64,000 bases of DNA, taken from contig NZ_JAAKXW010000001.1 of the NCBI RefSeq assembly GCF_011752045.1, positions 682,001 to 746,000 on the forward strand. Reading direction: 5' to 3'. The notes beneath the pieces were generated by a model. It had not been told where the DNA came from. It saw only the letters and a program-made list of their open reading frames with translations, and made no database searches. Of this stretch, positions 1 to 64,000 are shown piece by piece. Position numbers and translations under genes: made by a program. Position 1 is the first letter of the stretch; each line of letters opens with the position of its first letter. This DNA is from Microbacterium hydrocarbonoxydans (lineage in GTDB: Bacteria > Actinomycetota > Actinomycetes > Actinomycetales > Microbacteriaceae).

Positions 1-977
1 GGGTTCGGGTTCACGTTGACGATGTCGAAGGCTGCGGTGAACTCCTCCAGCGAGAAGACGTCGCGGTCGGGGCCGATCGACCAGCCGAGCAGGGCGAGGT
101 AGTTCAGCAGGCCCTCGTGGATGAATCCGCGGTCGCGATGCAGGAACAGGTCGGCCTGCGGGTCGCGCTTGGAGAGCTTCTTGTTGCCGGTCTCCCCCAG
201 CACGAGCGGCATGTGCGCGAAGCGGGGCACGAAGGTCGTGACGCCGGCATCGATGAGAGCCGCGTACAGTGCGAGCTGGCGCGCGGTGGAGGGCATCAGG
301 TCCTCGCCGCGGAGCACGTGGGTGATTCCCATGAGCGCGTCGTCGACCGGGTTCACGAACGTGTACAGCGGCACGCCGTTCGGGCGCACGACCACGAAGT
401 CGGGGAAGGAGCCGGCGGGGAAGGTGACCTCGCCGCGGATGAGGTCGACGTAGGTGAGGTCCTCGTCCGGCACGCGAAGGCGCAGCGCGGGCTGGCGTCC
501 CTCCGCACGGAAGGCGGCCTTCTGCTCCTCGGTGAGGTCGCGGTCGAAGTTGTCGTAGCCGAGCTGCTTCGCGCGGCCGTTCGCCTCGTTGCGGGCGTCG
601 ATCTCCTCGGCCGTGGAGTAGCTCTCGTAGAGCGCCCCGGTGGCGACGAGCTTGTCGATCACCCCGCGGTAGATGTCGTGACGCTGCGACTGACGGTACG
701 GCTCGTGCGGGCCGCCGACCTCGACGCCCTCGTCCCAGTCGATCTTGAGCCAGGTGAGCGCGTCGACGAGCTGGCGGAAGCTCTCCTCGCTGTCACGAGC
801 GGCGTCGGTGTCCTCGATGCGGAACACCATCTTGCCGCCGGTGTGGCGGGCGTACGCCCAGTTGTACAGGGCGGTGCGCACCATGCCGACGTGCGGCAGG
901 CCGGTCGGAGAGGGGCAGAAGCGGACGCGGACGTCGGCACCGCTTGCGGTCGTGGTGAGGGGGTGAGGAGTAGCCAT
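1..977 (-). CDS. gltX: Glutamyl-tRNA synthetase, N-terminal part (cut by window edge)
   Basis: Class I glutamyl-tRNA synthetase, which charges tRNA-Glu with glutamate in the cytoplasm. The gene starts at the ATG at 977, and GGAAGG lies 3 nt upstream. About 325 codons are visible before the window ends. Near the N-terminus [13 protein letters not shown] carries the class I HIGH-type ATP site (here PHVG), and the downstream sequence is collinear with the family. The 3' end lies outside the window, so this is an edge truncation and not a broken gene. It sits beside ilvE, leuB and serA, a neighbourhood I recall as common in Microbacteriaceae. Confidence 0.95.
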
Positions 978-1029
978 AGCCTTCCAATCCTACGGGCAGC
1001 GCCCCCGTCGCCGTGCGGGTGCCGGATGC

Positions 1030-1794
1030 TCAGCGGGCGCGGCCGACGGCGATCGCCGCCGTGTGCGACAGCGGGACCGGGCCGCCGGTCGATCGCGTGG
1101 CGCAGACCCGCTCGAAGGCCTCCCGGAACCGGGCGCGGTCGTCGGGGTCGAGACCGCCGTAGAACAGGCCGGCGCCGCCGACCCCGCCTTCCGCCGACGC
1201 CCACAGCGCCGACGGCTCGGCCCGCCAGGTCCAGGTGAGCTCCGACACCTCCGGGTTCTGCCAGCCGGCGTCGCGCAGCATCCGCTCGAATCCGTCGGCC
1301 GTGCGCTCGAAGTCCTTCTCGGGTGGCAGCCTCTCCCCCGTCACCGGGGTCAGCCCCGCCAGCTCGCAGACCTCGACCCAGAGCCAGGACGGCGACGTGG
1401 TCCAGATCGTCGCGGCGACGAGCCCGGCCGAGACCCGGGCGAGTCCGCGCGCCGACGCACGCGGATCGGCGACGTGGTTGAGGACGAAGTTCGCGACGAC
1501 CGCGTCGAAGCTCGACGCGACGAACGGCAGATCCGGCAGGGCCCCGTCGACGACGCGGAGTCCCGGATGCTCCCGCTCGGCGACCGCCCGCATGGTCGGC
1601 TCCGGCTCGCACGCCGTCGTGGCCCATCCCGCGTCGGCGAAGGCCGCCGCGAGCAGCCCCGTCCCTGCTCCGACGTCGAGCAGGCTGCGGTCCTCTGGCG
1701 CTCCGAGTGCGGAGAGGAGAGCATCGGCGGTACCCGCGCACAGGCCCGCGTAGGACGCCGCGTACGCCTCGCCGCGCCCGCCCCAGTCCTTCAA
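1030..1794 (-). CDS. Class I SAM-dependent methyltransferase
   Basis: Small-molecule type methyltransferase of 254 residues with a Methyltransf_11/25-like Rossmann fold. Motif I is LLDVGAGTG at about residues 38-46, and the acidic ribose-binding motif II is ACEPEPTM. The motif IV region DAVVANFVLNHVADP follows. I chose the TTG at 1794 because it overlaps the stop of the upstream MFS gene as TTGA, giving translational coupling. A longer in-frame reading would run deep into the MFS gene and is unlikely. The substrate cannot be told from sequence. Co-translation with an exporter-like MFS gene suggests the two act on the same small molecule, which is inference. Confidence 0.8.
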   Translation of the reverse strand: MKDWGGRGEAYAASYAGLCAGTADALLSALGAPEDRSLLDVGAGTGLLAAAFADAGWATTACEPEPTMRAVAEREHPGLRVVDGALPDLPFVASSFDAVVANFVLNHVADPRASARGLARVSAGLVAATIWTTSPSWLWVEVCELAGLTPVTGERLPPEKDFERTADGFERMLRDAGWQNPEVSELTWTWRAEPSALWASAEGGVGGAGLFYGGLDPDDRARFREAFERVCATRSTGGPVPLSHTAAIAVGRAR

Positions 1795-3050
1795 CGGGCT
1801 CCGCCGCTGCGGGCCAGCGGAGACAACGCGATGATCGCGACCACGAGGACGGATGCCGCGATGCCGAGCCCCGCGTACTGGAAGTTGGAGAGGATGACAC
1901 CGGCGAGCACCGCGCCGGCGGCGGCCGAGAGGCTCATCAGGGAGTCGCTGCGCCCCTGCCGGCGGGTCCTCAGCTCCGGGGCGCTTGCCTCGGTGAGCAG
2001 AGCCGCGCCGGCCACGGTGGCTCCGCTCCAGCCCAGACCGAGCAGGATGAGGGCGACCATGACACCCCACGGCTCGGTCCCGGCGAACACGGCGAAGCCG
2101 AGGGCCCCGGCGAGGAGCACCTGGCCGAGGAGGACGACGCGCAGGCGGCCCCAGCGGTCGGCGAGGATGCCGAACAGCGGGGAGAGCGCATACATGCCGC
2201 CGACGTGCAGGGCGATCGTCACGCCGACGAGCGCCGACACGTCGGCGGGCGACGGTGCCGTGCCGTGCGCACCGTGCGCCATGTGCGAGAGGTGCACGGG
2301 AGTCATCGCCATCACGGAGGCCATCACGACGTGGGAACCGGCGACGGCGAAGATCGCGTAGCGGGCGACCGCCGGCCGGTCAGCCACCGTCGCACCGGTC
2401 GTGGCGGCGGCGGCCTGCGCGAGCTTCTGTGCGGCGAGGAGCGGGTCGGGCCGCAGCGCGACGACGTACAGCAGCAGCGCCGCGCACTGGGCGACGAAGG
2501 AGAACGCGTAGGAGCCGGTCTGCGGCGGCATCCCGATGGCGGCTCCCACGATCTCGCCCGGGCCCAGGAGGAGGGGCCCGGCGACGCCGCCGATCGTCGT
2601 CGCCCACACCACGATCGACAGGTCGCGGCCGCGGTGCGCGGGCGCGGCGAGATCCGTGGCGGCGAAGCGCGACTGCAGGTTCCCTGCGTTGCCGGCGCCG
2701 ATCATGAGGATGCCGGCGAGCAGGAGCGGGAAGACGCGCACGGAGGCGGCGAGGATCACCACCCCGATGCCGACGAGTGCGAAGAGGTTGCCGAGGGTCA
2801 GCGCGCGACGCCGGCCGACGCGGGCGGCCAGGCGAGCGAGCGGGATGGCGCACAGCGCCGCGCCGAGGGTGACGGACGCCGTCGCCAGCCCGGAGAGGGC
2901 GTCGCTGCCGGAGATGTCGGCGGCGAGGAGAGCCCCGAGCGAGACGGTCGCGCCGAAGGCGATGCCGCCGAGCACCTGACCGATGGAGAGGATGAGGACG
3001 GTGCGTCGCTGGACGGCCGCCTGCTGCGCGGTGCTGAGCGCGACGGTCAC
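1791..3050 (-). CDS. MFS transporter, 12 TM
   Basis: Major facilitator superfamily permease of 419 residues with about twelve hydrophobic segments. The loop 2-3 signature appears as ARLAARVGRRRAL, and a second copy, GILADRWGRLR, lies between TM8 and TM9. The GTG at 3050 overlaps the stop of the upstream FAH-family gene as GTGA, and the next gene again overlaps by four bases, so FAH hydrolase, MFS and methyltransferase form one coupled transcript. The substrate is unknown. The family contains both drug exporters and metabolite permeases. Confidence 0.88.
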   Translation of the reverse strand: MTVALSTAQQAAVQRRTVLILSIGQVLGGIAFGATVSLGALLAADISGSDALSGLATASVTLGAALCAIPLARLAARVGRRRALTLGNLFALVGIGVVILAASVRVFPLLLAGILMIGAGNAGNLQSRFAATDLAAPAHRGRDLSIVVWATTIGGVAGPLLLGPGEIVGAAIGMPPQTGSYAFSFVAQCAALLLYVVALRPDPLLAAQKLAQAAAATTGATVADRPAVARYAIFAVAGSHVVMASVMAMTPVHLSHMAHGAHGTAPSPADVSALVGVTIALHVGGMYALSPLFGILADRWGRLRVVLLGQVLLAGALGFAVFAGTEPWGVMVALILLGLGWSGATVAGAALLTEASAPELRTRRQGRSDSLMSLSAAAGAVLAGVILSNFQYAGLGIAASVLVVAIIALSPLARSGGAR

Positions 3051-3823
3051 GACGCGGGCTGCGCGTCGCGCACGGCGCTGCGGAGGATGCCGAGACCGGT
3101 GATCTCCACCTCGACGGTGTCGCCCGCCTCGAACGTGCCGACGCCCGCGGGGGTGCCGGTGAGGATCACGTCTCCGGGGAGCAGGGTGAACACCGCGGAG
3201 GCGTACTCGATGATGGTCGCGACGGAGTGGATCATGTCGGTGAGCGGGGCGTGCTGGCGCACCTCGCCGTTCACGCGGGTCTCGATCGTGGCGGATGCCG
3301 GATCGAAGTCGGTCTCGATGACGGGTCCCAGCGGGCAGAACGTGTCGAAGCCCTTGGCCCGCGACCACTGGCCGTCCTTGCGCTGCAGGTCGCGCGCGGT
3401 CACGTCGTTGCCGATCGTGTACCCGAGCACGTGGCTGAGAGCATCCGCCGCCTTGACGTTCTTGGCGATCTTCCCGATGACGACGGCGAGCTCGCCCTCG
3501 TACTCGGTCCGCTCCGACAGCGCCGGCCGCACGATGGCGTCGCCGGGGCCGATCACCGCGGTGTTCGGCTTCAGGAACAGCAGCGGCTCCTCGGGGGCCA
3601 CTCCCCCCATCTCGGCGGCGTGGTCGTGGTAGTTCTTGCCCACGCAGACGATCTTGGAGCGCGGGATCACCGGGGCGAGCAGTACGGCGTCCGCGAGCGG
3701 CACCCGCGCGCCCGTCGTCTCGTACCCTGCGAACATCGGGTCACCGGCGAGCACGACCAGGTCGGACTCGTCGACGATCCCGTACATGATGGCGTCGTCG
3801 TGGCTGAATCGGGCGATCTTCAC
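3047..3823 (-). CDS. Fumarylacetoacetate hydrolase family protein
   Basis: FAH-superfamily enzyme of 258 residues, such as an acylpyruvate hydrolase or a 2-hydroxyhepta-2,4-diene-1,7-dioate isomerase. A short N-terminal domain is followed by the catalytic core that starts at IVCVGKNYHDHAAEMG (residues 59-74). Metal ligands are visible as E109 and E111 in EYEGEL and D140 in GNDVTARD. LTGTPAGVGTFEAGD near the C-terminus is typical of the family. It is the first gene of a run with the MFS and methyltransferase genes. The exact reaction cannot be decided from sequence. Confidence 0.9.
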   Translation of the reverse strand: MKIARFSHDDAIMYGIVDESDLVVLAGDPMFAGYETTGARVPLADAVLLAPVIPRSKIVCVGKNYHDHAAEMGGVAPEEPLLFLKPNTAVIGPGDAIVRPALSERTEYEGELAVVIGKIAKNVKAADALSHVLGYTIGNDVTARDLQRKDGQWSRAKGFDTFCPLGPVIETDFDPASATIETRVNGEVRQHAPLTDMIHSVATIIEYASAVFTLLPGDVILTGTPAGVGTFEAGDTVEVEITGLGILRSAVRDAQPAS

Positions 3824-3876
3824 CCGTCCAGCCTATGCCCGTCTGCGCAGTTCCCGCCGAGACCCCCACCTGCCGG

Positions 3877-3916
3877 CGAGACCCCGTCCTGTCGACGTCG
3901 GCAGGACGGGGTCTCG
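3877..3916. repeat. Palindromic repeat, copy 1 (GAGACCCCGTCCTG type)
   Basis: Perfect 15-bp arms CGAGACCCCGTCCTG (3877-3891) and CAGGACGGGGTCTCG (3902-3916) around a 10-nt loop. An extra right-arm copy GAGGACGGGGTCTCGGCG lies at 3920-3937, and a degenerate left arm CCGCCGAGACCCCCACCTG lies at 3855-3873. A related element occurs at 5042-5127, so this resembles a dispersed REP-like sequence. It may also terminate transcription of the gene ending at 3946. Confidence 0.8.
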
Positions 3917-3945
3917 GCGAGAGGACGGGGTCTCGGCGCTCGGCA

Positions 3946-4929
3946 TCACCCCGGCGGGTGGATGCCGAAAGCATGGAGCCTCGCACCCAGCGCATCCGGG
4001 GTGCGGATGTGCGCGCTCCCCCAGCGGGCGAATCCCCACCCGGTGACTCCGCGGATGTCGTCCTCCCTCTGCTTCTCCAGGAGCACGGCATCCGAGGGAG
4101 TCTCTGCTCGGCGAAGATCGGACTCCAGGTACTTGCCTTCACCGTCGAACTCGCCGAACTTCCGCGCACCTCGGAACCCGAAATCGAGGAAGTACTCGTC
4201 CCCGCCGGCGCCGATGACGGGCACCTGCAGCTCTGGTGCTCTGTATCCCAGTCGGAACAGCTGCAGCCGGCTCACGCTCTCGCCGGGAAGCTGCGCCCTG
4301 CCGTCGGCGAAACCGGCGACCCAGCGAGCCTGACGGATGCCGCGGAGCCCGGGCTTCTCCAGTCGTGCGAGGTCCTCTCTCCACGTCGCCGCCGCATCGG
4401 GGTCCTGCCTATGACGATCGACCGCGACCTGGCCGAGCGCTGCGTCAGCCGCAGCGAGCGCAAGGTCGCAGCTGCCCCTCCTCGCCAGATCGAAGACCGT
4501 TCGCGTGAGCGATGTGCACAGCAGCCCGTGCCGGACGACGATGTCGTCTTCACGCACGTCGAGGTCGTGACGGACGACGCCGGACACGGTCCGAGTGTGC
4601 CGAGTGCCGCGGATCAGAGTGTGGACCGAGTCCGGGCTGTGCCGGTACAGCGGAAGCTCCCACAGAACGGCAGCCGACACTCCGACATAGACGCGACTCT
4701 GCGGCGCCTGGGCCGCCCGGTCGACGGCGATCACCCGGAGCAGCTGGCGGCCCTCGCCCCACAGGTCGTCCCAGTCCGTCTTGGTGACGTAGGAGCCGCG
4801 GTGAAGTCGCTTCAGCGCTCCCGATCGCAGGGCATCCGCGAGCTGGCGCTCCGTGACCCCGGTGTCGAGGATGTCGCTGCGCGATCGCAGCATCCTGGAC
4901 GCTTCGGAGAATGAGATCCGTCGTGGCAT
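3946..4929 (-). CDS. AbiEi-like / DUF559 endonuclease-fold protein
   Basis: Protein of 327 residues. An N-terminal helix-turn-helix-like segment (residues about 8-50, ending LKRLHRGSYV) resembles the AbiEi antitoxin winged helix. A C-terminal Vsr-like or DUF559 nuclease-fold domain covers residues about 215-315: GESVSRLQLFRLG (216-228), D249 in FLDFGF, E260 and D262 in GEFDG, K266, and E285/K286 in LLEKQRED. That is a PD-(D/E)XK-like layout. No toxin partner (AbiEii) lies next to it. The gene stands alone between two related palindromic repeats. Similar orphan proteins are frequent in actinobacteria and their role is not established. Confidence 0.75.
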   Translation of the reverse strand: MPRRISFSEASRMLRSRSDILDTGVTERQLADALRSGALKRLHRGSYVTKTDWDDLWGEGRQLLRVIAVDRAAQAPQSRVYVGVSAAVLWELPLYRHSPDSVHTLIRGTRHTRTVSGVVRHDLDVREDDIVVRHGLLCTSLTRTVFDLARRGSCDLALAAADAALGQVAVDRHRQDPDAAATWREDLARLEKPGLRGIRQARWVAGFADGRAQLPGESVSRLQLFRLGYRAPELQVPVIGAGGDEYFLDFGFRGARKFGEFDGEGKYLESDLRRAETPSDAVLLEKQREDDIRGVTGWGFARWGSAHIRTPDALGARLHAFGIHPPG

Positions 4930-5041
4930 CCGCTCATCGTGGCGCGTCGATACCCCTGGGTGTCGTCATCCACACGTTCCCGCCCCGATCTTCCCGATCG
5001 GCGCACCTGTGCAGGATCAGTGTCGCCCGCCCCTCCGTACC

Positions 5042-5127
5042 CCGCCGAGACCCCGTGCTATCGCCGAGACCCCGCCCTATCTGCGCAGACAACTGGGGGT
5101 CTGGGCGACAGGACGGGGTCTCGGCGG
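5042..5127. repeat. Palindromic repeat, copy 2 (GAGACCCCGT type)
   Basis: Outer arms CCGCCGAGACCCCGT (5042-5056) and ACGGGGTCTCGGCGG (5113-5127) match perfectly over 15 bp. An inner left-arm copy, GCCGAGACCCCGCCCTAT, begins near 5063. It shares its core with the element at 3877-3937. It lies directly downstream of ilvE on the minus strand, so it could also act as the ilvE terminator. The 4930-5150 stretch holds nothing else that I can recognise. Confidence 0.75.
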
Positions 5128-5150
5128 AAGGAAAGAAGGAAAGACGAGAG

Positions 5151-6251
5151 TCAGGCGTCCAGGCGGAGGAGCCAGCCGTGCCGGTCCTCGCGACGCCCGT
5201 ACTGGATGTCGGTGAGCTCCTCGCGCAGCGACAGGGCGAGCTCGCCGAGCGGCTGCTCGTCCTCGAAGCCCTCACCGACGAGCGCGCCGATCGGGGTGAC
5301 CACGGCGGCGGTGCCGCACGCGAACACCTCGACGATGTCGCCGGAGGCGACGCCCTCGCGCCACTCGTCGATCGAGATCGGACGCTTCTCGACGGTGTAG
5401 CCGCGGTCGGCCGCGAGCTGCAGCAGCGAGTCGCGCGTGATGCCCTCGAGGATGCTGTCGGACTCGGGGGTGACGACGCGGCCGTCCTTGAAGACGAACA
5501 CGACGTTCATGCCGCCGAGCTCCTCGACGTTGCGGTGCTCGTTGAGGAACACGACCTGGTCGCAGCCCCTGGCGCTGGCCTCCGCCTGCGGGAGGAGGCT
5601 CGAGGCGTAGTTGCCGCCGGTCTTGGCCTTGCCCGTGCCGCCCTTTCCTGCGCGCGCGTAGTCCTCCGACAGCCAGATGCGCACCGGCTTCACGCCGCCG
5701 TGGAAGTAGGCGCCGGCGGGGCTGGCGATCACGTAGTAGGCGACCTTCTGCGCCGCGCGGACGCCGAGGAAGGCCTCCTTGGCGAACATGAACGGACGCA
5801 GGTACAGGCTCTGGTCGGCGCCGGACGGCACCCAGCGGCCGTCGACGGCGATGAGCTCGCGCAGCGACTGGATGAAGTACTCGGTCGGCAGCTCGGGCAG
5901 CGCGAGACGGCGGGCGCTCGCCTGCAGACGGGCCGCGTTGCGGTCCGGGCGGAAGGTGTGGATCGAGCCGTCCGCGTGCCGGTAGGCCTTGATGCCCTCG
6001 AAGATCTCCTGCGCGTAGTGCAGGACGGATGCCGCCGGGTCGAGCGGGATCGGACCGTACGGCTGCACGCGCGGACGGTGCCAGCCGCCGTTCACCGACC
6101 AGCAGATGTCGACCATGTGATCGGTGAACACGACGCCGAACCCGGGGCTCTCCAGCACCTCGGCGACCCGGGCGGGCGATGCCGCGTTCAGGTTCTTCGT
6201 CACGGCGAACTCCAGCGGAGCCACGGTCGCCTGCGCATCGATGGTCGTCAT
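5151..6251 (-). CDS. ilvE: Branched-chain amino acid aminotransferase
   Basis: Class IV PLP aminotransferase of 366 residues that makes leucine, isoleucine and valine from their 2-oxo acids with glutamate. The PLP lysine is K210 in KAKTGGNYAS. The substrate-site segments LHYAQEIFEGIKAYR (78-91) and SLYLRPFMF (148-156) are intact, and the C-terminal FACGTAAVVTPIG phosphate-binding region is present. The ATG at 6251 is followed by a normal N-terminus for the family. It is downstream of leuB on the same strand and close to serA and ilvBNC, which is consistent with a BCAA synthesis cluster. Confidence 0.96.
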   Translation of the reverse strand: MTTIDAQATVAPLEFAVTKNLNAASPARVAEVLESPGFGVVFTDHMVDICWSVNGGWHRPRVQPYGPIPLDPAASVLHYAQEIFEGIKAYRHADGSIHTFRPDRNAARLQASARRLALPELPTEYFIQSLRELIAVDGRWVPSGADQSLYLRPFMFAKEAFLGVRAAQKVAYYVIASPAGAYFHGGVKPVRIWLSEDYARAGKGGTGKAKTGGNYASSLLPQAEASARGCDQVVFLNEHRNVEELGGMNVVFVFKDGRVVTPESDSILEGITRDSLLQLAADRGYTVEKRPISIDEWREGVASGDIVEVFACGTAAVVTPIGALVGEGFEDEQPLGELALSLREELTDIQYGRREDRHGWLLRLDA

Positions 6252-6313
6252 CTCGTCTTTCCGTTCCTCGTGGGTGGGCGCATCCTCGCGCCGTCTCAGC
6301 CTACGCCTGTCGA

Positions 6314-7357
6314 TCAGAGGCGTGCAGTGATCGCGGAGCCGATCTCCGCCGTGGTTCGCGCGCCCTCGCGGGCGGCGATGTCCGCCTCGACGGCGGCACT
6401 GACCCGTGCCGACTCGGCGCTGAGGCCGAGGTGGTCGAGGAGCAGCGCGATCGAGAGGATCGCCGCCGTCGGGTCGGCCTTCTGCTGTCCGGCGATGTCC
6501 GGCGCCGAGCCGTGCACCGGTTCGAACATCGACGGGAACGCGCCGTCGGGGTTGATGTTCCCGGATGCCGCGAGGCCGATGCCGCCGGTGACCGCGCCGG
6601 CCAGGTCGGTGAGGATGTCGCCGAAGAGGTTGTCGGTCACGATCACGTCGAAGCGCGAGGGGTCGGTGACGAGGAAGATCGTCGCCGCATCCACGTGCAG
6701 GTAGTCCACTGCGACGTCAGGGTGCTCGGCCGCGACCTCGTTCACGATGCGCTGCCAGATCGCACCCGCGTGCACGAGCACGTTGGTCTTGTGCACGAGG
6801 GTGACCTTCTTGCGACGGCGCTCTGCGAGGTCGAAGGCGTAGCGGACGACGCGCTCGACGCCGAAGGCGGTGTTCACGCTCGTCTCGTTCGCGACCTCGT
6901 GCGGGGTTCCCTTGCGGATGGCCCCGCCGTTGCCGACGTACGGGCCTTCGGTGCCCTCGCGCACGACGACGAAGTCGATCTCGCCCGGGTTCGCGAGAGG
7001 GCCTGGTGCGCCGGCGAACAGCTTCGACGGGCGCAGGTTCACGTAGTGGTCGAGCGTGAAGCGGAGCTTCAGCAGGAGGCCGCGCTCGATGTTCGCATCC
7101 TTCAGCCGGGGGTCGCCCGGCTGACCGCCGACGGCGCCGAGGAGGATCGCGTCGTGCGCGGAGATCGCCGCCAGATCCTCGTCGGTGAGCGTGTCGCCGG
7201 TCTCGAGGTAGCGGGCCGCGCCGAGCGAGAAGCGGGACTTCTCGAAGGTCACGCCGCTTCCGGCCGTGACGGCGTCGAGCACCTTCTCGGCCTCGGCGAT
7301 GACCTCGGGGCCGATGCCGTCACCGGGGATGACGGCCAGCTTCACGACACGCGACAT
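6314..7357 (-). CDS. leuB: 3-isopropylmalate dehydrogenase
   Basis: NAD-dependent beta-decarboxylating dehydrogenase of leucine synthesis, 347 residues. [10 protein letters not shown] lies at residues 9-18. The metal and substrate site [15 protein letters not shown] and the NAD-binding [12 protein letters not shown] segment are intact, and [11 protein letters not shown] is where family members specific for 3-isopropylmalate place the catalytic Asp/Lys region. Start is the ATG at 7357. A 62-nt gap separates it from ilvE downstream, and an inverted repeat at 7378-7416 separates it from the drug exporter upstream. Confidence 0.95.
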
Positions 7358-7377
7358 GACACTCCTTGCATCGGGAT

Positions 7378-7416
7378 GGACCGGCCGCGCTCCGACGGCG
7401 TCGGGCGGGCCGGTCC
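7378..7416 (-). terminator. Nested stem-loop terminator after the DHA2 exporter
   Basis: Outer stem GGACCGGCC (7378-7386) pairs with GGCCGGTCC (7408-7416). Inside it CCGAC (7392-7396) pairs with GTCGG (7400-7404) around GGC. It lies just downstream of the stop at 7431 on the minus strand and just before leuB. There is no T-run, as is common for actinobacterial terminators. Confidence 0.55.
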
Positions 7417-7430
7417 TCCCAGCGTACTGG

Positions 7431-8978
7431 TCAGTGCGCGGGTGCCTTGCGCAGTGTGACGGCCGCGATCGCCCCTGCCGTCACGACGAGTCCGGCGCCG
7501 ATCAGCGAGGTCACGAGGACTCCGGAGCCGAAGGCGGCGGCGGCGGCCTGCCACAGCGCGTCGCCGAGCTCCGCGGGGAGCTTCTGAGCGGCCGTGTAGG
7601 CACCGGCCAGGGTCTCCCGCGCGGCGTGCGCCGCATCCGCGGGCAGGCCGTCCGGGAGGACGAGGGCGCCGCGGTAGAAGGCCGTGATGATGCCGCCGAG
7701 GATCGCGGTGCCGAGCACGGCGCCGAGCTCGTACGCCGTCTCGGAGACCGCGCTGGCGGCGCCGGCCTTCTCCGCGGGGGCACTGGACAGGATGAGCTCG
7801 TTCGACACGGTCTCCGCCGCGCCGATGCCGATCGCGAGGACCACGAACGCGAGCACGAGCGGCGCGATGCCGTGATCGGCCGCCGCGAACGCCACGATGA
7901 GGTACCCCGCCACCGAGAAGACGAGGGCCGCGGGCACCAGCACCGCCGGGCGCACCCGACGAGAGATCGGGACGACGAGCAGGCCGGCGACGATCATCGC
8001 CAGCATGCCGGGCGCGAGGGCGAAGCCGGCGGTCATCGGAGTGAGCCCCAGCACCAGCTGGACGTGCTGCGACACGAAGTACAGGAAGCCGACGAGGGCG
8101 ACGACGCTGAGCAGGTTGACCAGGATCGCGCCGGAGAACGAGCCCCTGCGGAACAGCGCCATGTCGAGCATCGGGATGTCGGCGCGCAGCTGGCGGCGCA
8201 CGAACAGCGCGCCCATCACGAGGCCGAGCACGGCCCAGCCCGCTGCCGAGAGGGACGGCCCCTCGGTCGCGAGGGACTTGATCGCGTAGACGACCGGGAT
8301 CATCGCCGCCATCGACAGGAGGATGCTGATCGCGTCGATGCGGCCGGGGTTCGGGTCGCGGCTCTCCGGGACCAGGAGCGGCGCCCCGATGAGCAGCGGG
8401 ATGAGCACGGGCACCGCGATGAGGAACACCGATCCCCAGGCGAAGTGCTCGAGGAGCGCGCCCCCGACGATCGGGCCGAGAGCCGATCCGGCGGAGAAGC
8501 CGGCTGCCCAGACGGCGATCGCGAGGCGGCGCTGGTCGCGGTTGCGGAAGATCGAGCGCAGCAGCGAGAGCGTCGACGGCATGAGCATGGCGCCGAAGAA
8601 GCCGAGCAGCGCCCGGGCGGCGATGAGGAGGCCGGCGGTCGGGGCGAACGCCGCGAGTGCGGAGACGGCCGCGAATCCGGTCGCGCCGATGAGCAGCAGC
8701 CGGCGGCGGCCGAACCGGTCGCCGAGGGTTCCCATCGTGACGAGGAGCCCGGCGAGCACGAGAGGGTACACGTCGATGATCCACAGCTGCTCGGCGCCCG
8801 ACGGCGAGAGCGCCATCGAGATCTCGGGGAGCGCGAAGCTCAGGACCGTGTTGTCGACCGACACCAGGAGCACCGGCAGCATGAGCACGACGAGTGCCGC
8901 CCAGCCGCGGGCCCCGACACGGGGAGCATCCGCCTGGACGTCGTCGCCGACGACGGGGATCGACGCAGTGCGCGTCAT
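7431..8978 (-). CDS. DHA2-family (14-TM) MFS multidrug exporter
   Basis: Membrane protein of 515 residues with about fourteen hydrophobic segments, as in the EmrB/QacA/LfrA proton-drug antiporters. The MFS loop motif [17 protein letters not shown] lies after TM2. Motif C of drug exporters appears as [18 protein letters not shown] in TM5. The N-terminal motif [12 protein letters not shown], usual for DHA2 proteins, is present. It is divergent from a TetR regulator at 9075 with a 28-bp inverted repeat between them. This is the standard arrangement for a ligand-induced efflux pump. Confidence 0.92.
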
Positions 8979-9008
8979 GGAACACCTCTCAGGATCATGG
9001 CGGCTCCA

Positions 9009-9036
9009 TTACTGAACCGTCCAGCTGGTATAGTAA
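9009..9036. promoter_or_regulatory. Probable TetR operator between divergent exporter and regulator
   Basis: Imperfect 28-bp inverted repeat with half sites TTACTGAACC (9009-9018) and GGTATAGTAA (9027-9036); the outer TTACT/AGTAA and inner ACC/GGT positions match. A possible -10 for the regulator, TATAGT, lies at 9029-9034 inside the repeat. Binding here would repress both genes. Confidence 0.6.
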
Positions 9037-9074
9037 CAGATGTCCGACAGCTCCCCTTCCGAACAGAGGACCGC

Positions 9075-9620
9075 ATGCCCCGACCTCCCCTCGCCCGCGA
9101 GCGCGTCCTCGACGCCTTCGAGTCGATCGTGATCGCCGACGGTGAACGGACCGCGACTCTCGAGGCCACGGCCAGGGCCGCAGGGGTGTCCAAGGGCGGG
9201 CTGCTCTACCACTTCAAGTCGAAGGACGAGCTGGTCGCCGGCCTGCTCGACCGCCTGGAGAGGCTCAACGACGCGGACCTCGAGCGGATGGCCTCTGCAG
9301 AGGAGGGGCCCGTCGCCTACTACGTCCGGACCTCTGTGATGGAGGATGACGCGCTCGACCGTGCGCTCATCGCAGCCTCCCGGCTCGCGCAGGGCGGATC
9401 GCTGCCTGCCGCGGACGCCCTCCGCCGGACGCGACGCCGCTGGGAGGACGCGATCCGTCCGCACGTGCGCGACTCCGCGAGCGTCGACCTCGTGATGCTG
9501 CTCAGCGACGGCCTCTACTTCAACAACTCGCTCGACGTGCACGGGCCCGACCGCCTCGTGCCGAGCGGCGCCGACCTCCGGGCCCTCACCGACCTCGTGC
9601 TGCGCGCCACCGCACCGTGA
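9075..9620 (+). CDS. TetR/AcrR family transcriptional repressor
   Basis: Regulator of 181 residues. The N-terminal TetR helix-turn-helix includes ERVLDAFESIVIADG and ATARAAGVSKGGLLYHFKSKDEL (about residues 36-58), followed by a helical ligand domain resembling TetR_C. Start is the ATG at 9075 with AGAGGA upstream; longer in-frame readings run through the opposite-strand exporter and are not credible. It is divergent from the DHA2 exporter and very likely represses it and itself through the repeat at 9009-9036. The inducer is unknown. Confidence 0.92.
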   Translation: MPRPPLARERVLDAFESIVIADGERTATLEATARAAGVSKGGLLYHFKSKDELVAGLLDRLERLNDADLERMASAEEGPVAYYVRTSVMEDDALDRALIAASRLAQGGSLPAADALRRTRRRWEDAIRPHVRDSASVDLVMLLSDGLYFNNSLDVHGPDRLVPSGADLRALTDLVLRATAP

Positions 9621-9628
9621 CCGCGAAT

Positions 9629-9668
9629 GCGAAGAGGGCGGGACGCGTGCGCGTCCCGCCCTCTTCGC
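9629..9668. terminator. Bidirectional terminator hairpin
   Basis: Perfect 18-bp stem, GCGAAGAGGGCGGGACGC at 9629-9646 with its complement at 9651-9668, and a 4-nt loop GTGC. It lies between the convergent TetR gene and serA, so it serves both strands. Confidence 0.92.
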
Positions 9669-9677
9669 TTGCGTCGC

Positions 9678-11282
9678 TCAGACCTCGGTGATCTCGATCT
9701 GACGGAACAGGTCGGCGTCGATCGCGGTGCGGACGTCGTCGAGCAGTTCGTCGGGCACCGGCGAGTCCAGGGTCAGCACGCTGAGGGCCTGGTCTCCCGC
9801 TGCGAGACGGCCGATCTGCATGCCCGCGATGTTGATGCCCGCCTCGCCGAACTTCTGGCCGTACACGGCCACGATGCCGGGACGGTCGGTGTAGAGCATC
9901 ACGACGTGGTGCTTCTCGATCGGCAGCTCGAGCGCGTGGTCGTTGATCCCGACGAGCTTCTCGGTCTGCTTCGGACCGGTGAGCGTGCCGGAGACGGCGA
10001 GCTGGCTGCCGTCGGAGAGCGCACCGCGCAGCGTGATGACGTTGCGGTACTCGTCGCTGACGTCGTCCTTGAGCAGGCGGACGGCGATGCCCCGCTGCTC
10101 GGCCAGCAGCGGCGCGTTCACGTACGACACGGTCTCGCTGACGATGTTCGTGAAGACGCCCTTGAGCGCTGCGAGCTTCAGCACGCTCACGTCGTAGTCG
10201 TTGAGCTCGCCGTGCACCTCGACGTCGAGGCTGGTGAGCGGCGAGGTGGCGAGGGCTGAGAAGATCTGGCCGAGCTTCTCGACGAGTGCGATGCCGGGGC
10301 GCACGTACGGGTCGATGACGCCGCCGGCGACGTTGACGGCATCCGGGACCAGGTCGCCGCCGAGGGCGAGGCGCACGGAGCGGGCGACCGACACGCCGGC
10401 CTTCTCCTGGGCCTCGTCGGTGCTGGCCCCGAGGTGCGGGGTGACGACCACGTTCGGCAGGTCGAGCAGCGCCTGAGCGGTGCCGCCCTCTGCCGGGGGC
10501 TCGGAGGTGAACACGTCGAGCCCGGCACCGGCGATCTCGCCGGCGACGAGGGCCTCGTGCAGTGCGGCCTCGTCGATCAGGCCGCCGCGCGCGACGTTCA
10601 CGACGAAGGCGGTCGGCTTCATGGCCTTGAACTGCTCGGCGCCGAGCATCCCGGTGGTCTCCGGGGTCTTCGGCATGTGGATCGTGATGAAGTCGGACTC
10701 GGCGACGAGCTCGTCGAGTGAGAGGAGCTGCACGCCGAGCTGCTGGGCGCGCGCGGAGGTGACGTAGGGGTCGTAGGCGACGACGCGCATGTCGAAGGCC
10801 GCGAGGCGCGCCGCGACGAGGGCGCCGATCCGGCCGAGGCCGATGATGCCGACCGTCTTCTCGAAGAGCTCCGCCCCGGTGAAGGAGCTGCGCTTCCACT
10901 GACCGCCCGCGAGCGAGGCGTGCGCGGCGGGGATCCGGCGGGCGAGGCTGAGGATGTGGCCGACGGTGAGCTCGGCGGCGGAGACGATGTTCGAGGTGGG
11001 CGCGTTGACGACCATGACGCCGGCCGTGGTGGCCGCCTTGATGTCGACGTTGTCGAGGCCGACGCCGGCACGGGCGACGACCTTGAGCTTCGGGGCGTGG
11101 CTCAGCGCCTCCTCGTCGATGCGGGTCGCCGAGCGGATCAGCACGGCGTCCGCGTCGGCCAGCGCCGAGAAGAGCGCCTCGCGGTCGGTGCCGTCGACGT
11201 TGCGGACGTCGAAGTCGGGGCCCAGGGCCTCGATCGTGGCGGGAGAGAGTACTTCGGCGATGAGCACGACGGGCTTCGGCAC
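9678..11282 (-). CDS. serA: D-3-phosphoglycerate dehydrogenase
   Basis: First enzyme of serine synthesis, 534 residues, the long type with catalytic, ASB and ACT domains. The NAD site is GIIGLGRIGALVAARLA. The catalytic Arg and Glu lie in the VARGGLIDEAAL region and nearby, and the His is in VVTPHLGAST. The C-terminal ACT domain spans VVMLYTDRPGIVAVYGQKFG and probably senses serine. I chose the GTG at 11282 because GAAGGA lies just upstream and the protein then begins PKPVVLIAEVLSP, as family members do; the ATG 17 codons upstream lacks a good ribosome site. Confidence 0.95.
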   Translation of the reverse strand: MPKPVVLIAEVLSPATIEALGPDFDVRNVDGTDREALFSALADADAVLIRSATRIDEEALSHAPKLKVVARAGVGLDNVDIKAATTAGVMVVNAPTSNIVSAAELTVGHILSLARRIPAAHASLAGGQWKRSSFTGAELFEKTVGIIGLGRIGALVAARLAAFDMRVVAYDPYVTSARAQQLGVQLLSLDELVAESDFITIHMPKTPETTGMLGAEQFKAMKPTAFVVNVARGGLIDEAALHEALVAGEIAGAGLDVFTSEPPAEGGTAQALLDLPNVVVTPHLGASTDEAQEKAGVSVARSVRLALGGDLVPDAVNVAGGVIDPYVRPGIALVEKLGQIFSALATSPLTSLDVEVHGELNDYDVSVLKLAALKGVFTNIVSETVSYVNAPLLAEQRGIAVRLLKDDVSDEYRNVITLRGALSDGSQLAVSGTLTGPKQTEKLVGINDHALELPIEKHHVVMLYTDRPGIVAVYGQKFGEAGINIAGMQIGRLAAGDQALSVLTLDSPVPDELLDDVRTAIDADLFRQIEITEV

Positions 11283-11404
11283 AGTGGATCCTTCAGGGCA
11301 GCGCGACAGGCGGGAGGGGCCGATGCGCCGCACACCGTCGGGGGCGCGATCACGTCAACTGTACCCGAGGGCTCCGGATGCTCCGTGCCGTGTGACGGCC
11401 CGCG

Positions 11405-11755
11405 TCAGGCAGCGATGGTGACCAGCTCGTCCATGTTCAGGACGCTGTATCCGATGAGGCTCAGCCAGAACACCGCGACGACGCCGAGGCCGGCCAGCAG
11501 CACGAGCCCCAGTTCTCCTGCGTTCCGCCGACGCCCGATCGCGTACGCGAAGGCGAACACGATCGCGGGGAAGAGCACACCGAAGATCAGCGTGACCCAG
11601 CCGATGCCGGTGAGACCGGCCCGCGCCATCCCGATGAGATGCGCGACCGCGTTCCAGACGGCGTAGGCGTAGAAGAGCCCGGCCAGCCCGACGATGAGCC
11701 CGACCAGCCAGCGCGGCGATCCGGCCGGTGCGGGTGCGGAGTGCTCCTCGGTCAT
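11405..11755 (-). CDS. Small membrane protein, unknown function
   Basis: Protein of 116 residues that I do not recognise. After a short polar N-terminus (MTEEHSAPAPAG) there are three hydrophobic segments at about residues 15-40, 48-72 and 80-104, with RRRN between the second and third as a positive-inside marker. Its start overlaps the stop of the next gene upstream as ATGA, so the two are translated together and may form one membrane complex. No catalytic motif is visible. Confidence 0.75.
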   Translation of the reverse strand: MTEEHSAPAPAGSPRWLVGLIVGLAGLFYAYAVWNAVAHLIGMARAGLTGIGWVTLIFGVLFPAIVFAFAYAIGRRRNAGELGLVLLAGLGVVAVFWLSLIGYSVLNMDELVTIAA

Positions 11756-12219
11756 GATCCGATCACCCCCACGGTGACGAAGGGCCAGGGTACGAGCAGG
11801 ACGACACCGAGCAGCAGCACGGTGACGCGCAGCCAGGCGGCCCTGCCCCGGGTGAGCACCCAGCCGGCGAGGAACCAGAGCGCCGGCGCGGCGACGGCGA
11901 GCACGAACCAGGGCACGTACATGGCGTCTGCGACGATGAGGTTCGCGAGAGGCTTCAGGCGCAGCCCGCCGACGACCCAGCCGATGCTGTACAGCAGGTA
12001 GATGCCGCCGACGACCCCGAGGATCAGGAGCATGGCTGTGCTCAGCGGAGGCCGCTCCCCCGCCTCGGCGGGCGCCGTGACCGTGCCGTCCTGCTCGAGC
12101 CTGCCCACGGCCTCGCTGCCTTTGCCGACGGCATTCCAGCCGGTCGGCAGCGCGGCGTCCTTCGGCGGCACGGCCTCATCGCCCTCCCAGTTCAGGGCGT
12201 CGTCGGAATCGGAGCTCAT
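11752..12219 (-). CDS. Membrane protein with acidic N-terminus, unknown function
   Basis: Protein of 155 residues that I do not recognise. The first 70 residues are polar and acidic (MSSDSDDALNWEGDEAVPP). Three hydrophobic segments follow, at about 70-93, 104-124 and 131-150. I chose the ATG at 12219; a GTG nine codons upstream is possible. It forms a two-gene unit with the downstream small membrane gene and is divergent from the 311-residue membrane protein at 12301, with only 81 nt between them. Confidence 0.72.
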   Translation of the reverse strand: MSSDSDDALNWEGDEAVPPKDAALPTGWNAVGKGSEAVGRLEQDGTVTAPAEAGERPPLSTAMLLILGVVGGIYLLYSIGWVVGGLRLKPLANLIVADAMYVPWFVLAVAAPALWFLAGWVLTRGRAAWLRVTVLLLGVVLLVPWPFVTVGVIGS

Positions 12220-12300
12220 GCCCCCAGCGTAGGACACCCGGTCCACTAGGCTCTCGGTTGACTGAGCCGCGGACGCGCGCCAGGGGGAAGGAATCTCAAG

Positions 12301-13236
12301 ATGGCTGAACAGAACAGCGGCCCATCGGCATCCGGGGCGGCAGAACCGCCCGCGAACTGGAAGCCCACGCCGGAGGCCAAGTCGAAGGCGACGACGTTCC
12401 GCTGGATCGCCGCCGTGCTGTGGGCCGTGGCCATCGCGGCCGAGGCGGTGGGCATCTTCTGGCTGCTGCGTCAGCGCGAGTTCGTCGGCGAGGACGGCAC
12501 GCTCGTGCGCGACCCCGACACGGGTCTCCTCGAAGAGCAGGGTGTGACGGCGACGTTCCCGCAGTGGGCCTTCATCACGCTACTGGTTCTCCTCGTCGTG
12601 ATCGCCGCCCTGTCGATCACCGGATCGTTCCTGTGGAAGAAGGCGAACCGCCTCGACCCCGCGCGCCGGTCCGACACGTTCCGCTTCTTCGTGCAGAACC
12701 AGCTTGGCGCGATCATCGCGATCATCGCTTTCGTGCCGCTGATCATCCTCATCTTCCTGAACAAGGACATGGACAAGGGTCAGAAGACGACCGCCGGCAT
12801 CGTCGGCATCGTGCTCGCGGCTCTCGCCGTCGTCCTCGGCATCGACTTCAACCCGCCGTCCGTGGAGAAGTACACCGCCGACCAGTCCACGGTGATCCAG
12901 CTGCTCGGCAAGGACGAGGTGGTCTGGGTCGCCGGCGGCGGCGTCTACCACGTCTGCGACGAGGTTCCCGACATCCAGACCGGCAGCGAGAAGGTCACCG
13001 GCACGACGGCGGAGGCGGTCGCCGCAGGCAAGACCCGCCTCACGCTCGAGTTCGCCTCCGAGCTGAAGACCTGCGGCCTGGCCGTGCCGGAGAACTCGGC
13101 GGAGATCGTGGAGGCGCTCCGCGCCATCCGCGACGGCTCGACCGACACGGTGCTCCCGGCCCCGCTCTGGGCGGACCCGTCGGACGCTCCGATCGAGATC
13201 GAGGACGCGGAGACCGAGGAGGCGCCGGCGGAGTGA
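12301..13236 (+). CDS. Four-TM membrane protein with soluble C-terminal domain, unknown
   Basis: Protein of 311 residues, start ATG at 12301 preceded by AAGGAA. A proline-rich N-terminus is followed by hydrophobic segments at about residues 32-55, 91-112, 137-155 and 163-181. A soluble domain of about 130 residues then follows (GGGVYHVCDEVPDIQTGSEK onward) and contains two cysteines that could form a disulfide if it is outside the cell. The acidic tail ends EIEDAETEEAPAE. I recall similar proteins in Microbacteriaceae annotated only as hypothetical. Confidence 0.75.
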   Translation: MAEQNSGPSASGAAEPPANWKPTPEAKSKATTFRWIAAVLWAVAIAAEAVGIFWLLRQREFVGEDGTLVRDPDTGLLEEQGVTATFPQWAFITLLVLLVVIAALSITGSFLWKKANRLDPARRSDTFRFFVQNQLGAIIAIIAFVPLIILIFLNKDMDKGQKTTAGIVGIVLAALAVVLGIDFNPPSVEKYTADQSTVIQLLGKDEVVWVAGGGVYHVCDEVPDIQTGSEKVTGTTAEAVAAGKTRLTLEFASELKTCGLAVPENSAEIVEALRAIRDGSTDTVLPAPLWADPSDAPIEIEDAETEEAPAE

Positions 13237-13252
13237 CCCGCCCCGCGTGAAT

Positions 13253-13286
13253 GACGAGGCCCGGTGCGTGAGCACCGGGCCTCGTC
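13253..13286. terminator. Bidirectional terminator hairpin
   Basis: Perfect 15-bp stem GACGAGGCCCGGTGC (13253-13267) with its complement at 13272-13286 and loop GTGA. It lies between the convergent membrane-protein gene and the first GH29 gene, and so marks the left edge of the sugar island. Confidence 0.9.
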
Positions 13287-13300
13287 CGTGTCTTCCAGGA

Positions 13301-14653
13301 TCAGATCCCGACCGCGGTGAGCACCGCGACGGGCTCTCCGCGCAGCCCGGCCGGGATCTCGGCGACGCGGATGCCGTGAGCATCGGCGTCCGTGCGCACC
13401 GGCGTCCCGTCGGCCCAGCGCACCGGGACGTCGCCGAACTCGACCGGCAGTGCGATCTCGCCTGCCTCCGGGTCCATCGCATGCAGGTGAACGGCGTCCG
13501 CCGAGCGCGTGTACCGGCGGGGCGCTCCCGTCTCCTCCCCCATCCGGATCCATGGACGCGTGCCGTAGACCGCGTCGCCGTTGGTGCGGAGCCACGCGCC
13601 CAGGTCGCGCATCGCGTCGCGCTGGAGCTCGGGGATGGAGCCGTCCGCGGCGGGTCCGACGTTGATGAGCAGATTGCCGTTCTTCGCCACCACGTCGACG
13701 AGCAGACGCACCAGCTCCGCGCCGGAGAGCGAGTGCCGCGCATCCTCGTCCTGGTTGTAGCCGAAGGAGTATCCGAGACCTCTCGTCGATTCCCAGGGCT
13801 GCGGGATGATGTCCGGGATGTGCGTGTACTCGCGGGTGAGGAAGCCGTGGTACGGGACGCCCCAGCGGTCGTTCACCACCCCGTCCGGCACCGCGTCGAA
13901 GTAGCGCGACAGGAGCGCGGCGACGCCGTGGTCCTCCCGCCCCTTGCCTGCATCCGGCCACTCGATGTCGTTCCAGAGAAGGTCCGGGGAGAACCTCGCG
14001 ACGAGCTCGTCGAGCTGCGCCGCGGAGTACCGGGCGAAGTGCTCGTCGTTGCGACGGTGGCGGAACAGGTCCGTGTCCGACTCGATCGGCGGGAAGTCGC
14101 TCACATGCCAGTCGAGCGCGCCCGAGTAGTACACGCCGAACCTCGCGCCGGCACGCCGGGTGGCATCGTGGAACTCCGCGACGAGATCACGACGCGGCCC
14201 GCGCGCGACCGCGTTGAAGCCGGTCGTCTCCGTGCCCCAGAGGCAGAAGCCCTCGTGGTGCTTCGTCGTCGGCACGATGTACCGGGCGCCGGCGTCGACC
14301 AGCTCCCCGACGAAGGCGTCGGCGTCGAAGGCCGCGGCGTCCCAGCGGTCCGCGAGGTCCTCGTAGGAGACGCCGGGGCCGTACACCCGCTGGTGACGCT
14401 CCCAGGTCGGGCTGCCCGGGATGCGCACGGTGTTGCCGTACCACTCCGCGTACTGGTGCCAGGCGTACGCATCCTCAGTCGGGATGTCGACGCCCTCGCC
14501 GTGCTGCACGGCCCACGCCGGCACGGAGTAGAGGCCCCAGTGCACGAAGAAGCCGAGCTTCGCGTCGCGGTACCAGTCGGGCACGCCGTGACTCGGATAG
14601 ACAGGGGCGTCGGCACCGAGATCCGGGCCGGTGCGCTTCTCGAAGTTCATCAT
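13301..14653 (-). CDS. GH29 alpha-L-fucosidase (first copy)
   Basis: Glycoside hydrolase family 29 enzyme of 450 residues that releases alpha-linked L-fucose with retention. YRDAKLGFFVHWGLYSVPAW (28-47) is the family's N-terminal barrel signature, and KHHEGFCLW (131-139) is highly conserved. D229 in LLWNDIEWP matches the position of the catalytic nucleophile. A C-terminal beta domain covers about 350-450. No signal peptide is visible, so it probably acts in the cytoplasm on imported oligosaccharides. It is the last gene of the transport operon, and its ATG overlaps the M81 stop as ATGA. Confidence 0.92.
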   Translation of the reverse strand: MMNFEKRTGPDLGADAPVYPSHGVPDWYRDAKLGFFVHWGLYSVPAWAVQHGEGVDIPTEDAYAWHQYAEWYGNTVRIPGSPTWERHQRVYGPGVSYEDLADRWDAAAFDADAFVGELVDAGARYIVPTTKHHEGFCLWGTETTGFNAVARGPRRDLVAEFHDATRRAGARFGVYYSGALDWHVSDFPPIESDTDLFRHRRNDEHFARYSAAQLDELVARFSPDLLWNDIEWPDAGKGREDHGVAALLSRYFDAVPDGVVNDRWGVPYHGFLTREYTHIPDIIPQPWESTRGLGYSFGYNQDEDARHSLSGAELVRLLVDVVAKNGNLLINVGPAADGSIPELQRDAMRDLGAWLRTNGDAVYGTRPWIRMGEETGAPRRYTRSADAVHLHAMDPEAGEIALPVEFGDVPVRWADGTPVRTDADAHGIRVAEIPAGLRGEPVAVLTAVGI

Positions 14654-16266
14654 GCGCGGATCCTCCCCTCGCCGCGACGCACGACCGTCGCCGTCAGTGC
14701 CGGCTCTCCCGACGGATCGAACGGATACACCCCGGGGCTCAGGCGGCGATGGCCGAGGCGCAGCAGGTCCTGGTCCACTCCGCCGGGCGTCAGGGCCAGC
14801 GTCCAGTCCGCCGCGAGGTCGTACAGCTCGGGCTCCAGGTAGCCGATCTTCACGACGACGATGTCCGCGGTCGTCGGCTCCAGGCCGAGCATCCGGAGAT
14901 CATGGAGGTGGTGGAACGGCTTGCGCCGCTCTGTGATGATCGCGTGCAGCCCGCCGACGGCGATCACGACCTGAGTGCCGGCGTCGGGGTCCCCCTCTTT
15001 CACCGAGTACACGGTTCCGGTGATCGTGACGGGACCGTGCGGCCCGGCGTCCACCTTCGCGCCTGCCGACAGCGTCACCGTCGCGCCCACACCCGCGGAG
15101 ACCGCCTGCGCGACGGCATCCGCATCGAAGATCGAGGCGACGAGTGTGGTGCGCGAGCCGTCGGTGAGCTCGGGGCGCTGGAGCAGCTGCGCGAGAGTCC
15201 ACGTGACGTCGCCCGCTCCTCCGGCGGTCGGGTTGTCTCCGGAGTCGGAGATCAGGTACGGACGCCGCGCCGTCGGCGCCAGCGCCTTGCCGAGAGCCTC
15301 GTCGAGCGAGCCCGTCTCGGCCACGAACTCGAAGTCCTCGCGGGCGTCCCAGAACCTCCGTGCGATGCGCTCCGCCTCGCGGGCGATGAGGGTGCAGTCG
15401 TCGCCGGTGACGACGACGCAGGCCTGGCACCGCGGCTCGTCCGCCCACGCGTAGCCGATCCACACAGAGGCATCGACGACCCCGGGGAGTGCCTCGATGC
15501 CGGGCAGTGCCGCGTAGATGCCGCGAGCCGGCTCGAGGCGCGTGCTCGTCTTCTCTCCGGGGAGCAGCACCGGCACCGGAACCCAGGCGGTGAAGGGGCG
15601 GCGCGCAAGCGGATCGGCGCCGTGCGGGCCGCGGAGCCGTGCGAGCAGGTTCCAGACCGCCCGCTCCTTGGTGTTCAGCCAGTCCTCGTGCGGCGCCATC
15701 CGATAGCAGGTGAGCAGGTCGACGGCGTCACGCAGGGTCTCCGAGACGTTGCCGTGGAGGTCCATCGATGTGGACACGAGGGTGTCCGGTCCCAGGGCCT
15801 CGCGCACGGCGAGGGCGAGGTCGCCCTCGGCATCCTCCATCCCGACGACGCTCATCGCGCCGTGGATGTCGAAGAAGAATCCGTCGAACGGTCCCTCTGC
15901 GCGGATGCCGTCCACGATGGCCTGCTTCATGCGACGGTATGTCTCCGGATCGACCGCGCCGCCGGGCAGCGAGCGTCCGTGCGTGAGCGGCACCCAGTCG
16001 GCGGCCTCCGCGAGCTCGCGCCCCTCATCGAGGAACGGGTAGTAGGCGCGCAGCTCCGCCCCGGTGCGGATCGTGAACGCCTCGTCGCCGGAGATGTGCG
16101 GCGAGAACGTGCTCGACTCGATGGAGATGCCGCCGATGCCGATGCGCGGCCTCGTCAGCCCGCCGTCCGCGACGGGCGGAAGGGCTCCCATCCAGAGCTC
16201 GCTGGCCTCCGGGCGTTCGGTCACGTGCCGCTCCTCTTCCTGTTCCCGTGCTTCGGTGGTCGTCAT
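14650..16266 (-). CDS. M81 family metallopeptidase (MlrC-like)
   Basis: Predicted zinc peptidase of 538 residues, related to MlrC, which degrades linearised microcystin. RIGIGGISIESSTFSP (41-56) opens the M81 domain. FFDIHGAMS (131-139) and SMDLHGN (167-173) carry the likely Asp/His metal ligands, and the DSGDNPTAGGAGD segment is well conserved. The MlrC C-terminal domain occupies the last 180 residues. The ATG at 16266 overlaps the ROK stop by one base; a GTG at 16224 with GAGGAG six bases upstream is an equally good start. It lies inside a fucosidase and sugar-transport operon, where a peptidase is unexpected. Confidence 0.88.
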   Translation of the reverse strand: MTTTEAREQEEERHVTERPEASELWMGALPPVADGGLTRPRIGIGGISIESSTFSPHISGDEAFTIRTGAELRAYYPFLDEGRELAEAADWVPLTHGRSLPGGAVDPETYRRMKQAIVDGIRAEGPFDGFFFDIHGAMSVVGMEDAEGDLALAVREALGPDTLVSTSMDLHGNVSETLRDAVDLLTCYRMAPHEDWLNTKERAVWNLLARLRGPHGADPLARRPFTAWVPVPVLLPGEKTSTRLEPARGIYAALPGIEALPGVVDASVWIGYAWADEPRCQACVVVTGDDCTLIAREAERIARRFWDAREDFEFVAETGSLDEALGKALAPTARRPYLISDSGDNPTAGGAGDVTWTLAQLLQRPELTDGSRTTLVASIFDADAVAQAVSAGVGATVTLSAGAKVDAGPHGPVTITGTVYSVKEGDPDAGTQVVIAVGGLHAIITERRKPFHHLHDLRMLGLEPTTADIVVVKIGYLEPELYDLAADWTLALTPGGVDQDLLRLGHRRLSPGVYPFDPSGEPALTATVVRRGEGRIRA

Positions 16267-17219
16267 CAGCGCGCTCCCGCCGGCGTCAGCGCACGGCGCA
16301 CGGACTCGATGGCGCCGAGGGCGACGGCATCCGTCCCGCGGGTCGCCGGGGTGATCCGCAGCGGCAGACCGGAGACCGGAGCGTCGGTGCGCAGGGTCTC
16401 CTCGATCGCCGGCTCGAGAAGGTCCCAGGCCTCGGCCACTCCCCCGCCCACGATCGCTCGCGGCAGGTCGAGGAGAGTGGCCGCGCTCGCACACGCGAGC
16501 GCGACGGCGCGGCCGGCCGCGCGGAACACGGCGGTGGCGTCGGCGTCGCCGCTGCGCGCCAGGTTCGCGACCGCACGGGCATCCAGGACGGCACCGCCCG
16601 CGCGGCTCGCATAGCGCAGCCCGATGGAGGTGCCGGAAGCGAGCGTCTCCAGGTGACCGGTCTGACCGCACGTGCACACCAGATCGCTGTAGCCGGGAGT
16701 GTGCCCGATCTCGCCCGCGGCCCCGTTGGGTCCATGACGGAGCTCTCCCGCGATGATCACGGCGCCGCCTACACCGGTGCCGAGCATGATGCCGAGCACG
16801 TCCTGCTCCGCACGGTACGCGCCGGCGACCTCGCCGAGGAGGAAGGCGTTCACGTCGTTCTCGACGCTCACCGGAACCGAGAGGCGGGACGCGAGCTCCT
16901 CGGCGAGCGGGAAGCCCGCCCAGCCGGCGAAGGTCGCCGAGGCGGCGCGCACGGCGCCGGTCTCATGATCGATCACCCCGGCCGCGCCGACGCCGGCGGC
17001 GACGAGCGTCGCGCGCGCACGCCCGGCGAGGTCTCGCGCGAGCCCTGCGGCGGCATCCGCCATCGCCGCGCCGCCCTCGCTCGCCGGTGCGGGCACGCTG
17101 CCGCGGGCGAGCACGACGCCCTGGCCGTCGACGAGCAGCCCGGCGATCTTCGTCCCGCCGATGTCGATCCCGACGATGCCCTCTGCGGGCAGGGCCGTCC
17201 CCTGATTCCGAGCGTCCAT
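16266..17219 (-). CDS. ROK family sugar kinase
   Basis: Sugar kinase of 317 residues (glucokinase or N-acetylhexosamine kinase type). The ATP-binding phosphate-1 motif is IVGIDIGGTKIAG (15-27). The catalytic base D122 is in ENDVNAF, and LGTGVGGAVI (146-155) binds phosphate. The zinc motif starts at H173 in EIGH and continues CTCGQTGH (182-189), where the third usual Cys is His. There is no N-terminal helix-turn-helix, so this is the kinase form. Start is the ATG at 17219, two bases after the permease stop; an in-frame GTG lies two codons further up. It probably phosphorylates a sugar freed by the fucosidase. Confidence 0.88.
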   Translation of the reverse strand: MDARNQGTALPAEGIVGIDIGGTKIAGLLVDGQGVVLARGSVPAPASEGGAAMADAAAGLARDLAGRARATLVAAGVGAAGVIDHETGAVRAASATFAGWAGFPLAEELASRLSVPVSVENDVNAFLLGEVAGAYRAEQDVLGIMLGTGVGGAVIIAGELRHGPNGAAGEIGHTPGYSDLVCTCGQTGHLETLASGTSIGLRYASRAGGAVLDARAVANLARSGDADATAVFRAAGRAVALACASAATLLDLPRAIVGGGVAEAWDLLEPAIEETLRTDAPVSGLPLRITPATRGTDAVALGAIESVRRALTPAGAR

Positions 17220-17221
17220 GC

Positions 17222-18148
17222 TCACCGCCCGCCGAGCCCGGCCATCGCGATGCCCTTGACCAGGTGCTTCTGCAGCGCGATCACGAGCACGGTCGTCGGG
17301 ATCATCGAGATGATCGCCGCAGCCATCTGCAGATCCCACCGTGTTCCGGTCAGACCCGAGAAGCTGGCGAGGCCGACGGGCAGCGTGCCGTGCGCGTTGT
17401 AGTCGACGGTCACGATCAGCGGCCACAGGTAGCTGTTCCAGAACGACAGGAACGTGAAGACCGAGAGCACGGCGACGGCGGACTTCGCGAGCGGGAGGAT
17501 GATCTGCACGAACGAGCGCACGGGTCCGGCGCCGTCGACGCGGGCCGCCTCCTCGAGTTCGTAGGGGATGCCGCGGAAGAACTGCCGCATGAGGAACGTG
17601 CCGAACGCGGTGAAGGCGAACGGAAGGATCAGCGCCTGGTAGGTGTCGACCCAGTCGAACCACTGCATGACCTGGAACATCGGGATCACCAGGACCTCCG
17701 CGGGCACCATGAGCGTCGCGAGGAACAGGACGAACACCGCGTCGCGTCCCTTCCAGCGCAGCCGTCCGAAGGCGTAGCCGGCGGTCGTCGACACGAAGAG
17801 CACCACCAGGGTGCCGGCGATCGCCACGAAGAAGGAGTTCCCGATGTAGGTGAGGAACGGCCCGTACGCGAAGACGTCGAGGAAGTTCGACCAGCGCACC
17901 TCCGAGGCGATCAGCGTCGGCGGCATCGTGAACATCTCGGAGTTGGGCTTCAGTGCCGAGAAGAAGGCGTAGACGATGGGTGAGACGAACACCGCCGCGG
18001 CGAGGTAGACGAGGACGTGCGCGATCACCAGACGGGTGCGCTCCGCGGCGGTGAGCGGGGCGCGGGTGCGGCTGCGCCGCTCGACCTCGACATGCCCGCC
18101 GTGCTCGTCGTCGAGGACCACGGATGCCGTGGACAGGTCAGTGCTCAT
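17222..18148 (-). CDS. CUT1 carbohydrate ABC transporter permease (MalG type)
   Basis: Inner-membrane permease of 308 residues with six hydrophobic segments. The EAA loop that contacts the ATPase reads ELEEAARVDGAGPVRSFVQIILP, which is typical of MalG-like proteins. A long polar N-terminus (MSTDLSTASVVLDDEHGG) precedes TM1. The ATG at 18148 lies inside the previous gene, with an 11-nt overlap. No ATPase gene is present in the cluster, so it probably uses a shared MsiK-type ATPase encoded elsewhere, as is common for actinobacterial CUT1 systems. Confidence 0.92.
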   Translation of the reverse strand: MSTDLSTASVVLDDEHGGHVEVERRSRTRAPLTAAERTRLVIAHVLVYLAAAVFVSPIVYAFFSALKPNSEMFTMPPTLIASEVRWSNFLDVFAYGPFLTYIGNSFFVAIAGTLVVLFVSTTAGYAFGRLRWKGRDAVFVLFLATLMVPAEVLVIPMFQVMQWFDWVDTYQALILPFAFTAFGTFLMRQFFRGIPYELEEAARVDGAGPVRSFVQIILPLAKSAVAVLSVFTFLSFWNSYLWPLIVTVDYNAHGTLPVGLASFSGLTGTRWDLQMAAAIISMIPTTVLVIALQKHLVKGIAMAGLGGR

Positions 18149-19043
18149 AGTGCACCCACTTCTTCTGCGCGCCGAACTGCAGGGCGGTGATGACGATGAT
18201 GAGGGCGAAGAGGATCCAGGCCCCGGCGGCGGCGAGGCCGAGCTCCTGGAACTTGAATCCCTGGTTGTAGATGAACTGCACCAGCGGCTGCGTGGCGTTG
18301 CCGGGGCCGCCACCGGTGAGCAGCTGCGGCTGCGCGAACACCTGCAGCGAGGTGATCATGGTCATGATCGTCGAGAAGAAGATCGCCGGGGAGATCATCG
18401 GGACGACGACGCCGAGCTGCATCCGCAGCCCGCTGGCGCCGTCGATGCGCGCGGCCTCGATCACCGACTCGGGCAGCTGCTCGAGTGCGGCGGAGAAGAT
18501 CAGCATGTTGTAGCCGACGCCCTGCCAGACGCTCATCACGACGACCATGATCATCGCCCACTGCGGGTCGGCGAGGAAGTTCGGCAGCGTGATGCCGAAC
18601 CAGCTCTGCGAGGCGCCGTTGAACAGCCCCTGCGGCTGGAGGAGCATCTTCCACACCAGGACGTTCGCGACCATCGGCGTCACGACGGGGATGAAGAAGA
18701 GCACGCGGAGGGCCCCGCGACCGCGGATGCGCGGTCCCAGCGCCATCGCGAGGATGAGCGAGAGGATCACGTTCAGCGGGACGTAGAGGATCGTGAACAC
18801 CGCGGTGTTCCGCAGCGCCGGCCAGAAGTCGGGGCTGGAGGCGAACAGGCGGAGGTAGTTGTCGAATCCGATGAAGGTCTTCTCGCCGAACGTCGGCCAG
18901 TCGAAGAAGCTCATCACGATGGAGAGCACGACGGGCACGACGGTGAACACGGCGAGGCCCGCCAGGGCGGGGGTTGCGAACCCCAGCGCCTGACGGCCCT
19001 CGGCCTTGGCGAGAGACCCCCGACGTCGCGCGTTGGTGGTCAT
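18138..19043 (-). CDS. CUT1 carbohydrate ABC transporter permease (MalF type)
   Basis: Permease of 301 residues with six hydrophobic segments. The EAA loop reads PESVIEAARIDGASGLRMQLGVVVP. N-terminal TTNARRRGSLAKAEGRQALGF is followed by TM1 with the PALAGLAVFTVVPVV pattern usual for MalF/UgpA proteins. The start is the ATG at 19043 with AGGAAG eight bases upstream; a GTG one codon earlier is possible. It pairs with the downstream MalG-type permease to form the channel for the sugar delivered by the lipoprotein encoded just upstream. Confidence 0.92.
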   Translation of the reverse strand: MTTNARRRGSLAKAEGRQALGFATPALAGLAVFTVVPVVLSIVMSFFDWPTFGEKTFIGFDNYLRLFASSPDFWPALRNTAVFTILYVPLNVILSLILAMALGPRIRGRGALRVLFFIPVVTPMVANVLVWKMLLQPQGLFNGASQSWFGITLPNFLADPQWAMIMVVVMSVWQGVGYNMLIFSAALEQLPESVIEAARIDGASGLRMQLGVVVPMISPAIFFSTIMTMITSLQVFAQPQLLTGGGPGNATQPLVQFIYNQGFKFQELGLAAAGAWILFALIIVITALQFGAQKKWVHYEH

Positions 19044-19063
19044 CACTCGTCTTCCTGCGTCTC

Positions 19064-20323
19064 TTACTTGCCGAACTGCTGCTGGGCGGAGGCGAGGACG
19101 TTCGCCATGGTCTCCTGCCCGTTGTAGACGCTCACGAGCTGCGGCTGGACGTACGTGCCCACCTTCGCCCAGTCATCGCTCACGTACTGCCCCTGGACGT
19201 TCTCGAAGGCCGCGGTGAAGACCTCCTCGACCTGCGCGCGGTACTTCTCGTCGATGGACTCGAAGTACAGCGGCTGGCTCTCGGCACGGGCCGGGTAGCT
19301 GCGCCCGGAGGAGGCGATGTAGTCCTGTGCATCGGCGCTGAGCAGCGAGCCGAGCACCTTCAGAGCAGCCTCCTTGTTCTCGCAGGTCTTCGAGATGCCG
19401 AAACCGGAGCCGAGGATGAGGCTCAGCGACTCGCCGTCCTCGGAGGGCAGCGGGGCCATGCCGGCGGTGAATCCGGACTCGTTGTTCAGGTAGCTGACCG
19501 CGTTCCAGGTGCCGTCGACGGCCATCGCGGCATTGCCGCTGGAGTACTGGTTCTCGCCCCAGCCGCCGTCGGATGCCGACGCGACGGGAAGCGCGACCTT
19601 CTGCTCGGTGACGAGGCCGGCGTACCAGGTGGCCGCGTCGACGAACTTCTCGTCGTCGATCTGCAGCGTGCCGTCCTCCGTCACCGGCTGCTGGCCGGCC
19701 TTGGCGATCGGGAGCGCCTGCCACTGGAAGTCGCCCATGCCGACCGCGAAGCCGGACTTGCCGTCGCGGGTCGCGGACTTGGCGGTGGCCTCGAAGTCCT
19801 CGAAGGTCCAACCGGCGGCGGGAGTCTCGGCCCCGGCGGCGGCGAGCTGGTCTGCGTTGTAGTACACCAGCATCGTGGCGACGTCGAACGGCAGGCCGTA
19901 CAGGGTGCCCTTGTTCTTGAGGATCTCCGTCGCGCCCGGAGCGAAGTCGCTCTCCGCGAGGCCCGCGGTCTCGAGGTCGTCCGCGGTGAGCTCGGCGAAG
20001 CCGTCGGTGTAACTGGCGAGCATGCCGCTGTTCATCCCGGTGACGCAGGCCATGTTGCCGGATGCCATGTTCGTTGTGAGCTTCGTGAAGAAGTCGCCCC
20101 ACGGCGCCGTGCGCAGCTCGATCTTCAGGTCGGGGTTCTGCTCCTCGGCGACCTCGATCTGCGCCTCCAGCGCCTTGGTGTCGTCGGCGGAGCCCGCCCA
20201 CATGTCGACGACGATCGTGTCGTCTCCCCCGGAGCCTGCGGAACCTGTCGATCCGGCGCAGCCGGTCATGGCGACCGCGACGCCGGCGACGGCGACGACG
20301 GCTCCCACACGCATCTTCTTCAT
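19064..20323 (-). CDS. Sugar-binding lipoprotein of CUT1 ABC transporter
   Basis: Extracellular solute-binding protein family 1, 419 residues. A lipoprotein signal [17 protein letters not shown] ends in the lipobox MTGC (19-22), so Cys22 is lipidated and the protein is anchored outside the membrane. [20 protein letters not shown] and [18 protein letters not shown] are family-typical segments. The ATG at 20323 has GAGGAG eight bases upstream; extensions beyond it are out of place because they enter the operator. It is the first gene of the operon and probably binds a fucosylated oligosaccharide (inferred from the two GH29 genes). Confidence 0.93.
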
Positions 20324-20347
20324 TGAATGACTCCTCGCGGGTTCGGG

Positions 20348-20376
20348 AAGGTTATTTCGCCGATCGAAATAACCTT
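20348..20376. promoter_or_regulatory. 29-bp inverted-repeat operator of the sugar operon
   Basis: Perfect 12-bp arms AAGGTTATTTCG (20348-20359) and CGAAATAACCTT (20365-20376) around CCGAT. The TTATTTCG/CGAAATAA core resembles NagC/Mlc/XylR-type operators of ROK repressors. It sits 25-53 nt upstream of the binding-protein start, where it would overlap the promoter, and the divergent gene encodes a ROK repressor. Confidence 0.8.
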
Positions 20377-20429
20377 GTACGCTTTCGTATGAAGTCACCG
20401 TGTCACAGTTCTCATCCGGATGCAACACG

Positions 20430-20442
20430 AACATCCGATGTT
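20430..20442. promoter_or_regulatory. Short palindrome AACATCCGATGTT upstream of the ROK repressor
   Basis: Perfect 13-bp palindrome with a central C. The same ACATC-S-GATGT core recurs at 22914-22928 just before the second fucosidase gene, which suggests one regulator for both. A direct repeat GTCACAGTT is also present at 20402 and 20447 in the same gap; its meaning is unclear. Confidence 0.4.
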
Positions 20443-20493
20443 TGGGGTCACAGTTTCATCACCCACCGTCAAAGTACGCAAGGATGTCAGACG

Positions 20494-21624
20494 ATGAGCA
20501 GCGAGTCAGATGCAACCACCCGACGAATCCTCGACCTCATCTCGTCCGGTCGAGCCCGGTCCCGTCGTGTGCTGGCCGAGGAGCTGCGCCTTGCACCCTC
20601 GACCGTCGGAACTCGCGTGCAGACCCTGATCGACGCCGGCATCGTCGAGGAGATCGGCGACGGCGCTTCGAGCGGAGGGCGCCGCCCGCGACTGCTGCGT
20701 CTGGCTGGAGATGGCGGAAAGATCCTCACCGCGACGATCGGATGGCACCGCGCCCGTGTCGGCGTGCACGATCTCACCGGGGCACTCGAGCGCGTGGAGC
20801 AGATCGCGATCGACCTCGCCGATGGGCCCCTCGCGACGCTCGGACGTGTCACGGAGCTCTTCGACCGTCTGGTCGGCTCATCGAGCATCCTGGCCATCGG
20901 CATCGGGCTCCGGGGACCCGTCGGCCCGCCTGAAGAGGAGAGCCGGCAGTTCCGCATGTCGATCTGGCCGGACTTCCGGGTCGACCGGCACTTCGCGGAC
21001 CGATACGGGGTGCCGGTGAGCATCGACAACGATGCCAACTTCACCGCGCTGGGCGAGCACATCACCCACTTCGGGCAGTCGAAGCACAGCATCACCGTCC
21101 TGGCGGGGAGCGCCATCGGCAGCGGCGTCATCGTCGACGGCAGCATCCACAAGGGCGCGACAGGTGTGGAAGGCGACATCGGGCACACCAGGGTCGCACA
21201 GGGCATGGACATCCCCTGCGCCTGCGGCAACACCGGCTGCCTGGAGACGGTCGCCAGCGGCGAGGGCATCGCCCGCCAGCTGGCCGACCGCGGTTACCCT
21301 GAGGTGCGCTCCACGGTGGAGATGCTCGGCCTCGCAAGGGCGAAGAACCCCGATGCGATCACCCTGATCAGAGCCGCAGGGACGCAGCTCGGGATGGTGC
21401 TGTCCAGTGTCGTCAACTTCTTCAACCCGCACGCCGTCTTCGTGACCGGCGAGCTCACCGAGTTCGAGCCGTTCATCGCCGCCGTGCGCAGCAGCATCTA
21501 TGAGGGCTGCCTCCCGATCGCCACGCAGAGCCTGCGGATCGAGCGGGCGGCGACCGGCCGCGACGGGGTGCTCCATGGCGCGGCGTGGTCCGCCCGCCAG
21601 GCTCTCTCCCTCAGCCGCCGCTGA
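20494..21624 (+). CDS. ROK family transcriptional repressor
   Basis: Sugar-responsive repressor of 376 residues. An N-terminal winged helix (residues about 8-55, TTRRILDLISSGR then APSTVGTRVQTLIDAGIVEE) is followed by a ROK domain. The zinc site DIGHTRVAQGMD with CACGNTGCLE is complete. The kinase-type phosphate motif is degenerate (IGWHRARVGV instead of DIGGT), as expected for a regulator. The ATG at 20494 has AAGGA about ten bases upstream; the longer in-frame reading starts inside the operator region and is rejected. It is divergent from the transport operon and likely binds 20348-20376 and releases on binding a sugar. Confidence 0.9.
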   Translation: MSSESDATTRRILDLISSGRARSRRVLAEELRLAPSTVGTRVQTLIDAGIVEEIGDGASSGGRRPRLLRLAGDGGKILTATIGWHRARVGVHDLTGALERVEQIAIDLADGPLATLGRVTELFDRLVGSSSILAIGIGLRGPVGPPEEESRQFRMSIWPDFRVDRHFADRYGVPVSIDNDANFTALGEHITHFGQSKHSITVLAGSAIGSGVIVDGSIHKGATGVEGDIGHTRVAQGMDIPCACGNTGCLETVASGEGIARQLADRGYPEVRSTVEMLGLARAKNPDAITLIRAAGTQLGMVLSSVVNFFNPHAVFVTGELTEFEPFIAAVRSSIYEGCLPIATQSLRIERAATGRDGVLHGAAWSARQALSLSRR

Positions 21625-21630
21625 CGGGGC

Positions 21631-22896
21631 TCACTCCCCTGCCAGCGTGAGCTCGATCACGGGGACCAGCACATCGGGACGCCGCACAGGGAGGTGGACG
21701 GTGAGGGTGCCTGCCGCCTCTCCCGCCGGGGTCATGTTCGAGGCGACCTGCTCCGGGTCGGCGTCCGTCGTGCGGAGCCAGGAGCCGTCGTTCAGCAGGC
21801 GCGCGTAGCTCACCCGGCCGGCGAGATGCGGAAGGTGCACGTGGCCGAGCGGCCAGGTGAACAGGTGCAGGTAGAGGCGGTCGCCGCGGCGCGTGTACAC
21901 GCCCTCCCGCGGCGGCTCGAAGGGGGCGTGACCGGCTCCGACGACGGCCGCGCTGTGCAGCCGCATCCACTCGCCGATCTCGCCGAGGGTGGCTTCGTCC
22001 CTGGGGGCGATCGCACCCCGCCCGTCCGGTCCGATGTTGAGCAGCATGTTGCCGTCCATGGACACCGAGTCCGCGAGCATCTGCACGAGCAGGGTCGCCG
22101 GCTTCTGATCGGTGTTGTCCCGGTCGTATCCCCACGAGCCGTTCAGCGTCTGGCACGCCTCCCACGCCACGGGAGCGCCGTCCAGGGTGAGCGGCGAGGT
22201 CGGCTGGTACTGCTCGGGCGTGACGAAATCGGCGGGGATGCCGAGGCGGTCGTTCACGAGCATCCCCGGCTGGAGTTCCCGGCACATCGCGAGCAGCGAT
22301 TCCGAATCCCAGTCCTCCGGCCCCTTGCCCTGCCAGCCGTCCTTCTGCTCCGGGTAGGTGAAGTCGAAGAAGAGATAGTCGATGTCGCCGTACCCGGTGA
22401 GCAGTTCCCGCACCTGTCCGTGGAGGTAGGCGCGATAGCGGGCCATGTCCCGTCCGTCGTTCAGTGCGGCGGCCTCGTCATCGTCGCGGCGCGGATGGTT
22501 CCAGTCGACCGTGAAGTCCGGGTGGTGCCAGTCGATGAGCGAGTGGTAGAGCCCGACCTTCAGCCCCTCGGCCCGGACGGCGTCGACGAACTCGCGGACG
22601 AGATCGCGACCGCACGCCGTCGTCGCGGTGAAGTCGGTGTGGGCGGAGTCCCAGAGGCAGAAGCCCTCGTGGTGCTTCGTGGTGAGCACCACGTAGCCCA
22701 TGCCCGTCTCCCGCGCCCGTCGCGCGATCGCGCGCGCGTCGAACAGATCAGGCTCGAAGTGATCGAAGTACTGCCGGTAGTCGGCATCCGTGAGCCGCTC
22801 GTAGTTCTGCACCCACTCATGCCGGGCGGCGCCGCTGTAGAGGCCGAAGTGCACGAACATCCCGAAGCGGGCGCGGTCGAACCAGTCCTGTCGCAT
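21631..22896 (-). CDS. GH29 alpha-L-fucosidase (second copy)
   Basis: Glycoside hydrolase family 29 enzyme of 421 residues, divergent in detail from the copy at 13301. It begins directly with the barrel: WFDRARFGMFVHFGLYS (5-21). KHHEGFCLW (74-82) is conserved, and D178 in DYLFFDFTYP is the likely nucleophile. The HSLIDWHHPDF segment (118-128) resembles the substrate-binding strand. No signal peptide is seen. It is convergent with the ROK repressor (6 nt apart) and has its own promoter region carrying a palindrome at 22914-22928. Two GH29 enzymes suggest different linkage preferences. Confidence 0.92.
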   Translation of the reverse strand: MRQDWFDRARFGMFVHFGLYSGAARHEWVQNYERLTDADYRQYFDHFEPDLFDARAIARRARETGMGYVVLTTKHHEGFCLWDSAHTDFTATTACGRDLVREFVDAVRAEGLKVGLYHSLIDWHHPDFTVDWNHPRRDDDEAAALNDGRDMARYRAYLHGQVRELLTGYGDIDYLFFDFTYPEQKDGWQGKGPEDWDSESLLAMCRELQPGMLVNDRLGIPADFVTPEQYQPTSPLTLDGAPVAWEACQTLNGSWGYDRDNTDQKPATLLVQMLADSVSMDGNMLLNIGPDGRGAIAPRDEATLGEIGEWMRLHSAAVVGAGHAPFEPPREGVYTRRGDRLYLHLFTWPLGHVHLPHLAGRVSYARLLNDGSWLRTTDADPEQVASNMTPAGEAAGTLTVHLPVRRPDVLVPVIELTLAGE

Positions 22897-22913
22897 ACCC
22901 CCATTCTACTCAC

Positions 22914-22928
22914 AGACATCGGATGTCT
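22914..22928. promoter_or_regulatory. Palindrome AGACATC-G-GATGTCT before second fucosidase
   Basis: Perfect 7-bp arms around a central G, ending 18 nt upstream of the ATG at 22896. It shares the ACATC-S-GATGT core with 20430-20442. Its position over the transcription start would allow repression. Confidence 0.5.
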
Positions 22929-22947
22929 ACGGGTCGCACAGGCACGC

Positions 22948-22981
22948 GAAGAGGGCGCCCCCTCAGGGGGACGCCCTCTTC
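22948..22981 (-). terminator. ilvC terminator hairpin
   Basis: Stem GAAGAGGGCG (22948-22957) plus CCCCC, loop TCA, then GGGGG, a bulged A, and CGCCCTCTTC (22972-22981). It lies downstream of the ilvC stop on the minus strand and separates the BCAA operon from the sugar island. Confidence 0.85.
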
Positions 22982-22988
22982 CTGCGAG

Positions 22989-24654
<1,666 letters not shown>

Positions 24655-24656
24655 GG

Positions 24657-26462
24657 TCAGTCCTCCTCGTCTTCGAAAGCGGGTGCGTGGTCGCGGGCGT
24701 ACTGGACGTAGCTGTTGCTCACGCCCTGCGGCACCATCGGCCACACCATGGAGTCGGCGCTGACGACGAAGTCGATCACCACGGGACGATCGTTCGTCTC
24801 GAGGGCGAGCTTGATTGCCGCATCCACCTCCTCCTCCTTCTCCACCCGGATCGCGAGGCAGCCGTAGGCCTCGGAGAGCTTGACGAAGTCCGGGATGCGC
24901 GCGGTGCCGTGTCCGGTGTTCAGGTCGGTGTTCGAATGCCGGCCGTCGTAGAACAGCGTCTGCCACTGGCGGACCATGCCCAGCGAGGAGTTGTTGATGA
25001 TGGCGACCTTGATGGGGATGTCGTTGATCGTGCAGGTCGCGAGCTCCTGGTTGGTCATCTGGAAGCAGCCGTCGCCGTCGATCGCCCACACCGGGCGGTC
25101 GGGCTCGGCGACCTTGGCGCCCATCGCAGCGGGCACCGAGTACCCCATGGTGCCGGCTCCGCCGGAGTTCAGCCACGCGTTCGGGCGCTCGTACTTGATG
25201 AACTGCGCCGCCCACATCTGGTGCTGCCCCACGCCGGCGGCATAGATGCCCTCCGGGCCGGTCAGCTCGCCGATGCGCTGGATCACGTACTGCGGGGCCA
25301 GAAGGCCGTCGGTCGTGGGCGCGTACCCGAGCGGGAACTCCTTGCGGAGGCCGTCGAGGTACGACCACCACTCCTCGATGTCCGGCTTGGTGTTGCCGGT
25401 GGCACTGCGGAAGGCGGTCTCGAGGTCGATCAGGACGTCGCGCACATCCCCCACGATCGGGACATCGGCGGTGCGGATCTTGGAGATCTCCGCGGGATCG
25501 ATGTCGACGTGCACGACCTTGGCGTGCGGAGCGAACAGCGCGGCCTTGCCGGTGACGCGGTCGTCGAACCGCGCGCCGAGGGACACGAGCAGGTCGGCCT
25601 CCTGCAGGGCGAGCACCGCGGGAACCGTGCCGTGCATGCCCGGCATGCCGAGGTGCTGCGGGTGCGAGTCGGGGAAGGCGCCACGGGCCATCAGCGTGGT
25701 GACGACCGGCGCACCGGTCGCCTCGGCGAGCTCCAGGAGCTCCGCCGACGCCCGGCCGCGGATCACGCCGCCGCCCACGTACAGCACCGGCTTCTTGGCC
25801 TCGGCGAGCAGGGCCGCGGCGGCCTGGATCTGCTTGCCGTGCGCCTTGGTCACCGGGCGGTAGCCGGGCAGGTCGATCTTCGGCGGCCAGACGAACGGCG
25901 CGGTCGCCTGCTGGGCGTCCTTGGTGATGTCGACGAGCACCGGGCCGGGGCGGCCCGTGGAAGCGATCTCGTACGCCGCGGCGATCGCACGCGGGATCTC
26001 CGCCGCGTCCTTCACGAGGAAAGAGTGCTTGGTGATCGGCATCGTGATGCCGACGATGTCGGCCTCCTGGAACGCGTCCGTGCCCATCAGCGTCGAGAAC
26101 ACCTGGCCGGTGATCGCGAGCAGCGGCACGGAGTCCATGTATGCGTCCGCGATCGCGGTGACGAGGTTCGTGGCACCGGGGCCGGAGGTGGCGATGCAGA
26201 CGCCCACCTTGCCGGATGCCGACGCGTAGCCCTCGGCCGCGTGACCGGAGCCCTGCTCGTGACGGACGAGGATGTGTCGCAGGCTCGCTGCCGACATCAG
26301 CGGGTCGTAGACGGGCAGGATGGCGCCGCCGGGGAGACCGAAGACGTCGGTCACGCCGAGGAGCTCGAGCGAGCGGACGACGGCCTCCGCTCCGGTGAGC
26401 TCGGGAGCGGCGGTCTGGCGGGCGGGCGGCCTCGGCACGGCCGAGACGGAGTCAGCAGTCAT
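24657..26462 (-). CDS. ilvB: Acetolactate synthase large subunit
   Basis: Thiamine diphosphate enzyme of 601 residues that condenses pyruvate into acetolactate or acetohydroxybutyrate. The glutamate that activates ThDP is in [14 protein letters not shown]. The ThDP/Mg motif [12 protein letters not shown] leads to [17 protein letters not shown]-binding central-domain segments such as [10 protein letters not shown] are present. The ATG at 26462 has AAGGAAAG immediately upstream. No leader peptide rich in Ile/Leu/Val codons is seen in the 59 nt between ilvD and ilvB, so classic attenuation is not supported. Confidence 0.96.
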
Positions 26463-26521
26463 GTCTTTCCTTCTGGGTGGTCTGTGGGCGGCGCGTCGGA
26501 TGCCGAGGGGCACGACGCGAG

Positions 26522-28246
26522 TCAGCCGGTCGTCGCGCCTTCTGCGGCAGAGCGCACGAGACGTGAGTACTTGGCAAGAACGCCACGGGTATAGCGCGGG
26601 GGAAGCGGCTCCCAGCCAGAGCGGCGGGAGGCGAGCTCCGCCTCGTCGACGAGTAGGTCGAGAGAGCGAGCTGCGATATCGACCCGTATCAGATCACCAT
26701 CGCGCACGAAGGCGATGGGACCTGCGTCCACCGCTTCGGGTGCTATGTGGCCGATGCACAGGCCGGTTGTGCCGCCTGAGAATCGTCCGTCTGTCAAGAG
26801 TAGTACATCTTTTCCGAGCCCCGCGCCCTTGATGGCCGCGGTGATCGCCAGCATCTCGCGCATGCCAGGGCCGCCCTTGGGGCCCTCGTAGCGGATCACG
26901 ATCACGGTGCCGGGCTCGATGGTCCCCTCGGCGACGGCGTCCATCGCGGCGCGCTCGCGCTCGAACACGCGCGCAGGGCCTTCGAACACCGCGGCGTCGA
27001 AGCCTGCGGTCTTCACGACCGCGCCCTCCGGGGCGAGCGATCCGTGCAGGATCGTGAGGCCGCCGGTCGCGTGGATCGGGTTGTCGAAGGTGTGGATGAC
27101 CGTGCCGTCGATCGGCTGCGGGTCGAGCTCGGCGAGGTTCTCGGCGAGGGTCCTGCCGGTCACGGTGAGCGCGTCGCCGTGCAGGAGTCCCTCGTCGAGC
27201 ATCGCCTTCATGATCACCGGGATGCCGCCGTGACGGTCGACGTCGTTCATGACGTACTTGCCGAAGGGCTTCATGTCCGCGACGTGCGGCACCCTGTCGC
27301 CGATGCGGTTGAAGTCGTGCAGGCTGAGCTCGACCTCGGCTTCGCGGGCGATCGCGAGCAGGTGCAGCACGACGTTCGTGGAGCCGCCGAGCGCCATCGC
27401 CAGGGCGATCGCGTTCTCGAACGCCTCCTTGGTGAGGATGTCGCGGGTGGTGATCCCCTGCCGGAGGAGGTTGACCACGGCCTCGCCGGAGCGGTGCGCG
27501 AAGTAGTCGCGACGGCGGTCGGCCGCGGGCGGTGCTGCGGAGCCGGGGAGGCTGAGTCCCAGCGCCTCGGCGACCGATGCCATGGTGTTCGCCGTGTACA
27601 TTCCGCCGCAGGCGCCCTCGCCGGGCGCGATCGCGCACTCGATGCGCTTGAGGTCCTCCTCGCTTATGAGGCCGGCACGGCAGGCGCCGACCGCCTCGAA
27701 CGAGTCGATGATCGTGACGTCCTTCTCGGTGCCGTCGGAGAGCTTGACCCAGCCCGGGGCGATGGAGCCTGCGTAGAGGAACACGCTGGAGAGGTCGAGG
27801 CGGGCACTGGCCATGAGCATGCCGGGGATCGACTTGTCGCAGCCGGCGAGGAGGACCGATCCGTCCAGGCGCTCCGCCATCATCACGGTCTCGACGGAGT
27901 CGGCGATCACCTCGCGGGACACGAGCGAGAAATGCATGCCCTCGTGGCCCATCGAGATGCCGTCGGACACGGAGATGGTGCCGAACTGCAGCGGGTAGCC
28001 ACCGCCGGCGTGCACGCCCTCCTTGGCGCCCTGTGCGAGCCGGTCGAGACTCAGGTTGCAGGGGGTGATCTCGTTCCAGCTGGAGGCGATGCCGATCTGC
28101 GGCTTCTCCCAGTCGGCGTCGCCCATGCCGACGGCGCGGAGCATGCCGCGGGAGGTGGTCGCCTCGATGCCGTCGGTGACGACGCGGCTGCGGGGCTTGA
28201 TGTCGATGTCTGCGGACGCGTTCGCGGCGTTATCGAGCGAGGACAT
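26522..28246 (-). CDS. ilvD: Dihydroxy-acid dehydratase
   Basis: Iron-sulfur dehydratase of 574 residues, third common step of isoleucine and valine synthesis. The cluster cysteines are C63 (TPCNLSLD), C136 (GCDKSIPGM) and C213 ([12 protein letters not shown]). The C-terminal [19 protein letters not shown] is intact. The gene starts nine bases after the otsB stop and leads into ilvB, so it is probably co-transcribed with the trehalose genes. The ribosome site is weak. Confidence 0.96.
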
Positions 28247-28255
28247 GACGGCAGT

Positions 28256-29053
28256 CTATTCCCGACGCGCGGCGCGTTCGTCCGCCAGCTGCTCCAGAAG
28301 CGCGGCGATCTGTTGTGGACTGTCCACACGGAGCGTCGCGGCGGTCTCCCCCGGGCCCACTCGCACGCCGAGGTCACCGTCGGAGAGCACGCGCATCGCG
28401 TCCTCATCCGTCACGTCGTCGCCGGCGAACAGGATGCCGGTGGCGTCGAAGCGCTCACGGAGCGCCTGCATGGCGGCATCCTTGCCCTCGGCCCGTGAGG
28501 AGAATTCGAGCACGCGGTTGCCCGCGCGCCGCCGCCAGTGCGGCAGCTGCTCGGCGACGAGGGCGTCGATCGCCGCGAACACCTGCTCCTCGATCTCGGG
28601 GGACGCCGCGCGGGTGTGCACTCCCATCCCGAAGGTCTTCTGCTCGAGCTCCACCCCCTCGTAGCGGTCGATGATCGGCCGGGCGGCGACCCACAGGGCC
28701 TCGCGCTCGGCATCCTCCGCGGCTTCCCCGCGCGCGTCGGCGTCGCCGCTGCCGGGATACCAGTACTGCGCTCCGTGCGACCCCGCGAGGACGATCGGCG
28801 AATCGTCCGTGTGCTCCGTGATCACGCGGAGGTCGTCCATGCTGCGCCCCGACACGTAGGCGACGACGGTGTCCGGGAGCGCGGTGAGGCGCTCCACCTG
28901 CACGACGACCTCCGGCAGCGCGCGAGCAGACATCGGGTCCGTCACGAACGGCGAGGCCGTGCCGTCGAAGTCGAGTGCGACCACCAGCCGCGGCGTGGCG
29001 GCGATCGCGCTCAGCGCGGCGTCAGCGGTTCCGGGGGTCCACGATCGGGTCAT
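28256..29053 (-). CDS. otsB: Trehalose-6-phosphate phosphatase
   Basis: HAD-superfamily phosphatase of 265 residues that releases trehalose. Motif I is LDFDGT with D28 and D30. Motif II-like YVSGRS and motif IV FAGDDVTDEDAM are present, and GSHGAQYW is typical of OtsB. It starts four bases after the otsA stop, so the two are co-expressed. Trehalose serves as osmoprotectant and cell-wall precursor in this group. Confidence 0.95.
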   Translation of the reverse strand: MTRSWTPGTADAALSAIAATPRLVVALDFDGTASPFVTDPMSARALPEVVVQVERLTALPDTVVAYVSGRSMDDLRVITEHTDDSPIVLAGSHGAQYWYPGSGDADARGEAAEDAEREALWVAARPIIDRYEGVELEQKTFGMGVHTRAASPEIEEQVFAAIDALVAEQLPHWRRRAGNRVLEFSSRAEGKDAAMQALRERFDATGILFAGDDVTDEDAMRVLSDGDLGVRVGPGETAATLRVDSPQQIAALLEQLADERAARRE

Positions 29054-29057
29054 GCGA

Positions 29058-30470
29058 TCAGCGCTCGCGGACGTCGGCGAGGGCGGCGAGGAAGGAGGAG
29101 GACCACGTGTTCACGTCGTTCTCGAGCACACGACGCCGCAGCGCCCGCATCCGTCGTCCCTGCTCGGCCGCGGGCATCTCGACGGCGGTCATGATGGCGT
29201 CCTTCAGCCCTTCGATGTCGTGCGGGTTCACCCGCACCGCCTGACGGAGCTCATCGGCGGCACCGGTGAACTCGCTGAGCACGAGCACGCCACGGTTGTC
29301 CGCGCGGGTGGCGATGTACTCCTTGGCGACGAGATTCATCCCGTCGCGCAGCGCGGTGACGAGCATGACGTCGGCGGCGAGATACAGCGCGACCATCTCC
29401 TCCCTGGGGTAGCCCTGGTGCAGGTACCTGATCGCGGTGTGGCCCATCGTGTCGGTGTCGCCGTTGATCCGGCCGACCGCGAGCTCGATCTCGTCTCGCA
29501 GGTGCACGTAGGCGTCCACGCGCTCGCGGCTGGGGCTGGCCACCTGGACGAGAGTGACGTCCTCGACGTGCAGCCGCCCCTCGGCGAGGAGCTCGCCGTA
29601 CGCCTTGATCCGGTGCCCGATCCCCTTGGTGTAGTCGAGCCTGTCGACGCCGAGGAGGATGCGGGACGGGTTCCCCAGGCTCGCCCTGATCTCGGCGGCG
29701 CGGGCCCTGACATCAGGACGCGCCGCGAGCTCGAGATAGGGGGCGGTGTCGATCGAGATCGGGAAGGCCCGGGCGACGGCTGTGCGGACGGCGCCGTCTT
29801 CTCCGGCCGGCACGGCCACCGTCGGCCCCTTCACCTCGTAGCGGAGCCGGCGGCGGACCGCCGTGAGGAAGTACGTCGCGTCCTGCACGCGCTGGAACCC
29901 GATGACGTCGGCTCCGAGCAGCCCGCGCAGCACGTGATCGCGCCACGGCAGCTGCGCGTACAGGCCGTGCGCGGGGAACGGGATGTGATGGAAGTAGCCG
30001 ATGGTCACATCCGGCCGGAGCTCGCGCACCATCTGCGGCACCAGCTGCAGCTGATAGTCGTGCACCCAGACCGTGCCGTCCGGCGCGGCCGCCGCCGCCG
30101 CGGCCTGCGCGAACCGGCGGTTCACCGTGACGTACGCATCCCACCACTCCCGGTGATACTGCGGGGGCGCGATCACGTCGTGGTAGAGCGGCCAGATCGT
30201 GTCGTTCGAGAACCCCTCGTAGTAGTCCGCGACCTCCTGCTCGCTGAGCGGGACGGGGACGAGCTGGATGCCGTCGGCCTCGAACGGCTCGAGTTCCAGA
30301 TCCGCCTGTCCCGGCCAGCCGACCCACGCACCGTGCATGCTCTGCATCATCGGCTCGAGCGCGGCGACCAGGCCACCTGGCGAGGTCCGCCAGCTCTCCT
30401 CCCCGTCGGGGCCGACGATCCGGTCGACCGGCAGCCTGTTGGCGACGACGACGAACTCTGCGACGGTCAT
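29058..30470 (-). CDS. otsA: Trehalose-6-phosphate synthase
   Basis: GT20 glycosyltransferase of 470 residues that joins UDP-glucose or a related donor to glucose 6-phosphate. [11 protein letters not shown] opens the domain. [17 protein letters not shown] and [20 protein letters not shown] form the acceptor side, [15 protein letters not shown] binds the phosphate, and [14 protein letters not shown] with [11 protein letters not shown] forms the donor side. Start ATG at 30470 preceded by GGAGCC. It is followed by otsB with a four-base gap. Confidence 0.96.
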
Positions 30471-30518
30471 GGGGGCTCCTCACGCCTGCGATCGGTCACC
30501 CCAGGCTATCGAGGATGC

Positions 30519-31772
30519 TCAGCCGCGGGCGGAACGCGGCCGGACGGCGGAGAGACGCCAGTTCGCCAGACCGGCTGCGAAGGCGACGCATGCCGCGATC
30601 ACGGGCAGCAGGAGCGCCGTCGGCGTGCCGGCCGATTCGGCGAGCTCCCCGGTGACCGCGGCGCCGATCGACTGCCCGACCACGATGCCGGAGCCCAGCA
30701 TGGTCATGACCGTGGCGGACCTGCCGAGCGGTGCCCTGGCGGCGCCGAAGCTGTACTGGGTCACCAGCGTCGGGCCGATGCCCACGCCCATGATCGCGAG
30801 CGCCACGATCATGAGCCCCACGGAGTCCACGACGAGCAGCAGCACGCTCCCGGCGAGGAGGATGCCGGCGAACGCGAGCCAGCGGGCGCGCAGGGAGAAC
30901 CGCGGCGGGAGCCAGGCGACGCCGAGCGCGAGCACCGCCGAGCCGACGCCCATCACCCCGTAGAGCAGACCGGCCTGCTCCGGCACGCCGCGGTCGGCCA
31001 TGAAGGACGTGAGAGCGGTGAGCATCGTGCCGAAGAACAGCCCGACGCCGACGACGCCGAGCACGACCACCAGCAGCGCGGGGGCGAACAGCTCGGATGC
31101 GGCGGAGGGCGCCGTGCCGTCGGCGGAGCGGTGGATGGAGATGGCGCGGGCTGAGGGGTGCAGGGCGAACGCCCCCACGAACGCGACGGTGAGCACGGCG
31201 GCGCAGGCCAGCGGCGCCCACGGGGCGATCGCCGAGGCGAGGACGCCGACGAGGAACGGCCCGAAGACGAACACGGTCTCGTCTGCGGCCGACTCGTAGG
31301 CCATGGTGCCGGAGATGGTCCGCGGGCGCACCGCCTCCGGCATCCGCTCGGTGATCATCGTCACCAGCCGGGAGCGGGACATCGGTGCGACCTGCGGCGC
31401 CGTGGCTCCGATGCCGAACGCGGAGAGCAGCACGAAGGGGTCCGCGGCCGCGCCGTAGACGACGACCGTGAACAGCACGAGCATGGCGCCGTTCGCGACT
31501 GCGAGCACGGCCAGGACGGTGCGCTGGCCGAACCGGTCAGCCGCGGCGCCGAGGAGGGGGCCGAAGCAGGCGGTGCCGACGCCGACGGCCGCGGAGGTGA
31601 GTCCGCCGAGCGACAGCGAGCCGCGCGCCGAGACGACGACGGTGAGGACGCCGACGACCATCATGGCGAACGGCAGTCGCGCGACGAACGCGATCAGGAA
31701 GTAGGGCAGGCCGGCGATCCGGAGCAGGGTCTGCTCGGCCGGCGCAGGTGTCTGCGATGGTGCGTGTGTCAT
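30519..31772 (-). CDS. MFS transporter next to the iron-regulated fusion gene
   Basis: MFS permease of 417 residues with about twelve hydrophobic segments. Motif A copies are degenerate (GAAADRFGQRTVL). Motif C-like glycine-rich segments are present (GMGSAVLALGVAWLPP differs from drug exporters). Start ATG at 31772 with only a weak ribosome site. It is divergent from the adenylation/acyltransferase fusion gene, 176 nt apart. That gap has a DtxR-like box near the fusion gene, a hairpin at 31851-31873 and a 16-bp palindrome at 31781-31796. It might export the fusion enzyme's product, which is inference. Confidence 0.85.
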   Translation of the reverse strand: MTHAPSQTPAPAEQTLLRIAGLPYFLIAFVARLPFAMMVVGVLTVVVSARGSLSLGGLTSAAVGVGTACFGPLLGAAADRFGQRTVLAVLAVANGAMLVLFTVVVYGAAADPFVLLSAFGIGATAPQVAPMSRSRLVTMITERMPEAVRPRTISGTMAYESAADETVFVFGPFLVGVLASAIAPWAPLACAAVLTVAFVGAFALHPSARAISIHRSADGTAPSAASELFAPALLVVVLGVVGVGLFFGTMLTALTSFMADRGVPEQAGLLYGVMGVGSAVLALGVAWLPPRFSLRARWLAFAGILLAGSVLLLVVDSVGLMIVALAIMGVGIGPTLVTQYSFGAARAPLGRSATVMTMLGSGIVVGQSIGAAVTGELAESAGTPTALLLPVIAACVAFAAGLANWRLSAVRPRSARG

Positions 31773-31780
31773 GGCTCTCG

Positions 31781-31796
31781 CGCGTCCGCGGACGCG
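31781..31796. repeat. 16-bp perfect palindrome in the MFS 5' region
   Basis: CGCGTCCGCGGACGCG lies 9-24 nt upstream of the MFS start codon. It could fold in the mRNA and hide the weak ribosome site, or bind a regulator. Function is not known. Confidence 0.45.
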
Positions 31797-31850
31797 GGTT
31801 CGGGTGCCGCCGCTGTCCGCCGGGATGCCGACGGCCGGTAGTTACACAGC

Positions 31851-31873
31851 TTCCGGGCGCTGTGCGCCCGGAA
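31851..31873. other. Stem-loop between divergent genes
   Basis: TTCCGGGCGC (31851-31860) pairs perfectly with GCGCCCGGAA (31864-31873) around TGT. The palindrome GAATCGATTC follows at 31871-31880. There is no upstream gene for it to terminate on either strand, so it may insulate the two divergent promoters or act as an operator. Confidence 0.5.
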
Positions 31874-31916
31874 TCGATTCTATCCGCCCGTCACACCATC
31901 CGCGGCATTCAGCTTC

Positions 31917-31935
31917 ATAGGTTAGGCTCACCTTG
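31917..31935 (+). promoter_or_regulatory. DtxR/IdeR-type iron box before the fusion gene
   Basis: ATAGGTTAGGCTCACCTTG matches the DtxR/IdeR consensus (TTAGGTTAGGCTAACCTAA) at 15 of 19 positions, with the AGGTTAG/CTCACCT half sites nearly symmetric. It ends 13 nt before the GTG start and abuts the AAGGAG ribosome site, so binding would block transcription under iron-replete conditions. Confidence 0.8.
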
Positions 31936-31948
31936 CAAGGAGTAGCCC

Positions 31949-34525
31949 GTGCTTCCCGTCACCCCCCTTCCCGCAGTCGATCTGCTGCGCGGCGCCACAG
32001 ACGCGCCCGCGCTGTTCGGCGACCGCGAGACCATCACCTACGGCGAGCTCCGCCGCCGTATCGACGGCCTCGCGGAGGTGCTCGGCACCACCCGGCGTCT
32101 CGTCATGGTCGAGGCGCGCAGCAGCGTCGAGGCCGTCGCCGCCTATCTCGCGGCCCTCTGCGGCGGGCACCCCGTGCTCCTCGTGCCGGCGGGCGACGAC
32201 GAGCCGTCCGTCCGCACGCGGAGGGCGCTGCAGGAGCGCTTCGACCCCGACGTGGTGTTCTCCGGCGGTGCGCTCCGAGAGCGCCGGCCCGGGACCGCCC
32301 ACGAGCTGCATCCCGACCTCGCGCTGCTGATGAGCACGTCCGGGTCGACCGGATCGCCGAAGCTCGTCCGCCTCTCCGCGACGAACCTCGTCTCCAACGC
32401 CGCGGCGATCGCCGAGTACCTCGGACTCACCTCCTCTGACCGCGCCGCGACCACCCTGCCTCTGCACTACTGCTACGGGCTCAGCGTGCTGCACAGCCAC
32501 CTCCTCGTCGGCGCCGCGCTCGTGCTCAGCGAGGACTCGGTGTCCGACGACGGGTTCTGGTCCCGCGCCGCCGAGGGCGGCATCACCGGGTTCGCCGGGG
32601 TCCCGTACACCTTCGACCTTCTGGATGCCGTCGGCGGCGCAAGCCGCCTGCCGCACACGGTCCGCTACGTCACCCAGGCGGGCGGCAGGCTCGCCCCCGA
32701 GCGCGTGCGAGGCTACGCCGCGGCGGGCGAGACCCTCGGCTTCGACTTCTTCACCATGTACGGTCAGACCGAGGCGACGGCGCGGATGTCGTATCTGCCC
32801 CCGCGGGACGCGATCAGCGGCGCCGGATCGATCGGACGCCCTGTTCCCGGCGGCGCGTTCCGCATCGACAGCCCAGACGACTCCGGTGCCGGCGAGCTCG
32901 TGTACTCCGGCGACAACGTCATGATGGGCTACGCGGAGTCCCCGGAGGATCTGTCGCGCGGCCGCGACATCGAGGAGCTCCGCACCGGAGATCTCGCCAG
33001 GATGCGCCCCGACGGCTATGTCGAGATCGTCGGCCGGCTCAACCGGTTCGTGAAGATCTACGGGCTCCGGATCGACCTCGACGGCGTGCAGCGGGAACTC
33101 GAGGCCGAGAGGATCCCGGCGCGCGTCGCCGCCGACGGCGAGGAGCTCCTCGTCTTCGTGCGCGACGCCCGCTCCGTGACGCAGGCGGCTGCGGCGGTCG
33201 CCCGGCGCATCGGCATCCCCCGACGCCACGTCCGCGTGCACCTGGTCGACGCCTTCCCGGTGACCTCCTCCGGAAAGCCGGACAACGCGGCGCTCCTCGC
33301 GCACCACCGGGCTGCCTCACAGACGCAGCCCGCCCCGGGCTCCGACCAGGGGCACGGCGTCACGCCTGAGCGGGTGCGGGCCGTGCTCGCACTGTGCACG
33401 GACACCCCGCAGGCGACCGTCGACGACAGCTTCGCCGATCTGGGCGGGGACTCTCTGAGCTACGTGGAGACATCCGTGCGTCTCGAGGAGCTCCTGGGCC
33501 CGCTCCCCCGGGACTGGCCCTCGCGCTCCCCGCGCGACCTCGCCGCCCCGGCCGCGCACGAACCCACCCGGAGCCCGGCACGCTCCCGCCGGACGCGTGC
33601 GCTGGAGACCCCGGTCCTGCTCCGCGCGCTCGCGATCGTGCTCATCGTCGGAACCCACGCCGACCTTTTCCTCGCCGACGGGTTCTCGCTCAAGGGCGGC
33701 GCGCACCTGCTGCTCGTCGTCGCCGGGTACAACCTGGTCCGCTTCGCGCTCGCCCCGCAGGGGTCGCGTCCACGGCGCCTGCTCGGTGTCGCGGCGCAGG
33801 TCGCCGTCCCGGCGGTGCTGTGGATCTCGGCCGTCGCGCTGCTGAGCGGCAAGTACGCGCCGGCCACCGCCCTGCTGCTGAACAACACCGTCCCGTCGGA
33901 TGGGCGGTGGAACGAGCAATGGCAGTTCTGGTTCCTCGAAGCGTTCGTGTGGACGGCGATCGCGCTGGCCGTCGCCTTCGGCATCCGCGCCGTCGACAGG
34001 CTGGAGCGCGGCGCCCCCTGGGCGTTCGCCCTGTCCGTGCTCGCGGGCGCGGTGACGCTGCGGTTCGCGCTGATCGGCGTCGAGGCGCACCACGTCGAGC
34101 GCTACGCCCTGCCCACGGTGCTGTGGTGCCTCGCCCTGGGCTGGGCGATCGCCCGCGCCGACACCGGGCCCCGGCGGGTCGTCGTGAGTATCGCCTCCGC
34201 GCTGCTCATCGCCGGCTTCTTCGGTGAGCCGCTGCGCGAGGGGATCGTGCTGGCGGGGGTGCTCGCGCTGATCTGGATCCCCTCCGTGCGCGTGCCCGCC
34301 GTCATCCACCCGGCGCTCACGCTGATCGCCTCGGCATCCTTCTTCGTCTACCTGACCCACTGGGTCGTGTACCCGCCGTTCGAGGCGGGCGCTCCCCTGG
34401 CCGGGACCGTGCTCTCCTTCGTCGTCGGCATCGCGGCCTGGGCCGTGCACCGATGGGTCGCAGCCTCAGCCCGCCGGCTCGCAGGCGCCCGGCGCGAGAG
34501 CGCTCAGCGCCCGTCCGGCGCGTAG
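31949..34525 (+). CDS. Adenylation–carrier–acyltransferase-3 fusion protein
   Basis: Three-domain protein of 858 residues. Residues about 20-455 form an AMP-forming adenylation domain: STSGSTGSPK (129-138), YGQTE (271-275), TGDLA (346-350) and the A10 lysine K443 in SSGKPD. A phosphopantetheine carrier domain covers about 475-520, with attachment serine S502 in LGGDSLS. A membrane acyltransferase-3 domain (about 555-845, ten or so hydrophobic segments) has the conserved N-terminal histidine H570 in VGTHADLF. The start is GTG at 31949, with AAGGAG six bases upstream. The protein could activate an acid, hold it as thioester and pass it to a membrane or exported acceptor. The substrate is unknown. 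Confidence 0.88.
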   Translation: MLPVTPLPAVDLLRGATDAPALFGDRETITYGELRRRIDGLAEVLGTTRRLVMVEARSSVEAVAAYLAALCGGHPVLLVPAGDDEPSVRTRRALQERFDPDVVFSGGALRERRPGTAHELHPDLALLMSTSGSTGSPKLVRLSATNLVSNAAAIAEYLGLTSSDRAATTLPLHYCYGLSVLHSHLLVGAALVLSEDSVSDDGFWSRAAEGGITGFAGVPYTFDLLDAVGGASRLPHTVRYVTQAGGRLAPERVRGYAAAGETLGFDFFTMYGQTEATARMSYLPPRDAISGAGSIGRPVPGGAFRIDSPDDSGAGELVYSGDNVMMGYAESPEDLSRGRDIEELRTGDLARMRPDGYVEIVGRLNRFVKIYGLRIDLDGVQRELEAERIPARVAADGEELLVFVRDARSVTQAAAAVARRIGIPRRHVRVHLVDAFPVTSSGKPDNAALLAHHRAASQTQPAPGSDQGHGVTPERVRAVLALCTDTPQATVDDSFADLGGDSLSYVETSVRLEELLGPLPRDWPSRSPRDLAAPAAHEPTRSPARSRRTRALETPVLLRALAIVLIVGTHADLFLADGFSLKGGAHLLLVVAGYNLVRFALAPQGSRPRRLLGVAAQVAVPAVLWISAVALLSGKYAPATALLLNNTVPSDGRWNEQWQFWFLEAFVWTAIALAVAFGIRAVDRLERGAPWAFALSVLAGAVTLRFALIGVEAHHVERYALPTVLWCLALGWAIARADTGPRRVVVSIASALLIAGFFGEPLREGIVLAGVLALIWIPSVRVPAVIHPALTLIASASFFVYLTHWVVYPPFEAGAPLAGTVLSFVVGIAAWAVHRWVAASARRLAGARRESAQRPSGA

Positions 34526-35559
34526 AACACGCCTCCGCCGTCGACGACGAGCCCCACGGCGTCCCCATCCCTGGTCACCAGCGCGCGGTGCGTCGGCACG
34601 GGCAGCCAGAACCGCACGGCCTCGCCTCCGTCGACGACCAGGCGCAGCTCGGACCGCGCTCCGGTGGCCCGGCGCGCCGTGATCGTCGCGTCGACCCGCC
34701 CGGCGCCGGCCGGCGTCGACATCACCTGCTCGGGCCGGATCATCACGACGCCCTCGGATGCCGGGCCGGCGAAGTCATGCCGCAGGGCGATCGTGCCGAG
34801 CGCGCAGCGCACCTCACCCTGACCGGTCCGCCGGGCAGGCAGCTCCAGGGCGGCGCCGAGGAATCTCGCGACCTCCAGATCGACCGGGGCATCGAAGACG
34901 GCCGCCGGCTCCCCCGACTGGGCGAGCACTCCGCGCCCGACGACGCCGATGAGGTCGCCGAACGAGAGCGCCTCGTCCTGATCGTGCGTGACGAGCACGC
35001 TGGTGACGCCCGCGCGCTCGAGGATGTCGATCGTCGCCTCCCTGGTCTGGCTCCGCAGGGCCGTGTCCAGGGCGCTGAAAGGCTCGTCGAGAAGCAGGAC
35101 GCGCGGTGCCGGGGCGAGCGCCCTGGCGAGAGCCGCACGCTGCTGCTGGCCGCCGGACAGCTCGTGCGGGGCACGCTCGGCGAGGGCCGGATCGAGGGAG
35201 GTGAGCTCCATCATCTCGCGGACCCGTGCGGCCCTGTCGGCGCTCCGCGGGAGCCCGAACGCGATGTTGCGCGCGATGGACAGGTGCGGGAAGAGCGCGC
35301 CGTCCTGGGGGACGTAGCCGATGCCCCGGCGGTGAGCCGGCACGACCGTGCGCTCGTCGGCGAGCACCGTGTCGCCCAGGCGGATGCTCCCGGCATCCGG
35401 CCGCTCGAATCCCGCGATCATCCGCAGGAGCGTGCTCTTACCGCTGCCGGACGGTCCGACGAGGGCCATCCGGGAACCCGGCGGGACGTCGAGCGTCACG
35501 CCGGACAGCACGGGGACCGCGCCGAAGGACTTTCCGACATCGGCGAGACGAAGGTTCAT
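34504..35559 (-). CDS. fbpC: Ferric iron ABC transporter ATPase
   Basis: ABC ATPase of 351 residues. Walker A is GPSGSGKST, the Q loop is GYVPQDGALFPHL, the signature is HELSGGQQQRAALARA, Walker B is RVLLLDEPFSALD, and the H loop is VLVTHDQDEA. A C-terminal TOBE-like domain covers about 240-351. ATG at 35559 overlaps the permease stop as ATGA. The 3' end overlaps the convergent fusion gene by 22 bases, which is tight packing for two iron-linked units. Assignment to iron rests on the binding protein and DtxR-like box upstream. Confidence 0.9.
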   Translation of the reverse strand: MNLRLADVGKSFGAVPVLSGVTLDVPPGSRMALVGPSGSGKSTLLRMIAGFERPDAGSIRLGDTVLADERTVVPAHRRGIGYVPQDGALFPHLSIARNIAFGLPRSADRAARVREMMELTSLDPALAERAPHELSGGQQQRAALARALAPAPRVLLLDEPFSALDTALRSQTREATIDILERAGVTSVLVTHDQDEALSFGDLIGVVGRGVLAQSGEPAAVFDAPVDLEVARFLGAALELPARRTGQGEVRCALGTIALRHDFAGPASEGVVMIRPEQVMSTPAGAGRVDATITARRATGARSELRLVVDGGEAVRFWLPVPTHRALVTRDGDAVGLVVDGGGVFYAPDGR

Positions 35560-37121
35560 GCGCTCCTCCGTGAGGTGGCCTCAGAGAACATCAGATGGAC
35601 CGCGGGCACCGAGAGGATGACCAGGGCGAGGGCGAAGGGGGCCGCGGCGATGTACTCCACGTTGGAGGCGGCGGACCAGAAGGCGGTGGCCACGGTGGCC
35701 GTGCCCGTCGGGGCGAGCAGGAGCGTGGCGGTGAGCTCGTTCGCCGCGCCGATCGCGACGAGCGCGGCGCCGCTCGCCATCGCCGGCACGAGCAGCGGGA
35801 GGGTGATGCGCAGCCGCGCCCGGGTCGGCGACGCGCCGAGGGAGCGGGCGGCCTCCTCCCAGCCGGGCGGGATCTGCGCGAGCCCGGCCCTGACGGGGAC
35901 GAGGCTGCGGGGCAGGAAGAGGATGACGTAGGCGGCGACCACGGTGACCGCCGTCTGGTAGACCGCCGGGACCAGCCGCAGCGCCGCGGCCACGAGGGCC
36001 AGGGCGACGATGATGGCGGGGAGGCTTCCGGCGAGGTAGAACGACCCTTCGAGCACGCGGCTCAGGCGCCCGCGGTGCCGGACCGCCAGCCAGGCGATCG
36101 GAAGCGCGAGGGCCGTGCACGCGAGCGCGCCGGCCACGGCGTACGCCACCGTCTGCGCGATCGGCGCCCACACGGGCGCCCAGTCCGCGGCATCGGTGAG
36201 CAGGAGCCAGCGCACGACCGTCGACAGCGGGACGACCAGGGATGCCGTGACCACGACGACGAGCGCCGCGACAGCCGGAGCCGTCCCGGCCCCGAGACCG
36301 ACGCGACGTGCCACTCGCGTGCCTCCGAGGGAGAAGTACTCCGCGCGTCCGCGCAGGCGGGACTCCCCGGCGACGAGGATGAGGCACAGCGCGGTGAGCA
36401 CCGCCCCCATCGAGGCGGCGTTCGCGCCGCCGAAGTTCGCGCGGTACGCGTCCATGATCGCCGTGGTGAAGGTGTCGAACTGCAGGAAGGCGTAAGCGCC
36501 GTACTCGGCGAGCAGGTGGAGCGACACAACGAGTCCGCCGCCGAGCGTGGCGATGCGCAGCTGCGGGAGGATCACTCGGAAGAAGACCCTCCATGATCCG
36601 TGGCCGAGAGAGCGGGCCGTCTCCTCGAGGGCGGGGTCGAGTCCGCGCAGCGCGGCGACGGCAGGCAGGTAGATCAGCGGCGCGTACGCGCAGGCGGAGA
36701 TCAGCACGGCGCCCCACAGCCCGGAGATCGACGGGGCGAGCGTCGCCCAGCCGTAGCTCGTCACGAAGGCGGGGATCGCGAGCGGCGCCGCGAGGGCGAC
36801 CGCGAAGAAGCGGCGCAGCGGCAGGGTCGTGCGCTCCACGAGCCAGGCGCCGCCGACGCCCACGACGACGGATGCCGTCACCCCGAGCACGACGAGCAGC
36901 ACGGTGTTGACGAGGAGCTCGGCGATCCGCGGCCGCCACAGGAGGGCGCCGAGCTGCTCGGCGCCCGTCCCCGCCGTCGACACGACGACATAGCCGACCG
37001 GGATCAGGGCGAGGAGCGCGGCGACCGCGACCACGGCCACGAGGCCGAAGGGAACCGGGCGCCGTCGAGGCGGGAGGATCCGCGTCGGCGCGGACCCCTG
37101 CGGCGCGATCTGCTGGGTCAG
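35556..37121 (-). CDS. fbpB: Ferric iron ABC transporter permease (two-domain FbpB type)
   Basis: Permease with two fused membrane halves and about twelve hydrophobic segments. The EAA loops are LEETARSLGHGSWRVFFRVILP and WEEAARSLGASPTRARLRITLP. The reading frame has no ATG, GTG or TTG near the end of the preceding gene. A CTG at 37121 overlaps that gene's stop as CTGA and would give 521 residues, the normal length. The next possible start, a GTG at 37040, falls in the first membrane segment. I annotate the CTG, with doubt about the start only. Confidence 0.85.
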   Translation of the reverse strand: MTQQIAPQGSAPTRILPPRRRPVPFGLVAVVAVAALLALIPVGYVVVSTAGTGAEQLGALLWRPRIAELLVNTVLLVVLGVTASVVVGVGGAWLVERTTLPLRRFFAVALAAPLAIPAFVTSYGWATLAPSISGLWGAVLISACAYAPLIYLPAVAALRGLDPALEETARSLGHGSWRVFFRVILPQLRIATLGGGLVVSLHLLAEYGAYAFLQFDTFTTAIMDAYRANFGGANAASMGAVLTALCLILVAGESRLRGRAEYFSLGGTRVARRVGLGAGTAPAVAALVVVVTASLVVPLSTVVRWLLLTDAADWAPVWAPIAQTVAYAVAGALACTALALPIAWLAVRHRGRLSRVLEGSFYLAGSLPAIIVALALVAAALRLVPAVYQTAVTVVAAYVILFLPRSLVPVRAGLAQIPPGWEEAARSLGASPTRARLRITLPLLVPAMASGAALVAIGAANELTATLLLAPTGTATVATAFWSAASNVEYIAAAPFALALVILSVPAVHLMFSEATSRRSA

Positions 37122-38149
37122 AGCAGCCCTGCCTGCGTCATCAGCTCGATCACCTTCGGGCTGTTCAGCGCCGACGGGTCGATCTCGACAGCGCCCAGGG
37201 TCTCCAGCGCCGGCAGCGGATCGCGCGCGGGGATGCCGCTCGCGACCGGGTACTCGTAGCTGTAGCCCTCGCCGAGGATCGTCTGGCCCTGCTCCCCGAC
37301 GAGCCATGCGAGGAACTCCTGCGCCTCCCCGGCGCGCGTGCTGGAGGCGAGGATGCCGCCACCCGAGATGCTCACGAAGGCGCCGGCGTCCTGTGGGGCG
37401 AACCGGTGCAGGGCGGTGTTCTCGGTGTTCTCTCCCGTGTCGGCCTGGTCGCGGTACCAGTAGTAGTGGTAGATGATGCCCATCGGCACCTCGCCGGCGT
37501 TCACCGCCTTCATCGTGACGATGTTGTTGCGGTAGATCTTGGCGTTCTCCTTCATGCCCTCGAGCCACGCCTCGGCGGCATCCTCTCCCTCGACCTCGAG
37601 GATCGCGGAGACGATCGCCTGGAAGTCGGCGCCGCCGGGTGCGCCGCCCCACTGGCCCTTCCACTTCGGGTCTTGCAGCTCCATGATCGAGGCCGGGAGC
37701 TCGTCCTCGGAGATGAGGTCGGGGTTGTAGACCAGCACGGTGTCGCGGGCGGCGATTCCGACCCAGTCGCCGCTGCCGGGGCGGAAGGACGCCGGGACAG
37801 CCTCCAGGGTCGCCTCGTCGACAGGGGCGAAGAGACCGGCCTCCTCGACGAGCGACATCGCCGGGGAGTTCTCGGTGAGGAAGACGTCGGCGGGCGAGGC
37901 CTCGCCCTCGACGACGATCTGGTTGGCGAGCTCGCTGTCGCCGCCGTTGCGGATGGAGACCTCGATGCCGGTCTCCTCCGTGAACGCCTTCGTCCACTCC
38001 TCCGTCAGCTGCTCGTGCTGCGCGTTGTAGATGACGAGCGCCTCGTCATCGGCTGACGGCTTCTCTGCGGCCGGGGCGCAGCCGGCCAGAGCGGCGGCGG
38101 CGGTCGCCGCGGTGGCGAGCGCGAGCAGGCGGAACGGGACCTTCGACAT
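37118..38149 (-). CDS. fbpA: Ferric iron ABC transporter binding lipoprotein
   Basis: Iron-binding protein of 343 residues. The lipoprotein signal ends in the lipobox LAGC (21-24). The adjacent tyrosines Y229 and Y230 in IIYHYYWY match the paired Tyr ligands of FbpA/FutA proteins, and TGIEVSIRNGGDSELANQI and GDWVGIAARDTVLVYNP are typical. The ATG at 38149 has GAGAGGAA upstream. It is the first gene of the operon, directly behind an iron box at 38164-38182, which supports iron over other family 1 substrates. Confidence 0.92.
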   Translation of the reverse strand: MSKVPFRLLALATAATAAAALAGCAPAAEKPSADDEALVIYNAQHEQLTEEWTKAFTEETGIEVSIRNGGDSELANQIVVEGEASPADVFLTENSPAMSLVEEAGLFAPVDEATLEAVPASFRPGSGDWVGIAARDTVLVYNPDLISEDELPASIMELQDPKWKGQWGGAPGGADFQAIVSAILEVEGEDAAEAWLEGMKENAKIYRNNIVTMKAVNAGEVPMGIIYHYYWYRDQADTGENTENTALHRFAPQDAGAFVSISGGGILASSTRAGEAQEFLAWLVGEQGQTILGEGYSYEYPVASGIPARDPLPALETLGAVEIDPSALNSPKVIELMTQAGLL

Positions 38150-38163
38150 GCGGGTTCCTCTCA

Positions 38164-38182
38164 GAAGGTAAGGCTCGCCTAT
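38164..38182 (-). promoter_or_regulatory. DtxR/IdeR-type iron box before fbpA
   Basis: GAAGGTAAGGCTCGCCTAT matches the DtxR/IdeR consensus at 13 of 19 positions (AGGTAAGGCT and CCTA are the good parts). It begins 15 nt upstream of the fbpA start codon, and the -10-like TAGCAT (38182-38187, minus strand) touches it. It shares the TnAGGCTCnCCT core with the box at 31917. Confidence 0.72.
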
Positions 38183-38300
38183 GCTATCCGAGTCGCCGGG
38201 TGCTCCGCTCGGCCCGTGACTGCCGGTGACCGGCGCGCGGGTCTCGAGGGCGGGAGTCGGCTTGTAGGGTGGTCGGACCCGCCGAGTCCGAGGAGGCCCC

Positions 38301-39500
38301 GTGTCCATGTCCCCGAGCACCTCGATCGTCGCCCTCCCCGGCCGCTCCGCCCGCGCCGGTTCCGCGAAGACGTCGCCGGTGCGGGAGCTGCTCGCGCTCA
38401 CCGAGCGTCCCGAGGTGATCTCCTTCGCGGGCGGCCTCCCGGCGCCGGAGCTGTTCGATCTCGACGGCATCCGCGCGGCCTACGACGAGGTCCTGCGCAC
38501 GCCCGCCGTGCTCCAGTACTCGACCTCGGAGGGGAACCACGCCCTTCGGGAGGAGGTCGCGCGGCAGTACACGGCCGATGGACTGCCGACCGCCGCCTCC
38601 GACCTCATCGTCACGACCGGTTCGCAGCAGGGACTCGGGCTGCTCTCCACGGCGCTCCTCGACCCCGGCGACGCGATCCTCGTCGAGGAGCCGTGCTATC
38701 TCGCCGCGCTGCAGACGTTCGCGCTCGCCGGCGCCCGGGTCATCGGGGTGCCCTACACCGGTGACGAGCTCGACCTCGACGCTCTGGAGCGGCTCGCCGC
38801 CGAGCACGGCCCGAGGTTCTTCTACACGGTGCCGACCTTCCAGAACCCGACCGGACGGACCCACGACCTGGCGGCACGGGAGCGCATCGCGGACGCCGCC
38901 CAGCGCCACGGGTTCCGGATCGTCGAGGACGAGCCCTACCGGCAGTTGCGCTACTCGGGAGCGCCGCTCCCCTCGCTCGCGACGCTCGCCCCCGATCACG
39001 TGCTGAGCCTGGGCAGCTTCTCGAAGGTGATCGCTCCCGGCCTCCGCATCGGATGGGTGCGCACGACCGCCGACATCCGGCCGACCGTGACGATCGCCAA
39101 GCAGGCCGCGGATCTGCACACCTCGACCATCGACCAGGCGGCGGCCGCCCAATACCTGACGTCCGGACGTGCGTCCCATGCCCTCGACCGGATCCGCGGC
39201 GCCTACGCGGCGCGCCGGGACGCGATGCTGGACGCCCTTCCCCAGGCCCTGCCTGCGGGCAGCGAATGGAACCGGCCGGACGGGGGGATGTTCGTGTGGG
39301 CGAGACTCCCGGAGGGGATGGACGCCACCGCCGCGCTCGCGACCGCGCTCTCGCATGACGTGGCGTTCGTCCCCGGTTCCCCCTTCTTCGCCGGGCCGGC
39401 CGACGTGAGGGCTCTGCGACTTTCGTTCACGACCTACTCCCCCGAGCGCATCCGCATCGGTCTCTCAAGGCTCGGCGCGGCATTCTCCTCGGCCGGGTAG
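38301..39500 (+). CDS. PLP-dependent aminotransferase (2-aminoadipate/LysN-like)
   Basis: Fold-type I class I/II aminotransferase of 399 residues, of the group related to MocR catalytic domains but without the helix-turn-helix. ISFAGGLPAPELFD (40-53) is typical. N182 (QNPTG), D210 and Y213 (EDEPYR) contact PLP, and K242 in LGSFSKVIAPGLRIGW forms the Schiff base. AGGAGG lies four bases before the GTG at 38301 and ten before an ATG at 38307, so either may start. It is divergent from fbpA. Possible substrates are 2-aminoadipate, aromatic or branched amino acids. Confidence 0.88.
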   Translation: MSMSPSTSIVALPGRSARAGSAKTSPVRELLALTERPEVISFAGGLPAPELFDLDGIRAAYDEVLRTPAVLQYSTSEGNHALREEVARQYTADGLPTAASDLIVTTGSQQGLGLLSTALLDPGDAILVEEPCYLAALQTFALAGARVIGVPYTGDELDLDALERLAAEHGPRFFYTVPTFQNPTGRTHDLAARERIADAAQRHGFRIVEDEPYRQLRYSGAPLPSLATLAPDHVLSLGSFSKVIAPGLRIGWVRTTADIRPTVTIAKQAADLHTSTIDQAAAAQYLTSGRASHALDRIRGAYAARRDAMLDALPQALPAGSEWNRPDGGMFVWARLPEGMDATAALATALSHDVAFVPGSPFFAGPADVRALRLSFTTYSPERIRIGLSRLGAAFSSAG

Positions 39501-39510
39501 CGTAAGGGGC

Positions 39511-39789
39511 ATGCGCTACCTCTTCGGGACCGGACTCATCGGAGCGATCACCGCCGGAGCCACGCTGCTGCGCGGCTCTCGCGAGGCGCCGATCACCTGG
39601 CGTGCCGTGCTCGCCTGGCTGAGCTGGGGCATCACCCTCGCCCTGGCCATCGGCACGGCGGTCGACGCCCGGCGCGCCGAGCGCGGCCTGCCGGTGGCCG
39701 CCGACTCCCCTGTCGCCGCCAAGCTCGCCAAAGAGCGTGCGAAGGCGGAGAAGAGCAGGAAGAAGAAGGTCCACGACATCGCGCGCTGA
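39511..39789 (+). CDS. Small two-TM membrane protein, unknown function
   Basis: Protein of 92 residues that starts at the ATG at 39511, ten bases after the aminotransferase stop. Hydrophobic segments lie at about 4-20 and 30-50. A lysine/arginine-rich tail follows (KLAKERAKAEKSRKKKVHDIAR) that should stay in the cytoplasm. I do not recognise the family. The close spacing suggests co-transcription with the aminotransferase. Confidence 0.7.
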   Translation: MRYLFGTGLIGAITAGATLLRGSREAPITWRAVLAWLSWGITLALAIGTAVDARRAERGLPVAADSPVAAKLAKERAKAEKSRKKKVHDIAR

Positions 39790-39822
39790 GCCGCGCCGAC
39801 GTGCCCTGATTCGCACTGCGCG

Positions 39823-39884
39823 ACGCCCCACCTGACCGGCGCCGCTCCGATGGGGCGTGGACGTCAGATGGGGCGTGGGCGTCA
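39823..39884. repeat. Inverted and tandem repeats between convergent genes
   Basis: ACGCCCCA (39823-39830) pairs with TGGGGCGT (39851-39858). The 18-bp unit GATGGGGCGTGGACGTCA (39849-39866) is repeated immediately at 39867-39884 with one change (A to G). It lies between the small membrane gene and the thiolase gene, so it may act as a two-way terminator as well as being a repeat. Confidence 0.6.
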
Positions 39885-39889
39885 GAACG

Positions 39890-41074
39890 TCAGCGGGTGA
39901 GGATCAGCGCTTCTCCCTGACCGCCGCCGCCGCAGAGTCCGACGGCCGCGGTCCCGCCGCCGCGACGGGCGAGCTCGTGTGCGACGTGCACGACGAGCCT
40001 GTTGCCGGAGGCCCCGATCGGATGACCGATCGCGATGCCGCCGCCGTGGATGTTCACGATCCCGCTATCGAGCCCGAGCTCCCGCTGCGATCGTGCCACC
40101 ACGGCGCCGAAGGCCTCGTTGATCTCGACGAGGTCGAGGTCGGCGGGCGCGATGCCCTGCTTCTCGCAGGCCTTCTCGATCGCGCGTGCCGGCTGCGCCT
40201 GCAGCGAGTTGTCGGGGCCGGCGGTCTGTCCGCTCGCACCGACCGTGACGAGCACCGGCCAGCCCTTCGCCTCGGCATTCGCCCGGGTCGTGACGACGAC
40301 GGCGGAGGCGCCGTCCGAGATCTGCGAGGAGTTGCCGGCCGTGATCGAGCCGCCCTCGGCGAAGGCGGCACGCAGGCCGGCGAGCGACTCGACGGTGGTG
40401 TCGGGGCGCACGCCCTCGTCCTTCGTGACCAGCATGGGCTCGCCGCGGCGCTGAGGGACGGACACGGTGACGATCTCCGCGTCGAACACGCCGGACTCCT
40501 GCGCCGCGGCCGCGCGCTGATGCGACAGGGCCGCCACGGCATCCTGGTCCTCCCGGGTGAGCTCGTACCGGGCGTTGTGGCGCTCGGTCGACGCGCCCAT
40601 GCTCTCCCGGTCGTAGGCGTCGGTGAGCCCGTCGTAGGCCATGTGGTCGAGCACCTCGACGGAACCGTAGGTCCAGCCGTCGCGCGAGCCCATGAGCAGG
40701 TGCGGAGCACGGGTCATCGACTCCATCCCGGCGGCGACGACGACCTCGGCGTCGCCGGTGCGGATCATCCGGGCGGCGTCGATGATCGCCGTGAGACCGG
40801 AGAGGCAGACCTTGTTCACGGAGTGAGCGGGGACATCCCATCCGATGCCTGCGCCGATCGCCGCCTGGCGGGCCGCGTTCTGCCCTGAGCCCGCGGCGAG
40901 GACCTGCCCGACGATGACCGCATCGATCTCGGCGGGGTCGATCGCGGCCTGCTCGAGCGCGCCGCGAATGGCGAAGGATCCCAGCTGCGGCGCGGTGAAC
41001 GACGCGAGCTGGCCCTTCAGCCGCCCCTGCGGAGTGCGGGCGGCGGCGACGATGACGATGTCGGTGGCGGTCAT
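39890..41074 (-). CDS. Acetyl-CoA C-acetyltransferase (thiolase)
   Basis: Thiolase of 394 residues that interconverts acetoacetyl-CoA and acetyl-CoA, or cleaves a longer 3-oxoacyl-CoA. The nucleophile Cys is in NKVCLSGLTAI. His is in GGGIAIGHPIGASG, and the second Cys is in GLCGGGGQGEALIL. Start ATG at 41074. It lies 14 bases downstream of the CoA-transferase B gene, so together they convert acetoacetate to acetyl-CoA. A beta-ketoadipate thiolase is a less likely alternative, because no other pca genes are near. Confidence 0.93.
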   Translation of the reverse strand: MTATDIVIVAAARTPQGRLKGQLASFTAPQLGSFAIRGALEQAAIDPAEIDAVIVGQVLAAGSGQNAARQAAIGAGIGWDVPAHSVNKVCLSGLTAIIDAARMIRTGDAEVVVAAGMESMTRAPHLLMGSRDGWTYGSVEVLDHMAYDGLTDAYDRESMGASTERHNARYELTREDQDAVAALSHQRAAAAQESGVFDAEIVTVSVPQRRGEPMLVTKDEGVRPDTTVESLAGLRAAFAEGGSITAGNSSQISDGASAVVVTTRANAEAKGWPVLVTVGASGQTAGPDNSLQAQPARAIEKACEKQGIAPADLDLVEINEAFGAVVARSQRELGLDSGIVNIHGGGIAIGHPIGASGNRLVVHVAHELARRGGGTAAVGLCGGGGQGEALILTR

Positions 41075-41088
41075 GATCCTTCTGTCCT

Positions 41089-41736
41089 TCAGTTCTTGAG
41101 CTCGTCGGCGACGACGAGAGGCGGCTCTGTGGCGGCGACGACCTCGTCGACGCTCACCCCCGGGGCGGTCTCGATGAGCACGAGCCCCTCATCGGTGACG
41201 TCGATGACCGCGAGGTCGGTGATGATGCGATCCACGACGCCTCGCCCCGTGAGCGGCAGCGAGCAGTCGTGGACGATCTTCGCGGAGCCGTCCTTCGCGA
41301 CGTGCTCCATGAGCACGATCACCCGGCCGGCCCCGTGCACGAGGTCCATGGCGCCGCCCGGGCCCTTCACCATCTTGCCCGGGATCATCCAGTTCGCCAG
41401 GTCACCGGTCGCGGACACCTGCATCGCGCCGAGGATCGCCGCGTCGATCTTGCCGCCGCGGATCATCCCGAAGCTCGTCGCCGAGTCGAAGAACGCCGCT
41501 CCCGGGAGAGTGGTCACCGTCTCCTTGCCCGCGTTGATGAGATCGGGGTCGACGGCGTCCTCCCGAGGGTAGGGCCCGACGCCGAGGATGCCGTTCTCGG
41601 ACTGCAGCACGACCGTGACGCCCGCAGGAACGTGGTTCGGCACGAGCGTCGGCAGGCCGATGCCGAGGTTCACGTAGGCGCCGTCCTGCAGTTCGGCGGC
41701 GGCGCGGGCGGCCATCTCGTCTCGGGTGAGGGGCAT
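41089..41736 (-). CDS. scoB: 3-oxoacid CoA-transferase subunit B
   Basis: Beta subunit of 215 residues of a succinyl-CoA:3-ketoacid or acetyl-CoA:acetoacetate CoA-transferase. [16 protein letters not shown] is near the N-terminus, and the catalytic glutamate is in [31 protein letters not shown] is typical. The ATG at 41736 is one base before the stop of the A subunit gene, so the two are coupled. Succinyl versus acetyl donor cannot be decided. Confidence 0.92.
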
Positions 41737-41737
41737 T

Positions 41738-42511
41738 TCAGGCTCCTTCCGCAGCGACGGTGCGTCGCTCGATGCGCTTGGGGATGTCGGTGCCGACCTC
41801 GACGATGCGGTGCACGTAGACGCCGGGGAGGTGGATGCGGTCGGGGTCGAGCTCACCCGGCTCGACGAGCCGCTCGACCTGGGCGATGCACACCCGGCCC
41901 GCCATCGCCGCGAGCGGGTTGAAGTTGCGCGCGGCCTTGTTGAAGATCAGGTTGCCGTGCCGGTCGCCGGCTGCCGCGTGCACGAGCGCGAAGTCGGTGG
42001 TGATCGCCTCCTCGAGCACGAACTCCTTCGGCTCCCCGTTCACGTCGAAGGTGCGCACGTCCTTCACCGGCGAGGCGACGGCGACGCTCCCATCGGCGTT
42101 GTACCGGCGCGGCAGGCCGCCCTCCGCGACCTGCGTGCCGACACCGGTCTGCGTGTAGAACGCCGCGATGCCGGAGCCGCCGGCGCGGAGCTTCTCGGCG
42201 AGCGTCCCCTGCGGGGTGAGCTCCAGCTCCAGCTCCCCGGACAGGAACTGCCGCTCGAACTCCTTGTTCTCCCCGACGTAGGAGGAGGTCATCTTGCGGA
42301 TGCGCTGCGCCCCGAGGAGCACGCCGAGTCCCCAGTCGTCGACCCCGCAGTTGTTGCTGACGACGCTGAGATCCCTGGTGCCCTGAGCCAGGAGCGCCTC
42401 GATGAGCGCGATCGGGTTGCCGGAGAGACCGAATCCGCCGACCGCGAGGGAGGCTCCGTCTCCGATGTCCGCGACCGCCTCGGCGGCCGATGCCCATTGC
42501 TTGTCGATCAC
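41738..42511 (-). CDS. scoA: 3-oxoacid CoA-transferase subunit A
   Basis: Alpha subunit of 257 residues. The CoA-binding loop [17 protein letters not shown] is at about 25-41, and [12 protein letters not shown] and [13 protein letters not shown] are family segments. I chose the GTG at 42511 because AAGGAG lies six bases upstream and the protein then starts [12 protein letters not shown]; much longer readings enter the opposite-strand regulator. It is the first gene of the CoA-transferase and thiolase operon and is divergent from an IclR regulator. Confidence 0.92.
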
Positions 42512-42579
42512 GGATGCTCCTTCGAAGACGTGTCCTGGTCCCAGCATCCGTCTTCCCGCGCCGGAGCGGAAGGCGGTTC

Positions 42580-42609
42580 TTGCGATGTGGGCGGATCGCC
42601 GAGTAGCGT
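42580..42609 (+). promoter_or_regulatory. Leaderless promoter of the IclR regulator
   Basis: TTGCGA (42580-42585), an 18-bp spacer and TAGCGT (42604-42609). The predicted start of transcription falls on or next to the ATG at 42617. No ribosome site is present before that ATG, which fits a leaderless message. The imperfect repeat CTTCC/GGAAG at 42552-42572 could be an operator for the divergent pair. Confidence 0.5.
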
Positions 42610-42616
42610 CCACATT

Positions 42617-43405
42617 ATGGAACGTCCTTCCCGGAGCGTGCCCGGCGCTCAGGCGATCGCTCGCGCCGCGCATCTGCTGCGACTCGTGACTGCGTCCGGA
42701 GCGGACGGCGCGGGCCTTCAGGAGCTCGCACGCGCGGCGGACCTCTCCCGCTCCACCGCCCATCGCCTGCTGACCGCCCTGCGCGCCGAGGGCCTCGTCG
42801 ACCGCGACGACGAGGGCGCGCGATGGATGCCGGGACCAGAGCTCTTCCTCATGGGCACAGTGGCCGCTGCGCGCTACGACGTGACCGCTCTCGCCCGCGA
42901 CATCGTGCGCTCGCTGGCGGTGAAGACCGAGGAGAGCGCGTTCTTCTCGGTGCGCCGCGCCGACGAGACGGTGTGCCTCCTGCGCGAGGAGGGATCGTTC
43001 CCGATCCGCTCGTTCGTGCTGAGCGAGGGCGTGCGGTTCCCGCTCGGCGTGGCCAGCGCAGGCCTCGCCATCCTCGCGTTCCTGCCTGACCACGATGTGG
43101 ATGCTTACCTGGAGCGGCATCCGGAGCTGGAGGGCGACTGGGGCCGCGCGCACGGCGAACGGCCTCTCCGCGCACGGCTGGCCGAGACGAAGGAGCGGGG
43201 CTATGCGATCAACCCCGGGTTGATCGTCGAGGGCAGCTGGGGCATCGGGGCCGCCGTGTTCGATCGAGCCGGACGACCGGAATGGGCCCTCAGCCTGACC
43301 GGTGTCGGCTTCCGCTTCGGCCCCGATCGGATCGCCGATCTCGGACGCACGCTGCTCGCGCACGCGCATCAGCTGTCGGCGCGGATCGCCAGCGCGCGAC
43401 GCTGA
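42617..43405 (+). CDS. IclR family transcriptional regulator
   Basis: Regulator of 262 residues. The winged helix covers about residues 10-75 (IARAAHLLRLV, LQELARAADLSRSTAHRLLTALRAEGLVDRD). The IclR effector domain follows, with FPLGVASAGLAILAFLP and ERGYAINPGLIVEGSWGIGAAVFD. The ATG at 42617 is chosen because upstream frame extension crosses scoA. It is divergent from the CoA-transferase operon by 105 nt and probably controls it in response to an acid or its CoA ester. Confidence 0.9.
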   Translation: MERPSRSVPGAQAIARAAHLLRLVTASGADGAGLQELARAADLSRSTAHRLLTALRAEGLVDRDDEGARWMPGPELFLMGTVAAARYDVTALARDIVRSLAVKTEESAFFSVRRADETVCLLREEGSFPIRSFVLSEGVRFPLGVASAGLAILAFLPDHDVDAYLERHPELEGDWGRAHGERPLRARLAETKERGYAINPGLIVEGSWGIGAAVFDRAGRPEWALSLTGVGFRFGPDRIADLGRTLLAHAHQLSARIASARR

Positions 43406-43419
43406 CCCGGCCACTTTAC

Positions 43420-43447
43420 ATATCATCGGGTATATACTTGATGGTAT
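43420..43447. promoter_or_regulatory. Operator over the MarR start codon
   Basis: ATATCATC (43420-43427) and GATGGTAT (43440-43447) form an inverted repeat with one mismatch, around GGGTATATACTT, which itself holds the palindrome GTATATAC (43430-43437). A -10-like TATACT (43433-43438) would start transcription at the ATG (43446). Binding here by the MarR protein would give autoregulation. Confidence 0.6.
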
Positions 43448-43880
43448 GAATCGCGTGGATGTCATCCCTTCACTCGTCCTCTCGGGGTATGCGCTCGCCC
43501 GCATCGCCGCGCAGGACGCCGGCAATGACGCGCCCGCGGCGCAGTGGCGCGTGCTGAGCCTGCTCGACACGGCAGGGCCGAAACGCGTGGGCGAGCTCGC
43601 GGCGGCGGCCCGCACCACGCAGCCCGGCATGACGCGGCTCATCGGCGGCCTCGAGCACGACGGCCTGGTCCTGCGCTCCCCCGACCCCGCCGACTCCCGA
43701 GCCACCGTGGTCGGCATCACGGCCAGGGGCACAGCCGCGCTGAACGCCTGGCGGACGGAGTTCCGCGACACGCTCGCGCCTCGCTTCGCCGACCTGGGCG
43801 AAGACGACTGGGCCGTCCTCACCCGCGCGGCAGAGATCCTCGCCGCCCACAGCACAGAATCGACAGGAGCAGCACGTTGA
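43446..43880 (+). CDS. MarR family transcriptional regulator
   Basis: Regulator of 144 residues with the MarR winged helix: AAQWRVLSLLDTAGPKRVGELAAAARTTQPGMTRLIGGLEHDGLV, followed by the wing SPDPADSRATVVGIT. The ATG at 43446 has no ribosome site and lies about seven bases after a -10-like sequence, so the message is probably leaderless. It is translationally coupled to the MFS gene that follows. The inducer is unknown. Confidence 0.9.
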   Translation: MNRVDVIPSLVLSGYALARIAAQDAGNDAPAAQWRVLSLLDTAGPKRVGELAAAARTTQPGMTRLIGGLEHDGLVLRSPDPADSRATVVGITARGTAALNAWRTEFRDTLAPRFADLGEDDWAVLTRAAEILAAHSTESTGAAR

Positions 43881-45103
43881 GCACCCCGGCATCATCCGTA
43901 TGGAAGCAGCCGGCGCAGGTCTGGGCCGTCGCCTTCGCCTGCGTCGTCGCGTTCATGGGCATCGGCCTCGTCGACCCGATCCTCCCTGCGATCGCCGAAT
44001 CGCTCGAGGCGACCCCGGTCGAGACCGAGCTGCTGTTCACCAGCTATCTCGCCGTGACCGGCCTCGCGATGCTGGTGACCAGCTGGATCTCCAGCCGGAT
44101 CGGCGCCAAGATGACGCTGCTGATCGGACTCGCCCTCATCGTCGCGTTCGCGCTGCTGTGCGCCCTCAGCGGCAGCGTCGACGCAGTGATCGGGTTCCGT
44201 GCCGGCTGGGGTCTCGGCAACGCCCTGTTCATCTCCACGGCTCTCGCGACGATCGTGGGCGCCGCGTCGGGCGGCAGCGGCGCGGCGATCGTCCTGTACG
44301 AGGCTGCGCTCGGCCTCGGCATCGCCATCGGGCCTCTTCTCGGCGGCATCCTCGGAGAGCAGAGCTGGCGCGCGCCGTTCTTCGGGGTGGTGGCGCTCAT
44401 GGCGATCGCCTTCATCGCGGTGCTCCTGCTGCTGCGCGGCCCTGGCGGGAAGCGCGAGCCGGTCGCCTTCTCGGCACCCTTCAAGGCCCTGCGGCAACCG
44501 GCGCTCGCGGTTCTGGCTGTCGCGGCCCTGTTCTACAACATCGGGTTCTTCATCCTCCTCGCCTTCTCTCCGTTCCCCCTGGGATTCGGGGCCATGGGCA
44601 TCGGCTTCACCTTCTTCGGCTGGGGCGTCGCGCTCGCGCTCACGAGCGTGTGGGTCGCGCCTGCGCTCATGCGCCGGATGCCGCGCACGACGATCATCCT
44701 CGTCGTGCTCCCCCTGCTCGCCCTCGACCTCATCGTCGCCGGGCTGCTGGTGGCCTCGGCGACCGCGCTGGTCGTCTGCATCGTCGTCGGCGGGCTGCTG
44801 CTCGGCGTCATGAACACGGTCCTCACCGAGGCCGTCATGGAGGCCACGGACCTCCCCCGATCCGTCGCCTCGTCGGCCTATTCCGCCGTGCGCTTCCTCG
44901 GCGGCGCCGTGGCCCCGCCGCTCGCTGCGGCCCTCTGGCACGGCTTCAACGCCACCGTGCCGTACCTCGTCGCCGCCGTCGCCGTGCTGCTCGCCGCCCT
45001 CACCGTGATGCTCGGACGCCGCACGCTGGCTCACATCGACGACCAGCCGGAGGACGCTCTCGCAGAGGATGCCGAGGCGATCCTGCTGGGCGACGCCGCC
45101 TGA
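43877..45103 (+). CDS. MFS exporter (ACDE-type DHA1)
   Basis: MFS permease of 408 residues with about twelve hydrophobic segments. FMGIGLVDPILPAIAESLEATPVETELLFTSYL is typical of the actinobacterial DHA1 group; the loop after TM2 reads WISSRIGAKMTLLIGL. The start is the TTG at 43877, which overlaps the MarR stop as TTGA, with AGGAG eight bases upstream. Co-expression with a MarR repressor suggests an efflux role. The hydrophilic tail ends AEDAEAILLGDAA. Confidence 0.9.
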   Translation: MSTPASSVWKQPAQVWAVAFACVVAFMGIGLVDPILPAIAESLEATPVETELLFTSYLAVTGLAMLVTSWISSRIGAKMTLLIGLALIVAFALLCALSGSVDAVIGFRAGWGLGNALFISTALATIVGAASGGSGAAIVLYEAALGLGIAIGPLLGGILGEQSWRAPFFGVVALMAIAFIAVLLLLRGPGGKREPVAFSAPFKALRQPALAVLAVAALFYNIGFFILLAFSPFPLGFGAMGIGFTFFGWGVALALTSVWVAPALMRRMPRTTIILVVLPLLALDLIVAGLLVASATALVVCIVVGGLLLGVMNTVLTEAVMEATDLPRSVASSAYSAVRFLGGAVAPPLAAALWHGFNATVPYLVAAVAVLLAALTVMLGRRTLAHIDDQPEDALAEDAEAILLGDAA

Positions 45104-45136
45104 GCCGACGCGGGCTGCGTTCGATACGGTGGGGCG

Positions 45137-45610
45137 GTGACCGCTCTTCCCGAACGCAGCCTGCTCGTCAAGCAGCATCTCGCCGAGGCCGGCATCGACA
45201 CCGAGATCCGCGTACTGCCCGATTCCGCGCGCACGGCCGTCGAGGCCGCCGCGGCGATCGGATGCCCTGTCGCCGCGATAGCGAACAGCCTCGTCTTCCT
45301 CGCTGACGGCGACCCGGTGCTCGTGATGACCAGCGGCGGCCACCGCGCCTCTCTCGACACCCTGGCGCGCAGCATCGGCGCCGCGGAGGTCGTCATGGCC
45401 CCGGCATCCGTGGTCCGCGAGGCGACAGGACAGGCGATCGGCGGCGTCGCCCCCGCCGGGCATCCCGCTCCCCTACGCACCTACATCGACGAGGCTCTCG
45501 AGGAGCACGAGGTGATCTGGGCGGCGGCCGGTCATCCGCACACGGTCATGCCGCTCACCTTCGCGGGCCTGCGGGCGCTCACCGACGGCGAGGTGATCTC
45601 GGTCACCTGA
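45137..45610 (+). CDS. YbaK/EbsC family aminoacyl-tRNA deacylase
   Basis: Protein of 157 residues with the YbaK/ProX editing fold, which hydrolyses mischarged aminoacyl-tRNA. CPVAAIANSLVFLADGDPVLVMTSGGHRAS, with the conserved lysine position replaced by Ser/Asn, and GQAIGGVAPAGHP are typical. The GTG at 45137 starts it. The amino-acid specificity cannot be told. Its end is ten bases from the convergent serine hydrolase, with no clear terminator between. Confidence 0.88.
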   Translation: MTALPERSLLVKQHLAEAGIDTEIRVLPDSARTAVEAAAAIGCPVAAIANSLVFLADGDPVLVMTSGGHRASLDTLARSIGAAEVVMAPASVVREATGQAIGGVAPAGHPAPLRTYIDEALEEHEVIWAAAGHPHTVMPLTFAGLRALTDGEVISVT

Positions 45611-45620
45611 GCGTTCGCAT

Positions 45621-46721
45621 TCAGCGCGTCACGTCCCCCAGCAGTCCCATGATCTCCGCCCCCATCTCGACCTGCGTGAGCACGATCCGGAACGAGCCGT
45701 CAGGGTCGATGTAGAAGTCAGTACCGAGCCCGCCCGACCATCCGTACCGCCCGGCGTGCGGCCCGTCCGTCTGCATCATCACGCCGAACCCCCAACCGGC
45801 GCCCTCCCAAAATCCGGGAAAGAAGCTCTCGGGTGTCTTGACGGCGGGCGGAACCTGGTCGGATCGCATCTGGGCGAGCAAATCCGGCGCGAGGAACTCC
45901 TCGTCCTCGTGTCGGCCGCCGGCCGCCAGCATCCGCGCGAACGCGGCGTAGTCCGATGCCGTGCTCACGAGTTCCGAGTGACTGACGTCGAACGGTGCCG
46001 GGGCGACGGAGAAGCCGCCGGCCGCGGGCTCGACCTCGACAAGGCCGCCGGTCACGTGGTGGCGATGGGCGGCAGGCAAGCGATGCGCCTTCAGAAGCGG
46101 CACGGTGTGCCCGCTGTCGACCATGCCGAGCGGATCGAACAGATCTGAGGCGAGATGCCCGGCGAGGTCGCCGCCGACCAGTCGCGAGAGCAGGATGCCG
46201 AGGATGCCGAAGGAGTGGTGATATCGCCAGCCCTCCCCCGGCTGGAAGGCGAGCGGCAGCTCGCCGAGCGCCGCCAGCCAGTCGTCTGCACCGAGCCTCA
46301 CCGGTTCTTGGCCGGCCTCCGTGCGGTTCGCAGCCATCGCCTCCTGCAGCGGGCCGGGTTCGGTCATCACCCCGTACCCGGACATGTTCGTCAGCAGATG
46401 GCGCACAGTGATGGGCGTCTCTGCCGGCACGGTGTCTTCGAGCGGGGATGTCGTCGTGCGGAGGACTCGACGATCCGCCAGCTCAGGCAGCCACGTCTGC
46501 ACCGGATCGTCGAGGTCGACTCGTCCGGCTTGGACGAGTCGAAGCGCGGCGACAGCGAGCACCGGCTTGGTCATGGACTGGATGCGTACGATCGCGTCCG
46601 CCCGGAGATCACCGGCCGTGACGATCTCGATGGCGCCGTCGGGCGCACCATCCACGCCGATGATGCCCGGCGCGGTTCCGCGGCTGACGTGAACCTCGAG
46701 GATCTCCTGCAGTGTGGCCAT
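45621..46721 (-). CDS. Serine hydrolase, class C beta-lactamase family
   Basis: Beta-lactamase/PBP4-type hydrolase of 366 residues. The SxxK motif is SMTK in IVRIQSMTKPVLAVAALRL (about 48-51). The Tyr motif is in NMSGYGVM, and the third element is in YGWSGGLGTDFYIDPDG. No signal peptide is visible, so it is probably an intracellular esterase or peptidase and not a secreted beta-lactamase. The region just upstream of its ATG holds a 73-nt hexamer microsatellite (46744-46816) that could affect expression. Confidence 0.9.
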   Translation of the reverse strand: MATLQEILEVHVSRGTAPGIIGVDGAPDGAIEIVTAGDLRADAIVRIQSMTKPVLAVAALRLVQAGRVDLDDPVQTWLPELADRRVLRTTTSPLEDTVPAETPITVRHLLTNMSGYGVMTEPGPLQEAMAANRTEAGQEPVRLGADDWLAALGELPLAFQPGEGWRYHHSFGILGILLSRLVGGDLAGHLASDLFDPLGMVDSGHTVPLLKAHRLPAAHRHHVTGGLVEVEPAAGGFSVAPAPFDVSHSELVSTASDYAAFARMLAAGGRHEDEEFLAPDLLAQMRSDQVPPAVKTPESFFPGFWEGAGWGFGVMMQTDGPHAGRYGWSGGLGTDFYIDPDGSFRIVLTQVEMGAEIMGLLGDVTR

Positions 46722-46743
46722 GGAGCACTCCGTCCCGTCAGGT

Positions 46744-46816
46744 CGGCTTCGGCTTCGGCTTCGGCTTCGGCTTCGGCTTCGGCTTCGGCTTCGGCTTCGG
46801 CTTCGGCTTCGGCTTC
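46744..46816. repeat. (CGGCTT)12 microsatellite
   Basis: Twelve perfect hexamers plus one base, without interruption. It lies 22 nt upstream of the serine hydrolase start on the minus strand. The repeat is open in all frames on the plus strand (Gly-Phe or Arg-Leu runs), but no ribosome site or homologous protein supports coding. In the hydrolase frame an in-frame TGA precedes it, so it is not part of that protein. Confidence 0.95.
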
Positions 46817-46860
46817 ACCGGAACCCTAGCTCAACGGGTCCGCCTGCTGAACGCGGACGC

Positions 46861-46897
46861 GAAAAAGCCCCGGACTCTGGCGAGAGAATCCGAGGCT
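46861..46897 (-). terminator. tRNA-Lys terminator with T-run
   Basis: On the minus strand AGCCTCGGATTCTC pairs with the AGAGTCCGGGGCT side (one or two mismatches), followed by TTTTTC at 46861-46866. It lies seven bases downstream of the tRNA. Confidence 0.85.
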
Positions 46898-46903
46898 GTT
46901 CCG

Positions 46904-46976
46904 TGCACCCCCAGGGACTTGAACCCTGAACCCACTGATTAAGAGTCAGTTGCTCTGCCGATTGAGCTAGAGGTGC
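46904..46976 (-). tRNA. tRNA-Lys (anticodon CTT)
   Basis: 73-nt tRNA. Acceptor GCACCTC pairs with GGGGTGC (one G-U), discriminator A. D arm AGCTCAATCGGCAGAGC, anticodon stem ACTGA/TCAGT with loop CTCTTAA, and T arm CAGGGTTCAAGTCCCTG. CCA is not encoded. Confidence 0.97.
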
Positions 46977-47124
46977 GTGGCCTGGGGAATCCCCCGGCCG
47001 AGGAATTACATTACCAGCCGATCGACCCCACGCGAAATCGAGGCCGAGGAAGAGCGACCGCCGCGCGTGTCGCCATGCGTCATGCACTCCGGAGCCCGTC
47101 GCTTCCGCCGACTATCCTGGGAGC

Positions 47125-47922
47125 GTGACCGCCTCCCCCCGCGTCGACGATCTCTCCGACGACCTCGCCCTCGCCCTGCGTCTCGCCGATGCGGCCGATG
47201 CCCAATCTCTGCCGCGCTTCGACAGCGCCGACCTCGTCATCTCGACCAAGGCGGACAACTCGCACGTCACCGACGCGGACCTCGCGACCGAGCGCGCGAT
47301 CCGTGCGGTCCTCGCAGCCGAGCGCCCGCAGGACGGCATCTTCGGCGAGGAGTTCGGCGCCGAGGGCGACACGCATCGCCAGTGGATCATCGACCCGATC
47401 GACGGCACCGCGAACTACCTCCGAGGCGTGCCGCTGTGGGGGACGATGATCGCGCTGGCGATCGACGGCGTGCCGCAGGTCGGCGTCGTGAGCATGCCTG
47501 CACTCGGGCGCCGCTGGTGGGCTTCCGCCGGCGCCGGCGCCTGGACGGCGACCGACGCCGGTCCCCGACGTCTGCGCACCTCGGCGGTGGAGTCTCTGGA
47601 CGACGCGAGCGTGAGCTTCCAGAGCATCGCCCAATGGTCGGAGTCCGGACACCTCGATCAGCTGCTCCGGCTCGCGGACCGCGTGTGGCGGGACCGCGCC
47701 TACGGCGACGTGTATGCGTACATGCTCCTCGCTGAGGGCCGGGTCGATGCGGTCGCCGAGTTCGGCGTCAAGGAGTACGACATCGCAGCCGCCGTCGCGA
47801 TCGTTCGGGAGGCCGGCGGCCGGATGACCTCCTTCGACGGCGTTGAGACGATCTCAGCCCGGTCGACGCTCGCCAGCAACGGCATCCTCCACGAGCCTCT
47901 GCTCGATCTGCTGCATCCCTGA
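47125..47922 (+). CDS. hisN: Histidinol-phosphatase (inositol monophosphatase family)
   Basis: Mg-dependent phosphatase of 265 residues. The first metal glutamate is in IFGEEFGAEG. The core motif WIIDPIDGTANY carries the Asp residues, and the last Asp is in EFGVKEYDIAAAVAIVREAGG. The length and the sequence NYLRGVPLWGTMIAL fit actinobacterial HisN, although a general inositol monophosphatase role cannot be excluded. GTG start at 47125. It lies alone, with a lipoprotein gene 22 nt downstream. Confidence 0.9.
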   Translation: MTASPRVDDLSDDLALALRLADAADAQSLPRFDSADLVISTKADNSHVTDADLATERAIRAVLAAERPQDGIFGEEFGAEGDTHRQWIIDPIDGTANYLRGVPLWGTMIALAIDGVPQVGVVSMPALGRRWWASAGAGAWTATDAGPRRLRTSAVESLDDASVSFQSIAQWSESGHLDQLLRLADRVWRDRAYGDVYAYMLLAEGRVDAVAEFGVKEYDIAAAVAIVREAGGRMTSFDGVETISARSTLASNGILHEPLLDLLHP

Positions 47923-47944
47923 CCCGACCCGACAAGGCCCAGCG

Positions 47945-48511
47945 ATGACCCCCCGCATCACCTCCGCCACGATCGCTCTCCTCCTCGCGCTCTCGCTCAC
48001 GGCGTGCTCCGGTGCGCCGGAACCTGAGCCGAGACCCACGTCGAAGGCCTCCGAGCCGACGCCGGAGGCCAGCGTTCAACCCGTGGATACGCCGGCGCCC
48101 GAACCCACCTCGACGGAGCCGGCGTGCGACACGATCATCTCGGCAGGCACTGTCAAGGCGCTGACCGACGAGGGGTGGACCTTCCAGGAGAAGGAGTTCG
48201 TGATCGGCGACGTCACGCTCACCGATGGCCTGCTCTGCTTCTGGGCCGACTACTCGGTGGCCTCCGATCACGGACAGCTCTACGGCTGGTCGGCGATCAG
48301 CGCCGACGACGCCACGCGCGCCCAGAGCTCGCTGCTCGCCTCCGGCTGGCGGCGAGAGGACGGCCCCGACGGCATCTACATCACCGAGGACCCCCAGTAC
48401 GCGATGGGCACCGACGACGCCGGCTACGGCATGACCTATCTCTTCGGCGACGGCTGGGTGAAGTTCGCCGACACGCGACAGAGCCTCCTCCTCATCGACT
48501 GGCAGGGCTGA
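47945..48511 (+). CDS. Lipoprotein, unknown function
   Basis: Protein of 188 residues with a lipoprotein signal ending in LTAC (18-21). A Pro/Thr/Glu-rich linker (EPEPRPTSKASEPTPEASVQ) follows, then a compact domain of about 130 residues with cysteines in ACDTIISAGT and LLCFWADY that could form a disulfide. LASGWRREDGPDGIYITED and YLFGDGWVKFAD are further features. I do not recognise the domain. The ATG at 47945 is 22 nt after hisN. Confidence 0.8.
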   Translation: MTPRITSATIALLLALSLTACSGAPEPEPRPTSKASEPTPEASVQPVDTPAPEPTSTEPACDTIISAGTVKALTDEGWTFQEKEFVIGDVTLTDGLLCFWADYSVASDHGQLYGWSAISADDATRAQSSLLASGWRREDGPDGIYITEDPQYAMGTDDAGYGMTYLFGDGWVKFADTRQSLLLIDWQG

Positions 48512-48572
48512 CTCCCATCCCCGCGCGCTCCGGTTATGCTGACGGGATTGACGTGCTGGGGAGGGAGCTGTC

Positions 48573-49448
48573 ATGTCGATTCCGCCACCGCCGACGCATC
48601 CCGGAGGGGCTGCGTCACCGGAGCCTGAACGACCCGTCACGACGAGGCGCCGGCTCAGTCCGCTCGTCATCGCGCTGATCGCCGGATGCTGCGTGATGCT
48701 GGTCGCGACACTCGCGCTCGGCGCGACCACGCTCTCGCTGCTGGGCCCGGCCGCCGCGAGCGCTCCGCCGACGCCGACGCCGACTCCGGAATCGACCGCC
48801 GACAGCGGCGGCCGCACGCAGACGGTCCGCGGGATCGAGGTCGTGACCCGGTCGGACATCGAGTTCGGCGATTACGCCATGAGCGACCTGCGCGACGGGG
48901 TGTACACCCTCCTCGTCGCGCCGATGTCGTGGAGCGACCAGACGTCGGGCATCGATGCGTCGTTCGACATCACCGCGTACGACGCCGAGGGGCGCATCGT
49001 CAACCGCAACCCGGCCAGCACCTACATCCTCCCCGGGCAGGAGGGGTTCTTCCAGGGCATCTTCAACGAGGATCTGTCCGACGTGGTGCGGATCACGGTC
49101 GAGCAGACCCGGGTCGAGATCGGCCCGCCCCTGATGACCGGCGGAATCGAGCTGACGTACCCCGACACGCTGGGAAGCGACAGGCGGTTCTATGTCGGCG
49201 GCAACCTGACCTCCACGCTCAGCATCGCGCCGATCTCCCCTGATCTCTTCTTCGCCGGCTACGTCGACGGGGAGCTGTTCGGGTACTGCTCCGACATTCC
49301 GGACATCCCGGCCGGCGGCGAGTTCGTGTCCACGTGCGAGCTCATACCGGTCACGCGCGACGAGCACCTGCTGGATGACCGCATCCCGAAGGACGCCGAG
49401 TTCCGCGCCTACCTCGAGCTCGACCCGATCGCCCACGAGGACTACTGA
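48573..49448 (+). CDS. Membrane-anchored extracellular protein, paralog A
   Basis: Protein of 291 residues that I do not recognise. A Pro-rich cytoplasmic N-terminus (about 30 residues) is followed by one membrane segment (about 32-60), then a Pro/Thr linker (PPTPTPTPESTADS) and an extracellular domain. That domain shares a pattern with the next gene: a directly flanking VxxxTxxEF start, PGQEGFFQGIFNEDLSDVVRITVEQT, and a GYCSDIPDIP motif with a second Cys in STCEL. Its stop overlaps the ATG of the next gene by one base, so the two paralogs are made together. Confidence 0.78.
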   Translation: MSIPPPPTHPGGAASPEPERPVTTRRRLSPLVIALIAGCCVMLVATLALGATTLSLLGPAAASAPPTPTPTPESTADSGGRTQTVRGIEVVTRSDIEFGDYAMSDLRDGVYTLLVAPMSWSDQTSGIDASFDITAYDAEGRIVNRNPASTYILPGQEGFFQGIFNEDLSDVVRITVEQTRVEIGPPLMTGGIELTYPDTLGSDRRFYVGGNLTSTLSIAPISPDLFFAGYVDGELFGYCSDIPDIPAGGEFVSTCELIPVTRDEHLLDDRIPKDAEFRAYLELDPIAHEDY

Positions 49449-50248
49449 TGAACGACACCTCGCCCCAGGGGAATCGACTGCTGATCGCCCTCTCCATCGC
49501 CTTCAGCGTGCTGACTCTCACCACGATCGGCTTCGGCGTGTCGACGGTCGTCCTTCTCAACGGCGCGCACGGCGCCGTCGAGAAGCCCCTCCCCACCCCG
49601 ACACCGACCGCTGAGGCATCGGGCGAGACCACGACGATCGACGGCTTCGAGATCTCGGCCGCCACCGACTTCACGGTGGAGGAGGTCGCCCTGGCCGTGC
49701 AGGCGTACAACGAGCGTGCCAGCGTGTACGCCGTGCTGACCAATGAGAGCGGGGCCGAGGCGGCCTACGCCTTCTTCGACGTCACCTCGTACCGAGAGGA
49801 CGGCACCATCGTCGAACGGGGCCTCGACATCGTGTACGTCCCGCCCGGCGATTCCAGCATCCTGCAGGCCGAGCTCCCGGAGGACCTGAGCGAAGTCGTC
49901 TCCATCGTCATGGAGCAGACCGACATCGAATGGAGCGCCCCGGCGAACGGCGGGGGCGTCGATGTCACATCGATCGCGTCGACGAGTTCGACCGACCACG
50001 TGGAGGTTCAGCTAACCTCCGAGCTCGACACGGCCGCAGAGAACATCGACATCTACGTCTTCGCTCATGTGGACGATGAGCTGGTGGGGGTCTGCCACGT
50101 GTGGGCGGACATCCCCGCAGCCGACGGCTCGTTCGACGATCTGTGCGACTGGGCGCCGACGCCGATCGACGACCCTGTGATGGGCGACGAGATCCCCGAG
50201 GACGCCGTGTTCGACGCCTACGTGAGGCTGGAAGCACCGCGGGATTGA
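49448..50248 (+). CDS. Membrane-anchored extracellular protein, paralog B
   Basis: Protein of 266 residues, a diverged paralog of the preceding gene. One membrane segment (about 11-35), a PTPTPTAEA linker, then a domain with PPGDSSILQAELPEDLSEVVSIVMEQTDIEW aligned to PGQEGFFQGIFNEDLSDVVRITVEQT of paralog A. It has GVCHVWADIPAAD with a second Cys in DLCDW. The shared Cys pair suggests a conserved disulfide outside the cell. It ends just before a bidirectional terminator and the tmRNA gene. Confidence 0.78.
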   Translation: MNDTSPQGNRLLIALSIAFSVLTLTTIGFGVSTVVLLNGAHGAVEKPLPTPTPTAEASGETTTIDGFEISAATDFTVEEVALAVQAYNERASVYAVLTNESGAEAAYAFFDVTSYREDGTIVERGLDIVYVPPGDSSILQAELPEDLSEVVSIVMEQTDIEWSAPANGGGVDVTSIASTSSTDHVEVQLTSELDTAAENIDIYVFAHVDDELVGVCHVWADIPAADGSFDDLCDWAPTPIDDPVMGDEIPEDAVFDAYVRLEAPRD

Positions 50249-50262
50249 GGTCAGACGCGACG

Positions 50263-50302
50263 AGGCCCTCGACGGACATCCTGGGACGTCCGTCGAGGGC
50301 CT
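50263..50302. terminator. Bidirectional terminator hairpin
   Basis: AGGCCCTCGACGGAC (50263-50277) pairs perfectly with GTCCGTCGAGGGCCT (50288-50302) around a 10-nt loop. It lies between paralog B on the plus strand and tmRNA on the minus strand. Confidence 0.9.
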
Positions 50303-50321
50303 CTCTCCTGCGACAGCGGCA

Positions 50322-50691
50322 TGGTGGAGCTGGGGGGAATCGAACCCCCGTCCAACGCTGAGTCTCCACGCCTTCTCCGGGCGCAGTCTGTGCAGACGTT
50401 CTGCTCGGCTCCGACCTTTGTCACAGACACCTAAGTCGACGAGCCCAGCCTGGGAAGAGTCCCACGTGACGTCCAGGCGCCGTCACGCAGCAAGATTCCT
50501 AGATGACGCCAGGATCCGTATCGGAATCACATACGGTCTGACGGACTATCGGGCTCGCTTAGGCAGCGAGGGCGAAGTCAGTGCGCTTGGATTCGGCACT
50601 TATTGTTTTGCAGGGAGCGTTCACGAGATAACCCTGCATCCTCGGCCCGCTTCTCGTGGATTCACAGGCGCTGTCGAAACCGATCAGCCCC
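50322..50691 (-). ncRNA. ssrA: Transfer-messenger RNA (tmRNA)
   Basis: 370-nt RNA that rescues stalled ribosomes. The 5' GGGGCTGATCGGTTTCGAC and 3' GGGTTCGATTCCCCCCAGCTCC form the tRNA-like acceptor and T arm, and CCA is encoded at 50322-50324. The tag frame runs from the resume GCC (50595-50597) to TAA (50559-50561) and encodes AESKRTDFALAA, ending in the ALAA degron. The preceding AATAAGT resembles the sequence before the mycobacterial resume codon. Pseudoknot sequences follow the tag. smpB is not in the window. Confidence 0.96.
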
Positions 50692-50762
50692 GTGGACCTT
50701 CTCTCGAAGGAGCCGCTGTCGCACTGTGGAGTTACCAGACCGGATGCTGTTGCACCCGAGCG

Positions 50763-50784
50763 TCTCAGACTACAACGTCTGAGA
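50763..50784. other. Short hairpin between tmRNA and the SIMPL gene
   Basis: TCTCAGAC (50763-50770) pairs with GTCTGAGA (50777-50784) around TACAAC. It lies in the 142-nt gap between the divergent tmRNA and SIMPL genes, so it may overlap the tmRNA promoter. Apart from this I see nothing recognisable in the gap. Confidence 0.4.
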
Positions 50785-50833
50785 GGCCCGCGCCATTCCG
50801 CGCCGCGCCGAGCGCCTGGCGTAGAGTCACCCC

Positions 50834-51499
50834 ATGACCGATGTCACCGTCACCGTCCGCGGCGAGCACGAGGCGCGGATCGCGCCGGAGCGCGCCACCG
50901 TCCGCGTCGGCGTGCACGCAGAGGGCCCAGAGCGAGCGGACGTCGTCGACCGCGTGATACGTCTCGCCGAGCCTGTCCGCCTGAGCATCACCGATCGCAA
51001 GGATGCCGGCGCGGTGGTCGACTGGAGCAGCAAGCGCCTCTCCGTCCGTGCCGAGCGTCCCTGGAACAACGAGGGCAAGCGGCTCGCGCCGGTGTACTAC
51101 GCGAGCGTCGACTTCACTGCGACCTTCGCCGAGGCCTCCGAGCTCTCGATCTGGGTGTCGGACATCTCCCCCTGGGACGGCGTCGAGGTCGGCTGGGTGG
51201 ACTGGCACCTCACCGCCGAGACCCGCGCCGAGGTCGAACGGCAGGTGGCGGCACAGGCCGTCGGCGTCGCCGTGACCCGCGCGCAGGCCTACGCGGGAGC
51301 ACTCGGGCTGCACGAGGTGAAACCGCTCGAGATCGCCGACGTCGGCCTGATCTCGAGCGGCCAGCCCGCGCCGGGGGCGCCGATGATGATGAAGGCTCGC
51401 GGCGCCGCTTTCGGCGCCGACTCGGCGCCCGCTATGGAGTACGAGCCCGAGGAGATCGTCATCTCCGCGACCGTCGAGGCGCGCTTCGTCGCCCGCTGA
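50834..51499 (+). CDS. SIMPL domain (DUF541) protein without signal peptide
   Basis: Protein of 221 residues with the SIMPL/DUF541 (YggE-like) pattern: VTVRGEHEARIAPERATVRVGV at the N-terminus, and a second beta-alpha unit from YYASVDFTATFAEASELSIWVSD to the C-terminus. AQAVGVAVTRAQAYAGALGL is the typical helix. Most SIMPL proteins are exported, but this one starts directly at the domain and has no signal peptide. Function is not known in detail for the family. Start ATG at 50834. Confidence 0.85.
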   Translation: MTDVTVTVRGEHEARIAPERATVRVGVHAEGPERADVVDRVIRLAEPVRLSITDRKDAGAVVDWSSKRLSVRAERPWNNEGKRLAPVYYASVDFTATFAEASELSIWVSDISPWDGVEVGWVDWHLTAETRAEVERQVAAQAVGVAVTRAQAYAGALGLHEVKPLEIADVGLISSGQPAPGAPMMMKARGAAFGADSAPAMEYEPEEIVISATVEARFVAR

Positions 51500-51517
51500 C
51501 GCGGGTCGAAGCCCGGC

Positions 51518-53029
51518 TCAGCTCTCGATCGCGAACGGAGCCAGGTCGGCGGCGAGACGCTCGGAGACACGGGCGTGCACGGCCGTTCCCTCCTCCCGGT
51601 GCTCGACCGACAGCAGCATCCCGGTCTCGTGGATCGCCGCCACGAGGTCACCGCGGTCGTACGGGACCACCGCACGGATCTCGACGGCCGGCTTCGGCAG
51701 CGCCTCCTCGATCGCGGCCCGGAGTTCGGGGATGCCCTCCCCCGACCGCGACGACACGAAGTGCGCGTTCGGCTCGAGGCCGCGCAGCACGAGCCGCTCG
51801 TCCTCGTCGAGGAGGTCCGCCTTGTTGAAGACGACGATCTCTGGCATGTCCCGCACGCCCACGTCGCCCATCACGTCGCGGACGGTCTGCAGCTGACCGG
51901 CGGGATCGGGGTGCGAGCCGTCGACGACGTGCAACACGACGTCGGCGTCTCCGACCTCCTCCAGCGTCGAGCGGAACGCCTCCACGAGCTGATGCGGCAG
52001 GTTCCGGACGAACCCGACGGTGTCGGTGAGCGTGTAGACGCGGCCGTCGCTCGTCTCGGAGCGACGCACCGTCGCATCGAGCGTCGCGAACAGGGCGTTC
52101 TCGACCAGCACGCCGGCGCTGGTCAGGGCGTTGAGCAGGCTCGACTTGCCGGCGTTCGTGTACCCGGCGATCGCCACCGAGGGGATCGTGTTGCGCTTGC
52201 GCTCGGCGCGCTTCGCCTCGCGCGCCGGGGCGAAATCGCGGATCTGGCGGCGCAGCAGCGCCATCTTGGTGCGGATGCGGCGGCGATCGAGCTCGATCTT
52301 CGTCTCACCGGGACCGCGAGAGCCCATTCCGGCACCGCCGGCGCCGACCTGGCCACCCGCCTGGCGGCTCATCGACTCGCCCCATCCGCGCAGACGCGGG
52401 AGGAGGTATTCGAGCTGGGCGAGCTCCACCTGCGCCTTGCCCTCGCGGCTCTTCGCGTGCTGGCTGAAGATGTCGAGGATCACGGTCGTGCGGTCGATGA
52501 CCTTGACCTTCACGACGTCCTCGAGCGCGCGCCGCTGGCTCGGGGCGAGCTCGGTGTCGGCGATGACCGTGTCGGCGCCGGTCGCGGCGACGATGTCCTT
52601 CAGCTCCTGCGCCTTGCCGCGCCCGATGTAGGTCGCGGCATCGGGGTGCGGGCGACGCTGCAGCACACCGTCGAGGACGACGGCACCGGCGGTCTCAGCG
52701 AGGGCGGCGAGCTCGCGCAGCGAGTTCTCGGCATCCTCCTGAGCGCCCTGCGGGTACACGCCGACGAGCACGACGTTCTCGAGCCGCAGCTGCCGGTACT
52801 CGACCTCGGTGACGTCCTCGAGCTCGGTCGAGAGTCCTGCGACGCGGCGCAGCGCGTGACGGTCCTCCAGGTCCCATTGCGCGCCGTCGGTGGCGGTGTG
52901 AGCCGCCGTGGCCTCGTCCTGCAGCGCCTGTGCTGCACCGAAGACGCGCGCCTCGGTCCGCTTCTCGGCGTTCGCGAGCACGCGCTCGACGGCCTCGTCA
53001 TCGGTGGAGTGTGTGGGTGTCTCCGTCAT
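51518..53029 (-). CDS. hflX: GTPase HflX (ribosome-associated)
   Basis: GTPase of 503 residues that splits or rescues stalled 70S ribosomes. The N-terminal HflX domain has GRGKAQELKDIVAATGADTVIADTELAPSQRR, and a glycine-rich linker (GGQVGAGGAGMGSRGPGETKIELDRRRIR) follows. The GTPase domain has G1 GYTNAGKSS (289-297), G3 DTVGFVRNLP and G4 NKAD. The N-terminus is about 50 residues longer than in E. coli and polar. Start ATG at 53029. It is divergent from the RsmC-like gene. Confidence 0.95.
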   Translation of the reverse strand: MTETPTHSTDDEAVERVLANAEKRTEARVFGAAQALQDEATAAHTATDGAQWDLEDRHALRRVAGLSTELEDVTEVEYRQLRLENVVLVGVYPQGAQEDAENSLRELAALAETAGAVVLDGVLQRRPHPDAATYIGRGKAQELKDIVAATGADTVIADTELAPSQRRALEDVVKVKVIDRTTVILDIFSQHAKSREGKAQVELAQLEYLLPRLRGWGESMSRQAGGQVGAGGAGMGSRGPGETKIELDRRRIRTKMALLRRQIRDFAPAREAKRAERKRNTIPSVAIAGYTNAGKSSLLNALTSAGVLVENALFATLDATVRRSETSDGRVYTLTDTVGFVRNLPHQLVEAFRSTLEEVGDADVVLHVVDGSHPDPAGQLQTVRDVMGDVGVRDMPEIVVFNKADLLDEDERLVLRGLEPNAHFVSSRSGEGIPELRAAIEEALPKPAVEIRAVVPYDRGDLVAAIHETGMLLSVEHREEGTAVHARVSERLAADLAPFAIES

Positions 53030-53097
53030 CCGTCCCTGATCTCTGGGTTTTGTTGCGAGCCTTAACCTTAGCCCGCACTGTCCGGTACGCTCACGGT

Positions 53098-53739
53098 ATG
53101 GGGTCCGACCATTACTTCACTGCGGCCCCGGCAAGCCCCGAGAATCTGCGTACGATCCGTGTGTCGCTCGCAGGCCGTGAGCTCGACGTCACCACCGCAG
53201 GCGGCGTCTTCAGCCCGGATCGCCTGGATGCCGGAACTGCAGTCCTCCTCGCCAACATGCCGCCAGTGCCGCCCGGGGGCAACCTTCTCGACCTCGGCAG
53301 CGGATGGGGACCCATCACGCTCTCCATGGCTCTCGCCGCGCCGCACGCGACGGTCTGGGCCGTCGACGTGAACGAGCGCGCCCTGGACCTCGTGCGACGC
53401 AACGCGGAGGCTCTCGGACTCAGCAATGTCAACGCCTCACTCCCCGACGATGTTCCCGACGACGTGACCTTCCGCACGATCCGCTCGAACCCGCCGATCC
53501 GGGTGGGCAAGAATGAACTGCACGGCCTCCTCGAGCGGTGGATCCCCCGTCTCGACGAGCGCAGCGACGCCTGGCTCGTCGTGCAGCGCAATCTCGGCGC
53601 CGACTCCCTGCAGCGGTGGATCGCCGCCACGTTCCAGCCGGGCTACAGCGTGTTCCGGACCGCCACCGGCAAGGGCTACCGCATCCTGAAGGTGCGCAAG
53701 CACGGAACCCCGCCCACCGAGCCTGTCACCGTCGTCTGA
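53098..53739 (+). CDS. RsmC-like class I methyltransferase
   Basis: Methyltransferase of 213 residues, related to the small-subunit rRNA m2G methyltransferase RsmC catalytic half. Motif I is NLLDLGSGWGPITLSMA (60-76), the acidic motif II is VWAVDVNERAL, and the catalytic NPPI motif is in IRSNPPIRVGK. The sequence starts with the DHYFTAAPASPE segment usual for actinobacterial members. Start ATG at 53098; longer readings enter hflX. The target, rRNA or other, is not proven. Confidence 0.9.
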   Translation: MGSDHYFTAAPASPENLRTIRVSLAGRELDVTTAGGVFSPDRLDAGTAVLLANMPPVPPGGNLLDLGSGWGPITLSMALAAPHATVWAVDVNERALDLVRRNAEALGLSNVNASLPDDVPDDVTFRTIRSNPPIRVGKNELHGLLERWIPRLDERSDAWLVVQRNLGADSLQRWIAATFQPGYSVFRTATGKGYRILKVRKHGTPPTEPVTVV

Positions 53740-53748
53740 TCCGCGCGG

Positions 53749-54414
53749 TCAGGTCGAGGGCGCCATCCCGAGCAGGTCGGGCAGCTTCGCCATATCGGTG
53801 AAGACGGTGGTGTCGTCTCCTATGAGCCATCCGGCGGGCGTGAGGCCGCCGGCGTAGCCGTAGGCCCGCATCCCGGCCGCACGCGCCGCCTGCACGCCGA
53901 AGCGGCTGTCCTCGATGACGACGCACCGCTCGGCAGGGACGCCGCGCTGCGAAGCCGCGTGCAGGAACAGATCCGGCGCAGGCTTGCCGGATCGGACGTC
54001 TTCCGCGCTGAAGATCCGTCCCTCGAACGTCGCCAGCATCCCCGTCAGCGCGAGCGACCGCCGGATCTTGGCGTGCGTTCCGCTCGAGGCGACGCAGATG
54101 TCCGTATCGATGCCTCGGAGCGCCTCGATGATCCCCGGGACCGGAGCCAGGTCGCGCTCGAACGCTTCCGTGTACCAGTTCTGATACGGCTCCTCCCAGT
54201 CGTCGGCGAGGCTTCTGCCGAGGTGCCCCTCGATCTCCGATCGGAAGTGCTCTGCAGTGCGCCCGACGAACCGGTGCACGATCTCGTCGACGGTGAGCTC
54301 CCAGCCGAGTTCGGCGAGCACACGCTGGTCGATCTTCACCGACAGTCTCTCACTGTCGACGAGCACGCCGTCGCAGTCGAAGATCACCAGCTCGATCGCG
54401 CGGCCGGCTGCCAT
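53749..54414 (-). CDS. HAD-IA family phosphatase (beta-phosphoglucomutase-like)
   Basis: Haloacid dehalogenase hydrolase of 221 residues. Motif I is IFDCDGVLVDSE (10-21) with the nucleophile Asp. The helical cap (LAELGWELTVDEIVHRFVGRT) is of the C1 type. Motif II is in CVASSGTHAKI, and motif IV is in VVIEDSRFGVQAARAAGM. Such enzymes act on sugar phosphates or phosphoglycolate. Its ATG overlaps the dapF stop by one base, so it is coupled to dapF, with no obvious metabolic reason. Confidence 0.9.
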   Translation of the reverse strand: MAAGRAIELVIFDCDGVLVDSERLSVKIDQRVLAELGWELTVDEIVHRFVGRTAEHFRSEIEGHLGRSLADDWEEPYQNWYTEAFERDLAPVPGIIEALRGIDTDICVASSGTHAKIRRSLALTGMLATFEGRIFSAEDVRSGKPAPDLFLHAASQRGVPAERCVVIEDSRFGVQAARAAGMRAYGYAGGLTPAGWLIGDDTTVFTDMAKLPDLLGMAPST

Positions 54415-55286
54415 CAGGCGAGGTCGACCTCGCCGCTGAACACCAGCTGCGCGGGGCCGGAGAGGGCGACGTGCTCGCCGTCCTCCGCAGGGAACATCCG
54501 CACGCCGAGGGTGCCGCCAGGCACTTCGACGCGCCAGTTGTCCGGGGCCTGCTCACCCGCCCAGTAGCGGACGGCAAGCGCCGTCGCGGCCACGCCGGTG
54601 CCGCAGCTCAGGGTCTCGCCGACGCCGCGCTCGGAGACGCGCATCCGGACATGGCCGATGCCGTCGCGGACCAGCGGCTCCCCCGGCACGACGAACTCGA
54701 TGTTCGCGCCCGCCGGGAGCGCGGGCTCCAGCTCCGGCGTGCGATGCAGCTCGAGGGACGCCAGCTCCTGCTCCGACGCGAGCGCGACCACCACGTGCGG
54801 GTTGCCCACATCGATGCCGAGCCCGGGGCGCGTGACCGTGAGCCCGTCGGCCTTCACCAGCGGGTCGTCCCCGGAGAGCTTCCAGCGCCCGAGGTCGACC
54901 TGATAGCCGGTCTCGCTGCGCGTGACATCACGGACCCCGGCTCGAGTGCCGATGGGGAGCGTGGATCCCGGTTCGATCGTCGCGAGCCCGGCACGCACCA
55001 GGTAGTGGGCGAACACGCGGATGCCGTTTCCGCACATCTCCGCGATCGAGCCGTCGGCGTTGCGGTAGTCCATGAACCACTCGGCGTCAGGCTCCTCCGC
55101 GAGGGCCGCACCGCCTTCAGGGAGGTTCGCCGATCGGACGACGCGCAGCACGCCGTCGCCGCCGATGCCGAAGTGACGATCGCAGAGCGCGGCGACCTGA
55201 TCGGGGCTGAGATCCAGCGCGCCGTCGGGGTCGGCGATGATGACGAAGTCGTTGCCGGTGCCGTGCCCCTTGGTGAATGCGACCAT
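54414..55286 (-). CDS. dapF: Diaminopimelate epimerase
   Basis: Epimerase of 290 residues that makes meso-diaminopimelate for lysine and peptidoglycan. The two catalytic cysteines are C85 in [11 protein letters not shown] and C228 in [13 protein letters not shown], both in standard context. [10 protein letters not shown] opens the protein. Start ATG at 55286. It sits in the conserved recA-miaB-miaA-dapF-hflX neighbourhood of actinobacteria, here with three small genes inserted between miaA and dapF. Confidence 0.96.
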
Positions 55287-55321
55287 GCGTCCAGTCTAGA
55301 GAACTCCGGATCGGCGCAGAG

Positions 55322-55759
55322 TCAGGCGACGCCCTCGGCCGGACTGTCGACGATGAGCCTCTTCCCGCTCATGCCGATGTCGAACCGCTCGTAGCCGACT
55401 CGGTCGTAGAAGGCGAAGACGATCTCGTTCCCTGGGCGCACCATCAGTTGGACCTTCGGACAGCCGAGTTCGAGCAGTCGATGTTCCGCTTCTCGTACCA
55501 GCGCACTGGCGATCCCCTCGCCGCGACGAGCGGCGGCCGTGGCCAAGTAGTAGAGCCAGCCGCGATGCCCGTCGTACCCCGCCATGACCGAGCCGACGAT
55601 GCTTCCGCCGTCCGCAGCGACGATCAGCAGGTCCGGCCACACCGCGCGCATCCGATCGATGTCTGCGCGCGGATCGTTCCACGGCCGCGTGAGCCCGGCC
55701 TCCTTCCACAGCGCGATGACGGCGTCGATGTCTCCGGCGGCGAAGGTTCTGATCTCCAT
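55322..55759 (-). CDS. GNAT family N-acetyltransferase
   Basis: Acetyltransferase of 145 residues, YpeA/PhnO-like. IRTFAAGDIDAVIALWKEAGL opens the fold, and the acetyl-CoA loop is AAARRGEGIASALVREAE. FYDRVGYERFDIGMSGKRL ends it, as in YpeA proteins. The ATG at 55759 is preferred because the sequence then starts MEIRTFAAGD; a longer GTG/ATG reading of 163 residues lacks homology at its N-terminus. Substrate unknown. Confidence 0.87.
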   Translation of the reverse strand: MEIRTFAAGDIDAVIALWKEAGLTRPWNDPRADIDRMRAVWPDLLIVAADGGSIVGSVMAGYDGHRGWLYYLATAAARRGEGIASALVREAEHRLLELGCPKVQLMVRPGNEIVFAFYDRVGYERFDIGMSGKRLIVDSPAEGVA

Positions 55760-55779
55760 CCTGAGGACGCTAGCACCGA

Positions 55780-56310
55780 CTAGAGCCGGCCGACGACCCG
55801 GTATCGCCCGCACAGGAAGTTCCGGTTGCGGGCGACGTCGAGCAGTTCGAGGTCGAGGGCTCGGGGAAGCAAGGGCGCGCCTGCCCCCAGCGTCACCGGC
55901 GCATACTGCACCCAGACCTCGTCGAGCAGGCCGGCGTCGGCGAACTGCCCGGCGAGGTCTCCGCCGCCGACGACCCAGAGGTCACGCCCCTGCGCCGCCT
56001 CGGTCATCTCGGCGTGCACGGTCGCGATGTCCTCGCGAGTGAAGCGGATGTCGGCGCCCTCAGGCGCCTCGAGGGCGCGGTGCGTGAACACCCAGGTCGG
56101 CTGGGTGTATCCCCAGCGGCCTTCTTCGTGGCGCATCACCCATTCGTAGGTCGAAGCGCCCATCGCCAGAGCTCCGATCGTCTTCTCGAAGGCCGGATAG
56201 GCCATCGGACCCTCAGCATCGAAGTCCTGCTTCAGCAGCCAGTCGAGGGAATGATCGGCGGTGGCGATGAAGCCGTCGAGGCTGGACGCGGTGAAGAAGT
56301 GAGTGGCCAT
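55780..56310 (-). CDS. Dihydrofolate reductase / RibD C-terminal family protein
   Basis: Protein of 176 residues with the RibD_C/DHFR-like fold. FTASSLDGFIATADHSLDWL near the N-terminus, GASTYEWVMRHE (about 52-63) and LWVVGGGDLAGQFADAGLLDEVWVQYAPVTLGAGAPLLP are typical. These proteins are usually called dihydrofolate reductase family and bind NADPH, but the real substrate is unknown. It is 20 nt upstream of the GNAT gene on the same strand. Confidence 0.88.
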   Translation of the reverse strand: MATHFFTASSLDGFIATADHSLDWLLKQDFDAEGPMAYPAFEKTIGALAMGASTYEWVMRHEEGRWGYTQPTWVFTHRALEAPEGADIRFTREDIATVHAEMTEAAQGRDLWVVGGGDLAGQFADAGLLDEVWVQYAPVTLGAGAPLLPRALDLELLDVARNRNFLCGRYRVVGRL

Positions 56311-56343
56311 GGACTCATGCTCGCACCGCCCGCCGACATCGGC

Positions 56344-57279
56344 TCAGCCGTCGAGCAGCGATCCCACGTCGACCGGATGCTCGAGCCATTCGAGTTCCGG
56401 ATACCGGCGGAACCAGGACACCTGCCGGCGGGCGTAGCGGCGGGTCAGGGCCTGCGTCTCGGCGATCGCCTCGTCCCGGGTCAGCGTTCCCTCGAGTTCC
56501 GCGAGCGCCTGCGCGTACCCGATCGCCCGGCGCGCGGTCACCCCCGTCTCCAGACCGCGGTCGCGGAGCGCTGCGACCTCGTCGACCAGTCCGGCGTCCC
56601 ACATCCGGTGCACCCGGGCGTCGAGCCGCGCGACGAGCTCCGCGCGCTCGACGTGCAGGCCGATCAGGCGCGTGTCCGGATGCCAGAGCACCGGCGCAGC
56701 CGGGAGGGCTGCGCCGTGCGTGCTGCTCCCCTGCTCGATCACCTCGAGAGCGCGGACGATCCTCCGGCCGTTGTGCGGGTCGACTCGTGATGCCGTCTCC
56801 GGGTCCACGACGCGGAGACGCTCCAGCAGCGCAGCCGGTCCCGCCGTCTCCAGCTCACGTTCCAGCCGCTCCCTGATCTCCGTGTCGCGCGGCGGGAAGT
56901 TGAAGTCGAAGACGACACTGGAGACGTAGAGACCGGATCCTCCGACGAGGATCGCGTCGCCTCCGCGGGCGAGGATGTCGGCCGCCGCACCCCGCGCCAG
57001 GGGCTGATACCAGGCGACGGCCGCCTCCTCTGTGACCTCGCGGACGTCGAAGAGATGATGCGGGATGCCGCGCCGTTCCGCCGGGGCGAGCTTTGCGGTG
57101 CCGATGTCCATGCCGCGATACAGCTGCATCGCGTCGGCGTTGATGATCTCCGCGGGGTTGCCACGGGCTCGCAGCGCCTCGGCGAGGTCCAGCGCGAGGT
57201 CGCTCTTGCCGGTTCCGGTCGCGCCGACGACGGCCCACAGGCGCGGCGTCCGGCCGGTCGTCGCTGCGGTGATGGTCAC
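56344..57279 (-). CDS. miaA: tRNA dimethylallyltransferase
   Basis: Enzyme of 311 residues that adds isopentenyl to A37 of tRNAs reading UNN codons. The P-loop is [16 protein letters not shown], and [18 protein letters not shown] and [20 protein letters not shown] are typical. The C-terminal [16 protein letters not shown] binds tRNA. The GTG at 57279 overlaps the miaB stop as GTGA. miaB acts next on the product, so the coupling makes sense. Confidence 0.95.
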
Positions 57280-58823
57280 ACGCCGACGCGAAGGGTCGGA
57301 AGACCGAGGGAGACGGCTCGCGGCCCGCCGTCCGAGGACGGCGCAGGCACAGCGCAGGACTCCGCCTGCGCCCGATCCCATGCGTCGCCGCCACGGGTCC
57401 GGCGGATGCGCAGCGGCTGACCTGTCGGATCGTCGGCGAGGAGGTGGAAAGGCGCCGCATGCGTGACGGTGACGGTCACGGCGTCGCCGGGCCGCGGAAT
57501 GTCGGAGCCCGGCGTCACTTCGAAGTGGACGAGGCGGTTGTCCTGAGCGCGCCCGGTGAGGCGGTGGGTCTCGGCATCCTTCTTGCCCTCGCCCGTCGAC
57601 ACGATCACCTCGACCTCGCGACCGACCTGCTTCTGGTTCTCCTCCAGGGAGATCCGCTCCTGCAGGGCGATCAGACGGTTGTACCGCTCCTGGACGACCT
57701 CCTTGGGAACCTGGTCCGCCATCGTCGCGGCAGGGGTGCCCTCGCGGATCGAGTACTGGAAGGTGAAGGCGCCGGAGAACCGGGACAGCTCGACGACCCG
57801 CATGGTGTCCTCGAAGTCCTCGTCGGTCTCGCCGGGGAAGCCGACGATGATGTCGGTGGTGATCGCCGCGTGCGGGATGCGCTCGCGGACGCGATCCAGG
57901 ATGCCGAGGAAGCGCTCGCTCCGGTACGAGCGGCGCATCGCCTTGAGGATGCGGTCGCTGCCGGACTGGAGCGGCATGTGCAGCTGCGGCATCACGCTCG
58001 GGGTCTCCGCCATCGCGTCGATCACATCGTCGGTGAACGCTGCGGGGTGCGGGCTGGTGAAGCGGATGCGCTCGAGTCCTTCGATCTCGCCGGCGGCGCG
58101 CAGCAGCTTGCCGAAAGCCTGGCGGTCGCCGAACTCGACGCCGTAGGAGTTCACGTTCTGGCCGAGGAGAGTGACCTCGATGGCCCCGTCCTCCACGAGC
58201 AGGCGGATCTCGTTCAGGATGTCGCCGGGGCGACGGTCCTTCTCCTTGCCCCGCAGGCTCGGGACGATGCAGAAGGTGCACGTGTTGTTGCAGCCGACCG
58301 AGATCGACACCCAGCCGCTGTGCGCCGAGTCGCGCTTGGTGGGAAGGGTGGACGGGAACACCTCGAGCGATTCGAGGATCTCCAGTTCGGCCTCGCCGTT
58401 GTGACGCGCGCGCTCCAGGAGGCCGGGCAGAGAGCCCATGTTGTGCGTGCCGAAGACGACGTCGACCCACGGGGCCTTGTCGAGCACGGCCTGCTTGTCC
58501 ATCTGGGCCAGGCAACCGCCGACGGCGATCTGCATGCCCTCCTTGCGACGCTTCACCGCGGCGAGGTGACCGAGCGTGCCGTACAGCTTGCCCGCGGCGT
58601 TGTCGCGCACGGCGCACGTGTTGATGATCACGACATCGGCTTCGTCGCCCTCGCCGGCGCGCACATAGCCCGCGCTCTCGAGCGACCCGGAGAGGCGCTC
58701 GGAGTCGTGCACGTTCATCTGGCACCCGAAGGTGCGCACTTCGTAGGATCGCTGGCGCCCGTCGACGTCGACTGCTGCCGACGAGGCGCTGATGATCGTC
58801 GGTTCACTGCGCGGGATAGTCAT
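57276..58823 (-). CDS. miaB: tRNA-2-methylthio-N6-dimethylallyladenosine synthase
   Basis: Radical-SAM methylthiotransferase of 515 residues. The N-terminal cluster uses C34 (FGCQMN), C70 (NTCAVRDNA) and C104 (GGCLAQ). The radical-SAM cluster uses C178, C182 and C185 in [14 protein letters not shown] domain covers about 430-490. ATG at 58823 with GGGAGG three to eight bases upstream; the in-frame extension beyond it overlaps recX and is rejected. It ends in a tail of about 35 residues after TRAM. Confidence 0.95.
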
Positions 58824-58882
58824 GATCCTCCCATTGTACGAGCGGCGATCCAGCCCCCGGTGACGAGGAACGCCGATCAGGA

Positions 58883-59725
58883 TCAGTCCGAGTCCACGAA
58901 GCGCACGCCGTGAGCCGGTCCGCCGTTCGACACCTCGGAGAGAGCAGTCTTCGCCGCCTTCATCGCGACGGAGCCGTTGTAGCCGCGCCGGGAGAGCTGC
59001 CCGACCAGGCGCCGCAGCGCCGTGTCCTCGTCGAGCTTCGACATCGCTCGCGCCTTCGAACGGGCGAACTCCAGGGCACGATCCGCGTCGTCGTCTGGGA
59101 GCTCTGCCAGAGCCTCTTCGATGACGTCGCGAGGGATTCCCCGCTGCGCCAGCGAACGCGACAGAGCCACGCGTCCCTGCCCCTTCCGCTCCACGCCGGA
59201 GGTGACGAGATGCCAGGCGAGCGTCGCGTCGTCGAGGTACGCGCGCGCGCAGTAGTCCTCGATGACGTCCTCGATCTGCGCACCGTCGAGCCGATGACCG
59301 TCGGCTTCGAAACCGCGCAGCACGAGGCGCGCCTCGGAGACCGAGAGCGACTTGGACCGCAGCTTGCGCACCAGGAGATCCTCGGCGGCCTCCCTGAGGC
59401 GCGCCGGATCGGGCGCACCGGGCTCCTCGCCTGCTGTGCCGGCGTCTGCGCGCAATGCCCTGAGCCGGGGAGCCGCCCTGTCGCCGGCATCCCTCGCGGC
59501 GACTCCCCGTGCGGGATGGCGATCGCTCGGAGTCCCGGCGTCCGAGGTCTCCACGGCATCCCAGGTCGACCGCCACAGACCGCTCTCGCCCGTACGCCGT
59601 GGTACGACGTGCTCGGCGTCCAGCCGGCGTGCCGGCGCACCGGAATCGGAAGCCGATGCGTTCCCGCCGAAGAGGGGGATGACGGGGGCGAGGCGCTCGG
59701 TCTCGCCCCCGTTCTTCTCAGACAC
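58883..59725 (-). CDS. recX: Regulatory protein RecX with long N-terminal extension
   Basis: RecA regulator of 280 residues. The three-helix RecX repeats cover about 105-270: [72 protein letters not shown] and [23 protein letters not shown]. The first 100 residues are low complexity and probably disordered, so the protein is longer than the usual 150-200. The start at 59725 is uncertain for that reason. It lies 33 nt after recA on the same strand, the standard arrangement. Confidence 0.9.
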
Positions 59726-59758
59726 GGTTCACCCCGGTTGCTGAGCGACGTCGACGCA

Positions 59759-60805
59759 TCAGGCCGGGCGGCGCTCGGCGAGCTCGTCGGCAGGAGCAGC
59801 CGCAGCGGCCGTGCCGATACTGAGCTTCTGCTTGATCTGCGACTCGATCGCCTCGGCGACGTCGGGGTTGCTGAGGAGGAACGTGCGCGCGTTCTCCTTG
59901 CCCTGACCGAGCTGGTCGCCGTCGTAGGTGTACCAGGAGCCGGACTTCTTCACGATGCCGTGCTCGACGCCGAAGTCGATCAGGCTGCCCTCGCGGGAGA
60001 TGCCGATGCCGTAGAGGATGTCGAACTCGGCCTGCTTGAAGGGCGGCGCCATCTTGTTCTTGACGACCTTCACGCGGGTGCGGTTTCCGACGGCCTCGGC
60101 GCCGTCCTTCAGCGTCTCGATACGACGGATGTCGAGTCGCACCGAGGCGTAGAACTTCAGCGCCTTACCACCGGCGGTGGTCTCCGGCGAGCCGAAGAAG
60201 ACGCCGATCTTCTCACGCAGCTGGTTGATGAAGATGGCGGTGGTCTTCGTCTGGTTCAGTCCACCGGTGAGCTTGCGGAGCGCCTGCGACATGAGGCGCG
60301 CCTGCAGACCGACGTGCGAGTCGCCCATCTCGCCCTTGATCTCGGCCTCCGGGACGAGCGCCGCGACGGAGTCGATGACGACGAGGTCGATCGCACCGGA
60401 GCGGATCAGCATGTCGGCGATCTCGAGCGCCTGCTCACCCGTGTCGGGCTGCGAGACGAGGAGCTGGTCGATGTCGACGCCGAGCTTGGCGGCGTAGTCG
60501 GGGTCGAGGGCGTGCTCGGCATCGACGAAGGCGGCGATGCCTCCGGCGCGCTGCACGTTCGCGATCGCGTGCAGGGTGAGCGTCGTCTTACCGGAGGACT
60601 CCGGTCCGTAGATCTCGATGATGCGGCCCCGGGGCAGGCCGCCGATGCCGAGGGCGACGTCGAGGGCGATGGAGCCGGTCGGGATGACCTCGACGGGGGC
60701 GCGCTCGTCGCTGCCCAGTCGCATGATCGAGCCCTTGCCGAACTGGCGTTCGATCTGGGCGAGGGCGGAGTCCAGGGCCTTGTCGCGGTCGTCTGGAGAG
60801 GGCAT
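59759..60805 (-). CDS. recA: Recombinase RecA
   Basis: RecA of 348 residues, normal length, for strand exchange and LexA cleavage. Walker A is GPESSGKT (67-74), Walker B is [10 protein letters not shown], and loop L1 is [20 protein letters not shown]. No intein interrupts it. The ATG at 60805 has AAGGAG seven bases upstream and gives [30 protein letters not shown]; an ATG 26 codons upstream is ignored. An SOS box lies 200 nt upstream at 61005-61018, so the leader is long. Confidence 0.98.
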
Positions 60806-61004
60806 GACGTGCTCCTTCGTGTTGTCGGTTCTGCCGCCTGTAGGCTGTCGCGGTCCTCCCGGGTGGGCGGAACTCTCCGACAAGGCGTGTGGCTCTTCGG
60901 CCTGTTCTTCACCGTAGGGGGAGCCTCCGACATCGCGTCGTCGGTCCCGCTGACTGTGCAGATCAGGAACGCTGAACCACTTGTGCAGAAGACTACGCCG
61001 AAGT

Positions 61005-61018
61005 CGAACACATCTTCG
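61005..61018. promoter_or_regulatory. LexA SOS box upstream of recA
   Basis: CGAACACATCTTCG differs from the actinobacterial consensus CGAACRNRYGTTYG at one position only. It lies 200 nt upstream of the recA ATG. DUF3046 is 55 nt away on its far side and ends there, so recA is the gene it would control. Confidence 0.75.
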
Positions 61019-61072
61019 ATGACACGCCGGATGCGGCGTGTCCGAACACGGATATCCTCGAACGGATGCCGC

Positions 61073-61297
61073 TCAGCGCCGGCGAGGCTCCAGACGTCCG
61101 ACGCCGTGCCTGCGAGACACGGGAACGTCGGTCTCCGCGCACAGCGCCAGCCAGATGTCGCGAGGCGGCACGCCCGCTTCCAGGGCTTCGGCCGCGGTCC
61201 GCCCGCCGATCTCGGTCAGGACGAGATCGCTGACCAGTGCGGCCGCTCGGCCGCCGAACTCCGCGTCGACGGCGCGGAGGAACTCACTGCGTCGCAT
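61073..61297 (-). CDS. DUF3046 protein
   Basis: Small protein of 74 residues: SEFLRAVDAEFG, then LVSDLVLTEIGGRTAAEALEAGVPPRDIWLALCAETDVP, matching the DUF3046 family that lies next to recA in many actinobacteria. Function is unknown. It starts 18 nt after clgR and probably shares its transcript. A 267-nt gap to recA holds the SOS box and nothing else I recognise. Confidence 0.9.
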   Translation of the reverse strand: MRRSEFLRAVDAEFGGRAAALVSDLVLTEIGGRTAAEALEAGVPPRDIWLALCAETDVPVSRRHGVGRLEPRRR

Positions 61298-61315
61298 AGA
61301 GCTGCTCGACGCGCG

Positions 61316-61624
61316 TCAGTGCAGGGAGAGCTCGGGCTCGATGGAGGCCACGAGATCGTCGGGGACGAGGTCCGGGAACACCTGCAGGCCCTCGAGCACG
61401 GAGATGCGGTCGCCCACCTCGCGCATGATCGTCGAGATCGGGACATCGAGAGCATCCGCGACGGACGCGAGGATCTCGCTCGACGCCTCCTTCTGGCCGC
61501 GCTCCACCTCGCTGAGATAGCCGAGTGCGACGGAAGCCTTGCTCGCCACCTGGCGGAGCGTGCGCCCCTTCTGAAGTCGGAAGTCCCTCAGGACATCGCC
61601 GATCTCCTGTCGTACGAGAATCAT
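61316..61624 (-). CDS. clgR: XRE-family regulator ClgR
   Basis: Helix-turn-helix activator of 102 residues. The HTH covers about 10-65: IGDVLRDFRLQKGRTLRQVASKASVALGYLSEVERGQKEASSEILASVADAL. It closely resembles ClgR, which activates clp protease, and often recA-linked, genes in actinobacteria. GGAGGAGG lies a few bases upstream of the ATG at 61624. A -10-like TATTAGAC lies at 61677-61684 on the minus strand, within the 141-nt gap to cinA. No ClgR box is evident there. Confidence 0.93.
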   Translation of the reverse strand: MILVRQEIGDVLRDFRLQKGRTLRQVASKASVALGYLSEVERGQKEASSEILASVADALDVPISTIMREVGDRISVLEGLQVFPDLVPDDLVASIEPELSLH

Positions 61625-61765
61625 CGGAACCTCCTCCCAGTTGTTCCCCCCGGGGTCTCCCCCGATGAGATGGCCAGTCTAATACCGACGACCTTCAAAA
61701 AATCTACCTCTTCACTCTGTGCTTCCGATGTGAGCACATCCATGACAACGGGGCGCCTCTCCGGA

Positions 61766-62248
61766 CTATTCCCCAATCAGTTCGAGGAGAGTGGCGAGCG
61801 CGGCATCCACCGATCGCCTGCGGATCGCCGGACGATCGCCCACGAAGCGGAACGAACGGCAGAGCGCCCCCTCCGGGGTGACCGCGGCGACGTGCACGGT
61901 GCCCACGGGCTGTCCATCGGGCGAGTCGGGTCCGGCGATCCCGGTGGTCGACACGCCGGCATCCGCAGGCCGCCCGTCCACGGCCACCGCCGACCGGATG
62001 CCGGATGCCATCTGCAGCGCGACCTCCGGGTGCACCGGTCCGTACGCGGCCAGCAGCTCGGCATCCACCCCGAGGAGAGTGTGCTTCACGGGAGTCGCAT
62101 AGGCGACCACGCCGCCGAGCAGCACAGCCGATGCGCCGGGGACCGAGACCAGATCCGCGCTGACCGCGCCGCCGGTCAGCGACTCCGCGACGCCGAGCGT
62201 CCAGCCACGGGCCTCGAGCCCGTGGATCACCGCGGCTGCCGCGCTCAC
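61766..62248 (-). CDS. cinA: CinA C-terminal domain, nicotinamide-nucleotide amidase
   Basis: Protein of 160 residues, the stand-alone CinA_C/PncC amidase that recycles nicotinamide mononucleotide. WTLGVAESLTGGAVSADLVSVPGAS has the catalytic Ser region. ATPVKHTLLGV and GVSTTGIAGPDSPDGQPVGTVHVA are typical. The GTG at 62248 overlaps the pgsA stop as GTGA. Full CinA has an extra N-terminal MoaB-like domain that is absent here, as usual in this gene order. Confidence 0.93.
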   Translation of the reverse strand: MSAAAAVIHGLEARGWTLGVAESLTGGAVSADLVSVPGASAVLLGGVVAYATPVKHTLLGVDAELLAAYGPVHPEVALQMASGIRSAVAVDGRPADAGVSTTGIAGPDSPDGQPVGTVHVAAVTPEGALCRSFRFVGDRPAIRRRSVDAALATLLELIGE

Positions 62249-62817
62249 GGCCTGCGGGACCCGCGAACCTGGGCCGCGATGTAGTCGATGCCGCTCGCGA
62301 CGGTCAGCACGAGCACCGCGATCATGAGGACCGCCGTGATGAGCGTCCACGGCTCCATGCCGATCAGGACGTGCAGCGGCAGCAGCGCCCAGGAGAGCGC
62401 GACGCCCTGCACGGCCGTCTTGATCTTGCCCATCCAGGCGGCCGCGACGACGTGCTCCTTCCGGACCATGAGGCGGTGGACCGTGATGCCCCATTCGCGG
62501 ACGAGCACGATGGCGACCAGCCACCAGTTCAGCTCTCCGAGCACGGCGAGGCCGATGAAGCCGGCCCCGGTGAGCATCTTGTCGGCGATCGGATCCCACA
62601 GCTTCCCGAAGTCGCTCACGATGTCGTGGCGGCGCGCGAGGTATCCGTCGACCCAGTCGGTCGAGATCCCGACGATGAAGATGATCGCGGCGGCCCAGCG
62701 CAGCGGCTCGCTCTGCAGTCCGTAGGCGCCGCCGAGGAGGAGCAGCACGAAGAAGACGACGGCGAGCGGGATGCGTGCGACCGTGATCGCGTTCGGAAGC
62801 TGCCGTGGGATCGCCAT
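62245..62817 (-). CDS. pgsA: CDP-diacylglycerol–glycerol-3-phosphate phosphatidyltransferase
   Basis: Membrane enzyme of 190 residues that makes phosphatidylglycerol phosphate. The CDP-alcohol motif reads DWVDGYLARRHDIVSDFGKLWDPIADKML, with all four conserved Asp/Gly positions. About five hydrophobic segments follow the N-terminal QLPNAITVARIPLAV. The ATG at 62817 touches the ftsK stop, so ftsK, pgsA and cinA are one transcript. A second pgs-type role (cardiolipin, PIP synthase) is less likely from the context. Confidence 0.93.
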   Translation of the reverse strand: MAIPRQLPNAITVARIPLAVVFFVLLLLGGAYGLQSEPLRWAAAIIFIVGISTDWVDGYLARRHDIVSDFGKLWDPIADKMLTGAGFIGLAVLGELNWWLVAIVLVREWGITVHRLMVRKEHVVAAAWMGKIKTAVQGVALSWALLPLHVLIGMEPWTLITAVLMIAVLVLTVASGIDYIAAQVRGSRRP

Positions 62818-64000
62818 CAGTCGCGCCCCGTCAGGCCCCAGGCGTCCTCGTCGCCCTCGGCCTCGACGACGGGAAGGCCGTCGAACTGCGCCTCGACCGG
62901 GTCGCGCTCGGTGGCGCCGGGCGACGGCGCCGACGCAGCCGCCGGGACGTCCTCGCCGCGGAGCTTGGCGAGCACCTGCGGCAGCTGCTCGGGTGTGGCG
63001 AGCACGTCGCGGGCCTTCGACCCCTCCGAGGGTCCGACCACCTCGCGCGATTCGAGCAGGTCCATCAGGCGACCGGCCTTCGCGAAGCCGACGCGCAGCT
63101 TCCGCTGCAGCATCGATGTCGATCCGAACTGCGAGGAGACGATGAGCTCGGCCGCTGCGAGCAGGAGCTCGAGGTCATCGCCGATGTCCTCGTCGACCTC
63201 CTTCTTCCGGCTCGGCTCCATCGCCTCCTGCACGTCGGAGCGGTACTCCGGACGCGCCTGGCGGGTGACGTGCTTGACGACGGCGTCGATCTCCTTCTCG
63301 TCCACCCAGGCTCCCTGCAGGCGGAACGGCTTCGAGGAGCCCATCGGCGAGAAGAGCGCGTCGCCCTGACCGATGAGCTTGTCGGCGCCGGGGCTGTCCA
63401 GGATGACGCGGCTGTCGGTGACGCTGGTCACGGCGAAGGCGAGCCGGGAGGGCACGTTGGCCTTGATCAGGCCGGTGACGACGTCGACGCTCGGACGCTG
63501 CGTCGCGAGCACCAGGTGGATTCCGGACGCGCGGGCGAGCTGGGTGATGCGGACGATCGAGTCCTCCACGTCGCGTGGGGCGACCATCATGAGGTCGGCG
63601 AGCTCGTCGACGACCACGAGCAGGTACGGGTAGGGCTTGAGCACGCGCTCGCTGCCCACCGGCACCTCCACCTCGCCGGCGCGGACGGCGCGGTTGAAGT
63701 CGTCGATGTGACGGAACCCGAACGAGGCGAGGTCGTCGTACCGCATGTCCATCTCCTTCACGACCCACTGCAGCGCCTCGGCCGCCTTCTTCGGGTTCGT
63801 GATGATGGGCGTGATGAGGTGCGGCACGCCCGCGTAGCTGGTCAGCTCGACGCGCTTCGGGTCGATGAGGACCATGCGCACGTCGGACGGCCGGGCGCGC
63901 ATCAGCAGGCTCGTGATCATCGAGTTCACGAAGCTGGACTTTCCGGAGCCGGTGGAGCCGGCGACCAGGAGGTGCGGCATCTTGGCCAGGTTGGCGATCA
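62817..64000 (-). CDS. ftsK: DNA translocase FtsK, C-terminal part (cut by window edge)
   Basis: The visible 394 codons cover the RecA-like motor and gamma domain of FtsK/SpoIIIE. Walker A is [11 protein letters not shown], Walker B is [14 protein letters not shown], and [34 protein letters not shown] is typical. The gamma winged helix, which reads KOPS-type sequences, covers the segment with [39 protein letters not shown]. The reading frame continues past base 64000 without a start, so the N-terminal membrane part lies outside the window. Confidence 0.96.

Follow-up and report, generated by a model that had tools for sequence, protein, structure and literature searches.

Upstream of an esterase-like serine hydrolase gene of Microbacterium hydrocarbonoxydans lies a perfect array of twelve AAGCCG hexamers, which is probably a lineage-specific microsatellite grown by slippage within the 5' leader of the gene, neutral or weakly tuning rather than an on/off switch. 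The array was analysed within a 64,000-nucleotide stretch of the genome (the window), where it reads (CGGCTT)12 on the plus strand and (AAGCCG)12 on the minus strand. It sits between a tRNA-Lys with its terminator, on the upstream side, and the hydrolase, all on the minus strand. Following the direction of transcription, the features of the region are:

46903-46976, minus strand: tRNA-Lys, anticodon CTT (tRNA call; Rfam RF00005, 1.8e-14)
46862-46896, minus strand: intrinsic terminator of the tRNA-Lys, GCCTCGGA...TCCGGGGC then T5 (core 46885-46868 predicted, extended by eye)
46846-46851, minus strand: weak -35-like TTCAGC, matching TTGACA at 3/6 positions, 17 nt upstream of TAGGGT (by eye)
46823-46828, minus strand: -10-like hexamer TAGGGT, the sole TANNNT on this strand in 46660-46910
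46738-46818, minus strand: possible mini-ORF GTG-(AAG CCG)12-ACC-TGA, 26 aa, M(KP)12T (read from the sequence; putative)
46744-46815, minus strand: perfect hexanucleotide array (AAGCCG)12 (Tandem Repeats Finder and sequence)
46728-46735, minus strand: Shine-Dalgarno-like GGACGGAG, 6 nt before the ATG (read from the sequence; presumed role)
45621-46721, minus strand: serine hydrolase ORF, 366 aa, ATG start (PF00144, Beta-lactamase)

The exact block of the array occupies 46744-46815. Tandem Repeats Finder, which includes a flanking partial unit, gives 46743-46816 with a period of 6, 12.3 copies, 100% matches and no indels. An earlier note on this DNA had placed the array at 46744-46816, which is right to one base, and 22 nt before the start codon on the minus strand, which agrees with the gap of 22 nt (46722-46743) that separates it from the hydrolase ATG at 46721. 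The longest perfect period-6 run in the window is 74 nt, compared with a maximum of 20 nt when the 64-kb window was simulated 200 times with an order-3 Markov model (median of the simulated maxima 15 nt). The array is therefore a perfect tandem tract longer than chance, as contingency loci have, and its length against the order-3 Markov runs rules out a chance origin. An assembly error seems an unlikely source, the 74-nt tract presumably being shorter than the common read length.

Within its own genome the array stands by itself. Only one array with four or more perfect copies of AAGCCG is present in the assembly (9 contigs; 9 overlapping matches). This count covered the whole assembly, and the survey of hexamer runs in general covered a 400-kb genome sample plus the 64-kb window. 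In these 464 kb there are five perfect hexamer runs with 3 whole copies and one with 12, the runner-up being a run of 23 nt. The sampled part of the genome is poor in such repeats and the array is unusual for this genome; it is an isolated outlier with nothing between 3.8 and 12 copies in 464 kb, a pattern not obviously expected from neutral slippage by itself. The view that twelve perfect hexamers are rare in a bacterial genome thus holds for this genome, where the next run has 3.8 copies, and less so across bacteria, since a scan for (AAGCCG)8 in the GTDB species collection, described as comprising 84,980 genomes, returned at least 117 stretches.

The hydrolase matches the Pfam family PF00144 (Beta-lactamase) at 2.6e-44 with 152.2 bits, above the curated cut-off of 27, in agreement with the earlier description of the downstream gene as a serine hydrolase. 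It contains an SMTK motif, which we take to be the SxxK-type motif of such a hydrolase. The solved-structure sequences nearest to it are mostly esterases that align over most of its length (7pp3, 4.1e-39; 4ivi, 2.9e-34; Est-Y29 4p85, 7.4e-31; 1ci8, 8.9e-19), and these four are presumably family VIII esterases of the beta-lactamase fold. By its sequence the hydrolase is a putative esterase of this fold. Beyond the tRNA-Lys lies an inositol monophosphatase-family gene on the plus strand (47125, PF00459), and on the other side an aminoacyl-tRNA editing-domain gene (45137-45610, PF04073) is convergent with the hydrolase. An Rfam scan of 46300-47300 found the tRNA alone above the gathering score, with two below-threshold matches that both fall on the tRNA, and a known RNA element at the array was set aside on this basis.

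In the hydrolase frame a TGA codon lies immediately 5' of the array and no ATG, GTG or TTG occurs between the array and the ATG, so the array is outside the enzyme. A longer N-terminus of the hydrolase, encoded by the array as Arg-Ser in frame with the gene, was rejected for the same reasons. The earlier expectation that the copy number could change without a frame change is borne out, as six-base steps outside the hydrolase frame cannot cause a frameshift.

From 46910 down to 46660 the minus strand has a single TANNNT, the TAGGGT between the terminator and the array; none occurs inside the array or in the 22 nt that follow it, and the density of TANNNT in the 400-kb genome sample is 0.47 per kb per strand. 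As this sole match lies upstream, the array is predicted to be downstream of the transcription start, in the 5' leader, where a change in copy number would alter the length of the leader and leave promoter spacing as it is. From TAGGGT to the ATG the distance is 101 nt, or 29 nt with the array removed. If transcription starts 6-8 nt after TAGGGT, the leader would be ~95 nt long, of which the array makes up ~72 nt, and ~23 nt without the array. To judge from the -10-like match, the most likely position of the array is within the hydrolase leader, between a putative promoter and the gene. A strict consensus promoter scan of 46600-47130 returned 0 promoter-like sites.

These observations bear on the mechanism put forward in the earlier note, a possible phase-variable switch in which changes in copy number would displace promoter elements. 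In its favour, the array precedes the gene, its length could change, and the placement of the promoter rests on prediction, as the consensus scan called none. Against this stands the position of the sole -10-like hexamer (46828-46823) on the upstream side of the array; for a promoter to straddle the array, either a non-canonical -10 or a distance-sensitive upstream binding site would be required. The claim that promoter elements would move is not supported on the evidence of this -10-like match, and a promoter-spacing switch, which we consider very unlikely, was given up as the leading view. The tract is not inside the hydrolase reading frame and, as far as the -10-like match places the promoter, not inside the promoter either, the two locations from which contingency loci act.

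A contingency locus could also act from the leader, through its length or its RNA, the copy number setting hydrolase mRNA level or translation in graded steps. The closest functional parallel is the AGAT tract of uspA2 in Moraxella catarrhalis, which by analogy shows that leader-length tuning is possible. According to PMC4679880, this tract in the 5' untranslated region varies from 6 to 23 copies depending on the strain, with expression highest at 18 copies in one strain, and PMC7302503 gives mRNA levels that differ by as much as 3.37-fold for another strain. As described there, the tract is, like the array here in its predicted position, a leader repeat before a start codon in which a change of one unit is frame-neutral. 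In uspA2 the tract lies between the transcription start and the start codon, a placement that fits the -10-like TAGGGT here, with 0 sites from the consensus scan. The species that carries uspA2 is host-adapted, the product is a surface protein, and both variation in copy number and an effect on expression are documented, whereas the present array has a six-base unit, precedes the gene of an esterase-like enzyme in a high-GC bacterium, and is known from its sequence only.

The Shine-Dalgarno-like GGACGGAG lies downstream of the array, between it and the hydrolase ATG. RNA folding of the predicted leader at the tested copy numbers between 6 and 24 gave mean unpaired probabilities of 0.19-0.24 for GGACGGAG and 0.65-0.67 for the ATG. 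Over 0 to 24 copies the ranges were 0.16-0.31 and 0.65-0.70, the predicted Shine-Dalgarno access varying more at 0 to 4 copies (0.16-0.31). In this model the folding of the ribosome site is nearly flat with copy number from 6 to 24. With predicted access to the Shine-Dalgarno site and ATG so nearly constant, slippage growth with little consequence would be the simplest account. A graded contingency locus in the leader is in our view unlikely, although it has in its favour a tract predicted to lie in the 5' leader, with 22 nt between it and the start codon, a repair background that may permit slippage, and the uspA2 precedent. In addition to the flat folding, it has against it that the product is an enzyme without a secretion signal by eye, which is atypical of contingency loci, that the tract is in none of the relatives examined, and that it is the sole AAGCCG tract of the genome with none comparable in 464 kb. 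A leader position with an effect on expression is possible.

The repair background was searched with the NucS_C and MutS_V profiles. A NucS_C match was found in the own genome, and the profile search gave no match to MutS_V there; among 14 control genomes NucS_C was found in 7 and MutS_V in 11, with Corynebacterium glutamicum in the NucS list only. According to PMC8228993, NucS does not correct indels, whose numbers are the same in its absence, and most short indels may be removed through the proofreading activity of the DnaE PHP domain. The presence of NucS_C and the lack of a MutS_V match mean that slippage may go uncorrected, so the background may permit it; DnaE proofreading, as given in the same review, weakens any claim of hypermutability, as it may still remove short indels. 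A drifting copy number of the array is plausible.

A further possibility is that the array is itself translated. The GTG at 46818 would start M(KP)12T, whose start and stop frame the array exactly and whose stop lies 16 nt before the hydrolase ATG, so that ribosomes finishing this length-variable peptide would feed or block translation of the hydrolase. In that reading M(KP)nT would change by two residues per step and never lose its frame or stop. In mycobacteria, according to PMC4633059, a transcript whose first codon is ATG or GTG is translated leaderless. The GTG is, however, only 4 nt past TAGGGT, compared with a gap of 6-7 nt in relatives that carry a TTGAAT (see below), a GTG before a six-base repeat easily yields such a frame by chance, and the relatives examined have no array and so offer no comparison of conservation. 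We regard a leader peptide as quite improbable. A fuller version is most improbable: here the variable-length M(KP)nT would be a slippage-tuned translated leader that terminates ribosomes beside the hydrolase Shine-Dalgarno site, the copy number would set a graded, heritable level of translation, and the absence of MutS-type indel repair would keep it mutable.

A match to the hydrolase at E <= 0.001 was found in 124 of 198 genomes of the genus, own included. In 27 of the 197 others the match has 53-75% identity over most of the protein, the next-best genome reaching 36%. For comparison of the upstream regions 30 + 30 hydrolase matches were taken, from which the weakest of the first 30 (L038 and L039, 35-36% identity) were left out, giving 58 loci. 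Twenty of the 58 were duplicates, 19 being the same place again (own included) and one, L233 (G364), being identical to L226 (G363), which left 37 distinct regions besides our own. No hexamer repeated three times was seen in the 70 nt before the start, as called by script, in any of 36 distinct regions, and direct reading of the 37th, L029, where the match is split, likewise shows none. The array is absent from all 37 distinct upstream regions examined, including that of G171, the one same-locus relative found. Twelve of the 36 (L011-L017, L021, L225, L228, L232 and L235), and L029 by direct reading, have a TTGAAT 6-7 nt before the ATG. This leaves no room for a leader and would make TTGAAT part of a probable leaderless promoter; the arrangement suggests leaderless expression in these relatives, unlike the Shine-Dalgarno-type start in the window.

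In G171 (L248) the tRNA-Lys is followed by a hydrolase of 70% identity, and on the other side the inositol monophosphatase gene and those following it have relatives as well. Between tRNA-Lys and hydrolase a GNAT acetyltransferase gene lies on the opposite strand (L248:6594-7121) and there is no array. A TATGGT occurs 37 nt before the hydrolase ATG, and its surroundings resemble those of TAGGGT by eye; a homologous leader was nevertheless dropped as an explanation, as the similarity is not significant. The alignment of the two leaders is not above chance, with 375 of 2000 shuffles scoring as well with one copy of the repeat and 699 of 2000 with no copies, as did 1547 of 2984 random 75-mers of the window. 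With no alignment of the leaders beyond chance, the comparison does not reveal the pre-expansion state. Elsewhere in the window (48573-50248), two adjacent plus-strand ORFs of 291 and 266 aa have no Pfam match at E <= 0.001. They match each other's G171 counterparts at ~33% identity and for this reason look like a tandem duplicate pair.

The gene order of G171 allows the array to be viewed as a rearrangement scar, marking the site where a GNAT gene between tRNA-Lys and hydrolase was lost. A GNAT gene follows the tRNA-Lys in three genomes of the genus (L248, L043 and L046) and not in the window, and the own genome has a 66% identical copy ~0.4 Mb away on the same contig (C1:315534-316034). A GNAT remnant was, however, not found in the window at E <= 0.001, and the comparison is compatible with either direction, loss here or gain there. 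We give this scenario little credence.

Thirty tRNA-Lys loci (own included) were viewed by eye. After the terminator they carry several kinds of gene, some common to groups of genomes, and with such differing genes the position looks like a variable site; a similar hairpin and T-run follows the tRNA-Lys at the other loci. In one genome (G021) a tyrosine-integrase gene (PF00589; L062:1734-2930) comes directly after tRNA-Lys(CTT), and L057 (G082) is alike by eye; in each of the two genomes the 3' part of the tRNA and the terminator are partially matched a second time ~9-13 kb away. This suggests that mobile elements of the genus use the tRNA-Lys as an integration site.

The array is a known kind of element, and repeats of its unit occur elsewhere in the genome collections compared, in which each species is represented by one genome. 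Five or more copies of AAGCCG were found in 16 of 366 genus genomes, own included. For the 15 others the first array of each was placed by crude gene calling: 12 are within a called ORF, and 3, with 5-6 copies, are not. Among 80 of the at least 117 stretches with (AAGCCG)8 or more, 62 fall in called genes, 47 of these in the Glu-Ala frame, and 18 fall outside, the gene calling again being crude. Fourteen of these 18 are away from the edge of the locus, and 6 of the 14 have a called start within 200 nt; the gene caller is too crude for a claim that intergenic AAGCCG arrays tend to precede gene starts. The longest array among the 80 has 41 copies and lies outside called genes in Streptomyces sp. 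NBC_01016 (L079, 5429-5674). Two genomes of the genus have arrays of the unit with 12 copies (L189, G068) and 11 copies (L190, G296) that read in the Glu-Ala frame, close to the end of open frames of 534 codons; these frames look related by position, each with a similar-looking downstream gene (by eye).

The DNA unit is in common with Glu-Ala (GAAGCC)n coding repeats. Unlike these, which are tracts in frame inside a gene, the present array lies 4 codons into a Glu-Ala frame that runs for 84 codons from stop to stop and in which no gene is apparent. PMC4679880, referring to Mrazek et al. (2007), places three Actinobacteria among the ten genomes richest in long simple sequence repeats with units of 5-11 nt, and describes units in multiples of three as likeliest in coding regions. 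Like the repeats so described, the array has a unit in this range and is longer than expected; unlike their multiples of three, which are said to favour coding regions, it is outside the hydrolase frame and in a sampled genome poor in such repeats. Judged by title, the literature search found no study of this array, and it found none joining Microbacterium, microsatellite and hexanucleotide.

Slippage growth within the hydrolase leader remains our preferred explanation. Replication slippage would have expanded an AAGCCG tract between the probable -10 TAGGGT and the Shine-Dalgarno site, just after the tRNA-Lys terminator. Six-base steps would then alter leader length alone, with promoter spacing, predicted folding of the ribosome site and the hydrolase frame constant, and any effect on expression would be mild at most. 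The parts of this account that we infer are the transcription start, the slippage origin and the absence of a strong effect. Counting against it are the uspA2 analogy, by which changes in leader length can alter expression, and the weak -35 together with the 0 sites of the consensus scan. The isolation of the array among hexamer runs, the chance-level alignment with the G171 leader, the larger variation in predicted Shine-Dalgarno access at 0 to 4 copies and the possible removal of short indels by proofreading also count against it.

As things stand, the array is chiefly a possible strain-typing marker. If its copy number varies and tunes the esterase, it would represent a contingency locus that works through the length of the leader, in a bacterium that has NucS and in which MutS was not detected, and, if true, the link between the repair system and microsatellite evolution would become directly testable.
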